Part shown: positions 1 to 43,545 of the stretch, piece after piece | Layout: each line of letters starts with the position of its first letter | Position numbering within the stretch: position 1 is the stretch's first letter | Assembly (NCBI GenBank): GCA_031254875.1 | Contig: JAIRTW010000001.1 | Coordinates: 1 to 43,545, forward strand | Length of the DNA stretch: 43,545 bases | Source: Candidatus Bathycorpusculum termitum | GTDB taxonomy: Archaea; Thermoproteota; Bathyarchaeia; Bathyarchaeales; Bathycorpusculaceae | Reading direction: 5' to 3' | Translations under genes and position numbers: made by a program | Notes under the pieces: generated by a model | What the model was told of the DNA's origin: nothing | The model's input: only the letters and a program-made list of their open reading frames with translations | Databases searched by the model: none

Positions 1-116
1 TTCTTTTTTTCTCCTTTGAGCGGCGATAACTCTGCTTTTAGAGTTACCAAGCGCTCTATGAGTTAATCCAGTCGTTTAATATTTAAATTAAAGCCATAAG
101 TTTCACTTATGACAAA
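1..116 (-). promoter_or_regulatory. Promoter and structured leader of an off-window minus-strand gene (cassette copy 1)
   Basis: Read on the minus strand this stretch is near-identical in layout to 43344-43463. In order it shows the dyad CATAAGT-GAA-ACTTATG (111-95), a TATA-like AT run (about 90-76), the hairpin AACTCT-AAAAGC-AGAGTT (45-28) extended by GAGCG/CGCTC outer arms, and a Shine-Dalgarno AAAGGAG (17-11). By comparison with copy 2, the start codon should lie a few bases to the left of position 1. The gene it drives is not visible. Two bases differ in the upper stem between the copies, and both changes keep G-T (G-U) pairing, which argues for an RNA structure. Confidence 0.75.
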
Positions 117-119
117 CCA

Positions 120-870
120 GTAATTATTTCAAACGTTAAATCCTTGTTTTGTTTGAATAATAACTGTTATACCCGCCAGGCGCCATTAATAATTTAATCC
201 CTACGTTGCAAGTTTTTGGTAATATGTGGGTCTAATTTTTTGGTTGCGTCTTCTAATCGGCTACTTTCCCTTTCTATATACCGCTAAATGATTGCCGTAT
301 TTGGGCTTAAGCATTTTCTTTCAGCACACCATAAACACGCTGGTTACAATACCTACCAACAAAATGTTGAGCAAAATCTCAAGACCCACAGATTCTAAGA
401 TAGAGCAGGTAAGTGCCGTCTTATCGTTTTCTACAGCAGGTTTACACGAGTAGAAAAATCCCGGCACCTTACTGCTCGTCAGCAGTAGGTTTCAGAGGTC
501 TCTCCCTCATATTCAAATTTAAATGCATCACAGGATAGGAGCCCCTTAAACCACTTATCATGAGGAACATAGAGTAAAATTATCCCGTGTTAACTCGTTG
601 GGATGTCCTTTTGGTTCTCTTGTTACGTGTGGCCTTGTAAACCACAATGGTAATACTAAACATAGCAAAGTCGTGACAGGACTTTTTGAGGCTGTGCAGG
701 TTTTTGTTGGGCCACAGTAAAAAGCCGCTGGGCCACCAGGTCATTTTTGTGAATGTGGATTCAACAAAATATAAAACACCACCACACAATTAATCAATAG
801 TGGTCAAATCATAATTTTTGGCGGGCAAGCTTTAACTCAAGAGAATTCAACATACTACACAGAGCACCTT
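120..870. other. Gene-free stretch upstream of the transporter gene
   Basis: I see no convincing coding sequence here. Open frames on the minus strand (580-789, and an open stretch ending with a stop at 321-323 that would encode a hydrophobic helix) lack ribosome binding sites and family resemblance. The only strong structure is the hairpin at 403-477, listed separately. Confidence 0.5.
403..477. ncRNA. Candidate structured RNA or long hairpin
   Basis: A long imperfect inverted repeat. GAGCAG (403-408) pairs with CTGCTC (472-477), TAAG (410-413) with CTTA (468-471), and TGCCG (414-418) with CGGCA (462-466), with one-base bulges at 409 and 467. Inside it a second helix pairs TTCTAC (429-434) with GTAGAA (450-455) around a 15-base loop. 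That is 21 base pairs in about 75 bases, in a gene-free region. No oligo-T tract follows, so it is not a simple terminator, and no known family is recognised. Strand is unknown because both strands fold. Confidence 0.4.
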
Positions 871-876
871 AGGAGG
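871..876 (+). promoter_or_regulatory. Shine-Dalgarno AGGAGG for the transporter gene
   Basis: A perfect AGGAGG lies eight bases before an ATA codon at 885. That codon is in frame with the transporter and is followed by family-like N-terminal residues. It lies about 80 bases before the first in-frame ATG/GTG/TTG (GTG at 957), so it suggests that translation starts upstream of 957. Confidence 0.5.
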
Positions 877-956
877 CCGCGGGTATAGCACATGGAGGTA
901 TCTTTCAAAGTTTCTTTGGAACGTTTAAAGAGACCACCCTAGCATGTGTCCTTGAT

Positions 957-2078
957 GTGGGCGGTTTACTCGCCGGCTTTATGATTGCACTACAACTAGA
1001 TATTTTTACTAACACATCCTGGGCTATAGCGCTCTATCCCGCGGTAATCAGTGTAAAAGCCATTATCACCGGTCTGCTCACAGGACGCTTAAGCACTGCA
1101 CTCCACTTGGGAACGGTTTATCCCCGCTTTTTTGGCAACACAAAAAGCTTCTACAAGCTCATCAGAGCCATGATTGTTCTAACCCTGGGAACAAGCGCAA
1201 CCATCAGCTTAGTTGCAATGCTGTTTGGTACGCTGTTTTGGGGAGTCACAATCAGCGAGTTCTCCGCCATACTCACAGTTATGGTTGCCACCCTGTCACT
1301 GGGATTGCTGATTACGCTGATAACTATTAAATTCACTTTTATCTCCTTCAAAAGAAGTCTAGATTCCGACACAATCGTCTACCCTGCAGTTTCCATCTTA
1401 GCCAATATAGTCATGACTTTCATCTACATAGGTGTCCTCCACCTGTATTTCTCAGTTGGACAATGGACAATTATCCTCTTTGGTTTAATCAATGTGCTCT
1501 TAGTACTGTTTATTTTACCCCTAAACGCACAAGACAAGGAATTCCGCCAAATCATCAAAGAATCTCTGCCCACTATGCTTTTAGTTGCTTTTCTGGTAAA
1601 TATAACAGGAACATTTCTCAAAGGCATAAGCAACGTTGTCGGCAACAGCAGAGAAATCTATACTATTTATCCTGCCATGATTGACATGATGGGTGATGCG
1701 GGTTTAGTTGTGAGTTCTGCGGCTACTGTGAAACTTACGCTGGGAGTTTTATCGCCGAGTTTTTGGGCTATTAAGAATCATGCAAAAAACATTCTAAGTG
1801 CGTGGGCATCAACGCTTATGCTCTTTGTGGTTTTGGCGGTGTTGTCGCTGGCAATCAATGGCATCTTTACTGCGGAGGCATTGGGCAGTTTATTGCTGAT
1901 CCTTCTGGTTTCAAACGTGATTGCCTTTGCGGCCATTGTGCTGGTGCCCTTTGCCATCGCGATTTTAACGTTTAAACACGGTTTGGATCCTGATAATTTT
2001 ACCATCCCACTTGTAAACACCTTAGCTGATGCTCTAACCACCATAGCCCTGTTTATCGCATTGCTGTTGCTGTTTTAG
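957..2078 (+). CDS. SLC41/MgtE-type divalent cation transporter (start uncertain, probably further upstream)
   Basis: A very hydrophobic protein with about ten predicted membrane helices in two halves of about 190 residues. This is the duplicated MgtE membrane domain typical of SLC41-like proteins without cytosolic N and CBS domains. Each half carries a GLLTGRLSTALHLG- or DMMGDAGLV-like polar segment of the kind that lines the Mg2+ pore. The expected role is Mg2+ or other divalent cation transport across the cell membrane. GTG 957 is the first conventional start, but the open frame runs back to a stop at 870-872. The residues encoded just before 957 (SFFGTFKETTLACVLDV) look like the normal N-terminus leading into GGLLAG. 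The true start may be ATA 885 behind AGGAGG. The gene 57 bases downstream encodes a PhoU/RCK-C protein, a common partner. Confidence 0.85.
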   Translation: MGGLLAGFMIALQLDIFTNTSWAIALYPAVISVKAIITGLLTGRLSTALHLGTVYPRFFGNTKSFYKLIRAMIVLTLGTSATISLVAMLFGTLFWGVTISEFSAILTVMVATLSLGLLITLITIKFTFISFKRSLDSDTIVYPAVSILANIVMTFIYIGVLHLYFSVGQWTIILFGLINVLLVLFILPLNAQDKEFRQIIKESLPTMLLVAFLVNITGTFLKGISNVVGNSREIYTIYPAMIDMMGDAGLVVSSAATVKLTLGVLSPSFWAIKNHAKNILSAWASTLMLFVVLAVLSLAINGIFTAEALGSLLLILLVSNVIAFAAIVLVPFAIAILTFKHGLDPDNFTIPLVNTLADALTTIALFIALLLLF

Positions 2079-2135
2079 AGAGCATAACTAAAATATGTTA
2101 GAACCGGCATTCTTTGGTGGGGCGCTCTATAAAAG

Positions 2136-3338
2136 TTGCATCAGTTCGAGAAAGTGGAGTATAAACCAATACCGGTCCGAGAGTTACTTTTAGAAATGAA
2201 AAACATCTCTGAATTAATGATTGACCTCGCTTATTCTGCAGCACTATATAACGATAAAGACTTAGCGGAAGATGTGTTAGCGCTGGAAGCCAGAGTAGAC
2301 AATTTAGCTTACTTGCTAGAGATGGAAATTATGCTTGCGACAAGAGACCCCAAAGACGCAGAACAACTTATAGGGGTTTCAACAGTTGCTGCATCGGCGG
2401 ATAAAATTTCTGATGCCGCAGGTGACATAGCTACAATAGTAGCCAGTAGTATCGGTATCCATCCGATCATTGGTGAAATCTTTGAAAAAGTAGAAGAACG
2501 TCTCACAAAAGTCACCGTGAAACCCAACTCGAGCTTGATTGAGAAACAAATCAGCGAACTTGACTTGGCGGCAAGCATGGGTGTAGACATAATTGCCATC
2601 CGGCGTAACCATGATTGGATACTTAACCCCAACAAGCAGGAACGGGTCTACCAAGGCGACATCCTCATCACACGCGGTGCACCATCAGGCATAGAGGAAT
2701 TCAAGGATTTAGCCGAAGGTAATCTAACCACGCTAGATACAGAAAATCGTGTCAAGTTCGAAGAGATTGTTTCACGTTTTGTAGAACTGAAAGATACTTC
2801 AGAGTTGATGATGGATTTAGCGTATTCCGCCTTGTTGCTTAATAGTAAAGATCTTGCAGAAGAAGTTGAGCGGCTTGAAGAACGTATGGATGATATGCAT
2901 ACACGGTTTGAGCTACTGGCTTTAACAAGTGGTTTTAAGAAAGAAGAAGCCTCGGGCTTTTTAGGATTAATACGTCTTGGTGTGGCAACAGAAAGAATCG
3001 CTGATGCCGCCGCGGAAATGGCGGAGGTCGTATTGCGGGGTATTGAACCGCATCCCATCCTAAAGTTAACTATCAAAGAAGCTGAAGAAACCGTCACACA
3101 AGCCAGTGTCACTGCAGATTCGCCGTTGATAGGCAAGAGCCTAAAGGAGGCAAGGGTACATGACGAAACAGGCATGTGGATACTTGTTATAAAACGTGAT
3201 GACCGATGCGTACGCCCAAAACCCGACACAAAAATTCAAGTCGGTGACACACTGGTTGCCAGTGGATATGCCGAGGGTACAGATGCACTAAAGAACCTAG
3301 CATCACCAACACAAACCGACGATTCAGATGATACATAA
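2136..3338 (+). CDS. Tandem PhoU/RCK-C (TrkA-C) domain protein, probable transporter regulator
   Basis: About 400 residues built as an internal duplication. A PhoU-like helical domain (about 10-115) is followed by an RCK-C/TrkA-C domain (about 125-195, ending near YQGDILITRG), then a second PhoU-like domain (about 205-310) and a second RCK-C (about 315-390, ending IQVGDTLVASG). MIDLAYSAALYNDKDLAE in the first half repeats as MMDLAYSALLLNSKDLAE in the second. RCK-C domains bind small ligands and gate ion channels and transporters. Lying directly after the MgtE-like gene, it is probably the cytosolic regulatory partner of that transporter (inference). TTG 2136 is used as start; GTG 2154 in the same frame is an equally plausible, nearly leaderless start after the TATA-like CTATAAAAG at 2127-2135. 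Confidence 0.82.
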   Translation: MHQFEKVEYKPIPVRELLLEMKNISELMIDLAYSAALYNDKDLAEDVLALEARVDNLAYLLEMEIMLATRDPKDAEQLIGVSTVAASADKISDAAGDIATIVASSIGIHPIIGEIFEKVEERLTKVTVKPNSSLIEKQISELDLAASMGVDIIAIRRNHDWILNPNKQERVYQGDILITRGAPSGIEEFKDLAEGNLTTLDTENRVKFEEIVSRFVELKDTSELMMDLAYSALLLNSKDLAEEVERLEERMDDMHTRFELLALTSGFKKEEASGFLGLIRLGVATERIADAAAEMAEVVLRGIEPHPILKLTIKEAEETVTQASVTADSPLIGKSLKEARVHDETGMWILVIKRDDRCVRPKPDTKIQVGDTLVASGYAEGTDALKNLASPTQTDDSDDT

Positions 3339-3478
3339 GCATATTACGCATAAATAAAAGACCACACGTCTAGAATTTAGGAATTTTACTGGCTCATTCA
3401 GCAATAAAACCAGCGGCGCCTATGAACGAGCAAGAATGAAAAAATTGAAAGGAAAAATAAAATTTAGAGAAAAGAAAA

Positions 3479-3826
3479 TTATTTCTTTTTCTTAACGGCC
3501 GCTTCTTCGGTGGATTCTGTTTCATCAGCCACTATTGTTTCTGCTTCTTTTTTGTCTTCGATTTCAGTTGTGATTTCTTCGATTGGTTTTGGCGGGGGTG
3601 TTGTTGCCATCGTCCAGCCGATCCAGGCACCTATAACGAGGATAGCGACAAAAGCTATCATAACCGGCAAGGCGATAAGCCAGTATTGAACAGTCGCGGC
3701 AGAACCAATGTTAAGCCATGGCTGAATAAATCGTTCATAACCGAAGAGCGCAAACAAATAAACGATAGCGACGACTGTGCAGACTAGGAGTATTGCTCCA
3801 CCTATTGCTTGATCTTTGCTAACCAT
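3479..3826 (-). CDS. Small membrane protein with charged C-terminal tail
   Basis: 115 residues with two predicted membrane helices (about 8-30 and 48-72). A proline-rich linker (TTPPPKPIEE) follows, and then a strongly acidic and lysine-rich tail ending in KKKK. I do not recognise a functional family. The layout suggests a membrane-anchored protein with a disordered cytosolic tail. The ATG start is supported by GGTGA eight bases upstream. It stands alone between the PhoU/RCK-C gene (convergent) and the ahcY-like gene (same strand, about 80 bases upstream). Confidence 0.65.
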   Translation of the reverse strand: MVSKDQAIGGAILLVCTVVAIVYLFALFGYERFIQPWLNIGSAATVQYWLIALPVMIAFVAILVIGAWIGWTMATTPPPKPIEEITTEIEDKKEAETIVADETESTEEAAVKKKK

Positions 3827-3905
3827 TTAGTGATTCACCACTTTAGTAGCCATTGTATTCGATCAATCAATTTAAAGTTTGCCATGTTTCCGATACAGCG
3901 CCTCA

Positions 3906-5162
3906 TTAGGTTGTTCCCAGTTCCCAGGTTGAGAGGTACTTTTTCTGCTCTTCAGTCAACTCGTCGATCTTGACACCCATGGTCTGCAGTTTCAGCTCTG
4001 CAATTTTCTCGTCGATGTCTTTAGGCACCACGTAAACTTTGGTCTCTAACTTATCGGATTTAGTTATGTATTCAGCGCACAAAGCTTGATTGGCAAAGGA
4101 CATATCCATGACTTCGGAGGGGTGGCCTTCAGCCGCGGCGAGATTTACGAGTCTGCCTTCTGCGAGGAGATAGAGGTTTCGGCCGTCTTTGAGTTTGTAT
4201 TCCTCCATGTTGGGTCGCATCGTACGGTGAGAGATTGACAGTGTTTCCAAATCAGGGATGTTTATTTCGACGTTAAAGTGACCACTGTTGCACATAATCG
4301 CACCGTCTTTCATTTTTTCAAAGTGTTCTTTGCGCAAAACATGAATGTTGCCTGTGGCAGTGACAAAGATATCGCCGATGGATGCGGCCTCAGACATGGA
4401 CATAACCCGCAGACCGTTCATGACTGCTTCTAATGCACGGGTTGGTTGTACCTCGGTGACTATAACATTTGCACCTAAGCCCTGTGCACGCATGGCGATG
4501 CCTCTGCTACACCAACCGTAGCCGCCGACTACAAAGGTTTTACCGGCTAAAAGAACTGAAGTTGCGCGCAGGATACCATCGATGGTGCTTTGGCCTGTAC
4601 CGTAACGGTTGTCAAAGAGATATTTAGTGAGAGCTTCGTTGACAGCTACTATGGGGTATTTGAGGCTACCGTCTTGTTCCATGGCTTTTAGGCGGACTAC
4701 ACCTGTGGTTGTTTCCTCTGAACCTCCCTTGATGTTTTTGATGAGGTCTTGACGTTTACTGTGAAGCATACCTACGACGTCTGCACCATCGTCCATAGTG
4801 ATGGTTGGATTGTATTCGAGGACTTTTTCGATGCATCTGTAGTAGTCTTCGGTGTTTTGGCCTCTCCAAGCAAACACGTGTACACCGCTGTCTGCCAATG
4901 CGGCGGCTACATCGTCTTGTGTTGAGAGTGGATTTGAGCCGCATAAGGCGACTTTTGCGCCGCCGGCGATGAGAACGTTGATGAGGACCGCAGTTTCTTT
5001 GGTGACGTGGAGGCATGCAACAAGAGTTTGACCTTCGAGCGGTTTCTCTTTTTCGAACCTTTGTTTGATGATATTTAGAACAGGCATGTGCTTGGTTGCC
5101 CATTCAATCTGTAAGTGACCTTGGGGGGCTAATTTTATGTCTTTAACTTCATAGTTTTCCAT
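3906..5162 (-). CDS. ahcY: S-adenosyl-L-homocysteine hydrolase
   Basis: A 418-residue adenosylhomocysteinase, which cleaves S-adenosylhomocysteine to adenosine and homocysteine in the cytosol and so relieves product inhibition of methyltransferases. Family landmarks are the N-terminal substrate domain ([30 protein letters not shown]), DNRYGTGQS before the NAD domain, the NAD-binding [19 protein letters not shown] near residue 213, and the conserved NSGHFNVEI. The protein stops at about STWELGTT and lacks the PDHYRY-type tail of bacterial and eukaryotic enzymes, as expected for archaeal forms. An AAGGAG five bases before the ATG fixes the start. Many methyltransferase genes in this window would feed this enzyme. 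Confidence 0.96.
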
Positions 5163-5237
5163 GATAGCTCCTTCTCTTAACGAGAGTGGGGAGTTCTCCT
5201 TATTTAGAATTTACCTACTTTCCATAAGGTGTAAGGT

Positions 5238-5909
5238 GTGGCGGATTTCTTTGCTGGAAAGGTTAAAGTACACCCTACTAAGCTAACTCTAAAGAGGCGC
5301 ATATATTTGAAGAAGCCTTTTGCCGATTTTATAGAAACGAAACTTGAACTCCCCGCCTTGGTGATCACCTGCGGCTTGCCTGCAGGCTTCAAAACGGGAG
5401 TGGCCGAGGAAATCTCAAAAATCAAGGGTTATCCGATTTTGCGTAGCGACATGATTCGGCTTGAAGTCCTAAAAGGTAAAGACATCTTTGACCCAAAAGT
5501 TGCAGGTAACATAAACAATCGACTGGCGGTCTATGAGGAAATGTTTAGGCGGGCAAACACATTAGCCGCTAAAGGAAGCGGCGTCATCTTGGATGCCACC
5601 TTTATCACTCAAGAGCTCCGCGAACGCGCCGCAGAGATAGCAACAAAGAACTGTTTGGCATTTGCCATCTTTGAAACCAGTTGTCCTCAAGAAACCGCGC
5701 TATCCCGAATCCGAAACCGAAACAAAGAAAAGTATGAATCCAATGCTCTAACCGAAGAAGCCTACTGGGCAAACAAAAGCAAATTTGAACCCATAAACAT
5801 TGATGTTATAAAAGAAAAATTTCCTGCACTAAAAATTGTGCATTTAACGGTTGATACCGGCCAGTGTGGGATGACTAATTGGGTTATAACTAAAGAAGAA
5901 AAAAGGTAG
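5238..5909 (+). CDS. P-loop kinase, AAA_33/COG0645-like
   Basis: 223 residues. A P-loop GLPAGFKTG sits near residue 56, an ILDATFI segment near 115, and an arginine-containing lid (RIRNRNKEKY) near 155, as in predicted nucleotide or small-molecule kinases of the zeta-toxin/polynucleotide-kinase-like group. The substrate is unknown. In many bacteria this domain is fused to a COG2187 aminoglycoside-phosphotransferase-like domain; here a COG2187-like protein is encoded at 6784-7791, just past the PHP gene, which hints at a split version of the pair. The start is GTG with AAGGTG seven bases upstream. It lies 11 bases before the PHP gene, so the two are probably cotranscribed. Confidence 0.75.
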   Translation: MADFFAGKVKVHPTKLTLKRRIYLKKPFADFIETKLELPALVITCGLPAGFKTGVAEEISKIKGYPILRSDMIRLEVLKGKDIFDPKVAGNINNRLAVYEEMFRRANTLAAKGSGVILDATFITQELRERAAEIATKNCLAFAIFETSCPQETALSRIRNRNKEKYESNALTEEAYWANKSKFEPINIDVIKEKFPALKIVHLTVDTGQCGMTNWVITKEEKR

Positions 5910-5920
5910 GAGGGTTTCAC

Positions 5921-6787
5921 TTGACGATTGATTTACATATTCATTCCTCGGCATCGGATGGCAAATTTAGCGTTCAAGAAATTCTCAACGAAGCCAAAGT
6001 CAGAGGTATCATCTTTTTATCCATAACCAACCATGACAACATCAGCGGTCAAACTCAAGCTATCACCGAAGCAAAAAAAGCAAACATTCACTATATCAGC
6101 GGTGTAGAGTTAAATGTCACCTTCGCTAACCAAAAATACAAAGACTGCAAAGCGTTTTCACTGGATTTTTTGGGCTACCAATTCAACCCCAACAACCAAG
6201 CACTTCAAAATAAGCTTGCACTGATGACCCATTACCGCCAAGAACGAGCAACAAAAATCCTCCAAAACCTCAACACCGAATTCGAAAAAGAAAACATTCC
6301 ACCCCTAACAGAGGAGGATCTACACAGAATTGAAGAAACCGTCGAAGGTTCCCTAGGAAGACCCCACATCGCTGATTATCTCATCAAAAAAAAAATCGTA
6401 ACCAACCGACAAGAAGCCTTCGACAAATACCTCATAAAAGGCGATGTCCCAAAATATCCTCTGCATTTAGAGGAAGCCTCAAAACTCATCCGAGACGCGG
6501 GAGGAAAACTTGTGCTTGCCCATCCAAGTGATGCCTGCGGAACTTCACTGCAACCAATAACCCAGATGCCACAAGAACAGACAAAAATAATCCAAGAGAT
6601 TATGATATACTATATTGATGGTATAGAATGCTGGCATCCAAGTCATACACCAAAAACCACCAACCACTACGTCAAATTCGCAAAAGAACACAACTTGCTC
6701 ATGACAGGGGGTAGCGACTGCCACCAAAAACCCATCAGCATGGGCACCGTTAAAGTCCCCAACTGGACAATAGATCAGTTCCACTAG
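5921..6787 (+). CDS. PHP-domain metal-dependent phosphoesterase
   Basis: 288 residues with the PHP metal-binding pattern: DLHIHSSASDG at the N-terminus, then ITNHDN, a GVELN glutamate, LAHPSD and the C-terminal GGSDCHQ. These proteins hydrolyse phosphoesters such as nucleoside 3',5'-bisphosphates or RNA ends; the exact substrate cannot be told from sequence. The start is TTG with GGAGG seven bases upstream, leaving no ambiguity. It overlaps the stop of the convergent downstream gene by four bases (CTAG serves both strands). Confidence 0.88.
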   Translation: MTIDLHIHSSASDGKFSVQEILNEAKVRGIIFLSITNHDNISGQTQAITEAKKANIHYISGVELNVTFANQKYKDCKAFSLDFLGYQFNPNNQALQNKLALMTHYRQERATKILQNLNTEFEKENIPPLTEEDLHRIEETVEGSLGRPHIADYLIKKKIVTNRQEAFDKYLIKGDVPKYPLHLEEASKLIRDAGGKLVLAHPSDACGTSLQPITQMPQEQTKIIQEIMIYYIDGIECWHPSHTPKTTNHYVKFAKEHNLLMTGGSDCHQKPISMGTVKVPNWTIDQFH

Positions 6788-7791
6788 AGACTCTTTGCGT
6801 ACTCTGCAGCCAATCGGAAATACACTGAGGCCTCTGTAATTGCTGTCGCTTTATCCTGCACACTTATATTTGAGTCGTCTATGCGGAAACTGACAACTTT
6901 ACCCCGTACATAAGCACGATAGCATTTGTAGAAAGGCAACATCGAAGCCAAAGAGGCGTCTTTTGAGTAGGCGGTGTATTGTTTGATGAAATAATTGGAT
7001 AGGGCACTTTGGTTTTGGTAGTCAAGATCCATAGCCAAAAAGGCTACATCGGAGGCGGTGTCACTGTAGCGGAAACGGTCGTTGAATTCGATGGCGTCAA
7101 ATATACAAATTTGATCCGTGACAAAGATGTTGCTTGAGTATAGGTCACCATGGCAATCGCGCACCCGTCCATCAGCAATGCGCCCCTCAAAAAGAACCTC
7201 GTTTTTGTCCATGAAGTTATTGATTTTTTGTTGTATAAAATCATAATAATTTTTGGGGATGGTTTGGTCGATATATTTTTGGGTTTGGATAAAGTTTTCA
7301 ATCCAATTCGTTCGCACAATTTCCAATCTGCCAAATGCACTTATCTCAGGACTAGTCTGTGCCTCGGAGTGGAAGTTGGCAATTATAGCCGCAAGTCTAT
7401 CGAGGATGGGGTTATCTATTTTGCCCTCCTGTAATAACTGAACCATAAGCCGCTCCTGGGGCAAGCGCCGCATCTTAACCGCATACTCAACAGTTTCACC
7501 ATCACCGCCTATCCTAAGCGCGCCCGACTTGTTGATGGAAACTACTTCGAGGTAGAGGTATGGACACAGCCTACGGTTGAGTTGGAGTTCTTTTTCACAG
7601 TAGATATGGCGCTTCTCAAGGGTGGAGAAATCTAGAAACCCAAAGTTTACGGGTTTTTTAATTTTGTAAACGTATTTTTCGGTGAGGAAGACAAATGAGA
7701 TATGGGTTTGGATGAGTTCTATTTTGCTGACTGGTTCAGGGTAGGTTTCAGGTTTTAGCATGGCTTCAACTACGGGGTTTGTGGTTTGCAT
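6784..7791 (-). CDS. Aminoglycoside-phosphotransferase-like kinase (COG2187-like)
   Basis: 335 residues from the chosen ATG. A protein-kinase-like fold is indicated by the N-lobe segment YVYKIKKPVNFGFLDFST, the catalytic DCHGDLYSSNIF (HGDL type) and the metal-binding FDAIEFNDRFRYSDTASD. These residues match the uncharacterised aminoglycoside-phosphotransferase family COG2187, whose natural substrate is unknown; antibiotic resistance should not be inferred. The open frame extends about 57 codons further upstream, but AAGGA seven bases before ATG 7791 and the domain boundary favour the shorter form. Its usual fusion partner, a COG0645-like P-loop kinase, is encoded nearby at 5238-5909. Confidence 0.8.
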   Translation of the reverse strand: MQTTNPVVEAMLKPETYPEPVSKIELIQTHISFVFLTEKYVYKIKKPVNFGFLDFSTLEKRHIYCEKELQLNRRLCPYLYLEVVSINKSGALRIGGDGETVEYAVKMRRLPQERLMVQLLQEGKIDNPILDRLAAIIANFHSEAQTSPEISAFGRLEIVRTNWIENFIQTQKYIDQTIPKNYYDFIQQKINNFMDKNEVLFEGRIADGRVRDCHGDLYSSNIFVTDQICIFDAIEFNDRFRYSDTASDVAFLAMDLDYQNQSALSNYFIKQYTAYSKDASLASMLPFYKCYRAYVRGKVVSFRIDDSNISVQDKATAITEASVYFRLAAEYAKSL

Positions 7792-7988
7792 GTTGATGTC
7801 CTTAAGAGTATTCTGTAAGGCGGCAACCAATAAACATAGGGGTTGAAGTGTTAGCAGACGCGGCTGGCGGGCTTGATAGGGATGTATTTGATTTGTTGGA
7901 GAAGTGGGGATAATAATTAGTCTGAGCGTAAAGAATAAGAGAAAAGCGCTGATAAACAGCAACGTTTTTTGTTGAAAAAAACCGTCGA

Positions 7989-8615
7989 TTATGTTGGTTT
8001 GAAGTTTTTTACGTAACCAAGAACGCGGGTGGCCTCTTCGTTTGAAATGTGTCCATGTTCAACCAGTGATGTTACGATATCGGTGATTTTAGCTAAGGCA
8101 TGAATTTGGTAACCGAGTTTTTCAAGATTTTCTCTACCGCCGTGTTCCCGATTCACTACGACCAACATATGTTTAATGGATGCACCCAGCTCCACAAGCG
8201 GCTTTATGCCTTCGAGTTTAGACAACCCTTCACTGATGACGTCATCAAAGAAGAGCACACTATCACCTCTAACTATATCGGCACCGGCGGTTCGGCCTGT
8301 GACTCCATAGGATTTTTCCTCTTTGCGCACGATAACACATGGCAGATCAAGTTTGGTAGCAATACTTGGGACAATGAGTGCTCCTTTGAGTTCAATGCTG
8401 GCTAACTTGTCGATATGTTCGGATACCATGATTTGACGGATTTTTTCTGCGGCAACCTCGACTATTATGTCGAGTTGTTTGGGTGCGGCTAGTACGCGGG
8501 ATAGATCTATGTAGTAGGGACTGATTACGCCGGATTTAATTTTGAAGCTACCAAATTTTAGGCATCCTGAGAGGTAGAGGGCATCTGCAATTTTATTGGT
8601 AGTAACTATAGACAT
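7989..8615 (-). CDS. pyrE: Orotate phosphoribosyltransferase
   Basis: 208 residues of the type I phosphoribosyltransferase fold. The N-terminal FGSFKIKSGVISPYYIDL is the orotate-binding segment, and VLFFDDVISEG is the PRPP-binding loop. The enzyme joins orotate to PRPP to give OMP in pyrimidine synthesis. The PRPP loop reads DDVISEG rather than the more usual EDVITTG. No OMP decarboxylase is fused to it or found nearby. The region before the ATG has no Shine-Dalgarno; instead a perfect dyad (8619-8636) sits three bases from the start codon. Confidence 0.85.
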   Translation of the reverse strand: MSIVTTNKIADALYLSGCLKFGSFKIKSGVISPYYIDLSRVLAAPKQLDIIVEVAAEKIRQIMVSEHIDKLASIELKGALIVPSIATKLDLPCVIVRKEEKSYGVTGRTAGADIVRGDSVLFFDDVISEGLSKLEGIKPLVELGASIKHMLVVVNREHGGRENLEKLGYQIHALAKITDIVTSLVEHGHISNEEATRVLGYVKNFKPT

Positions 8616-8618
8616 AGA

Positions 8619-8636
8619 TATTCACTTATGTGAATA
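8619..8636 (-). promoter_or_regulatory. Dyad at the pyrE start codon
   Basis: TATTCAC (8619-8625) and GTGAATA (8630-8636) are perfect seven-base arms around four bases, ending three bases before the pyrE ATG. It could be a repressor site overlapping the transcription start, or a translational hairpin. It occupies the position where a ribosome binding site would be expected. Confidence 0.5.
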
Positions 8637-8767
8637 GTTAACGCGGATTTAACCCTTTACGGCCATATACAACCACAAAAAAAGAAAAATATTTAATAGG
8701 TTAATAAAAAAGGTTCAACATATTGCAAGAAATCAACCAACTTGCTCGCTATGTTGTGTCTGTCAGA

Positions 8768-9097
8768 TTATTTTGGAGCGTGAACAACGATCCATTTGAC
8801 GTTGTCAAAGCCGTATTTGTTTATGAGCGGATCAAGGAAATCGGGAGCCAAATCTTCTTCAACTTCTGAGAAAACCACTGTATCACCGACGCGATAAACA
8901 ACTGCAATTTCGGAAAGGTCAGATAGGGCGGCATATTTGCCTTTAATTTCCCAATAGTCTTGTTCAGTTTGACCCTGTTGCATAATCCAATAGTACTTAT
9001 CTTCGGGATGTTCGCCTTCTGTATAGTTGAAGGCACAAACTACGTCGCCGACGACTTTGGGGTCATCTGCGGTTTTAACGTAGAACCAAATAGTCAT
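8768..9097 (-). CDS. Hypothetical protein, 109 residues
   Basis: A small soluble acidic protein beginning MTIWFYVKTADDPKVVGDVV, with a second segment YWEIKGKYAALSDLSEIAVVYR. I do not recognise the family. ATG 9097 is preferred to GTG 9106 because GGCGGTGG lies five bases before it. It stands between the HemK-like gene and pyrE on the same strand with about 150 bases before pyrE. No membrane segment or metal motif is visible. Confidence 0.6.
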   Translation of the reverse strand: MTIWFYVKTADDPKVVGDVVCAFNYTEGEHPEDKYYWIMQQGQTEQDYWEIKGKYAALSDLSEIAVVYRVGDTVVFSEVEEDLAPDFLDPLINKYGFDNVKWIVVHAPK

Positions 9098-9151
9098 CAC
9101 TACCACCGCCAGTTAAATAGCGATTCCTCCTTAAAACGTTTATTTAAGCAA

Positions 9152-9766
9152 TCAAACGTTTGCTTCTATTAGTGTGAGGGTTTCAAAAAATGGCAGGCTC
9201 CGTTCAGCTACCACATATGCACTGAATCCCTGCTGGCTGAATCCACGGAGGGTTTTTTCGACTCCTGTGAGCGTGGACTGCATCAAAAGAACTCTACCAG
9301 CCGGTTTGAGGTAAGCGAGAACCTCGGTTATGAACCGATCTACCACCAGCCGCCCGTCTGCGCCGCCCGCCCAAGACCGCCCAATCCACGTCGCTTCCTC
9401 TCCCGCATCAGAGGGCAGATATGGTGCATTGAACAAGACAAGATCAAATCTTACACCAGCCCGCAAAGTCCCAAACAGATCACCCCGCAGAAAAGCGATA
9501 CGATCACATACACCATTGAGATGGGCGTTTTCTTTGGCACATCGCATAGCAGAAGGATTCAAGTCTACTGCAACCACCACATCTGTTTTTTTTGCCGCCA
9601 ACACCGCAAGGATACCACAGCCAGTTCCCAAATCCAAAACACTCATGCCTGCCTCTATGTGGAGGTTTTCGGCAAAGAGAAACGAATCCTCAGCAGGCTC
9701 ATACACGTCCTCGTAAACGTCAAAACAGAGATCAGAAAAGGTTAGGCGTTTAGTTGGGTAAGGCAT
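9152..9766 (-). CDS. HemK2/Mtq2-like SAM-dependent protein methyltransferase
   Basis: 204 residues. VYEPAEDSFLFAENL near the N-terminus is the signature of the archaeal/eukaryotic HemK2 (Mtq2) group, which methylates the glutamine of the GGQ motif in release factor aRF1. The SAM-binding VLDLGTGCGILAVLAA follows at residues 43-58. The substrate motif normally NPPY reads NAPY (113-116). The start ATG 9766 has GGAG nine bases upstream and lies inside the end of ksgA, a 17-base overlap indicating translational coupling. It is the last gene of the SRP54-L21e-Rpo4 operon. The altered motif leaves the substrate slightly open. Confidence 0.85.
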   Translation of the reverse strand: MPYPTKRLTFSDLCFDVYEDVYEPAEDSFLFAENLHIEAGMSVLDLGTGCGILAVLAAKKTDVVVAVDLNPSAMRCAKENAHLNGVCDRIAFLRGDLFGTLRAGVRFDLVLFNAPYLPSDAGEEATWIGRSWAGGADGRLVVDRFITEVLAYLKPAGRVLLMQSTLTGVEKTLRGFSQQGFSAYVVAERSLPFFETLTLIEANV

Positions 9767-10568
9767 CAACGATCGCTCCGAAATTTTGTGGGGTTAGCTC
9801 CCGTGGACGGTGATCATAAAAGGGCAAGGTTTGAGCTAGTTTTTCTGCATCTTGTTTACTGAGTTTTAGATAACTTCGCAGGAAGGGCGCAACGGCTTTG
9901 GAGAGTTTTTTATTGCGTTCGCTAAACAGCCATTTGATTAACTGCACAAAGAGGGGGCGGTTTTTTACTTCAAAAGGTTTGGTAGTCCAGGGTTTGAGGC
10001 AAAGGATGATAGAGTCCACTTGTGGGGGGGGATAAAATTTGTCTTTGGGTACCACATCCAAAAGGGTGGCGTTTGCCTGCTGATGGAGGGCAACGGTTAA
10101 CCAACCGTATTTTTCGCTACCAGCGGGTGCGGTGAGGCGCTCGGCGAATTCCCGTTGTACAATCATCACGCCGCAATCGACTCTTTGTTCTATCAACCAC
10201 ATAACCAGCTGGGAAGACAAGTAGTAGGGGGGTATGGCAACTATTTTGTTAAATGGCGGCAAAGATACCTTCAAAACATCACCCATCATAACAGATACGT
10301 TTTCTAGATCTTTGAGGTTTTCACGTAACACTAAAGCAATCTGCCGGTCTTTCTCTACAGCTACCACCGCCCGGCATTTGTCAGAGAGAAAACGTGTGAG
10401 AAATCCAAAGCCTGCACCGGCATCCAAAACCACATCGGATGCATTTAAAGTCGCATATTCGCAGAGTTTGAAGTAGAGGTTAGAATCTATCATAAAGTTT
10501 TGACCCAAAAGTTTGTTTGGGATGAGGTGGTGTGCTAAAAGCAGAGACTGGATTTGCTCTTGGCTCAT
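9750..10568 (-). CDS. ksgA: 16S rRNA (adenine-N6,N6)-dimethyltransferase KsgA/Dim1
   Basis: 272 residues with the Dim1 layout: LGQNFMID near residue 21, the SAM motif VVLDAGAGFGFLT at 46-58, VAVEKD near 69, MGDVL near 95, and a C-terminal helical domain with KFYPPPQVDS. It dimethylates two adjacent adenines at the 3' end of 16S rRNA during late 30S assembly. Catalytic motif IV, usually N-[IL]-P-Y-Y in the family, reads IPPYY here (residues 112-116), so the leading Asn is missing. AAGGA five bases before the ATG supports the start. It is eight bases downstream of the DUF655 gene, in the same operon. Confidence 0.92.
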   Translation of the reverse strand: MSQEQIQSLLLAHHLIPNKLLGQNFMIDSNLYFKLCEYATLNASDVVLDAGAGFGFLTRFLSDKCRAVVAVEKDRQIALVLRENLKDLENVSVMMGDVLKVSLPPFNKIVAIPPYYLSSQLVMWLIEQRVDCGVMIVQREFAERLTAPAGSEKYGWLTVALHQQANATLLDVVPKDKFYPPPQVDSIILCLKPWTTKPFEVKNRPLFVQLIKWLFSERNKKLSKAVAPFLRSYLKLSKQDAEKLAQTLPFYDHRPRELTPQNFGAIVDALPN

Positions 10569-10576
10569 GCTTATCC

Positions 10577-11143
10577 TTACTGCGCCCGTGTGAACAGCCG
10601 ATACTTGCTGTCGCCTTCAAGCTCCTCAAGGACGCGTTTGGTAATCAGTTTAACAGGGTTGGGCAACTCGGTACGTTTTTGCAGATCTTCAAAACTCTCA
10701 AAGGGCTTGCGTTGGCGTTCGTTGATGACCTGCCACATGTATTTTTTACCTATGCCCGGAACCAGCTCCAAGGCGTGCATACGAGGTGTTATGGCTCGTG
10801 CAGTGTTAAAAAAGTTAACAAACCATTTTTCACGGTTCTGCACCACCTTACTTATGACACTAGGAAGCTCCGCTCGTGCCGCTGCGGTCAACTCTTCATA
10901 GCCAATACGACCGATGATATAGGTGACTTCTTCACGACTGTTTTTACCCACATAAACACGGTCACCGGGCTTAAGCATTAGACTTTCCTTGACCAGGGCT
11001 TCCAAGACAGTGAAGAATTCTTCACCGACACATTGAATAAGGGCGCCTGCACGATAACCTGCCCTGCCGGTGGGACGGAAGCCAGGCTTACCATGGGGAA
11101 GAAAATCTAGGACGTAAGCGTTCTCTTCATAGCGTTTTTCCAT
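10577..11143 (-). CDS. DUF655 family predicted RNA-binding protein
   Basis: 188 residues from ATG 11143. The N-terminal part (YEENAYVLDFLPHG) is an OB-like segment with a GDRVYVGK strand. The C-terminal half carries a helix-hairpin-helix-like stretch (ALELVPGIGKKYMWQVINER). This is the archaeal DUF655 family, whose gene is typically found between rpo4 and ksgA exactly as here. The function is unproven; RNA binding linked to ribosome maturation is the usual inference from context. TTG 11152 is an alternative start three codons upstream. Confidence 0.88.
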   Translation of the reverse strand: MEKRYEENAYVLDFLPHGKPGFRPTGRAGYRAGALIQCVGEEFFTVLEALVKESLMLKPGDRVYVGKNSREEVTYIIGRIGYEELTAAARAELPSVISKVVQNREKWFVNFFNTARAITPRMHALELVPGIGKKYMWQVINERQRKPFESFEDLQKRTELPNPVKLITKRVLEELEGDSKYRLFTRAQ

Positions 11144-11211
11144 AACAGCCAACTCGTATATCCTATAGAGTATTCCCTTGTTCTGCTTAAAAATACTTTA
11201 GCCACTTAGGG

Positions 11212-11550
11212 TTACTTAAGCAGTCGATTTTCAGCTAATAGTTCGACAATTTGGCTTAGTTTTTGTGCTTCGATGATTTTTTTGCCGCCGGCTAAGAAGA
11301 TACGGAGTTCATCCACGGTTTTGGGCATACAGTTTATGATTTGAACTGCTTCGGCTTCGTCAAATTCGTATTCTTTGACAAGTTTCTGCAAGAGGAACTC
11401 AGCTTTCTCGGGTTCTGCCTTTGAAAATTTACTCACATAATCAAAGGTACGACGCTGAAATTGATCAAGATTTTCTTCGCCGATACTTTCTAGCACTTTT
11501 TTAACCTGTGGCAGAGTTAGACGACTTTCGCTTACTTCGCTCTTGCTCAT
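11212..11550 (-). CDS. rpo4: RNA polymerase subunit Rpo4 (RpoF)
   Basis: 112 residues of the Rpb4-like fold. A short N-terminal strand (SRLTLPQVKKVL) is followed by an HRDC-like helical bundle ending in ...QIINCMPKTVDELRIFLAG. Rpo4 pairs with Rpo7 to form the RNA polymerase stalk. The gene follows rpl21e in the conserved archaeal order L21e-Rpo4-DUF655-KsgA. GTG 11559, directly after the L21e stop, is an alternative start three codons earlier. Confidence 0.93.
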   Translation of the reverse strand: MSKSEVSESRLTLPQVKKVLESIGEENLDQFQRRTFDYVSKFSKAEPEKAEFLLQKLVKEYEFDEAEAVQIINCMPKTVDELRIFLAGGKKIIEAQKLSQIVELLAENRLLK

Positions 11551-11559
11551 ATTCCTCAC

Positions 11560-11856
11560 TCATTGACCTGTATATGGTTCTAGATGTTCTGAGCGGACAA
11601 TTATAGTTTTGATAGCTTCACCCTGTGGAACGCTAACCACATATGCTCGGCCCCGCTTCTCTATGATTTGGCCGATTTTGCCGTGGAACCGCTTATGGGG
11701 CATGCTCTTTTGGACGCTGGAATTCATTTTTATAATGACTTGGTTGCCAGCTTCGTATTGGTGGAGCAATTTCCCGATTTGGGGTTTACCTTTGGCGCGT
11801 GTGGGTTTGCGCAGAAGACTACGTGTACCCGTGTAATAGCCTTTTGAACCTCTCAT
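11560..11856 (-). CDS. rpl21e: 50S ribosomal protein L21e
   Basis: 98 residues. RGSKGYYTGTRSLLRK at the N-terminus, PHKRFHGKIGQI in the SH3-like barrel and VSVPQGEAIKTI are standard for eL21. It is a basic large-subunit protein. GGTGA six bases before ATG 11856 supports this start rather than the adjacent TTG. It sits between pus10 upstream (13 bases) and rpo4 downstream in the same operon. Confidence 0.96.
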   Translation of the reverse strand: MRGSKGYYTGTRSLLRKPTRAKGKPQIGKLLHQYEAGNQVIIKMNSSVQKSMPHKRFHGKIGQIIEKRGRAYVVSVPQGEAIKTIIVRSEHLEPYTGQ

Positions 11857-11869
11857 CAATTTTCACCTG

Positions 11870-13198
11870 TTATTCCATTATTACATTGAGAACGTCAAGC
11901 TTAAGCGTCTTCGCTGGATTATCAAGCAAAGCCGATACGTTTGGTACTGTACGTCCTTCATCTCCAGACACCAATTCTTTCACATAGAGTCCGCCCTGAC
12001 AACGGATTAGGAGCAGAGCTCTCTTAAGCGTCACCTTCTTAACTTCAAGCTTATATATGTACCTTTCTCGCACAATATCCGCACGGCGATGCACAACACG
12101 CAGGGGAGTCTGTTGCTTAATCAATACACCTGAGAGTGTTTGTTCTATCAACCGCAAGCCCTCGACGGTGAGGTCTTTCTCGAATTCAGCCAGCAATCGA
12201 TACTCCTTCTGGGCACCTTCACCCTTCTTAAGATGGCGCACAGCATCTTTTGAGGCAAAATGCAACTCAGAAACCTCAACTTTCCCAACTGCAACTGCAT
12301 TAACAGTTGCCTCAACCTGTTTTAAATCCACAGAGCGTCGCTTTGGTTTGGAGATCTCCACTATAAAAGGACGACCAGTACCCAACATACGAACATCAAT
12401 GTCTTCTCGACCAGAAGCGTGAAAAAAAGATTCCACGCCTTCAGCAACTTCAAGCAACGGTTTAGACGTATATGCCTCAACTGACTCAGAGTAGAGTTTG
12501 CCTGTGCCACTGCATTTAGGACAGCCTCTGCCCCTGCAAGAACAGAACCATTCAGATTGCGGAATGGTACGAACAAGTTTACGGTATCGACCCCCGACAA
12601 ATAAGGGGTTAATTTGGAGACGAACATTCCCCTCAAAGGGATTAATTATGGCAACGACATCGGGTTTGATGTATTCGGCTTCTTTGTCAGTAGCTTTGGC
12701 GAGAGCTTTACCTAACACTCGCCCAAATTCATGACGTATGCTTTCGCCGTGCTGGATGTTTTGGGTGGCTTTAAATTCGTCCTCGCGCTCCTCCACCGCT
12801 GTAGGCAATTCGATGCCAACTAGAAAAGTGGTAAATTCATAGTCTTTGAGGACTGTTTGGGTTTTTTCGATTAGACTGCTGATTAGTTCAAATTTGCCTT
12901 CACAGAGATGGCACACTATATCCGTCTGCTTGGGAAGGCGCTTCTTTAGGCGCTTGAGGGTCTCCTGTGCAATTATTGAAAAGCCGTTGACGGCTAAAAC
13001 TTTGAGCTGCTTTATGCCTTCAATCTCTTTTTCTGCCGCCGCTAGATCATTGGCCTGCATGGTTAAACTGACTTTTAATGCCGCGCCCCGGACATTGTTC
13101 TCCATGCTGTACCCCAAAGATGCAAACTGCCGTCCCAAGCAGTGATCACAGAGCGGGTATTTGCTGAGCAACTCATACGCTTTCGCTAAGACATCCAT
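11870..13198 (-). CDS. pus10: tRNA pseudouridine synthase Pus10
   Basis: 442 residues. The N-terminal THUMP-containing half has Cys pairs C17/C20 and C96/C99, consistent with a zinc site. An extra Cys-rich knuckle (C219, C221, C226, C229; FCSCRGRGCPKC) precedes the catalytic half. The catalytic segment SGREDIDVRMLGTGRPF (about 262-278) holds the essential Asp. Pus10 makes pseudouridine 54 and 55 in archaeal tRNA. The open frame extends 19 codons further upstream into srp54, but ATG 13198, preceded by GCAGG and located just after the srp54 stop, is the sensible start. Confidence 0.95.
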   Translation of the reverse strand: MDVLAKAYELLSKYPLCDHCLGRQFASLGYSMENNVRGAALKVSLTMQANDLAAAEKEIEGIKQLKVLAVNGFSIIAQETLKRLKKRLPKQTDIVCHLCEGKFELISSLIEKTQTVLKDYEFTTFLVGIELPTAVEEREDEFKATQNIQHGESIRHEFGRVLGKALAKATDKEAEYIKPDVVAIINPFEGNVRLQINPLFVGGRYRKLVRTIPQSEWFCSCRGRGCPKCSGTGKLYSESVEAYTSKPLLEVAEGVESFFHASGREDIDVRMLGTGRPFIVEISKPKRRSVDLKQVEATVNAVAVGKVEVSELHFASKDAVRHLKKGEGAQKEYRLLAEFEKDLTVEGLRLIEQTLSGVLIKQQTPLRVVHRRADIVRERYIYKLEVKKVTLKRALLLIRCQGGLYVKELVSGDEGRTVPNVSALLDNPAKTLKLDVLNVIME

Positions 13199-13211
13199 AA
13201 ACCTGCGCCTG

Positions 13212-14558
13212 CTAGTAACCCATCGGGGACATTCCTTTGCCGCCGCCCAAGCCAAAAGGCAACTTCTTTTTGCGTTTAAACATCTTTAGCATCTTTCGCA
13301 TCATAACATACTGCTTAAGAAGCTCTTTAACATCTTTCTCGGTGGTTCCTGAACCTCGGGCGATGCGTCTGGCGCGGGAACTGTTGAGCAGTTTGGGATT
13401 TTCTTTCTCCGCTGGCGTCATAGACTGGATGATTACGCGCCAAGTATCAAGACGGCCCTCAGCGTTATTGAGCATCTCATCAGGGATGTTTTGCTGAGAC
13501 ATGCCAGGCAACATTTTCATGACTTTACTAAAAGGACCCATATTTTTTACTGCAGAGAACTGTTCATACATATCAGTTAAGGTAAAGTTGCCACTTAGAA
13601 TTTCTTTGGCTTTCTTGGGCGGTACTTTAATTTCAGCATCATGAACTTTTTCAAGAAGCGTTTCGAGGTCACCCATACCAAGTAGTCTGCCAACAAAACG
13701 GGAAGGCACAAAGGCTTCGAGGTCCTCTATTTTTTCACCGGTTCCGATGAACTTTATGGGTGCACCAGTAGCTGCAACAGCAGAGAGGGCCCCGCCACCG
13801 CGGCTGGAACCATCGAGTTTGGTGACGATTATAGCACCGATGGGAGTAGCTTCATGAAAGGTCTTGGCCTGTACAAGCGCCTGTTGCCCAATTGTACCAT
13901 CGATAACCATGATAATCTCATTAGGATGAATCCCCTTCTCAATATCCTTCATTTCCTTGATAAGGTCTTTTTCTTCTTTATGACGACCTGCAGTGTCAAC
14001 AATAACCAAGTCCCGATCAATAAACTGTTTGAAGCCTTCCTTAGCAACCTTAACAGGATCCTTAGCTTTTGCGTCCCCATAAATAGGAACGTTAATTCTT
14101 GTAGCCAGTTGCTGGAGCTGCGCATAAGCACCAGGACGGAAAGTATCTGCAGCGATTAAACCAACTTTTAAGCCGCGCTTCTGGAAGTACCTTGCCAATT
14201 TGGCAGCCTGCGTTGTTTTACCTGACCCCTGGATACCCACAAGCATGATGGTCTTCTTTTTACCCGGTTCTACTCTAAGCGGAACCGGCTGGTCACCTAT
14301 GAAGCGCGTGAGTTCCTCATAGACTACTTTTATGACATGTTCTCGTCTAGAAACTCCCGGCGGCACCTTTTCTTTTAGAGCACGCTCCTCGATGTTTTTG
14401 CTGATTTGGAGCACCAGTTGTACATTCACATCAGATTGGAGCAACGCCCGCTGAATGTCGCGAACCAGCTCCTTTACTACTGCTTCGTCCACTACACCGG
14501 CCTTAAACAGCTTTTTTATGGCGCCGGTAAGTGAAGAACCTAATTTATCTAGTGCCAT
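13212..14558 (-). CDS. srp54: Signal recognition particle GTPase SRP54
   Basis: 448 residues. It has an N-domain four-helix bundle (1-90), a G-domain with G1 GIQGSGKTT (108-116), [10 protein letters not shown] and [10 protein letters not shown], and a methionine-rich M-domain from about 320 ([32 protein letters not shown]) that binds signal peptides and SRP RNA. It targets nascent membrane and secreted proteins to the translocon; a Sec61-beta gene lies 5 kb away. ATG 14558 has GGAG six bases upstream; the TTG four codons earlier overlaps that site and is not used. It is the first gene of the operon running down to 9152. The promoter is at 14590-14603. Confidence 0.97.
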
Positions 14559-14589
14559 CAGAGTCTCCAAGCCTTACATTCTGGTGCCC

Positions 14590-14603
14590 TTTTAAATAAA
14601 GAT
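14590..14603 (-). promoter_or_regulatory. TATA box of the srp54 operon
   Basis: On the minus strand CTTTATTTAAAAGG lies about 32-45 bases before the srp54 ATG, the spacing expected for an archaeal TATA/BRE with a short leader. Confidence 0.55.
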
Positions 14604-15066
14604 TACACACCAAAAAATCCAATAAATCAAAATTCAGCTGTCTATCCCGTTACAGTGAAGCCTCAGTTCAAATTTTCCCCATTAAGCTATTCTTCACAAT
14701 TCAGACGGCTCTTCATGCATCATTGGCTTCACGAAGAAGTCAACAAGCTAGAACATAAACATTGATGGAAAATCAAAACCCACCAAACAACACGTCCAAT
14801 AAACAGGCGAAAACTTTACCACTGGATGGGTAATTCATGCAACCATATTCATGTTGCCGCTGGCGGACTGGAAACACCATTGCTCTTGGATTGTCTCCGC
14901 CTACAACCTACTTAACGATAACAGTGTTTACTTACAGCCATTTGCCACTTAGCGGGGAATAATACTACGGACTAGGGTATACTGGATTTTAGCAAGATAG
15001 TCTGGAAATGGTGGAACTAACAACAAAAGGAAGAGAACTGTTAACAAAAAGAAATGCAGGACGCTC
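14604..15066. other. Gene-free stretch between srp54 and the aIF5A gene
   Basis: I see no supported gene. A short hairpin GCAAC-N9-GTTGC lies near 14839-14857. A plus-strand frame starting at ATG 15009 (MVELTTKGRELLTKR) is open but runs antisense into the aIF5A gene and has no recognisable family or ribosome binding site. Confidence 0.4.
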
Positions 15067-15459
15067 TTATTTCGCCCGTACAACTTTGACTTTGCCAAGA
15101 ATTTTCCAATACTCTATTTCTGTGCCGGGAGTCAGCTTAGCTTTAAGATCTTCCTCATCAGGGAACGGCGCGTCGATGTATTCGTAGGTTTCTAGATCCA
15201 TGATTTGGATACCACTGGGGTTAACGGCGAAGACTTGGCCGGGGCGTTTATCGATTATGGGGATTTCTGCGGTGGCATCAACCGGTTTAACAAATTGGCG
15301 CTTCTGGTTATCAAATACGCCGATGGCGACGATTCTGGCTTTGGCTGAACCGTGTTTGCCGGGTTTGGATTTGGCTATGTCGACGATGCGACAGGGTTCG
15401 CCTTCGATCATCATATAGCCGCCGACGCGTAATTCTCCGACATCTACTGGTTTGCTCAT
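15067..15459 (-). CDS. eif5a: Translation initiation factor aIF5A
   Basis: 130 residues. The hypusination loop is SKPGKHGSAKAR with Lys35 as the lysine to be modified, followed by a C-terminal OB fold (IPIIDKRPGQVFAV, YEYIDAPFPDEED). aIF5A helps ribosomes through difficult peptide bonds and termination. The gene stands alone on the minus strand. ATG 15459 has GGTGA five bases upstream, so the in-frame start four codons earlier is not used. Confidence 0.97.
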   Translation of the reverse strand: MSKPVDVGELRVGGYMMIEGEPCRIVDIAKSKPGKHGSAKARIVAIGVFDNQKRQFVKPVDATAEIPIIDKRPGQVFAVNPSGIQIMDLETYEYIDAPFPDEEDLKAKLTPGTEIEYWKILGKVKVVRAK

Positions 15460-15740
15460 ATAAATCACCAAATTCTAATAATGCATTCTCAACAACACCC
15501 ATATATAGATTAAGGTACCTCGAAGTATTGCGTCACATTTAACACATAATTTTTTAGTCTAGGCAAAAATTTTGGTTAAACTGAGCATAGGCTTGAACTT
15601 TTAGCGAACCCCGTGGAGACAACAAAGAACCTCACAAATGACTACACAAATGACTTTGGCTTATTTAATTGGTAAAAAGTATGGTAAGACAGCTAGCTAA
15701 ATTTTAATAGGGCTGTCCGATTCCATAGTGCGACCAAGAA

Positions 15741-17546
15741 ATGGAGACAGATCGATCCCTTAACCACTCAATGGCCAACGCCAAGAAACATTATTCATCT
15801 TTGTTCAGTTTACCTTCATATAAACAATCACTTATCTATTCCGCCGCTATCTGTGTCGCTGGTGCCGGTCTCACTACATATGTTATGTCTAACAGCATTA
15901 TCAGTTTAGTTTTGGGCGTTTTTTTCTTTGCAGTGACAGTGTTTGCGGATTTGTTTATCAGCCTGATGGTCCTAAAAGATGACCCCATCTTTATTCTGCG
16001 CAGAACCTCAGCGGTGTCACTTGTAGGCTGGCTTATTTGGCTGGTCTTTATGACATTGGGCACTGTGATGGGCGCGTTTTTTGACATGGTTCTGTGGGTA
16101 AAGTTTGTGCTGTTTGGTTTTGCCGCCATTTTAACTCTACGCGCTCTTGTGATAATGGCCACATCAGAGAGTGCTGTATGGCGACAAGTCTTGGCAGTTT
16201 TGCTACAACCCATCCTCTGTATTGTAGCTCTACTGGTTTTTTGGGCAAGCATCTCAATTGTACTCAGTCTACGCTTTCTGCCCTTCATAATCTTGGCGCC
16301 AATCATTAGTTTTATTGCAGTATATTTGTTTCTGCGCTCCATAGACCGCCTAGGAAAAACCTACGGCTTGTTATCCATGCCGCTGTTTAAGGCGTTTCTG
16401 CTTAACTGGGCAACCGACCTCAACGTACCATTAGAAAAACATCTCGAAGCCATGGGTGAAAACGCAGATATAGACGTAAGCCTCCTCAAATTCGATTCCT
16501 CTAAACCCCAAGCAGCCATCATCGTTCCCCAAGTGCATCCCGGACCCTTCAAAAATATCGGCAGCAGCCTCCTGCCATCAATGCTCAAAAGCCGTTTCGA
16601 AAAAGAATTTGGCGGTGCCGCCTGTACCCCCCTGGGTATTTTGGGACATGAACTCGACTTAGTCTCTCAAGCCCAAAATCAACGTATAGTCAACCAAGTT
16701 TTAGCTTCCGCCAAATTCCCAGCATTACATGCTACCGCATCACCCTTTGTACGCGCCACCGACGGATTCGCCACAGCCTCCGGCCAAATCTTTGGTGACA
16801 TTGTGTTTCTCTCCTTTACCCTTGCACCCAAAACCACCGAAGACATGCCCCAAGAACTGGGCCGATTAGTAAACGAGGAAGCAAAAAAGTATGGACTCGA
16901 ACACGCAGTGGTTGTTAATGCCCACAACTGCCTCGACGTAGTGGTAGATACCGAAAAATATGTAGAAGAACTTAAGCGTGCAGCGATAAAGTGTCTCCAG
17001 CAAGCAACACAACAACCAATCAAACCCTTCAAAGTCGGCGCCGCCACCGTGGTCCCCAAAGAATTCACCCTAAAACAAGGCATGGGAACAGGCGGCATAA
17101 CAGCCATCACCATCGAAGTCGAAAAACAAAAAACCGCATACATCATTATCGACGGAAACAACATGGTACCCCACCTGCGAGAAAAAATCCTCGCCGCTCT
17201 AGCCACATGGGGCTTTGCAAATAGCGAAGTCTTCACCACCGACAGCCATGCCGTCAGCGCCCTATCCACCGGTAGCCGAGGATACCACCCCATCGGCGAA
17301 GTCATTAACCACGACGCACTCATAAAACACATAAAAAAAGCCGCAGAAAAAGCCGTCGCCAACTTGGAGGACGCCAAAGCAGGCTACACACAGTTTGTTG
17401 TACCACAAGTCCGTGTTATTGGAGAAGAACGACTCGACGCCGTGTCAACCTTAGTGGATAAGGCCATAGAACAAGCAAAAAAGACAGCCCCACTAATCTT
17501 TGGCATTGAAAGCTTGCTGTTTGTACTTCTAGTGTTGCTGTTCTAG
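15741..17546 (+). CDS. DUF2070 family membrane protein
   Basis: 601 residues. The N-terminal 200 residues carry about six membrane helices. The soluble part has the DUF2070 hallmarks: VPQVHPGPFKNIGSSLLPS near 260, GHELDLVSQAQN near 300, VVNAHNCLD near 392, and TDSHAVSALSTGSRGYHPIG near 500. One C-terminal hydrophobic segment (SLLFVLLVLLF) ends the protein. This is a widespread archaeal family of unknown function; the conserved His and Asp residues suggest a metal-dependent activity on the cytosolic side (inference). A TATA-like run at 15699-15712 indicates a short leader. It converges on nob1 with six bases between the stops. Confidence 0.88.
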   Translation: METDRSLNHSMANAKKHYSSLFSLPSYKQSLIYSAAICVAGAGLTTYVMSNSIISLVLGVFFFAVTVFADLFISLMVLKDDPIFILRRTSAVSLVGWLIWLVFMTLGTVMGAFFDMVLWVKFVLFGFAAILTLRALVIMATSESAVWRQVLAVLLQPILCIVALLVFWASISIVLSLRFLPFIILAPIISFIAVYLFLRSIDRLGKTYGLLSMPLFKAFLLNWATDLNVPLEKHLEAMGENADIDVSLLKFDSSKPQAAIIVPQVHPGPFKNIGSSLLPSMLKSRFEKEFGGAACTPLGILGHELDLVSQAQNQRIVNQVLASAKFPALHATASPFVRATDGFATASGQIFGDIVFLSFTLAPKTTEDMPQELGRLVNEEAKKYGLEHAVVVNAHNCLDVVVDTEKYVEELKRAAIKCLQQATQQPIKPFKVGAATVVPKEFTLKQGMGTGGITAITIEVEKQKTAYIIIDGNNMVPHLREKILAALATWGFANSEVFTTDSHAVSALSTGSRGYHPIGEVINHDALIKHIKKAAEKAVANLEDAKAGYTQFVVPQVRVIGEERLDAVSTLVDKAIEQAKKTAPLIFGIESLLFVLLVLLF

Positions 17547-17552
17547 CTTTAG

Positions 17553-18089
17553 CTATTTTGATGGACGTTTAGGTTTTCTTTTCAGAGCTGTACCACAGAC
17601 TTGGCATTCGTGGAATTTGCTATCTTGTGGATACTGTTTGTGACAAGCAGGACAATACCTAATCCACTCTAGAAGCCGTTTGATGCCAAAGGTAGCTAGC
17701 GCCGAAAACTCTATACCCAACTGTTTGGCGACGTTTTGAATGGAGTAGTCATCAGTGACTATTTGTGGTGCTATGCCTTGGTGTTTTAGTTCAAACGCTA
17801 GCGCCAAAAGCTGCAAATCCGTCTCTGAGAGTTTATGGTAGTCACCGGCTTTGCCAGATGCCGCTTTTGCCTCAGCCGCATACTGTGGACTAGGCATCCT
17901 AACCGTGACTTTACCACTTTCTAATGCTGTTTGGAAACGCATTTTAACCATGCTATCACGCAGAATTTCCGCCTCAACCATAGGAACGGTAACCTGCTCA
18001 ACTCTCATTGCGAAGGGATCAAAACCTGCCAGAAAAGCCGATGCGTCTAAAACTGCTATTCGTTTGATAGAGTCATTGGAGGGGTTCAT
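17553..18089 (-). CDS. nob1: rRNA maturation endonuclease Nob1
   Basis: 178 residues. The PIN nuclease domain has acidic active-site positions in VLDASAFLAG, MVEAEI and IVTDDYSIQ. A C-terminal zinc ribbon follows (YCPACHKQY...HECQVCGTAL) and then a basic tail. Nob1 cuts the 3' end of pre-16S rRNA in late small-subunit assembly; ksgA, which acts at the same stage, is in the neighbouring operon. The ATG overlaps the nadK stop as ATGA, showing translational coupling. Confidence 0.93.
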   Translation of the reverse strand: MNPSNDSIKRIAVLDASAFLAGFDPFAMRVEQVTVPMVEAEILRDSMVKMRFQTALESGKVTVRMPSPQYAAEAKAASGKAGDYHKLSETDLQLLALAFELKHQGIAPQIVTDDYSIQNVAKQLGIEFSALATFGIKRLLEWIRYCPACHKQYPQDSKFHECQVCGTALKRKPKRPSK

Positions 18090-18925
18090 TCGGTTCCCTT
18101 GAAGAGTAATCTGTTGCGAAGCCGATCGTAGAAGTTGGTTTCAAACCGTATGAAGGAAGTTACGTTTTTTGATTTTGTCACTTTCACCGTTAATGCGTCA
18201 GTACTTATCTGCTTGCGGTAATTACCGTCGATTAAAACCAGCATCCTTTCGGGTTTAAGTACATTAAAGGTCAAGGTGGAATCTGCAGGAAATACCAAGG
18301 AATGAAACACTGTTAAAGAGCAGATGGGCGTTAGCACAAATGCGTCAACCTCATTATCCAGCACGGGGCCGCCTGCGGAAAGCGAGTAGCCAGTGGAACC
18401 GGTTTGGGTGCTGGCGATTAAGCCGTCGGCTTGACATTTGAGGATGGGCTTGCCGTTTTTGCAGATCTCGGCGTAGAGTATCTTGGAGGGATCCCCTGTG
18501 GAGATGACAACGTCGTTTAGGGCGTCGGGGAGGACTTCTTGACCGGCACATACCGCCATCTTTGTGGATTTTTCTATGCGATAGTCACCTCTTAGGATAC
18601 GGTCCACAGCATTACAGGCATCTTGGGGTTCAACTTCAGTTAAGAACCCCCGGACACCCATGTTAACTGTGAGAAGAGGAGGCTCGGGTTTAGGCGCGGT
18701 TATGGCGGCTCGGAGTATGGTGCCGTCGCCGCCGATGGCGATTATAAAATCAGTTTTCATCTCGGCGAGTGGGATGAATTGCTCTTTGCTTGTGATTTTA
18801 CCGGCAAGAGAATCCTCTATGTAAACCTTCAAACCCTTCTTGACAAGGTATTCTGCCAGCTCATTAGAAAGATTTAGCGCCTGCTTTTGGTCATATCGAG
18901 CAACTAAACCAACGCTTTTAAACAT
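18086..18925 (-). CDS. nadK: NAD kinase
   Basis: 279 residues. The diagnostic GGDGTILRA sits near residue 54, followed by the NE/ND motif DALNDVVIS and TGSTGYSLSAGGP, the conserved substrate and dimer elements. It phosphorylates NAD to NADP. ATG 18925 has AGGAG eight bases upstream; a GTG three codons earlier overlaps that site. It is first in a two-gene operon with nob1. A separate NAD synthase gene is at 24753. Confidence 0.95.
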   Translation of the reverse strand: MFKSVGLVARYDQKQALNLSNELAEYLVKKGLKVYIEDSLAGKITSKEQFIPLAEMKTDFIIAIGGDGTILRAAITAPKPEPPLLTVNMGVRGFLTEVEPQDACNAVDRILRGDYRIEKSTKMAVCAGQEVLPDALNDVVISTGDPSKILYAEICKNGKPILKCQADGLIASTQTGSTGYSLSAGGPVLDNEVDAFVLTPICSLTVFHSLVFPADSTLTFNVLKPERMLVLIDGNYRKQISTDALTVKVTKSKNVTSFIRFETNFYDRLRNRLLFKGTE

Positions 18926-19247
18926 ACTCACCACTCCTAAATACGGGTGAACCTTAATCTATATTAACGTTCGTAGGGGGATAGACGGTTTTTTCTTAGC
19001 CGCCAAAGAAGGTTAGCCTCCATGCGACGATCAGAAAAATCTGTTGTGAACAGCCGCTAGAGATGTCATTAAAGACATGAACCTTCATAACATAAAAAAC
19101 ATGGAATCATGTTTTAACATAAAAATGGCAAAAATAACCGTGAAAAAACAGGATGTTACCGCTTAAAGCACCCAAACCAACATGCCCAACCACAGATACG
19201 GTTTTATCCCATAACCACTATTAGTAATATTCCCTGAAGTCTTATCT
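18926..19247. other. Intergenic region with an 8-base-arm dyad
   Basis: This is the divergent region between nadK and the Sm-like gene. It holds a perfect dyad AAAACATG-GAAT-CATGTTTT (19096-19115) and a smaller one ATGTC-N6-GACAT near 19064-19079. The larger dyad lies about 130 bases before the Sm-like gene and could be an operator. No gene is seen. Confidence 0.45.
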
Positions 19248-19547
19248 ATGCCCGAGCAAGAATTGCCCCCCTCCATCTTCTACATGCTGGAGCGAAATGT
19301 TGGCAAAAAAATCCGCGTCATTCTCGACCCGTCTTACGGTTTTGAAGGTACCCTAGTAGCGGTCACTCAGGCACCCCTTTCAGGCATCTGGCTCTCTGAG
19401 GCAGAAGCAATCGTTTTGCGCTCCACTATGGCCCAACCAATTCCACAGGTGGCTAGCCGCGAAGAAAGAGGAGAATTGTACCTAAACCTAAATTCCGTTC
19501 AAAGAATAGAAGTTCTGCCCGCGGCTCAACCCAGAGGTAGCAGATAG
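19248..19547 (+). CDS. Sm-like domain protein
   Basis: 99 residues. VGKKIRVILDPSYGFEGTLVAVT resembles the Sm1 strand set and LYLNLNSVQRIEVL the Sm2 set, joined by a longer than usual insert (WLSEAEAIVLRSTMAQPIPQ). A small RNA-binding LSm-type barrel is likely, but it is not a canonical SmAP1 because the usual MN/RGD signatures are absent. It is a single-gene unit on the plus strand, about 160 bases from the 3' end of the convergent Sec61-beta gene. Confidence is good that it is a gene and moderate for the fold. Confidence 0.7.
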   Translation: MPEQELPPSIFYMLERNVGKKIRVILDPSYGFEGTLVAVTQAPLSGIWLSEAEAIVLRSTMAQPIPQVASREERGELYLNLNSVQRIEVLPAAQPRGSR

Positions 19548-19708
19548 AAAACAAGAAATTGTTTTTAGACACCTTATAATCTAATTTTTAGGGATAATAC
19601 ATTTGATATTTTTCGTTAACTTTGTACATTAAAATACTTATTTCCAAATATATAAGAGGCCCAAAACTAAAGTTTAAGAATTGATTACTCCAAAAGTTGA
19701 AAAGGAGC

Positions 19709-19879
19709 TTAGAAGAAGACTCTAGCTAAGACTGAAACAACAATAAATGAAACAGCTATGGCAACGAGCAGTTCAGGGCGGATCTTTATACCTTCGGTTT
19801 CTTCCTCAAAGAACCTCAGCAAACCAGCACTTGCCGCAGGCATTGGGCCGCCTTCTTTCTTTCGCTTTCTCATACCCAT
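19709..19879 (-). CDS. secG: Preprotein translocase Sec61-beta subunit
   Basis: A 56-residue protein: a basic N-terminus (MGMRKRKKEGG), the conserved PMPAASAGLLRFFEEE, then one C-terminal membrane helix (LLVAIAVSFIVVSVLARVFF). This is the standard archaeal Sec61-beta architecture, a tail-anchored accessory subunit of the SecYE translocon. A second ATG two codons downstream (19873) is an alternative start. It is short and isolated but diagnostic. Confidence 0.92.
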   Translation of the reverse strand: MGMRKRKKEGGPMPAASAGLLRFFEEETEGIKIRPELLVAIAVSFIVVSVLARVFF

Positions 19880-20281
19880 TAAACATCAACAGCCTAAAGC
19901 GTGATATATGCCTAATATGGGCTTAAACTAATTAAGCTTTGCCAAAAAATCTACTTTTGGACAAATCTATTTCAGGTGGATTCGGAGCTAAAAGCCTATG
20001 GTTACACATAACGAGTTACGGTTTCAATAAGAAAAATGTATGTATTTAGCTTACTGCGATTAGCAACGGAGGGGCTTCTAGTCTCCAGAACCTTTTCACC
20101 AGCATAGACCTCAAAAATAATAGACGCCGCGCACATATATGCACATTTGTTTAGCCATTAATGAATTTTATAAAAATTTGTTTAAAATTGCAGATTTTGG
20201 TATACAGAAGCATCAACCAAACACAGAAAAACCACTTAACTTTATAACCGCAGAGCAACAGTTCTCTCTAAGGTTAACGCT
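19880..20281. other. Gene-free stretch before the MazG-like gene
   Basis: It contains the MazG-gene promoter: AACTTTATAACC near 20237-20248 and AAGG eight bases before the ATG. A 44-codon minus-strand frame (20002-20136, starting MCAASIIFEVYAGEK) is open but lacks a ribosome binding site and is not called. Confidence 0.4.
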
Positions 20282-20569
20282 ATGCAGATAAGTGAATTCC
20301 AAGAAATGATGAGACGCCTCTATTTTGAACGGGACAACACACGTGGTGTCGAGGGCACCTTTAGCTGGCTGATGGATGAAGTTCAAGAGTTAGGTGCAGA
20401 ACTCAAAAACAACAACCGTGAAGCTACCGAAAAAGAATTCGCCGATGTCATCGCTTGGCTGGCATCACTAGCAAACATTATGGGCATAGATCTCGAGAAA
20501 GCCGCACTTGCAAAGTACCCAAACAAATGCCCCAAATGCGCCTCATCACCCTGTCAGTGTACATTTTAG
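20282..20569 (+). CDS. MazG-like nucleotide pyrophosphohydrolase
   Basis: 95 residues. WLMDEVQELGAEL supplies the first acidic cluster and EFADVIAWLASLANIMGIDL the second, the helical MazG metal-binding arrangement. The C-terminus is a Cys-rich tail (CPKCASSPCQC), as often seen in archaeal single-domain MazG proteins. It probably hydrolyses non-canonical or excess NTPs to NMPs. The stop is immediately adjacent to the stop of the convergent winged-helix gene, with no base between. Confidence 0.88.
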   Translation: MQISEFQEMMRRLYFERDNTRGVEGTFSWLMDEVQELGAELKNNNREATEKEFADVIAWLASLANIMGIDLEKAALAKYPNKCPKCASSPCQCTF

Positions 20570-20842
20570 TTAGCCCAGACGCTTCTGCCCCAAACCCGTC
20601 GCGAGCCAAATGTAGCGGCGACTACCTCTGCGCTCGACAGTTCCTTCGCATTTTAGAAGACGGAGATGATATATCACAACATTGTAGTTCAATCGGGAGG
20701 TTTGAGCGAGTTTAACGGCACTTAAAGCCTCGCGATCAAGCAACACCAAAAGTTTGGTTCGAGCAGAGAGCCCACTGCGGACATTCCGAATACTTTTTAG
20801 ATAAGCGTTGGGATGCCAAGTTTGCTTTATGATGCCCACCAT
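20570..20842 (-). CDS. Small winged-helix DNA-binding protein
   Basis: 90 residues, mostly one ArsR-like winged helix: LVLLDREALSAVKLAQTSRL for the first helices, NYNVVIYHLRLLKCEG as the recognition helix, then the wing VERRGSRRYIW. It is probably a transcription regulator; targets are unknown. A TTTAAAGC box about 25-35 bases before the ATG and the absence of a Shine-Dalgarno point to a leaderless transcript. Convergent with the MazG-like gene. Confidence 0.75.
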   Translation of the reverse strand: MVGIIKQTWHPNAYLKSIRNVRSGLSARTKLLVLLDREALSAVKLAQTSRLNYNVVIYHLRLLKCEGTVERRGSRRYIWLATGLGQKRLG

Positions 20843-20877
20843 TAATTAGTGCATAGTTATGCTTGAAAAGCTTTAAA

Positions 20878-23800
20878 CTATTTGAAGTCAAAGAGCGTGA
20901 CTTGCTTGGGTTTTTTGTTATCAAACATCAAAGTAATTTCTTCTTTGATGAGATTCATGCGTTGTGTATAATAGTTAGGCAACCCGTATTTATCAACGAG
21001 CTGCTGGGCCGCCTTGAGATATTTTTCAATGTTCCCTCGATAAACCGTAAGAGTGAGAGCTCCGCCGCATCGAGTACATTTACCGCTAAGAGGTAAACGA
21101 CGGTATTTTGCGTTACAGGATTTACAACGAAACCCCTGAGTGGAAAAAGCACGCATATTACCAGCGATGTCACGCATCAAATGAGTGTTTAGGACTTTTA
21201 GGGCAACCCGTTTGGCATCGACCGCATCAATTTTTTCTCCCAGACCCAACTGCATGTTAAGTTTATCAATCATGGATTTGAATTCTTTGTAGCTACTGTT
21301 GGCGTTGCCAAGATTGATATCAGTACAGGGGGTGGTAAATTGGAAGCCCTCAAATTGGCCCTCTGTGCCCAACCGATGGCTGATAACATCCATGAATGCA
21401 CTGATGGGGCGAGCGTCACCTTTGATTAGAGTTTGCTTGTAGAATTCTAATGGATAGGCGGCACTGACATCAAAGTCATGCGCCTGTCGCTGCACCTCTT
21501 GGGTGTTTACAAATGGGATAAGCAATATGGGTGCGTCCATGATACCACCTATTTGCGAGGGTAAAAAGTCCCGAGAAAAGTTAATCAGTGTATCAAGGGC
21601 TAGCATGATAGCATCTTCGTCGCCATCGCAATCCCGACGCTTAGCAGAATGCCAGACGGGATGAGCATAGATCAAGTTGCGATCAGTGTAACCGACGACT
21701 CTTCCCAGAATACAGGCACAGGTATGGGGAGCTAAACCAAAGATTAGATGGCCAACCATATCTTCGGGTTTTGTGACATTGTAGAAAGCGGGAAGCCCAT
21801 AGACACGGGTGAGAAGCTCATCGATAAAGCGAGCCGTCTGCACCAAATATGTGCCGGCGCTCCAGGGGATGACAACGTCTTGAATTTTTAGCTCGCAAAC
21901 TTGCTGAGGATCGATTAGAGGTAAGCCGTGGATGTCTGCATGATAACCCATCTGGTGCATCTTTTCAATGGAAACCCCGATTTCAGCAGACGTGATATGC
22001 GTGAGTGGTGCATTAGTGCCGTCGAAACGTATGGTACCATCCTTGTAGGTGGATACACCATGCTTTGCCCGCAGAATACCCTTTTCGATAATTTCAGGTG
22101 TTTTGCTGGCGCTGGTTAAGCCCTTCACACCACGCAACATTTTAGGGGTTGAACAACCAAGGTTGCTACTCGCAGTCGAGAGCAATTCTTTAAAGTTGAG
22201 AGGCTGACGCTGATAGAACACCGCATCAGCTTTACAGATACTGCAATAATTATCTTTGAGGGGACGACAACACCGAGGACAAACCTTTTCGCAAACCGTT
22301 AGGACCTTGCAGGTATTACATTTTATTTTTATGGTGTAGGATTTACAACTGGGGCATTTGCGTTTGGCTAACTCGACAAAAACAGGCCCTTTCTTAGCCG
22401 CTGCACAGAGGTCACGGTGAGAACCCCCTGCTAAACTCACTGGGAACAATACATGTACCATGGGACGCATTTCACGGTGTTTAGCCTTCTCAGGTCTACC
22501 CATACGACCACCCACATAAGTCGGCGCTTTATCCTTAACCAAAACACCACACAATAGACTTAGCAATTCCAACACAGGAGCAACCTGCAGAGGTTCAGTT
22601 AGACGAGGGGTCCCATAGCCAAGAGTAAAAGCCATAGCAGCCGCATCTTCCCCAGTTATAACAATTGTATCATCGACAAATTTGTAGGGGACAAAAATTT
22701 TACGAAGTACCTTAACAACCTCATCACTGGCTATACCGGCGATTTTTGTAACCACCCCATCATCGATTAGGGTTACTTCGCAGGCTAAAAACCAGTTACG
22801 CAAAGAGGCTATTTCTTGAGGCGTTGAAAGATTTGTCCAAAAAAAGGTTGCGCTGGGGGATAGCGGGATACCCAAGTTTTGGCTAAGAGCAACAGCTTCT
22901 TTGGTTGTAGGCTTATTTTTGAAGGGATCACATATGAATCCCTCAATACGCTCAGCAGAAACGGGATAGTCATTAACAACTTTGGTGTAATCGCCGTCGT
23001 ACTTTGCAAGGGCGTTTTGGAGGTCCTTTACCCACCATTCCTCCACGTATCCCGAGGGGGGAAGCGCCTTGTTGCTGTAGAGAAAGTCGCCAAAATCGAT
23101 GAGCATATCGCCTAGAAATAGGATTTTTTGAATTTTACCCTTAACAGTGGATTCATAATTCTCCAGTGATACCCTAACCACTGAGCCATCTTTAAGTAAC
23201 ACCACAGGTTGCTCGATGCTGTCCACAGGCAGGGTAACGCCGCCTTTGCCAGGAAGTTCTAGTCGCATCTGGGTACCGGCGGCTAGAAAGCTTTCCACGA
23301 CAAGCATGGTGGCAGGATGGATGCCCACAGCGGAGAGGCCGGTGTTTCTTGATCGACCATATCGAAGCCGAAAGCCGCCGCGTGTTGAGGGAAACGCAAA
23401 GATGGGACGACCGGCAATCACGTCGTCCATAAAGCCGCCGGATTTCTTCTCAGATTTTTTCTTAAAGCTCTTGAGCCATTCCCAGCCTGAGAAACCGAGT
23501 TTGTCGATGATAACATTGACCTTTAATGCGCGACCGACGATGCCGTCGTTTATGACACGAAGGGCTCCGCCTCGGACACGATTTGTTTCTACCCGTTCTA
23601 GGTTGCGGTATGAGGAGACTTCAACGGGGTCTGATTCGGTACCGGTACATTCAACTGGAACAAGGTTAAGTGCTTTGCGGAGTTCCTCATCGGGGATGTG
23701 GTATTGGAAGCGGCCAACTGAGCGTTCGTAGAGTCGGAGTTCTTCTATAAAGCGAGAGATTTCTTCTTCGGTTGGCTTGTAAACGTCTAAGCTCAGTTCC

Positions 23801-24303
23801 TGCCGTACATAGTCGCCAACGACAAGTGTTAAGGCTTGATCGGTGCCTCCGGCTGAACGGATGGGGCCGGCAAAGTAGATTCCAAGATATCGAGTTTGGT
23901 CAGCATTCTTTTTAATTTTCACTTGGGCGATGCCTTGAATTGGTGCAGCGGTTAAGCCTTCAGTGAAAATCGCCAACGCTGTGCGGATGGCCTGCTCGGC
24001 TAGTTTTTCAGGTTCTTTTTCCTCGTCAGTTAGAGCAAATCGACCCTGGGCTATTTCTTTAGCGGCATAGAAAGCGATTTCTTCTCGAGGCATAGTCTTA
24101 CTGAGTTCTCTAATGCTAACAGCAACGCCTTTAGGTCCAACTAACCCCTCAACCAAATCCGCGATGTCTTGTGCTATGATGCATTCAGTTTTAAGCGCAG
24201 GGTCTAATCCCATGGATCGGGCACTGTCGCTTATGGCGTAGAGACGTTTGAGTTCGTCTTCCATCGTTTGAATGTAGAGTTTATAGCCCTTGCTTATGTT
24301 CAA
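20878..24303 (-). CDS. polC: DNA polymerase D large (catalytic) subunit DP2
   Basis: 1141 residues without an intein. A zinc cluster (CPSCKSYTIKIKCNTC...CPRCCRPL...CSIC) lies at about 645-690. The active-site acidic stretch AKRRDCDGDEDAIML is at about 888. A second zinc knuckle (CKSCNAKY...CTRCGG) sits near 1064-1085. The last residues KQVTLFDFK form a PCNA-interacting peptide. PolD is the replicative polymerase of most archaea outside Sulfolobales-type lineages; its small subunit is at 31046. The start is TTG with no clear Shine-Dalgarno; ATG at 24264 is an alternative that would remove a plausible N-terminal helix. Confidence 0.97.
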   Translation of the reverse strand: MNISKGYKLYIQTMEDELKRLYAISDSARSMGLDPALKTECIIAQDIADLVEGLVGPKGVAVSIRELSKTMPREEIAFYAAKEIAQGRFALTDEEKEPEKLAEQAIRTALAIFTEGLTAAPIQGIAQVKIKKNADQTRYLGIYFAGPIRSAGGTDQALTLVVGDYVRQELSLDVYKPTEEEISRFIEELRLYERSVGRFQYHIPDEELRKALNLVPVECTGTESDPVEVSSYRNLERVETNRVRGGALRVINDGIVGRALKVNVIIDKLGFSGWEWLKSFKKKSEKKSGGFMDDVIAGRPIFAFPSTRGGFRLRYGRSRNTGLSAVGIHPATMLVVESFLAAGTQMRLELPGKGGVTLPVDSIEQPVVLLKDGSVVRVSLENYESTVKGKIQKILFLGDMLIDFGDFLYSNKALPPSGYVEEWWVKDLQNALAKYDGDYTKVVNDYPVSAERIEGFICDPFKNKPTTKEAVALSQNLGIPLSPSATFFWTNLSTPQEIASLRNWFLACEVTLIDDGVVTKIAGIASDEVVKVLRKIFVPYKFVDDTIVITGEDAAAMAFTLGYGTPRLTEPLQVAPVLELLSLLCGVLVKDKAPTYVGGRMGRPEKAKHREMRPMVHVLFPVSLAGGSHRDLCAAAKKGPVFVELAKRKCPSCKSYTIKIKCNTCKVLTVCEKVCPRCCRPLKDNYCSICKADAVFYQRQPLNFKELLSTASSNLGCSTPKMLRGVKGLTSASKTPEIIEKGILRAKHGVSTYKDGTIRFDGTNAPLTHITSAEIGVSIEKMHQMGYHADIHGLPLIDPQQVCELKIQDVVIPWSAGTYLVQTARFIDELLTRVYGLPAFYNVTKPEDMVGHLIFGLAPHTCACILGRVVGYTDRNLIYAHPVWHSAKRRDCDGDEDAIMLALDTLINFSRDFLPSQIGGIMDAPILLIPFVNTQEVQRQAHDFDVSAAYPLEFYKQTLIKGDARPISAFMDVISHRLGTEGQFEGFQFTTPCTDINLGNANSSYKEFKSMIDKLNMQLGLGEKIDAVDAKRVALKVLNTHLMRDIAGNMRAFSTQGFRCKSCNAKYRRLPLSGKCTRCGGALTLTVYRGNIEKYLKAAQQLVDKYGLPNYYTQRMNLIKEEITLMFDNKKPKQVTLFDFK

Positions 24304-24415
24304 GCGGTCAGCTCACAGTCAAAATATGCACTAAGGGTTATTTTGGCTTTCGAAACCAACGAAAATATACAAAGGAGAGATTAGATGTTTGGTTACCGGT
24401 TACCATAAAATGTGT

Positions 24416-24676
24416 TTACTGACCTGCGGCGGGGGTTCTTCTTGCGGATCCGTAAATTCTATCGGTTAACATACAATAGACGTCAACCTCGCTCTGTGGT
24501 GCTTTAATTGTAAAGTCCTCTTTGAGTCCACAACTACTGCATTGGGCAACGGCATGTCCGCCTTCCTCCCGTGAGATTTCTACGCGGATGGTTTCCTTTC
24601 CGCATCTAGGGCAGGAGAAGAATTTCGGTAACTTCTTTTTTGGTATATGAACAACTTTTTTCCGTCTGCGCCCCAT
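24416..24676 (-). CDS. Elf1-like zinc-ribbon transcription elongation factor
   Basis: 86 residues. A very basic start (MGRRRKKVVHIPKKKLPKFF) leads into a four-cysteine ribbon: CPRCG, then CSSCG 20-odd residues later. This matches archaeal Elf1 homologues, which associate with elongating RNA polymerase. AGATATATAACC about 20-35 bases upstream is the TATA box and AAGG precedes the ATG. Divergent from nadE. Confidence 0.85.
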   Translation of the reverse strand: MGRRRKKVVHIPKKKLPKFFSCPRCGKETIRVEISREEGGHAVAQCSSCGLKEDFTIKAPQSEVDVYCMLTDRIYGSARRTPAAGQ

Positions 24677-24752
24677 ACAAATGCCTTCTGGTTATATATC
24701 TGATGATGTTGCATAATATTTATGCCTGTCCTTAAATACTTGCCTACTCACC

Positions 24753-25616
24753 ATGCATAGGAACGTGGATCTTGTGAAATTGACACCTTCTATATTGGAG
24801 ATGGATTTTGGGGAGGTACAGAAAAGGATCTGCCGCTTCATCAAAGAATACGTTGGAACCGCAGAAGCAAAAGGCATCGTTTTGGGGCTAAGTGGGGGAG
24901 TTGACAGTGCAACTGTTGCGGCATTGGCAAGCTTGGCTGTGGGAGGCGAGAATGTCTTGGCGCTTCTGCTTCCAGAAAAAGAAACCAACAAGCAAAAAGA
25001 TCTGGAGGACGCTAATACCATCGCCAACCAATTCCACCTGCAGACACAACTCTGCGATATGACAGAAGCTCTAAACGGTATCTACAAAAGTATCCCCGTC
25101 TATGACCGCACGGACCGACTCTGTAAAGGAAACATCAAAGCCAGAACACGCATGATTTTTCTCTACTACTATGCTAACAACCAAAAACGTATCGTTTGCG
25201 GCTCCTCAGACAAGTCGGAAACCATGATGGGCTACTTTACTAAATGGGGCGATGCCGCAGCAGACATTACACCAAACATTGATCTCTATAAAAGCCAGGT
25301 GCGTAAGCTAGCGCTGTATTTGGGAATTCCAAAAGAACTGGCGTTAAAACCCTCGACACCAGCGCTGTGGCCCGAACAACTTGCAGAATCGGAACTGGAA
25401 ATTAGGTATGAAACTCTTGACCTCATTCTCTATGGGCTTGAGCGGTTTATGAAGCCTGAGGAAATTGCTGAGCAACTAGATATTGAGCAGGGTATCGTTG
25501 ATAGGGTTAAGGCTCGGTTGCTGGCAAATGAGCATAAACGCAGAGTGCCTCTTGCGCCTAAACTTGGTTTTCGAACTATGGGAAATGATTTTAGGCTCCC
25601 AAGACACACCTACTAA
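24753..25616 (+). CDS. nadE: NAD+ synthase
   Basis: 287 residues of the adenine-nucleotide alpha-hydrolase fold. It has the ATP PP-loop LSGGVDSA at 46-53, then GSSDKSETMMGYFTKWGDAAADI, a diagnostic NadE stretch, and KPSTPALWPEQLAESELEI. It makes NAD from deamido-NAD and ATP. There is no fused glutaminase domain, so it should use ammonia, but a free nitrilase-family amidase gene begins 12 bases downstream. A CCTTAAATACT box at about 24731-24741 suggests a near-leaderless transcript. Confidence 0.95.
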   Translation: MHRNVDLVKLTPSILEMDFGEVQKRICRFIKEYVGTAEAKGIVLGLSGGVDSATVAALASLAVGGENVLALLLPEKETNKQKDLEDANTIANQFHLQTQLCDMTEALNGIYKSIPVYDRTDRLCKGNIKARTRMIFLYYYANNQKRIVCGSSDKSETMMGYFTKWGDAAADITPNIDLYKSQVRKLALYLGIPKELALKPSTPALWPEQLAESELEIRYETLDLILYGLERFMKPEEIAEQLDIEQGIVDRVKARLLANEHKRRVPLAPKLGFRTMGNDFRLPRHTY

Positions 25617-25628
25617 AAGAGAAGTATC

Positions 25629-26462
25629 ATGAAAACCAAAATCAAGCTTGCCCTCTGTCAAATCAGCAGCAGACGAGAAAACAAGGAGGTAAATTTTGCC
25701 CAATTTGAAGAATTAACGTTTAAAGCAAAGGAGCAGGGGGTAGATTTAGCGATTTTTCCCGAGATGTCTCTTACAGGCTACATTCTTTATGATCAGGTTT
25801 ATGAGCAAGCTGAGCTAATTCCTGGGCCTTCAGTGCAAAAAGTTGAGGAACTGGCCAAAAAGACGGGTGTACATATTATTTTTGGGATGCCGGAGTTGAG
25901 TGAAAAAACCCAAGCTACGCTCTATAATACCGCTGTGTTTGTGGGACCGGGGGGTTATATTGGTAAATACCGTAAAATGTATCTGCCTACTCATAGTGTG
26001 TTTGAAGAAAAACGGTATTTCCGTCCGGGATATGAGCCGGCGGTGTTCCAAACCAGCATAGGTAACATCGGATTGACGATTTGTTATGATGTTTTCTTTC
26101 CCGAAGCGTTTAGGTTACCCCGTTTGAATGGCGCACAGCTTATTGTTTGTATTTCTGCGTCGCCAGCGGTTCGTCGTGGTTATTTTGAAATCTTGACTGC
26201 AGCTCGAGCCTTGGAAAATACGGCATATTTGGCTTATGTTAATCTCTCGGGTGTGGAGGATGGCTTGCAGTTTTGGGGTGGAAGTCGTCTTGTTGGCCCC
26301 ACAGGTGATGTTTTAGCTAAAGCCAAGGTTAATGAGCAAGATTTTGTGGTTTGTGAGGTTGATTTTTCGGATTTACGCATGGCTGAAGCGTTTATTCCTG
26401 TTCTGCGGGATTTGCGTCCGGAACTCTATGATAAATTGAGGCAACTCTCCGAGGAGATTTAG
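25629..26462 (+). CDS. Nitrilase-family carbon-nitrogen hydrolase
   Basis: 277 residues with the full catalytic triad: Glu45 in FPEMSLTGY, Lys116 in GKYRKMYLP, Cys152 in TICYDVFFPEAF. The family hydrolyses amides and nitriles. Eukaryotic and many bacterial NAD synthases carry a nitrilase-like glutaminase domain, and here such a protein is encoded 12 bases after nadE. It may supply ammonia in trans or simply share its promoter; the substrate cannot be told from sequence. GAGAAG six bases before the ATG is a fair ribosome binding site. Confidence 0.88.
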   Translation: MKTKIKLALCQISSRRENKEVNFAQFEELTFKAKEQGVDLAIFPEMSLTGYILYDQVYEQAELIPGPSVQKVEELAKKTGVHIIFGMPELSEKTQATLYNTAVFVGPGGYIGKYRKMYLPTHSVFEEKRYFRPGYEPAVFQTSIGNIGLTICYDVFFPEAFRLPRLNGAQLIVCISASPAVRRGYFEILTAARALENTAYLAYVNLSGVEDGLQFWGGSRLVGPTGDVLAKAKVNEQDFVVCEVDFSDLRMAEAFIPVLRDLRPELYDKLRQLSEEI

Positions 26463-26492
26463 CTCACATACGAGTTTGATTCTGTAAAATGG

Positions 26493-26574
26493 TATCACAG
26501 ATGCATCACAGTGCTGTGATGTCAAGTGATTTAGGTGAAATCACCGTGATTTAGGCGTGATTAGGTGATGTCAC
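26493..26574. repeat. Cluster of GTGAT/ATCAC dyads and direct repeats
   Basis: Within 82 bases are a perfect dyad CATCACAG-TG-CTGTGATG (26504-26521), a second GTGATTT-AGGTG-AAATCAC (26526-26544), and GTGATGTCAC (26565-26574). There are also direct repeats GTGATTTAGG starting at 26526 and 26546, exactly 20 bases apart, plus a shorter GTGATTAGG at 26557. Same-face spacing over two helical turns is typical of cooperative protein-binding sites. Confidence 0.7.
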
Positions 26575-26944
26575 AACGGTTTTTTGGCAATAACACCTGT
26601 GAGGTTAGGGTGTGAGAGTATGTTTTGGTGCTAGTTTAGGGTTAAAAAAGTGTGTTTTATTTCACTGGAAATGTTAAAATTGGGCGGGGGAATTTGGGGG
26701 TGTTTGCAAAAGTGCATTTTTTATGTAAAGTTTAGGTAGCTGGACGTAAAAAAATACCGAGAAATTAGCCTTTTCTATGTCAACTGGCATAAATTAAGCG
26801 TTAAATTTCAAAACATTAGATTTAACCAGTCATTTAACTGAATAAAGGCTTATTTATCCGCATTTTAATGCGGTAAATTAGGTTTTTGAGGGGGTGAAAG
26901 GATAAAAACATGAGTTAGTATACAAATCTGTATCCATTTAGACT
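26575..26944. other. Gene-free stretch before the 26945 gene
   Basis: It contains G-rich tracts (TTGGGCGGGGG near 26680, TTGGGGGTG near 26694) preceded by TTCACTGGAAATG (26661-26673), which loosely resembles an origin-recognition-box dyad but with the wrong spacing to the G-string. GTATACAAAT near 26918 may be the promoter of the next gene. No gene is seen. Confidence 0.35.
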
Positions 26945-27442
26945 ATGGAGGAATACAGTAGTTTGAAGTTAAAAGATGGTGTAACAGCCTGGTTAAATGG
27001 GGCATTAAATGACCCCATTGTAAAAATATTGGCCAAAAACAGCCAATTAACAAAAATCCAACTGGAAACGTTGCTTATAGACGTTTTATCCGAAAATATA
27101 TCGGACAAACAGCTAAAGTATGATGATAAAGCCGCCTTACGCCTAACAAGAGCCAAAATAAGCCGCGGTAGCTTTAATAGGACTTTAAAACAGTCCCGCG
27201 AAAATGTCATTAAGTCCATCTACACGGTGTTACTTTTAGGGTATTTGGGTGTTTTTGAGAGCACAACTCTTGACCCGTACCTCGAAATAGCCAATAAACT
27301 GCAAGAATATGTCGAGGCCCACCAGAACATACCAAACAAAGAAGAGGAGTTAAAAGATCATCAAAAAGTCATAGAAATCATCAGAAATGAGCTAGAAACG
27401 AGCCTAAAACGGCTTTCCAGTACCTCAGAAGGGCCATTGTGA
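26945..27442 (+). CDS. Conserved-looking hypothetical protein, possible helix-turn-helix
   Basis: 165 residues, almost all helical. The central stretch ISRGSFNRTLKQSRENVIKS looks like a helix-turn-helix with its recognition helix. It is followed by a hydrophobic helix (YTVLLLGYLGVFES) and a charged C-terminal helix pair (NKLQEYVEAHQNIPNKEEEL). I do not recognise a named family. There is no Shine-Dalgarno and ATG is near a TATA-like box, so it is probably leaderless. It is flanked on both sides by arrays of GTGAT-type repeats; a 14-base palindrome (27437-27450) overlaps its stop codon. It may bind those sites (inference). Confidence 0.65.
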   Translation: MEEYSSLKLKDGVTAWLNGALNDPIVKILAKNSQLTKIQLETLLIDVLSENISDKQLKYDDKAALRLTRAKISRGSFNRTLKQSRENVIKSIYTVLLLGYLGVFESTTLDPYLEIANKLQEYVEAHQNIPNKEEELKDHQKVIEIIRNELETSLKRLSSTSEGPL

Positions 27443-27450
27443 CGTCACAA
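27437..27450. repeat. Perfect palindrome TTGTGACGTCACAA
   Basis: A 14-base perfect palindrome spanning the stop codon of the preceding gene. It combines the GTGA/TCAC half-sites seen upstream with the TTGTGA half-site seen further downstream. ATCACAG follows at 27451. Confidence 0.65.
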
Positions 27451-27591
27451 ATCACAGTTTTTCACGTATTTTTTTACCACTTTTTTAAGGAGAAAATAAC
27501 CGGTCAAAATAAGCATTATTTAGGTTATAATTAACTAATCAAGCCCAAATTTTCGCCTTTTAAGTCCATGAATAAATATCAAAACAAAGCT

Positions 27592-27742
27592 CCATAAAGA
27601 TACTGTGATATGTGATGTCATACTTTGCATGGAAACATATCACCGATAACCTTAAAAAGTCCATGGAGATACTGTGATGTGTGATGCAACCGTTGAAATC
27701 ACGGTTAAGTCACAGCTAAATCACGGAGGGAGAAAATCACGG
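27592..27742. repeat. 26-base direct repeat pair plus ATCACGG repeats upstream of the coiled-coil gene
   Basis: Two 26-base units of the form CCATrrAGATACTGTGATrT followed by GTGATG start at 27592 and 27661, with 23 of 26 positions identical and 69 bases apart. They are followed by three ATCACGG copies (near 27698, 27720, 27736) ending at the start region of the next gene. AACCGT-N7-ACGGTT forms an inverted repeat near 27689-27707. Confidence 0.65.
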
Positions 27743-27822
27743 TTGACCTCACACTATTAATCTTTGGTGTTTTAGTAGCCGTTACAGCAATAGCGGCACA
27801 CCAATACTACAAACACATACAA

Positions 27823-28527
27823 ATGGCACACAAAGAATACGAGAAAGCCAAAGATTTTCTCGAAGATATAGTGTTGAGTTTTGACCGTGAACTTAAACGT
27901 GAATCAACAAAGTTTGATACGATGGTATCAAAGGTTGAGGGAAGCTACACCACCGCAGATGTGAGTTACAGAAAAGCAGAAACAATAGAACACAAAATAG
28001 AACCCATAGAAACTCAGCTATACACTCTCACTCAATCATACCAAACAATGTCACAAGCAATAACAGAGAATCAAACAGAAAACACACAACACAACACAAA
28101 TGTCATCTCAGTGTTGTATGAACTGGAAACAAAACTAAAAGACCTAGATGCTACACAGGAAACTCTTAAAATCAAAATCGCAGATCTTGAAGAACAACTC
28201 AAAAAGATAGCTACTGCTCCGCCGCCCCAGTCCCAGATCGCAACTGAAATTATGTTGCCACCCATACCCATCAAACGCGATAAGGCGTTAGCCGCATTGA
28301 CAGATACTGAAATCCAAGTTCTAGAAATGCTTTCCAAGGAGGGATCCAAAACGGCACCGGAAATCAAAGAGCGAGTGCATCTAAGCCGGGAACATACTGC
28401 ACGGTTGATGAAGAAGCTCTATGAGGACGGTTATTTGGAGAGGGAAGCAGGCAAACTTCCTTTCCGTTACAGCATAAAGAAAGAGATGGAAATGCTACTA
28501 CAAAAAGTTGAAAATCCAGCAACTTGA
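27823..28527 (+). CDS. Coiled-coil protein with C-terminal winged helix, probably membrane-anchored
   Basis: 234 residues from ATG 27823. A long coiled coil (about 10-145) is followed by a proline-rich linker and a MarR/TrmB-like winged helix (about 160-225: LTDTEIQVLEMLSKEGSK, HLSREHTARLMKKLYEDGYL). The same frame is open upstream to a stop at 27706. It would encode a hydrophobic helix (TLLIFGVLVAVTAIAAHQYY) immediately before 27823. CGGAGGG at 27724-27730 is placed for a start near 27736-27742, but no ATG, GTG or TTG is in frame there. The real protein is therefore probably about 263 residues: membrane helix, coiled coil, DNA-binding domain. Function unknown; lying beside the origin and cdc6, DNA tethering is an attractive inference. 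Confidence 0.75.
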   Translation: MAHKEYEKAKDFLEDIVLSFDRELKRESTKFDTMVSKVEGSYTTADVSYRKAETIEHKIEPIETQLYTLTQSYQTMSQAITENQTENTQHNTNVISVLYELETKLKDLDATQETLKIKIADLEEQLKKIATAPPPQSQIATEIMLPPIPIKRDKALAALTDTEIQVLEMLSKEGSKTAPEIKERVHLSREHTARLMKKLYEDGYLEREAGKLPFRYSIKKEMEMLLQKVENPAT

Positions 28528-28561
28528 CGTACATAAATTGTTCTTAGAATTGTGTGAAGAG

Positions 28562-28578
28562 TTGTGAACGGTTGTGAA
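28562..28578. repeat. Tandem TTGTGAA half-sites
   Basis: TTGTGAA occurs at 28562-28568 and again at 28572-28578, ten bases apart, preceded by the variant TTGTGTGAA near 28550. It lies in the convergent gap between the coiled-coil gene and the 28583 gene. The same half-site recurs around the promoter of that gene (29033-29069) and at 29319-29334. Confidence 0.5.
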
Positions 28579-28582
28579 GTGC

Positions 28583-29023
28583 TTATTTTATTATACGTTG
28601 TTTTATTGCTGGTGCAATGTTTGGAGCTGTTTTGTATTTGAGGCTGTTTGAGTTACCGGTTCTTAACAGCATACCTTTGTCGACCATGCGTGCCAGATAG
28701 GTGGAGATGGTGCTTAGGCTAACGGGTTCTTTGAGTTCTGTTTCATAGATGGTCTGGATATCTTTTGAGGAGAACCATATTAAGGGAAAATTTTTCTGGA
28801 TAACAAGTTGAACCTTTTCAAAACGCGATAGTTGCCGATTAGGCATCGTTGGACCGGTGTTGACAACGGGGTTTTCGCTTGGTGCACCGCCCAACAGCTC
28901 GACTAAATCTAGGAGACGTAGAGCTTTGTCGCGGGTCACTTGACCCTCAAAAGCAATGGTGTATCGATTCCCATCGCTGTCGAAGAGCTCAACGCGCATT
29001 TTACGAGCTGGCACACTGTACAC
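28583..29023 (-). CDS. Winged-helix protein with N-terminal small beta domain
   Basis: 146 residues. The N-terminal MRVELFDSDGNRYTIAFEG is an antiparallel strand pair. A helix follows (DKALRLLDLVELLGG), then a linker, and a winged helix over the second half (SSKDIQTIYETELKEPVSLS, TYLARMVDKGMLLRTGNSNS). It is probably a DNA-binding regulator; no named family is recognised. The start is GTG 29023 or ATG 28999. Its TATA box (CTTATAA, 29057-29063) lies between TCACA and TGTGA half-sites and TTGTGAAC lies just downstream, so autoregulation is likely. Confidence 0.68.
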   Translation of the reverse strand: MYSVPARKMRVELFDSDGNRYTIAFEGQVTRDKALRLLDLVELLGGAPSENPVVNTGPTMPNRQLSRFEKVQLVIQKNFPLIWFSSKDIQTIYETELKEPVSLSTISTYLARMVDKGMLLRTGNSNSLKYKTAPNIAPAIKQRIIK

Positions 29024-29032
29024 CTATAGGTT

Positions 29033-29069
29033 GTTCACAAACTCTCCACTTCACACCTTATAACTGTGA
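29033..29069 (-). promoter_or_regulatory. Promoter with embedded dyad for the 28583 gene
   Basis: TCACA (29051-29055) and TGTGA (29065-29069) enclose the TATA element. TTCACAA near 29034-29040 lies between TATA and the start codon. A protein binding here would block TBP and initiation. Confidence 0.5.
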
Positions 29070-29206
29070 TGGTGAAATGAGTAATTATAAAAGATGTAAA
29101 TTAGACGTTAAATTTCTAAATAAGCTGTTTTTGTATTGCTTTTGGAATAACCGGCTTCACAAGAAAATATATTTGTGAAATGGCTAACTTGGCGGCTTGG
29201 TTTGGG

Positions 29207-29230
29207 TTTTCCAGTAGAAGTGTAGGGGTG
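29207..29230 (+). other. Origin recognition box ORB1
   Basis: TTTTCCAGTAGAAG followed by TGTAGGGGTG. The dyad half matches ORB3 exactly through CCAGTAGAA, and the G-string is at the same distance. Confidence 0.7.
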
Positions 29231-29318
29231 CCTTGTTCACTGTAAAAGAACAGAATTAGGGTAATTCTCAAGAAAAGAGGCATAGTAAAGCGGCAGATTT
29301 AATGCTATTTTACATGTA

Positions 29319-29334
29319 TTCACAGTTTTGTGAA
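29319..29334. repeat. Dyad TTCACA-N4-TGTGAA inside the origin
   Basis: Perfect six-base arms around GTTT, between ORB1 and ORB2. It shares its half-sites with the promoter of the 28583 gene, so the same protein might bind both places. Confidence 0.5.
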
Positions 29335-29462
29335 CAGTAAAATGCTGTGAAGTCATAGCAGAGTTAACATGTACCCTTTGTCGGCAAAAATTTCAAGTTA
29401 GGCTCAGTCCAAGCGGATCGGCGGTGTTTTTAGGATATTTTTCCATGGACTTAGAGCTGTAG

Positions 29463-29485
29463 AGACACCCCTATGTTTCCGCTCG
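29463..29485 (-). other. Origin recognition box ORB2
   Basis: On the minus strand CGAGCGGAAACATAGGGGTG, with the core GGAAAC-n3-GGGGT intact. The orientation is opposite to the other two boxes. Confidence 0.7.
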
Positions 29486-29520
29486 AAGATTTTTGGGCAA
29501 AAAAGAAGTCTAGAGAAGCT

Positions 29521-29645
29521 AAAAAAATATTCACAGAAGTTTTGTCTAATTTCTTGGATAGCAACTATTAATATAGATATAGCTAATTCCTTACTTAGAG
29601 TATATTTATATATATTATATTTATAGGAATTTTCTTTATAGCAAC
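29521..29645. other. AT-rich probable DNA unwinding element
   Basis: Between ORB2 and ORB3. From 29570 to 29640 the sequence is an almost unbroken A/T run (TATATTTATATATATTATAT-type) with very few G/C bases, the most AT-rich stretch noticed in the window. Confidence 0.65.
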
Positions 29646-29646
29646 T

Positions 29647-29674
29647 GTTTTTCCAGTAGAAACTTTGGGGTGTG
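29647..29674 (+). other. Origin recognition box ORB3
   Basis: TTTTTCCAGTAGAAAC followed by TTTGGGGTGTG, the best match to the archaeal ORB pattern in the window. It ends about 140 bases before the cdc6 start codon. Confidence 0.75.
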
Positions 29675-29812
29675 TGTTAACTTGGTGTTGCTGTCTGTTT
29701 CCCCTTGCTTTTAGAAATGTTTTAGTCTAAAACCAGTTTTTTGTACTACATCCTTTATTTGTTCCACTCGAAATATCGGTTGTACCTTTGTAAAGAAAGG
29801 AAGAAAGGACAC

Positions 29813-31042
29813 ATGGGAAACTCGGTATTGGATGAAGTATTTGACAGCTTCGTTAATGGCATACGCTTGTTTAAAGACAGAGAGGTTTTAAGGCATGATT
29901 ATCTTCCAGACAAATTACCCCACAGAGAAGACCAAATACGCCTCTTAGGCTCAACCGTAGCACCCGTTCTAAAAGCAGCACGTTGCTCAAACATATTTAT
30001 CTATGGCAAAACCGGCACAGGAAAAACTGCTGTCACAAAATACGTACTCAGCCACTTAGAATCAAAGGCCAAAGAATACGGTGCCCAAGTAAAATTCTGT
30101 TACATCAATTGCCGCATGACCGGCTCAGAATACCGCGTATTTGCCAGCCTTAGTCAGAGCGTAGGCCTAAGTATTCCCTTTACAGGTCTCTCCGTCGGCG
30201 AAGTCTTTGACCGCTTCCGCTCCGGACTAGACCAATCCCGTATAATCTTCATAATAGTCCTTGATGAAGTAGACGCCCTAATCAAAGACCGAGGCGACGC
30301 CTTTATGTACGAACTCACCCGGATCAACGAAACCCTCCATAAAAGCAAAGTCTCCATCATCGGTATATCCAACGATTTACGCCTAAAAGAATTTCTAGAC
30401 CCCCGTGTCTTTAGCTCACTTAGCGAAGAAGAACTAGTTTTTCGTCCCTACGACGCAGAGGAACTTCGAAATATACTGCTTGAACGCTCCAAACTCGCTT
30501 TTCAAGACGGGGTCCTCTCAGATTCAGCCCTAAGCATATCCTCCGCACTAGCCGCAGCCGAACACGGTGACGCACGACGCGCCCTGGATCTATTACGGGT
30601 TGCAGGCGAGGTAGCTGAACGTCAAGGTGCAAAAGCCGTAACTGAAGAACACGTACGCCAAGCCGAAAAACATATCGAACATAACCGTGTCATCGAAGCC
30701 CTCATAAATCTAACCCTGCACTCAAAATTGGTGCTCCTAAGTGTATATCACCTAAACAAACCCAGTGCTACCACAGGCGAAATATATGACGTCTATAATG
30801 AATTATGCGGCGAAATGGGTGCGGGTCTTCTAACACAAAGACGCCTAGGTACCCTTGTCAACGAACTCGATTCCATGGGATTGGTGAACGCCAAGGTTGT
30901 TAGTATGGGTCGATATGGCAGAACCAAAAAAATCCGCCTTGAAATCAGTCGTGGTCTAATTCGTGACGTCTTTGGTGGTGACAACCGTTTCAGCCAGTTG
31001 CTTGTATATTCCCCGAAAACCACTCATAAAAACTCGAACTAA
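29813..31042 (+). CDS. cdc6: Replication initiator Orc1/Cdc6
   Basis: 409 residues. The AAA+ domain has Walker A GKTGTGKT (65-72), Walker B IIVLDEVDAL, sensor 1 IGISND and the initiator-specific region before it. Sensor 2 lies in AAEHGDARRALDLLRVAGE. A C-terminal winged helix (about 310-400: LLTQRRLGTLVNELDSMGLV) binds the ORB dyad. It recognises the origin and loads MCM. The open frame runs 24 codons further upstream, but AAGGA before ATG 29813 and family length fix this start. The origin boxes are directly upstream. Convergent with the PolD small-subunit gene with three bases between stops. Confidence 0.97.
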   Translation: MGNSVLDEVFDSFVNGIRLFKDREVLRHDYLPDKLPHREDQIRLLGSTVAPVLKAARCSNIFIYGKTGTGKTAVTKYVLSHLESKAKEYGAQVKFCYINCRMTGSEYRVFASLSQSVGLSIPFTGLSVGEVFDRFRSGLDQSRIIFIIVLDEVDALIKDRGDAFMYELTRINETLHKSKVSIIGISNDLRLKEFLDPRVFSSLSEEELVFRPYDAEELRNILLERSKLAFQDGVLSDSALSISSALAAAEHGDARRALDLLRVAGEVAERQGAKAVTEEHVRQAEKHIEHNRVIEALINLTLHSKLVLLSVYHLNKPSATTGEIYDVYNELCGEMGAGLLTQRRLGTLVNELDSMGLVNAKVVSMGRYGRTKKIRLEISRGLIRDVFGGDNRFSQLLVYSPKTTHKNSN

Positions 31043-31045
31043 TGA

Positions 31046-32644
31046 CTATAGAAAATCCAAAACCATAGTCTCTCTTGTTTGTAGGTTTACTACCGGCACC
31101 TTTCCTGGTGTGGGAACCAATCCCAATTTCTCCATATACTCTGTCTGTTCTTGCCAACCGCCTGAATTCACCACTAAAACCCCGCGGTAGTTACAAAGAC
31201 CATTAACGTGGATATGGCCCGCGTGGAATATATCTGGAACTTTATCAACCACGAGATAGTCACGGTTTTCGGGTGAGAGCATGGTTTTTCCGCCATATAC
31301 CGGTGCTAGATGACGACACTGCATCAGCAACCTCATCGAGGTTTCGGGATGGTCGTTGTACATACCTGGCACAACTCCGATTATGTCGTTTAAGCTCACG
31401 CCATGGAACATCAAGACTTCAATGCCGTGTAGACTGAGATAACAGGGGCTTCCAACGGAGTGAATGTTTGGTTTATCCTTGATGGCTGTTAGGTAGCCTT
31501 CTGGGATGGCGGGCTGGGGTTGGGATTTGCGTGCGGCGTCATGGTTGCCTGGTGAGAGTACAATTTCGATGTAACTGGGGATTTTTTCTAGATATTTGGT
31601 TGCAAAATTGTATTGTTTGTGTATATCGCGAATGGTTAATTCCATCTGTTGCCCTGGATAGATGCCAACACCGTCAACGATATCACCCGCAATCAAGAGG
31701 TACTTTACTCTGCCGGCTATTTCCCGCATTGCGGGTGTTCCATATTTTCCTCTGAGCCAAAGTATGAAGCGTCTGAAGGCTTCTTTGGTGAATTTTGTGC
31801 TACCAATATGGATGTCTGAGGTGAAGACTGCATAGACGGGTTCTTGTGCATGTTGCGGCATTTTTCTACCGACTTCGGGTAAAATAATGTCTTCCGCCAT
31901 CAAGAGGTTTGTTTTGGTTTTGATGACTGCGGCGCAGAAAACGGTGTCGGGGAGGAGCATAAGGGCTTTTCTTTTGACTTCTTCGGGTGCTTTTTGTGGA
32001 ACTAGAATGGTTGCACTGCCGTTTGAATCTTCTACAGAGAGGATGGTATTGTTTTTGGAGTCTCGCTTCTCGATTAGCATGCAGATGACTTTAAGTTTGG
32101 TTTTAGGTTGGGACTTGAGGGCTTCTGTGATGGGTGTGGCGGCTTTAACGTCCATGCGTTGTCTTAGTATTTTCTCTAAGCGTTTGAAGCGGTCTTGGAA
32201 GAGGCCTTTGTATTCTTCTAGGGTGCCATTAGAGGTGAGTTTGCCTGTGGCGTCGTCGAGGATTTTGAGTTCTGAGGGGATGTCTTTGGCATAGGGATAA
32301 AAGTCATTGTTTGTGCCGCTAAACCGTTGTTCCACGGTTTGAGGTTTAGAGTAATTTGGCGCTAAAGCCGGCTGAGGCTCTTCTACTTGTTCTCTGGTTG
32401 CTTCTCGAATAATCGTGGTGGATTGTTGCATGATTGCTTCAAGAAAAGTCCGCTCGATAAACATGGGTTTATCTGATAGGGCCTCGATTTTCTGCAATGC
32501 CGCCTTTATAATTTCAAAGGGGTCGTTTGTCTCTGCGTTTTGGATGAGAAACTCGAAGGCTTCGCTGTTTAACTGATAACCTGCAGTGATGGTTGCTTCG
32601 ATGGCTCTTTGAAGTTTATCCTGCGTGCTCATCCACTTGCCCAT
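31046..32644 (-). CDS. polB: DNA polymerase D small subunit DP1 (3'-5' exonuclease)
   Basis: 532 residues. An N-terminal helical region and OB fold (about 180-260: KLKVICMLIEKRDSKNNTIL) precede a calcineurin-like nuclease domain whose metal ligands lie in SDIHIGSTKF, IAGDIVDGVG, LSPGNHD, MFHGVS and FHAGHIHVNG. All are intact, so proofreading activity is expected. It forms the replicase with DP2 (20878-24303). The start is ATG 32644 or ATG 32632; a GTAAATAAC box about 35 bases upstream suggests a short leader. Confidence 0.96.
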   Translation of the reverse strand: MGKWMSTQDKLQRAIEATITAGYQLNSEAFEFLIQNAETNDPFEIIKAALQKIEALSDKPMFIERTFLEAIMQQSTTIIREATREQVEEPQPALAPNYSKPQTVEQRFSGTNNDFYPYAKDIPSELKILDDATGKLTSNGTLEEYKGLFQDRFKRLEKILRQRMDVKAATPITEALKSQPKTKLKVICMLIEKRDSKNNTILSVEDSNGSATILVPQKAPEEVKRKALMLLPDTVFCAAVIKTKTNLLMAEDIILPEVGRKMPQHAQEPVYAVFTSDIHIGSTKFTKEAFRRFILWLRGKYGTPAMREIAGRVKYLLIAGDIVDGVGIYPGQQMELTIRDIHKQYNFATKYLEKIPSYIEIVLSPGNHDAARKSQPQPAIPEGYLTAIKDKPNIHSVGSPCYLSLHGIEVLMFHGVSLNDIIGVVPGMYNDHPETSMRLLMQCRHLAPVYGGKTMLSPENRDYLVVDKVPDIFHAGHIHVNGLCNYRGVLVVNSGGWQEQTEYMEKLGLVPTPGKVPVVNLQTRETMVLDFL

Positions 32645-32857
32645 ATTGATGTTTTGATGTTTAGGCAGTATTGCGGTGTGAGTTATTTACTTTTTTTGTT
32701 GCCGATCCGGCTTTTAGTAGTTAGCTAGAGTCATCCCCCTCGTTAGTTAGAGCTCAGTGGTGGGCTAATTGTATTTTTATTATGCCGATATATCGCTTTT
32801 GAAATAATTCATATAAATACTCAAATGTTTAAACAGATTATACCTGGTGGTTATCAC

Positions 32858-33829
32858 ATGGGCGAATTACGCAAGGTTCAACAGACACCAACCGGCACCT
32901 ACTTTATCTGCCTACCCCGAGACTGGGCAAAAAACCAAGGCCTCCAAAAAGGTTCCCAGATAAATCTAGAAATATCAAACGATGGCAAACTCTTAGTCGA
33001 CACCCAATTTGATACAGAACCCCAACCAAAAATAATCACCCTCAAACTCGGACCCTACCTAAACCGAGAAATCATCGGCCGCTACCTTTTAGGCTATGAT
33101 CTAATCCGCGTTGAAACTAAAAACCGCATAGACTCAACCATACGCAACCAAATCAAATCCACCGCAAATTCCCTAGCCGGATTGATGATTGTAGAAGAAA
33201 CCACCACCATGATGGTCCTGCAATGCATGATGCAACAACCCTTCACCTCACCAAAAAAACTACTCCAACGCAACCAAGCCAGCGCCGCCTTAATGATTCG
33301 AGACGCCGCCAACTCCTTTATCAACCGCGATACCGACATGGCAAAAAACGTCATCGAACGCGACGATGAAAACAATAAATTCTATTTCCTGCTCGTCAGA
33401 ATTTTGCGTACCATAATCCAAAACCCAAGACAAGGCGAAAAATTCGAAATCACACCCATCGAATGCCTAGACTACCGTCTAGCCGCAAGTCTAATCGAGA
33501 GCATCGGCGACGCCTGTGTCCAAATAGCAACCACTACCCTCTCAATAGAGGATACCAAACTCTCCGGCGAAGTACGTAAACTACTCATAGAGCTACAATT
33601 CACATGCTTTGAAGCCAGCGAACAAGCCTTTAAATCCTTTTTAAACAAAGACATCTCGATAGCCGAAAATGTCCGCAATATGCGAACAAAAATCGAGGCC
33701 AACAACATAGAACTTGAAAACGCCACAAAAAACTCCTCCGTGGACTTAATGCCCCAAATTCTAGCCGTAGTATCTTTCTTAAAACAAATCTATGAAGGCA
33801 GTGTCGACATGGCCGACCTTGTTGTATAA
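32858..33829 (+). CDS. AbrB-PhoU domain regulator
   Basis: 323 residues. The N-terminal 45 residues form an AbrB/SpoVT swapped-hairpin DNA-binding domain (MGELRKVQQTPTGTYFICLP, WAKNQGLQKGSQINLEI). Two PhoU-like helical repeats follow from about residue 110. Archaeal proteins of this layout are thought to regulate phosphate uptake genes. No pst genes are in the window. GGTGG seven bases before ATG 32858 makes this the start, eleven codons inside a longer open frame. Promoter elements lie in the divergent gap with the DP1 gene. Confidence 0.86.
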   Translation: MGELRKVQQTPTGTYFICLPRDWAKNQGLQKGSQINLEISNDGKLLVDTQFDTEPQPKIITLKLGPYLNREIIGRYLLGYDLIRVETKNRIDSTIRNQIKSTANSLAGLMIVEETTTMMVLQCMMQQPFTSPKKLLQRNQASAALMIRDAANSFINRDTDMAKNVIERDDENNKFYFLLVRILRTIIQNPRQGEKFEITPIECLDYRLAASLIESIGDACVQIATTTLSIEDTKLSGEVRKLLIELQFTCFEASEQAFKSFLNKDISIAENVRNMRTKIEANNIELENATKNSSVDLMPQILAVVSFLKQIYEGSVDMADLVV

Positions 33830-33902
33830 CGCCTACTGACAAAAAACACACAAAACGCCTCTCCCTTAGAGCAAAAGGACTGTGAGCTGTGCTTTTGAGA
33901 TG

Positions 33903-34397
33903 TTATTGATTGTCATATTTTATGACTTCGTCATTCATTATACAGAGCTCAATTCCTGCTTGCTTAAACATAATGATGGTGTCAGTATCGGCGTGGTAGC
34001 GTTTCTCACACACAACCCGTTTGATACCCGCGTTAATTATCATCATAGCGCAGGTGCGGCAGGGCGTCATTTTACAGAACAATGTGGCACCTTCTAGGGG
34101 AATCCCAAATCGTGCGGCTTGGAGAATAGCGTTCTGTTCGGCGTGGAGTGTGCGGACACAGTGCATGCTTACTTCACCGTTGCCGTTGGTCATTTGGCGG
34201 ATGTCATGGCCTGCCTCGCAACAGTGCGGCAACCCGGCGGGGGCACCGACATACCCAGTGGTCATGATGCGTTTATCTTTAACGATGACGCAACCGCATT
34301 TGCCCCGATCACAGGTTGCCCGTGCCGCTACCGCTTCACACATATCCAAGAAGTATCGGTCCCAGTTGGGACGTGCTTTAGGCTGATTTGCCGCCAT
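33903..34397 (-). CDS. dCMP deaminase-type cytidine/deoxycytidylate deaminase
   Basis: 164 residues. The zinc active site is HAEQNA plus PCRTC. The additional residues CDRGKCGCVIVKDKRI...PHCCEAGHD are typical of the dCMP deaminase family, which converts dCMP to dUMP for dTTP synthesis. A longer open frame exists upstream, but GAGG nine bases before ATG 34397 and family length select this start. It follows the THUMP methyltransferase gene on the same strand, 67 bases away. Confidence 0.92.
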   Translation of the reverse strand: MAANQPKARPNWDRYFLDMCEAVAARATCDRGKCGCVIVKDKRIMTTGYVGAPAGLPHCCEAGHDIRQMTNGNGEVSMHCVRTLHAEQNAILQAARFGIPLEGATLFCKMTPCRTCAMMIINAGIKRVVCEKRYHADTDTIIMFKQAGIELCIMNDEVIKYDNQ

Positions 34398-34464
34398 ATT
34401 TGATGCCTCGGTTAGGTAAAACAGTTTATCGAACGAATTAATAAATTGTATCTGCCGGTAGCAG

Positions 34465-35763
34465 CTATTTTTGGAGGATATGAATTTCTCTGCCGATTTT
34501 GTGGCGTTCATCCATCTCAACAAGTGATGTTGCGCCCATAAGACGTCCATGCTCAGGCGCCTCTGAACTAAACATATCATCAGTGAACGCATAAACCCGC
34601 TTGAAACCAACCTCTCCAAGTTTCTCATCAAGGGACATCGTCACTGCCTCACGGGAACGGGTGCGAATAACCGGTGTAACCACAACCAGCCGTCCCCTCG
34701 GTTTTAGCACACGATATGCTTCTTCTATGAACCCAAAAAACAGCGGCTCGAGTTTCTCGATGATTTTATGTGCATAAGGCCCCGTTGGAGTTTCCCGGAG
34801 GGCCGGACCCAAATCGGGTTCAGAGACAATACAGTCGACACTTTCAACCCCCACTTTCTCAGCTAACCGCCCCACATCCCCCTGCAAAACCCGAAAATCC
34901 GCCCCAGAAATGCTATATTCAGCTGTGAGCCATGCAAGGTTCTCTTCTGTTGCCTTAATACACCACGAATTAACATCCATCCCAACAACCGTTGCATACT
35001 CAAGCAAGGCTTCCTGGAGAATAGTGCCCACGCCACAGAATGCGTCCAGCAAAATTTTCCCCTGCATGCAACCTGACAGGTTAACCATCATGCGCGCCAG
35101 TCTCGGTGGCATACCAAAAATCACCCGCTGATTAGGCTTATAAATATCTCTTTTTTGGAATTCAAAAGGATTATGCACAGCAACAGTATTGGCGACCCAG
35201 GTTTGGGTTTTACCTATACAGAGAAGAACCTCCGCCTGATTTTCAACTAGGTTCTTTTTGAGTACCTCAACATGGCTGAGCTGGGCTTCACCGCGCTCTT
35301 GGCCTGTACCCATAAATCTTGATTTTTTACCCTGTGCCGCCAGTTCGTCTTTGATGGCACTGCCAATAAAGCGCTGAATTCTACCGCCCAAAGGCTTTAT
35401 GGCGTTGTCTGAAGTATAGACACTAATGCCAAAGAGTAGTTTATCAGACGCTTTTACCATACCATCCAATACTTCACTGGTGATACTGGTTTGTATTGTC
35501 TGTTTTTGGGCTGGCTTATTCCTTTCAAGGAAGGCCTCTTTGAGAGTTTTGGATGGCAATGTTGTTTTTAGCTGTGCGATTTTTATGGTTCCACCCAAAT
35601 CGTTGATGGTGCGGCTGTCAAGTGGGGTTTCAAAGTTAAATGTGAAGAATTCAGTTGAGAAATATTCAATTTTGAACTGTATGTTTCTAGTTTGGAAATA
35701 TGTACTAAGCTCCGCCAATGAAAGTATCCAATTTTTGCCTGCGACAAAGATATATGTTGACAT
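34465..35763 (-). CDS. THUMP-domain RNA methyltransferase of the Trm-G10/Trm11 group
   Basis: 432 residues. The N-terminal part contains a THUMP RNA-binding domain (about 60-180). The C-terminal Rossmann MTase has KRDIYKPNQRVIFGMPPRLARM, SAM motif I LLDAFCGVGTILQEAL and GMDVN. The Trm-G10 group makes N2-methylguanosine at tRNA position 10 and normally has DPPYG as motif IV; here the corresponding site reads SEPDLGP. The fold and the tRNA link are firm, but the modified base is uncertain. A GCTTATATAGC TATA box precedes the ATG. Confidence 0.82.
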   Translation of the reverse strand: MSTYIFVAGKNWILSLAELSTYFQTRNIQFKIEYFSTEFFTFNFETPLDSRTINDLGGTIKIAQLKTTLPSKTLKEAFLERNKPAQKQTIQTSITSEVLDGMVKASDKLLFGISVYTSDNAIKPLGGRIQRFIGSAIKDELAAQGKKSRFMGTGQERGEAQLSHVEVLKKNLVENQAEVLLCIGKTQTWVANTVAVHNPFEFQKRDIYKPNQRVIFGMPPRLARMMVNLSGCMQGKILLDAFCGVGTILQEALLEYATVVGMDVNSWCIKATEENLAWLTAEYSISGADFRVLQGDVGRLAEKVGVESVDCIVSEPDLGPALRETPTGPYAHKIIEKLEPLFFGFIEEAYRVLKPRGRLVVVTPVIRTRSREAVTMSLDEKLGEVGFKRVYAFTDDMFSSEAPEHGRLMGATSLVEMDERHKIGREIHILQK

Positions 35764-36097
35764 TTGGGGAAAGAAAAAGTAAACTGCTATATAAGCTGAT
35801 GATTCCGCCTATGGTTTGGAGGGTTTGGGTGCTGTTAGGTTTGCGACTGGATTTTGAAAATCGACGCAATTTAGGTGATAACCAGCTTTTCTGAGGAGTA
35901 ACTTTTGTTGCTGAGTTTCTGGTTATAAAAAGATAAACGGTTATATCTGAAGATTGAAGAATGAACTTTGAATTGATGGGGAGTGATACACGGAAGCTAG
36001 AGTTAATTTGGCGATATGCTTAATAGTGAATGTGGTTAGTGTAGTAAAACAAAACATCTTAAATACAGTGCTGAGTATGTTACTGGAGTAAGTTTGC
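35764..36097. other. Divergent promoter region with an 8-base inverted repeat
   Basis: ATAACCAG (35878-35885) and CTGGTTAT (35919-35926) are perfect arms; the right arm runs into TATAAAA, giving GGTTATAAAA. A second TATA-like CTTAAATAC near 36058 and TGGAG before the ATG serve rpl10e. A transcript starting near 35955 from the first box would carry about 140 bases of leader. No gene is seen. Confidence 0.4.
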
Positions 36098-36661
36098 ATG
36101 CACGCAAGAAACTATAGACACGTGAAAAACCGTGCATATACACGGAAAGAGTACGCAAGGGGTTTTCCACCGCCAAAGATTGTAAAGTTTACTATGGGCG
36201 ATATTAAAGGGCAGTTTGATATTGAGGGTCAGCTTCTTGCTACTGAGCGGGTGCAAATCCGTCATAGTGCCTTAGAGGCTGCGCGTGTTGCAACAAACCG
36301 CATTTTAATGGATAAACTCATAAACGATTACTACCTGACGGTTCATACATATCCCCACATTATCCTAAGAGAAAACAAGATGATTTTTGGTGCTCATGCT
36401 GACCGTCTCCAGCAGGGTATGAGGCGCAGTTTTGGTACAGCTATTGGTACTGCTGCAAAAGTAGAGGTAGGACAACCTATAATCACTGTTCGGGTTAAAG
36501 CCACCGCTTTGGAAACTGCCAAAGAAGCCCTCAAAAGAGGTAGTGCGAAACTTCCCATACACTGCAAAATAGTTATCACCAAAATCCAGCAGGCTCCTAG
36601 TAAAACCGAGGAGGCTCCTAGTAAAACCGAGCAGGCTCAGCCGGAGTCGGAGATAATTTGA
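36098..36661 (+). CDS. rpl10e: 50S ribosomal protein L10e (uL16)
   Basis: 187 residues. HARNYRHVKNRAYTRKEYARG is replaced here by the closely similar uL16 N-terminus, followed by the LRENKMIFGAHADRLQQGMR loop and KEALKRGSAKLP, all standard for archaeal L10e/L16. It sits at the central protuberance side near the A site. The C-terminus carries an unusual tail made of a seven-residue tandem (APSKTEE, APSKTEQ) encoded by a 21-base duplication. Its stop overlaps the TTG start of the next gene. Confidence 0.94.
   Translation: MHARNYRHVKNRAYTRKEYARGFPPPKIVKFTMGDIKGQFDIEGQLLATERVQIRHSALEAARVATNRILMDKLINDYYLTVHTYPHIILRENKMIFGAHADRLQQGMRRSFGTAIGTAAKVEVGQPIITVRVKATALETAKEALKRGSAKLPIHCKIVITKIQQAPSKTEEAPSKTEQAQPESEII
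36593..36634 (+). repeat. 21-base tandem duplication in the L10e tail
   Basis: GCTCCTAGTAAAACCGAG-GAG is followed directly by the same 18 bases and CAG. In frame it adds a repeated APSKTE unit to an otherwise disordered C-terminus, probably a recent slippage event. Confidence 0.8.
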
Positions 36662-39099
36662 GCGGCGCGGGCGGCAAAGAAGAAGAGCTTATCTTATGGT
36701 TTGATAATATACGAAACATTGAAGTGGCCCTTGTCGGCGGCAAAAATGCCAGCTTAGGTGAAATGATTCACGCGAAGTTACCTGTTCCTTTTGGTTTTGC
36801 AGTAACTGCCCACTCGTATGAACGCTATATTGTTGAGAAAAAGCTCTCTGAGCAAATCTATAGTATAATTAAAGAAACAGTTACAAATCCAAATGACCCC
36901 AAACAGTATGATGTGGCATCGAAACGTATCCGGGAACTGATGGAAAAAACGTCGATGCCCAAAGACATCGAGACTGCTATAAGAAACGCCTATCTCGAAC
37001 TTAACAGACGATTAACGTTAAAAGACACTTTTGTTGCTGTTCGTTCCAGCGCAACCGCCGAAGACCTGCCCTACGCCTCATTTGCCGGTCAACAGGAAAC
37101 ATACCTCAACGTAAAAGGGACTGATGATCTTATTGAGCATGTTATCAAATGCTGGAGCAGTCTCTTTACGCCTCGAGCAATCTTTTACCGTAATGAAAAA
37201 GGATTTCCTCACGAGAAGGTTTTCATCAGTGTCGGCGTACAAAAGATGGTTAACAGCCGTGCGGCCGGTGTAATGTTTACAATCAATCCCGTTACAGGTA
37301 ACCGTAAAGAAATAATTATCGAAGGCTCCTTTGGTTTAGGTGAAACCGTTGTAGCTGGCGCAGTCAACCCGGATAATTTTGTGGTTGATAAAGAGACCCT
37401 TAAGATAAAGGAGCGTCGTATTGCCAAAAAAACAATCAAGTATATCCGTGATCCCAATACGGGTAAAACAATTCACCTTGATATTGCAGAAGATGAACAG
37501 AGATTAGCCTGCGTCACTGATAGTGAAATTGCGTTCTTAGCCGAGCTGGCTAAACATGTCGAGAAGCACTATGGAAAACCCATGGACATCGAATGGGCAA
37601 TCGACCAAGATCCAATAGACCAAGTTCTCTACCCCAGAAGCGTAATGTTGGTTCAAGCACGACCCGAAACAGTGTTTGGATCAAAAAATCCGGAAGAAAC
37701 CAAGATGGAAGAAAACAAAGATCAAAGCCTAAAAATTGTTGTCCGAGGAATTCCCGCCGGCAGAAGAGGTTATGGCGTAGGCAAAGCCAAGGTTGTCCTC
37801 AACACTGAAGACGCATACAAAGGGATGACTAAAGGAGACATCCTTGTCACCGGTATGACTGACCCCGACTTTGTTCCCTTTATGAAGATGGCCTCTGCTA
37901 TAGTCACAGACAAAGGCGGAATCACAAGTCATGCCGCCATCGTCAGCCGCGAACTCAACATTCCCTGTGTTGTCGGCACCGAAACAGCAACACAAATCCT
38001 AAAAACAGATCAAGAATACACTGTGGACTCCCGAAACGGTCTCATCTACGAAGGCATACTCGAGCAGGCTACCACCCCCGCAATAAATGGCGAAGCATCA
38101 ATCCAAACAACAGAAGTCCCCCCTGTCACAGCAACCAAAATTTACCTAAACCTCGGCACACCAGAAATGATCGAGCAGTACAAAAATTTACCCTTTGAAG
38201 GCATAGGCTTGATGCGCACCGAATTTATCATGGCAAGTGCTATCGGCCAACATCCCATGCTCTTTGTCGATAATGGTGAAAGTCAAAAATTCGTTGACAC
38301 ATTCGCTGAAAACATTGCCCAAGTAGCGCGCGTCATCCAGCCAAGACCAGTCGTGGTTCGTTTCAGCGACTTTAAAACCAATGAATACCGCGGACTCAAA
38401 GGTGGCGAAAAATATGAAATTAACGAAGAAAACCCCATGCTTGGCTGGAGAGGATGTAGTCGCTACATCAGCAAGTGGTACATCCAAGCCTTCCGATTAG
38501 AATGCCAAGCCATCAGAAAATGCCGAACCGACTGGGGTCTCAAAAACGTCTATGTTATGCTTCCGATGGTTAGAACACTCTGGGAAGCTAAAGCCGTATT
38601 GGATATCATGAAAGAAGAAGGCTTAGAACGTAACAAAGACTTCAAAATCTGGTTCATGGCAGAAACACCTTCCATCGCCGTTATGGCCGATGAATTCAGC
38701 AAACTTGTCGACGGCTTTAGCATAGGGAGCAATGACATGACCCAAGGTGTTCTCATGATTGACCGTGACAGCGAACGCCTCGGACAAATGGGATACTTTG
38801 ACGAACGTGACCCGGCAGTCAAACGGATCATTGCTCATCTTATCAAGGTAGCACACGAAAACGGATGCACCGTGAGTATCTGTGGTGAAGGGCCAAGCAA
38901 CCTGCCAGACTTTGCAGAATTCCTCGTCAGAGCAGGCATCGACAGCATTTCTGTCAACAACGACGCCGTAGTGGCAACACGTAAACACGTCGCCCAAGTA
39001 GAACAAAAAATCATACTCGAACGCTTAGCCGAGCAAGCAGCAATCGCCGCAGGCAGACCAATCAAAAAACCAGTCCCAGATTGGGAATGGACCCCATAA
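36658..39099 (+). CDS. ppsA: Phosphoenolpyruvate synthase
   Basis: 813 residues in three parts. An ATP-grasp-like PEP/pyruvate-binding domain (about 20-340) has VGGKNASLGEM and RSSATAEDLPYASFAGQQET. The phospho-histidine domain carries GGITSHAAIVSREL with His425. The TIM barrel has GLMRTEF, FSIGSNDMTQ and the active-site Cys742 in SICGEGPS. It makes PEP from pyruvate and ATP, entering gluconeogenesis. It starts at TTG 36658, five bases after GGAG, overlapping the L10e stop as TTGA, so translation is coupled to L10e. Confidence 0.96.
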   Translation: MSGAGGKEEELILWFDNIRNIEVALVGGKNASLGEMIHAKLPVPFGFAVTAHSYERYIVEKKLSEQIYSIIKETVTNPNDPKQYDVASKRIRELMEKTSMPKDIETAIRNAYLELNRRLTLKDTFVAVRSSATAEDLPYASFAGQQETYLNVKGTDDLIEHVIKCWSSLFTPRAIFYRNEKGFPHEKVFISVGVQKMVNSRAAGVMFTINPVTGNRKEIIIEGSFGLGETVVAGAVNPDNFVVDKETLKIKERRIAKKTIKYIRDPNTGKTIHLDIAEDEQRLACVTDSEIAFLAELAKHVEKHYGKPMDIEWAIDQDPIDQVLYPRSVMLVQARPETVFGSKNPEETKMEENKDQSLKIVVRGIPAGRRGYGVGKAKVVLNTEDAYKGMTKGDILVTGMTDPDFVPFMKMASAIVTDKGGITSHAAIVSRELNIPCVVGTETATQILKTDQEYTVDSRNGLIYEGILEQATTPAINGEASIQTTEVPPVTATKIYLNLGTPEMIEQYKNLPFEGIGLMRTEFIMASAIGQHPMLFVDNGESQKFVDTFAENIAQVARVIQPRPVVVRFSDFKTNEYRGLKGGEKYEINEENPMLGWRGCSRYISKWYIQAFRLECQAIRKCRTDWGLKNVYVMLPMVRTLWEAKAVLDIMKEEGLERNKDFKIWFMAETPSIAVMADEFSKLVDGFSIGSNDMTQGVLMIDRDSERLGQMGYFDERDPAVKRIIAHLIKVAHENGCTVSICGEGPSNLPDFAEFLVRAGIDSISVNNDAVVATRKHVAQVEQKIILERLAEQAAIAAGRPIKKPVPDWEWTP

Positions 39100-39153
39100 T
39101 CACCCAAATATTTGTCTTAATTTTCCATTTTATTTGTTGTTAGTGGATACTAT

Positions 39154-40155
39154 ATGTTAAGTTTCAATTTTGAAGAAGATAAAATAAAACAAGAAATCAC
39201 TCGACTGGGCGCTAAGTGTGTACTACTCCAGATGCCCCAGGGACTTAAGCCTGAAGCAATTAAACTTGCCCAACTTGTGGAATCCTGTGGGGCCATCCCA
39301 ATTATCTCGTTTGATCCCTGCTATGGGGCATGTGATATAGCTCAAACTGACGCTGAGGGTATAGAGGCAGATTTGATTGTGCATTTTGGACATACACAAA
39401 TGGTCAAATCATCCAAAATCCCCGTGGTCTACATAGAAACCCATGCTAAAACCCAAATCACACCCGCTGTCCAGCAAGCAATCCCCCTGCTTTTAGGTTA
39501 CAGCAAAATTGGGTTAACAACTTCAATCCAGCATATAGAAAATCTCAGCAAGGTAAAACAACTCCTAACTGACAACGGCAAAACCGTTCTTATCGGTGAT
39601 GCAGGGCAGCTTCCCTATGCGGGGCAACTTATTGGTTGTAACTATAGTAACGCTAAAACCATCGCCAATGAAGTCGACGCGTTTCTCTTTATCGGCGGTG
39701 GTATATTCCACGCTCTTGGAATAGCTTTAGGCACAGGCAAACCAACCATAATCGCCGACCCCTATGACAACCGTGCCCACGAAATCGCCGACCAAGCCCA
39801 GCAGTTGCTAAGGCAACGCTATGCAAATATACAGGCAACTAAAAACGCAAAAATAGTCGGTATTCTTGTTGGTTTAAGGCTGGGGCAGAAACATCTCGAC
39901 CAAGCCCTAAAAGCCAAAGCCGCCGCCGAAAAGTCTGGCAGAACCGCGGTTTTGTTGGCTGGCAGAGAAATCAACCCCGACACCCTTATGGAGTTTCCAG
40001 CAATCGATGCCTACATCAATACTGCATGTCCCCGTATCTCTCTTGATACTCCAAATAAATTTCAAAAGCCCATTCTTACAGTTAACGAATTTATGGTTCT
40101 CTGCGGCGAAATTTCATGGACAGATATGCTCAAAAAAGGCTTATTCGAAAGCTAG
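39154..40155 (+). CDS. dph2: Diphthamide synthase Dph2
   Basis: 333 residues. Three widely spaced cysteines match the radical iron-sulfur site: in DPCYGACD (Cys60), LIGCNYS (Cys162) and TACPRISLD (Cys292). Archaeal Dph2 works as a homodimer with a noncanonical radical SAM mechanism and transfers a 3-amino-3-carboxypropyl group to the target histidine of elongation factor aEF2. It overlaps the downstream methyltransferase gene by 40 bases. GTGGAT nine bases upstream of the ATG is a moderate ribosome binding site. Confidence 0.95.
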   Translation: MLSFNFEEDKIKQEITRLGAKCVLLQMPQGLKPEAIKLAQLVESCGAIPIISFDPCYGACDIAQTDAEGIEADLIVHFGHTQMVKSSKIPVVYIETHAKTQITPAVQQAIPLLLGYSKIGLTTSIQHIENLSKVKQLLTDNGKTVLIGDAGQLPYAGQLIGCNYSNAKTIANEVDAFLFIGGGIFHALGIALGTGKPTIIADPYDNRAHEIADQAQQLLRQRYANIQATKNAKIVGILVGLRLGQKHLDQALKAKAAAEKSGRTAVLLAGREINPDTLMEFPAIDAYINTACPRISLDTPNKFQKPILTVNEFMVLCGEISWTDMLKKGLFES

Positions 40156-40820
40156 ATCTGGAGCTCTTTGTAGCTTCCTTGCAGTCTCAATCCAATCCAC
40201 AGGTACAGCTAGAGCAGTATACGACCCCTGAGAGGGTAGTTGCAAACATGCTCTACATAGCTGCCTACACTCATGGTGATGTTATCGACAAGTCTGTGCT
40301 GGATTTAGGTTGTGGCACCGGCCGATTGGGTTTGGGTGCGGCATTTTTGGGTGCTGCTGAGGTCGTTGGGGTGGACATTGATCCTGTTGCCATAAAAGCC
40401 GCTCAAACTAACACGCAAAAATCTGGGTTATCTAAATGTGTTCATTTGGTTAACAGTGATATAGCTACCATTCACGGTCGTTTTGATACAGTGTTGCAGA
40501 ATCCTCCGTTTGGTGTGCAAAACCGCAAAGCAGACCAGGCTTTTTTGGTTAAAGCCCTTGAGGTCGCAGACAAAATCTACTCGATTCACAATCACCCCCA
40601 AGTTGATGAACAATTAATAAGGATGCTAAAATCCCGCGGTAACTTTGTTCAGGTGTTGCCTTCGCCGTTTCTGGGGGGGTTCATAGCCAAATATGGCGGT
40701 GACATAACTGCAGTCTACTCGATGCTTATGTCTATCCCCAAAATGTTCGGGTTTCATCGGAAACTCCGTCATGATTTCGTTATTGATCTATATGTTATAG
40801 AAAAACAGTCGAAGAAATAA
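40116..40820 (+). CDS. METTL5-like N6-adenine RNA methyltransferase
   Basis: 234 residues. LEQYTTPERVVANML near 34, SAM motif VLDLGCGTGRLGLGAAFLGA near 62, VGVDID and the catalytic LQNPPFGVQNRKADQAFL are those of the METTL5 family, which in eukaryotes makes m6A in 18S rRNA; archaeal homologues are predicted to modify 16S rRNA. The start overlaps dph2 by 40 bases. A T-rich run near 40932-40944 may terminate the dph2 unit. Confidence 0.9.
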   Translation: MDRYAQKRLIRKLDLELFVASLQSQSNPQVQLEQYTTPERVVANMLYIAAYTHGDVIDKSVLDLGCGTGRLGLGAAFLGAAEVVGVDIDPVAIKAAQTNTQKSGLSKCVHLVNSDIATIHGRFDTVLQNPPFGVQNRKADQAFLVKALEVADKIYSIHNHPQVDEQLIRMLKSRGNFVQVLPSPFLGGFIAKYGGDITAVYSMLMSIPKMFGFHRKLRHDFVIDLYVIEKQSKK

Positions 40821-41240
40821 TACCTGCTGGATCGGAGCGTTCCTGGAACTTACAGAATCTTTAGATTAGTTACAGGTACCGATTAGGTTGGTGGCCTAAT
40901 TGTAAGGCATAAACTGCATGTTCTATGTGTTGGGTTTTGTTTTTATTATTGACTGAAGGGCGGGTTATATTCTAACTCCGGTTGTTGTGTTTTTCGGGTC
41001 CAAACTGAGCTGTTTGCGAAGTTTTCACGACGCTGTAGTTTACATAAACTCAGGACTCAAATCGTTTGTTCAGAATTTCCGAAAAGTTATTGTCTTTTGT
41101 TTTCTCTTATGCTATCATAAGTCAATAACATGAGTCTGGTGATCTGTGTTGTTTATCAAAAGGTTTATTGCGTAGGATAGAAACTAAACCTATGCGCTTA
41201 TTAAATTAATTTACTATTTACATAACGAAGATGAAATATC
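40821..41240. other. Gene-free stretch between the METTL5-like gene and csl4
   Basis: It holds a hairpin ATTAGG-N7-CCTAAT (40882-40900) followed about 35 bases later by GGGTTTTGTTTTT, a plausible terminator region. A dyad AGTTTA-CA-TAAACT lies at 41037-41050 and a dyad CTTATG-CTAT-CATAAG at 41106-41121. A TTATTAAATTAATTTA box near 41197 should be the csl4 promoter. I looked for a tRNA-like cloverleaf and found none. Confidence 0.45.
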
Positions 41241-41822
41241 ATGACCTTAAAAGCTCCTGAACAAAAAAGCGGCCATCTTGTAATACCTGGCGAACGCCTT
41301 GGTGTTATCGAAGAATTCATTCCTGACTCAGGAACATATGTTAAAGACGGTGTAATTTATTCGAAAATTGTGGGTCGAAGTCTTCTTGACCTGCAGAATC
41401 GTCGTGTTTCTGTCTATCCCGTTGCTAATACCGCGGTTGTACCCAAAGTTGGAACCGTTCTCCTTGGACAAATCGGCAATGCCCAATCTGACAATGTTTT
41501 GGTAAAAATTTTTAAAGTTGGGAAAAAACAAATTTCTGGAACCTTCGGTGGTATACTTCATGTCAGTGATGTTTCTGACCGATATGTGGAATCCATGGGC
41601 GATGTATGTAAGCCCGGTGATATCATCCGAGCTAAAGTTATCAGCGAAAAGAATCAAATCTTTCACTTATCAACCAATGACAAGACCTTGGGTGTTCTCT
41701 ATGGTTTCTGTAGCCGAGACTCCACCCTGCTAAACCAAGATCGCTATGACCTCAAATGCCCCAAATGCGGCAACGTTGAACGCCGCAAGACGGCTCCAGA
41801 CTACGGTAAAGATATATTATAG
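41241..41822 (+). CDS. csl4: Exosome RNA-binding subunit Csl4
   Basis: 193 residues. An N-terminal domain (VIPGERLGVIEEFIPDSGTY) precedes an S1 RNA-binding domain (about 62-145, with GTVLLGQIGN and KPGDIIRAKVIS) and a C-terminal zinc-ribbon part (YGFCSRDSTLL...LKCPKCGNVERR). Only three cysteines are visible in the ribbon, one fewer than the usual four. Csl4 caps the archaeal exosome and helps select RNA. The rpo11 gene follows after 14 bases. Confidence 0.94.
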   Translation: MTLKAPEQKSGHLVIPGERLGVIEEFIPDSGTYVKDGVIYSKIVGRSLLDLQNRRVSVYPVANTAVVPKVGTVLLGQIGNAQSDNVLVKIFKVGKKQISGTFGGILHVSDVSDRYVESMGDVCKPGDIIRAKVISEKNQIFHLSTNDKTLGVLYGFCSRDSTLLNQDRYDLKCPKCGNVERRKTAPDYGKDIL

Positions 41823-41836
41823 AGAGGGAAAAGCAA

Positions 41837-42118
41837 GTGAAAATTAAAGTGCTAAAAAAAGAAGAAAACGAACTTAAAATTGAAATCGAAGGCGGTAGCC
41901 ATGGCATATGCAATCTCATCCAAAAAAGCCTCCTTGAGGATGAACGCGTGGACTTTGCGGGTTACGATGTGCCCCACCCCTTAGCTTCCAGCCCCATAAT
42001 CTATCTCCGCATGAAGGGCAAAACACAACCAGAAGATGCCTTAATTAATGCAGTAGAAAAGATTCGTGAAGCTAATGATGCCTTTGGCAAAGAGCTGAAC
42101 CGTATTCTCAAGGCCTAA
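41837..42118 (+). CDS. rpo11: RNA polymerase subunit Rpo11 (RpoL)
   Basis: 93 residues. GGSHGICNLIQKSLLEDERVDFAGY and HPLASSPIIYLRMKG are the conserved alpha-like elements that pair with Rpo3 to start RNA polymerase assembly. It starts at GTG with AGGGA before it and is cotranscribed with csl4, a common archaeal arrangement. Convergent with the TrmB-family gene. Confidence 0.95.
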   Translation: MKIKVLKKEENELKIEIEGGSHGICNLIQKSLLEDERVDFAGYDVPHPLASSPIIYLRMKGKTQPEDALINAVEKIREANDAFGKELNRILKA

Positions 42119-42185
42119 CTCTTTTTTTATCTTCTCTGGTTTTGTTTAAGCGTTTACGGGAATAGGTGGTGCCCTCAATAGACTT

Positions 42186-42968
42186 TTATTTATTCCAATA
42201 AGTCTCAAAATAGTTTTTGGCCAGCACTATGACTGATGAGCTGTTTGTCCACAAGACGGGTGTTTCTGCAAAATTGCCCTCTTCAAAGGATAATATTATT
42301 TCTTTTTCGTCGAATATGACGAACTGTGCTCTTGGCGGAGGCATGGTATCTTCTAGCTTGGCCTTATGTTGATCGCTGTACATTAAGAGTTTAGTTTCAT
42401 TTTTATCGTTGCTTGTTTTTTTGGTTATCCATCTTATTTTTACGCCTTTATCTTTGGCGATTTTTATTGATTCTTCTACGCTGGCTAACCAGGGTAAAGC
42501 TTCCATGCTTGGTGTGAGGCTGTCAACTGTGTTTTGGGTTCTCTCAAGTGATTCTTGGATTTTATGTATAATTGATTGTTTCTCTGTTATCAGTACGATT
42601 TGATCTTTTTCGTGATAATTGGTGGATGGGGTATATTTTTCGCAAATGAGGACGAATTCTTCGGCTCTACGATTTAATTCATGAAAGTTTTCTTTCTTTT
42701 TTTCTATAAGGATGGCGGTTGCTTTTTTGGGTTCAGCCGCGCGGAATCGAGTTGGTTTTGTTATTACTTTTTCAACTATGCCTAAGCGCTGTAGCTCTCT
42801 TAGTACCCGGTAGATGTCTTGCCGTGCTACGCCTGATACTTTAAAGATACTGATTGCCTTAGAAGCAGTGCCTAACTTTAAGAGTGCAAGGTAAACCCTT
42901 GTCTGATTGATTGTCAGGCCCAGTTCAGAAAGTACTCTGCTTTCATCGTTTTCACTAAATACTTCCAT
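42186..42968 (-). CDS. TrmB-family transcription regulator
   Basis: 260 residues. The N-terminal winged helix has LGLTINQTRVYLALLKLGTA, SGVARQDIYRVLRELQRLGI and VEKVITKPTRFRA, the classic TrmB layout. A coiled linker (about 85-110) follows, then a PLD-like C-terminal domain (FVIFDEKEIILSF near 220) that may bind an effector, often a sugar or a redox signal. The target is unknown. It is the nearest regulator to the right-hand promoter cassette, but nothing shows that it binds there. Confidence 0.87.
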   Translation of the reverse strand: MEVFSENDESRVLSELGLTINQTRVYLALLKLGTASKAISIFKVSGVARQDIYRVLRELQRLGIVEKVITKPTRFRAAEPKKATAILIEKKKENFHELNRRAEEFVLICEKYTPSTNYHEKDQIVLITEKQSIIHKIQESLERTQNTVDSLTPSMEALPWLASVEESIKIAKDKGVKIRWITKKTSNDKNETKLLMYSDQHKAKLEDTMPPPRAQFVIFDEKEIILSFEEGNFAETPVLWTNSSSVIVLAKNYFETYWNK

Positions 42969-43343
42969 GTTATCTATCTGTGTACCCTTTTCCTTTTAAC
43001 CTTAAGGCTTTTTGTCAGATGCAAAACTTACATTTATGTTTAAAAAATGGATATTGATTGTTCAAATACAAAATTTTATCGGTCACCTTGTTACTCATGG
43101 CAGATCAGTGGTCACACTGCAAAATTAGGTTTTTTACTGTGCGACTTGATTGTCTGGTTGCTGATTTAATCACAGGATACACAGTAAAACTTCTCAATTA
43201 TTATGATGATGTGGTTATGGCGGTGGGTGTTCAAACTAAACGAAAAATCTAACATCTGAAATGTTGGTTAAAGAAAACAAACATTGTATGTGGAGAAAAC
43301 GTGAATTATCCCTTATATTTTTCATCGGCTGTTTTTTGAATTG
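42969..43343. other. Gene-free stretch with a 10-base-arm inverted repeat
   Basis: TTTTACTGTG (43132-43141) and CACAGTAAAA (43180-43189) are perfect arms 38 bases apart. A 64-codon frame at 43058-43252 is open but overlaps this repeat, has no ribosome binding site and is not called. Confidence 0.45.
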
Positions 43344-43463
43344 TTTGTCATAAGTGGGACTTATGGCGTCCGTTTAAATATTAAATGGCTGTGGTTTAAC
43401 CTATAGAGCGCTTGGTAACTCTAAAAGCAGAGTTGCCGCCGCTCAAAGGAGAAAAAAAGAAAA
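43344..43463 (+). promoter_or_regulatory. Promoter and structured leader of the secreted-protein gene (cassette copy 2)
   Basis: In order: dyad CATAAGT-GGG-ACTTATG (43349-43365) and TATA-like TTTAAATATTAAA (43373-43385). Next comes GAGCG, opening a hairpin whose inner stem is GGTAACTCT/AGAGTTGCC (loop AAAAGC, 43423-43428) and whose outer stem is GAGCG/CGCTC. Then AAAGGAG (43445-43451), and the ATG at 43464. With TATA at this position the transcript should start near 43403-43406, so the hairpin would form the mRNA 5' end. Copy 1 at 1-116 shares every element. Confidence 0.8.
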
Positions 43464-43545
43464 ATGCAAAACAAAAATAAACTATTTGCCGCAATTATAA
43501 TACTGGCACTAGTCTCATCAATGAGCTTATCCCTTTTCACAATAC
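43464..43545 (+). CDS. Start of a secreted or membrane-anchored protein (cut by the window end)
   Basis: Only 27 codons are present. MQNKNK is followed by a hydrophobic stretch (LFAAIIILALVSSMSLSLF), a typical signal peptide or N-terminal anchor. AAAGGAG is 12 bases before the ATG. The identity cannot be judged from this fragment. The elaborate leader suggests a highly expressed or regulated surface protein (inference), with a likely paralogue off the left edge under the same type of leader. Confidence 0.75.
   Translation, partial: MQNKNKLFAAIIILALVSSMSLSLFTI

Follow-up and report, generated by a model that had tools for sequence, protein, structure and literature searches.

The DNA analysed here, referred to as the window, is a stretch of 43,545 nucleotides from Candidatus Bathycorpusculum termitum, which belongs to a Bathyarchaeales genus whose members come from termite guts, peat soils and sediments (PMC10684969, in part). 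The window is the complete contig G000:C81 of its genome assembly (2,295,504 bases in 123 contigs), and genes carried on it include those for archaeal Pus10, the DP2 subunit of DNA polymerase D and Cdc6. Near its right end lie the gene for a TrmB-family regulator, an operator-like dyad, a TATA box, a two-part hairpin, a Shine-Dalgarno sequence and the 5' end of a gene for a secreted protein (Table 1). As an initial annotation of the sequence had described, this cassette is repeated, inverted, at the left end, where the 120 bases leading up to the right-hand start codon are found again with an 87% match (43340-43463 on the forward strand against 1-117 on the reverse strand). Since the window is one whole contig, both cassettes sit at contig ends. 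The dyad, CATAAGT-N3-ACTTATG, is exact in both copies, with identical arms and spacers of GGG and GAA, again as annotated. The TATA box is invariant across five aligned copies and slightly altered in the relatives G028 and G014, and in the window it stands 33 bp from the hairpin, which agrees with the annotation in placing the hairpin close to where transcription is predicted to start. A reading of the hairpin as a transcription terminator was rejected, as there is no T run 3' of it and the Shine-Dalgarno sequence comes next.

Table 1. Positions in the window of the two cassette copies and of the adjoining regulator gene.
Feature	Position	Strand	Remarks
TrmB-family regulator, 260 aa	42186..42968	-	Points away from the cassette; Pfam TrmB PF01978 and TrmBL2 structural matches
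Weak second operator copy TTGTCAGATGCAAAACTTACATT	43012..43034	+	Precedes the regulator's own promoter; shares its 23-bp frame with three relatives, whose copies are clearer
Operator TTGTCATAAGTGGGACTTATGGC	43345..43367	+	Contains the perfect 7-bp dyad, 43349-43365
TATA box TTTAAATATTAAA	43373..43385	+	5 bp downstream of the operator; read from sequence
Two-part hairpin	43406..43444	+	Outer stem GAGCG/CGCTC, then an internal loop and a 9-10-pair inner stem; folding and model matches in relatives
Shine-Dalgarno AAAGGAG	43445..43451	+	Abuts the hairpin; GGAG predicted unpaired, 0.97
Secreted-protein gene, 5' end (MQNKNKLFAAIIILAL...)	43464..43545	+	Truncated by the contig end; full-length G004 orthologue 867 aa
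Left copy: leader 3' end	1..17	-	Shine-Dalgarno at 11-17; contig ends short of the start codon
Left copy: hairpin	18..56	-	Sequence and folding
Left copy: TATA box TTTAAATATTAAA	75..87	-	Sequence match
Left copy: operator TTGTCATAAGTGAAACTTATGGC	93..115	-	Operator consensus search

Cassette copies and their independence

A third copy of the cassette opens contig C79 of the same genome, where the first 119 bases equal the left end of the window exactly before identity drops, the whole 225-base match standing at 92%. The end of contig C52 and the start of contig C53 (loci L158 and L159) hold the 3' ends of near-identical surface genes with exactly 119 bases in common, one end of each contig carrying the final 42 positions of the profile for this kind of surface protein. 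The contig name of one relative is 'k119_874955', where 'k119' is taken to mean that the assembler used words of 119 bases. Both 119-base identities are read as putative junctions made in assembly where a gene is repeated; contigs probably broke off at nearly identical copies of the gene, and the bodies of these copies are absent from the bin. On this reading, the left-end and C79 copies are counted as one junction and not as two independent witnesses. The annotated multiplicity of the cassette is therefore retained in part: more than one such promoter exists in this genome, and two of the three copies share one assembly junction. Upstream of the third copy, C79 encodes a repeat-rich, secreted-looking protein (L021, 273-2141).

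Outside this genome, a DNA search of 61 genomes (its own included) gave convincing matches in G004 and G023. A covariance model built from four leaders and searched in 32 genomes of the genus then gave strong matches (E 1.8e-7 or better) in five, namely three in G000, the window's own genome, and others in G004, G023, G028 and G014. The exact dyad was found at three places in the window's own genome, each inside this cassette. As relatives in four other genomes carry leader copies, a single private duplication confined to this genome, which the initial annotation had named as an outcome that would undo its reading, is excluded. Three named records carry this locus: Candidatus Bathycorpusculum acetigenerans, Candidatus Bathycorpusculum hydrogenotrophicum and a 'Nitrososphaerota archaeon'. 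The order of genes ahead of TrmB also agrees between the window and G014: both have a PPDK gene and a Csl4-like exosome gene, the latter assigned by reading of the translations. It is also very unlikely that the repeat arose by recent copying or gene conversion of a promoter segment, its shared sequence then reflecting recent descent more than function. Such an origin would account for the identity of the left and C79 copies and for contigs that break both here and at 3' ends, where near-identical gene copies seem to exist; however, the right-end cassette is an orthologous locus at which the flanks in G004, G014 and G028 have diverged while operator, TATA box and hairpin are kept, and other members of the gene family carry unrelated hairpins.

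The leader model also gave weak matches at 10 places (E 0.004-0.09), which were set aside. Four of these (L029, L030, L034 and L037) precede surface genes, L034 and L037 having other clear hairpins; L032 and L035 precede unrelated genes, and no surface-gene start lies downstream of L027, L028, L031 and L038. A 26-base match in G060 (E 0.009) was treated as chance, and a phage search with window positions 43300-43545 returned no match.

The operator and the TrmB-family regulator

The window regulator matches the TrmB helix-turn-helix PF01978 at 55.2 bits against a cut-off of 25.6, and the C-terminal Regulator_TrmB domain PF11495 below its cut-off of 22.2, at 13.1 bits in the window protein and 17.2 and 18.3 in two orthologues. 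The closest solved chains are those of TrmBL2 (PDB 5bqt, 5box and 5bpd; E 2.2e-7), which are 262-264 aa long against 260 aa here. TrmBL2 is an abundant chromatin protein, whereas here a small number of specific sites is seen. Up to 21 TrmB matches occur in one genome; an orthologue of the window regulator is found in 5/32 genus genomes at 78-100% identity (next best match 39%), the same five that carry strong leader matches, and regulator and surface gene are divergent neighbours in four of them (G000, G004, G028 and G014). TrmB-family paralogues are likewise seen repeatedly divergent to surface-protein genes elsewhere in the genus (L053, L054, L055, L058, L062, L065, L066, L072 and L073).

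The G004 dyad, CGTAAGT-GAT-ACTTACG, shows a symmetric change in both arms relative to the window, while the arms of the G028 and G014 dyads (CATAAGC-NAT-ACTTACG) are imperfectly matched; in the window and in G004 the dyad-containing site ends 5 bp before TATA. An extended 23-bp operator consensus, TTGTCRTAAGYNNNACTTAYGRC, was derived from these sites and searched in five genomes, where every occurrence with 0 mismatches is at a leader promoter, six in all, from four of the five. Copies with 2-3 mismatches precede the regulator's own promoter in G004, G028 and G014, and three further 3-mismatch places in the five genomes equal the level of a reversed-pattern control. The regulator-side copy in the window falls outside 3 mismatches of the consensus and is recognisable only by alignment. 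At the G023 leader copy the consensus search found no operator, though G023 keeps the regulator.

In a survey of 30 TrmB loci, in which the regulator start was located in 22 and not in 8, the half-site GTCRTAAG adjoins 4 of the 22 (L048, L051, L052 and L071), all close homologues, and is absent from the other 18, the G023 orthologue (L050) among them. The half-site also occurs at L049 (by consensus search) and L053 (by direct listing), both without a located regulator start, and its 7-base core in L075 and L076. Half-sites stand beside two TrmB paralogues in G007, which follow the orthologues in score (39% and 35%). A different dyad, GTTGTTGGG-GAA-CCCACCAAC, with 9-bp arms and a 3-bp spacer, belongs to a TrmB-paralogue pair in G009 and ends 5 bp before a weak TATA match (3/100 shuffles were as good). 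When 20 named loci were scanned for a dyad upstream of TATA, with 19 genes reported (L065 yielded none), a dyad reached threshold in 4/19 (L016, L066, L071 and L073); L073 was matched by 12/100 shuffles, the TATA call is weak in L066 and L071, and G028 and G014, with their mismatched dyads, fell below threshold.

These features are comparable to those of TrmB and TrmBL1 in Thermococcales, which share the TrmB winged-helix domain and for which a palindrome with a 3-bp spacer (TACT-N3-AGTA in Pyrococcus) and a site upstream of BRE/TATA at activated promoters are described (PMC4158304, in part). A palindromic operator near BRE/TATA, as in a TrmB-type promoter, is present in the window and in G004. 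The differences are that the window operator has another sequence, that the Regulator_TrmB domain remains below cut-off and that the target is a surface-protein gene. A haloarchaeal TrmB binds its own promoter (PMC4158304), to which the regulator-side copies described above, as predicted sites, may be compared. TrmB sites upstream of BRE/TATA are associated with activation and sites downstream with repression (PMC4158304); as the operator here lies upstream, activation is the likelier sense under this position rule.

We regard the neighbouring TrmB protein as the factor most likely to bind the dyad. That a different factor binds the dyad is rather unlikely, although G023 retains the TrmB orthologue with no clear operator and the link between TrmB and dyad is one of association; against such a factor stand the co-occurrence of leader and TrmB orthologue in the same genomes and the half-sites beside two of the next TrmB paralogues.

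The leader hairpin and the surface-protein family

The predicted folds of the two hairpins in the window have energies of -21.6 (right) and -19.0 kcal/mol (left), with z values of -4.4 and -4.3 and 0/200 shuffles as good for each. The G023 hairpin reaches z -5.5 with an inner stem that is largely different yet fully paired, while that of G004 is unexceptional (z only -1.8; 10/200 shuffles as good) and includes mismatched inner pairs. Across six leaders the outer stem GAGCG/CGCTC and the adjoining CTT (CTTG) are nearly invariant, with one change in G014, and the inner stem varies. When arms are exchanged between the right copy of the window (C81R) and G023, half of the pairing energy is lost (sums of -24.9 kcal/mol for cognate and -11.8 kcal/mol for swapped arms); in swaps among G004, G028 and G014 the cognate arms are not favoured. 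The covariation test proposed in the initial annotation gave no support: a column-based score on the six aligned leaders found one double-change pair, a count reached by 284/500 shuffles, and 89.3% of cells paired against 89.1% when shuffled. This is partly because the inner stem shifts by insertions, and the claim of an RNA structure consequently rests more on the gene family.

The annotated secreted product downstream, a large PQQ-propeller protein, is borne out by full-length orthologues of 867 (G004), 894 (G028) and 900 aa (G014), which have a PQQ_2 match above cut-off and, by eye, an N-terminal signal and a C-terminal membrane segment. A short relative in G023 (L125, on contig C113) has the N-terminal part and a membrane segment, with no propeller and no leader. 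Profile searches gave 16 surface-family matches in the window's own genome and between 1 and 45 in each of 18 further genomes of the genus, with 8 to 45 in 18 of the 19 genomes searched and one in the remaining genome; these counts are of matches and not of genes, and two E-value limits were used.

Leaders of 191 genes with a usable start and Shine-Dalgarno sequence (78 of the family and 113 others) were folded and compared with 100 dinucleotide shuffles each. A z below -2 was found in 24/78 family genes and 4/113 controls (Mann-Whitney p 6e-7), leaving 54/78 family genes without a strong hairpin. The enrichment persists at 17/65 against 4/113 (Fisher p 1.3e-5) once 10 leader-search loci and 3 rows matching from deep inside the profile are excluded; both p-values are optimistic, since the family genes are related to each other. 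Hairpins without this operator stand in upstream stretches of G005, G013, G018 and G022, and half-sites without a strong leader hairpin in G007. As operator and hairpin thus occur apart, they are taken as separate modules, which supports the annotated view of a DNA dyad and an RNA hairpin as distinct conserved parts.

Under strict scoring, TATA start to hairpin start measures 29-36 in 11 of the 16 family genes with a strong hairpin and a strong TATA, a range picked after a first look at the distances; permuting hairpin positions gave a mean of 3.7, and none of 5000 trials reached 11. Ten of the 16 genes come from outside the leader searches, 6 of them within the range. Under looser scoring, strong-hairpin (10/29) and weak-hairpin genes (6/23) within the range hardly differ; the hairpin start was trimmed in the strict scoring, after the fact, because Shine-Dalgarno pairs often blurred the loose one. 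The comparison has no control set, as none of the control genes combined a strong hairpin with a strong TATA. With TATA near -26/-27 (PMC4158304, in part), the strict distance places the hairpin start within several bases of the predicted transcript start.

The median probability that the Shine-Dalgarno sequence is unpaired is 0.74 in the 24 hairpin genes, compared with 0.35 in the 54 other family genes and 0.36 in the 113 controls (p 1.5e-4 for hairpin genes against controls). For the cassette leaders themselves, the GGAG is predicted to be unpaired at 0.55, 0.98 and 0.95 in three relatives, next to 0.97 in the window. Translational switching by hiding the ribosome site, as suggested in the initial annotation, is not favoured by this predicted openness. 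More generally, we regard as quite unlikely a regulatory RNA switch whose invariant outer stem and internal loop are recognised by a protein or small molecule that toggles translation: the near-invariance of outer stem and CTTG beside a varying inner stem would suit it, but the Shine-Dalgarno sequence is mostly open in all four leaders, the whole window has 0 Rfam matches above gathering score and the hairpins of other family members lack this sequence. Four weak Rfam matches at the two window ends (E 0.14-3.7; snoRNA and plant-virus models) were judged to be chance. Also unlikely is a hairpin that only insulates the ribosome site as a translation enhancer, with no effect on decay. The higher accessibility in hairpin genes and the contact between hairpin and Shine-Dalgarno sequence are in keeping with insulation, but accessibility alone leaves the strict TATA-hairpin distance, an effect that is missing in looser scoring, unexplained.

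A proposed two-layer reading of the cassette

The best reading, which we hold with slightly better than even confidence, joins TrmB-type transcription control to a 5'-terminal hairpin that would protect the mRNA and free the ribosome site, so that the cassette would be a module controlling expression of a multi-copy surface-protein gene in two layers; its steps of binding, activation, transcription start and protection from decay are those that we infer. At the DNA layer, the next-door TrmB-family regulator would bind the dyad directly upstream of BRE/TATA, an activating position for TrmB, and would probably also bind the weaker copy before its own promoter. At the RNA layer, transcription would start at the hairpin or a few bases before it, giving an mRNA that begins with a stable two-part stem-loop. 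This stem-loop would shield the 5' end from an aCPSF2/RNase J-type exonuclease and keep the adjoining Shine-Dalgarno sequence out of other structures. Guarding the 5' end and keeping the ribosome site free are most likely what the hairpin does.

Protection of archaeal mRNA 5' ends is little known, and many archaeal mRNAs are leaderless. Bacterial mRNA is stabilised by a hairpin placed at its 5' end or close to it, and the stem-loops of ompA, papA and aprE resemble the one described here in this placement and in having the ribosome site close by (PMC3997798, in part). Unlike these, the present hairpins are archaeal, are predicted from sequence and extend across a gene family whose hairpins are unrelated in sequence. 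Sulfolobus has the 5'-to-3' exonuclease aCPSF2 (PMC3792030, in part), and two beta-CASP proteins in the window's own genome are candidate nucleases of this kind; as opposed to the Sulfolobus decay system, an archaeal 5'-hairpin leader of this type was not found in the literature search.

TrmB operators and stabilising 5' hairpins are known kinds of element, and their combination across an archaeal gene family appears to be new: a literature search of open-licence papers did not find unrelated-sequence 5' hairpins across an archaeal surface-gene family together with TrmB-paired promoters, and a word search of a paper on termite-gut Bathyarchaeia (PMC7886697) found none of the terms promoter, S-layer, surface protein and untranslated. 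As a wider and more tentative proposal, which we consider possible while leaning against it, Bathycorpusculum would use a sequence-independent hairpin at the mRNA start, touching an open Shine-Dalgarno sequence, for part of an expanded surface family, with operator and TrmB paralogue swapped from clade to clade. If true, 5'-hairpin mRNA protection would have a counterpart in archaea that evolved as a family-wide module. Leaders that are alike in shape and place and unlike in sequence would provide natural comparisons for 5'-end protection in a group without genetics, and the cassette suggests how these archaea control an expanded surface-protein family.

Two further elements were observed upstream of surface-family genes. 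The short inverted repeat TCACGATARGTGAGTG is shared by L148, L155, L029, L143 and L043 in several genomes and may be another operator. A conserved block, CACTAGAWGTTCATCSAATTTAWATA, lies just before the TATA of a related surface gene at L129, L131 and L133 (in G018, G013 and G015), where the upstream neighbour encodes a protein of 232-236 aa on the same strand that is not TrmB.
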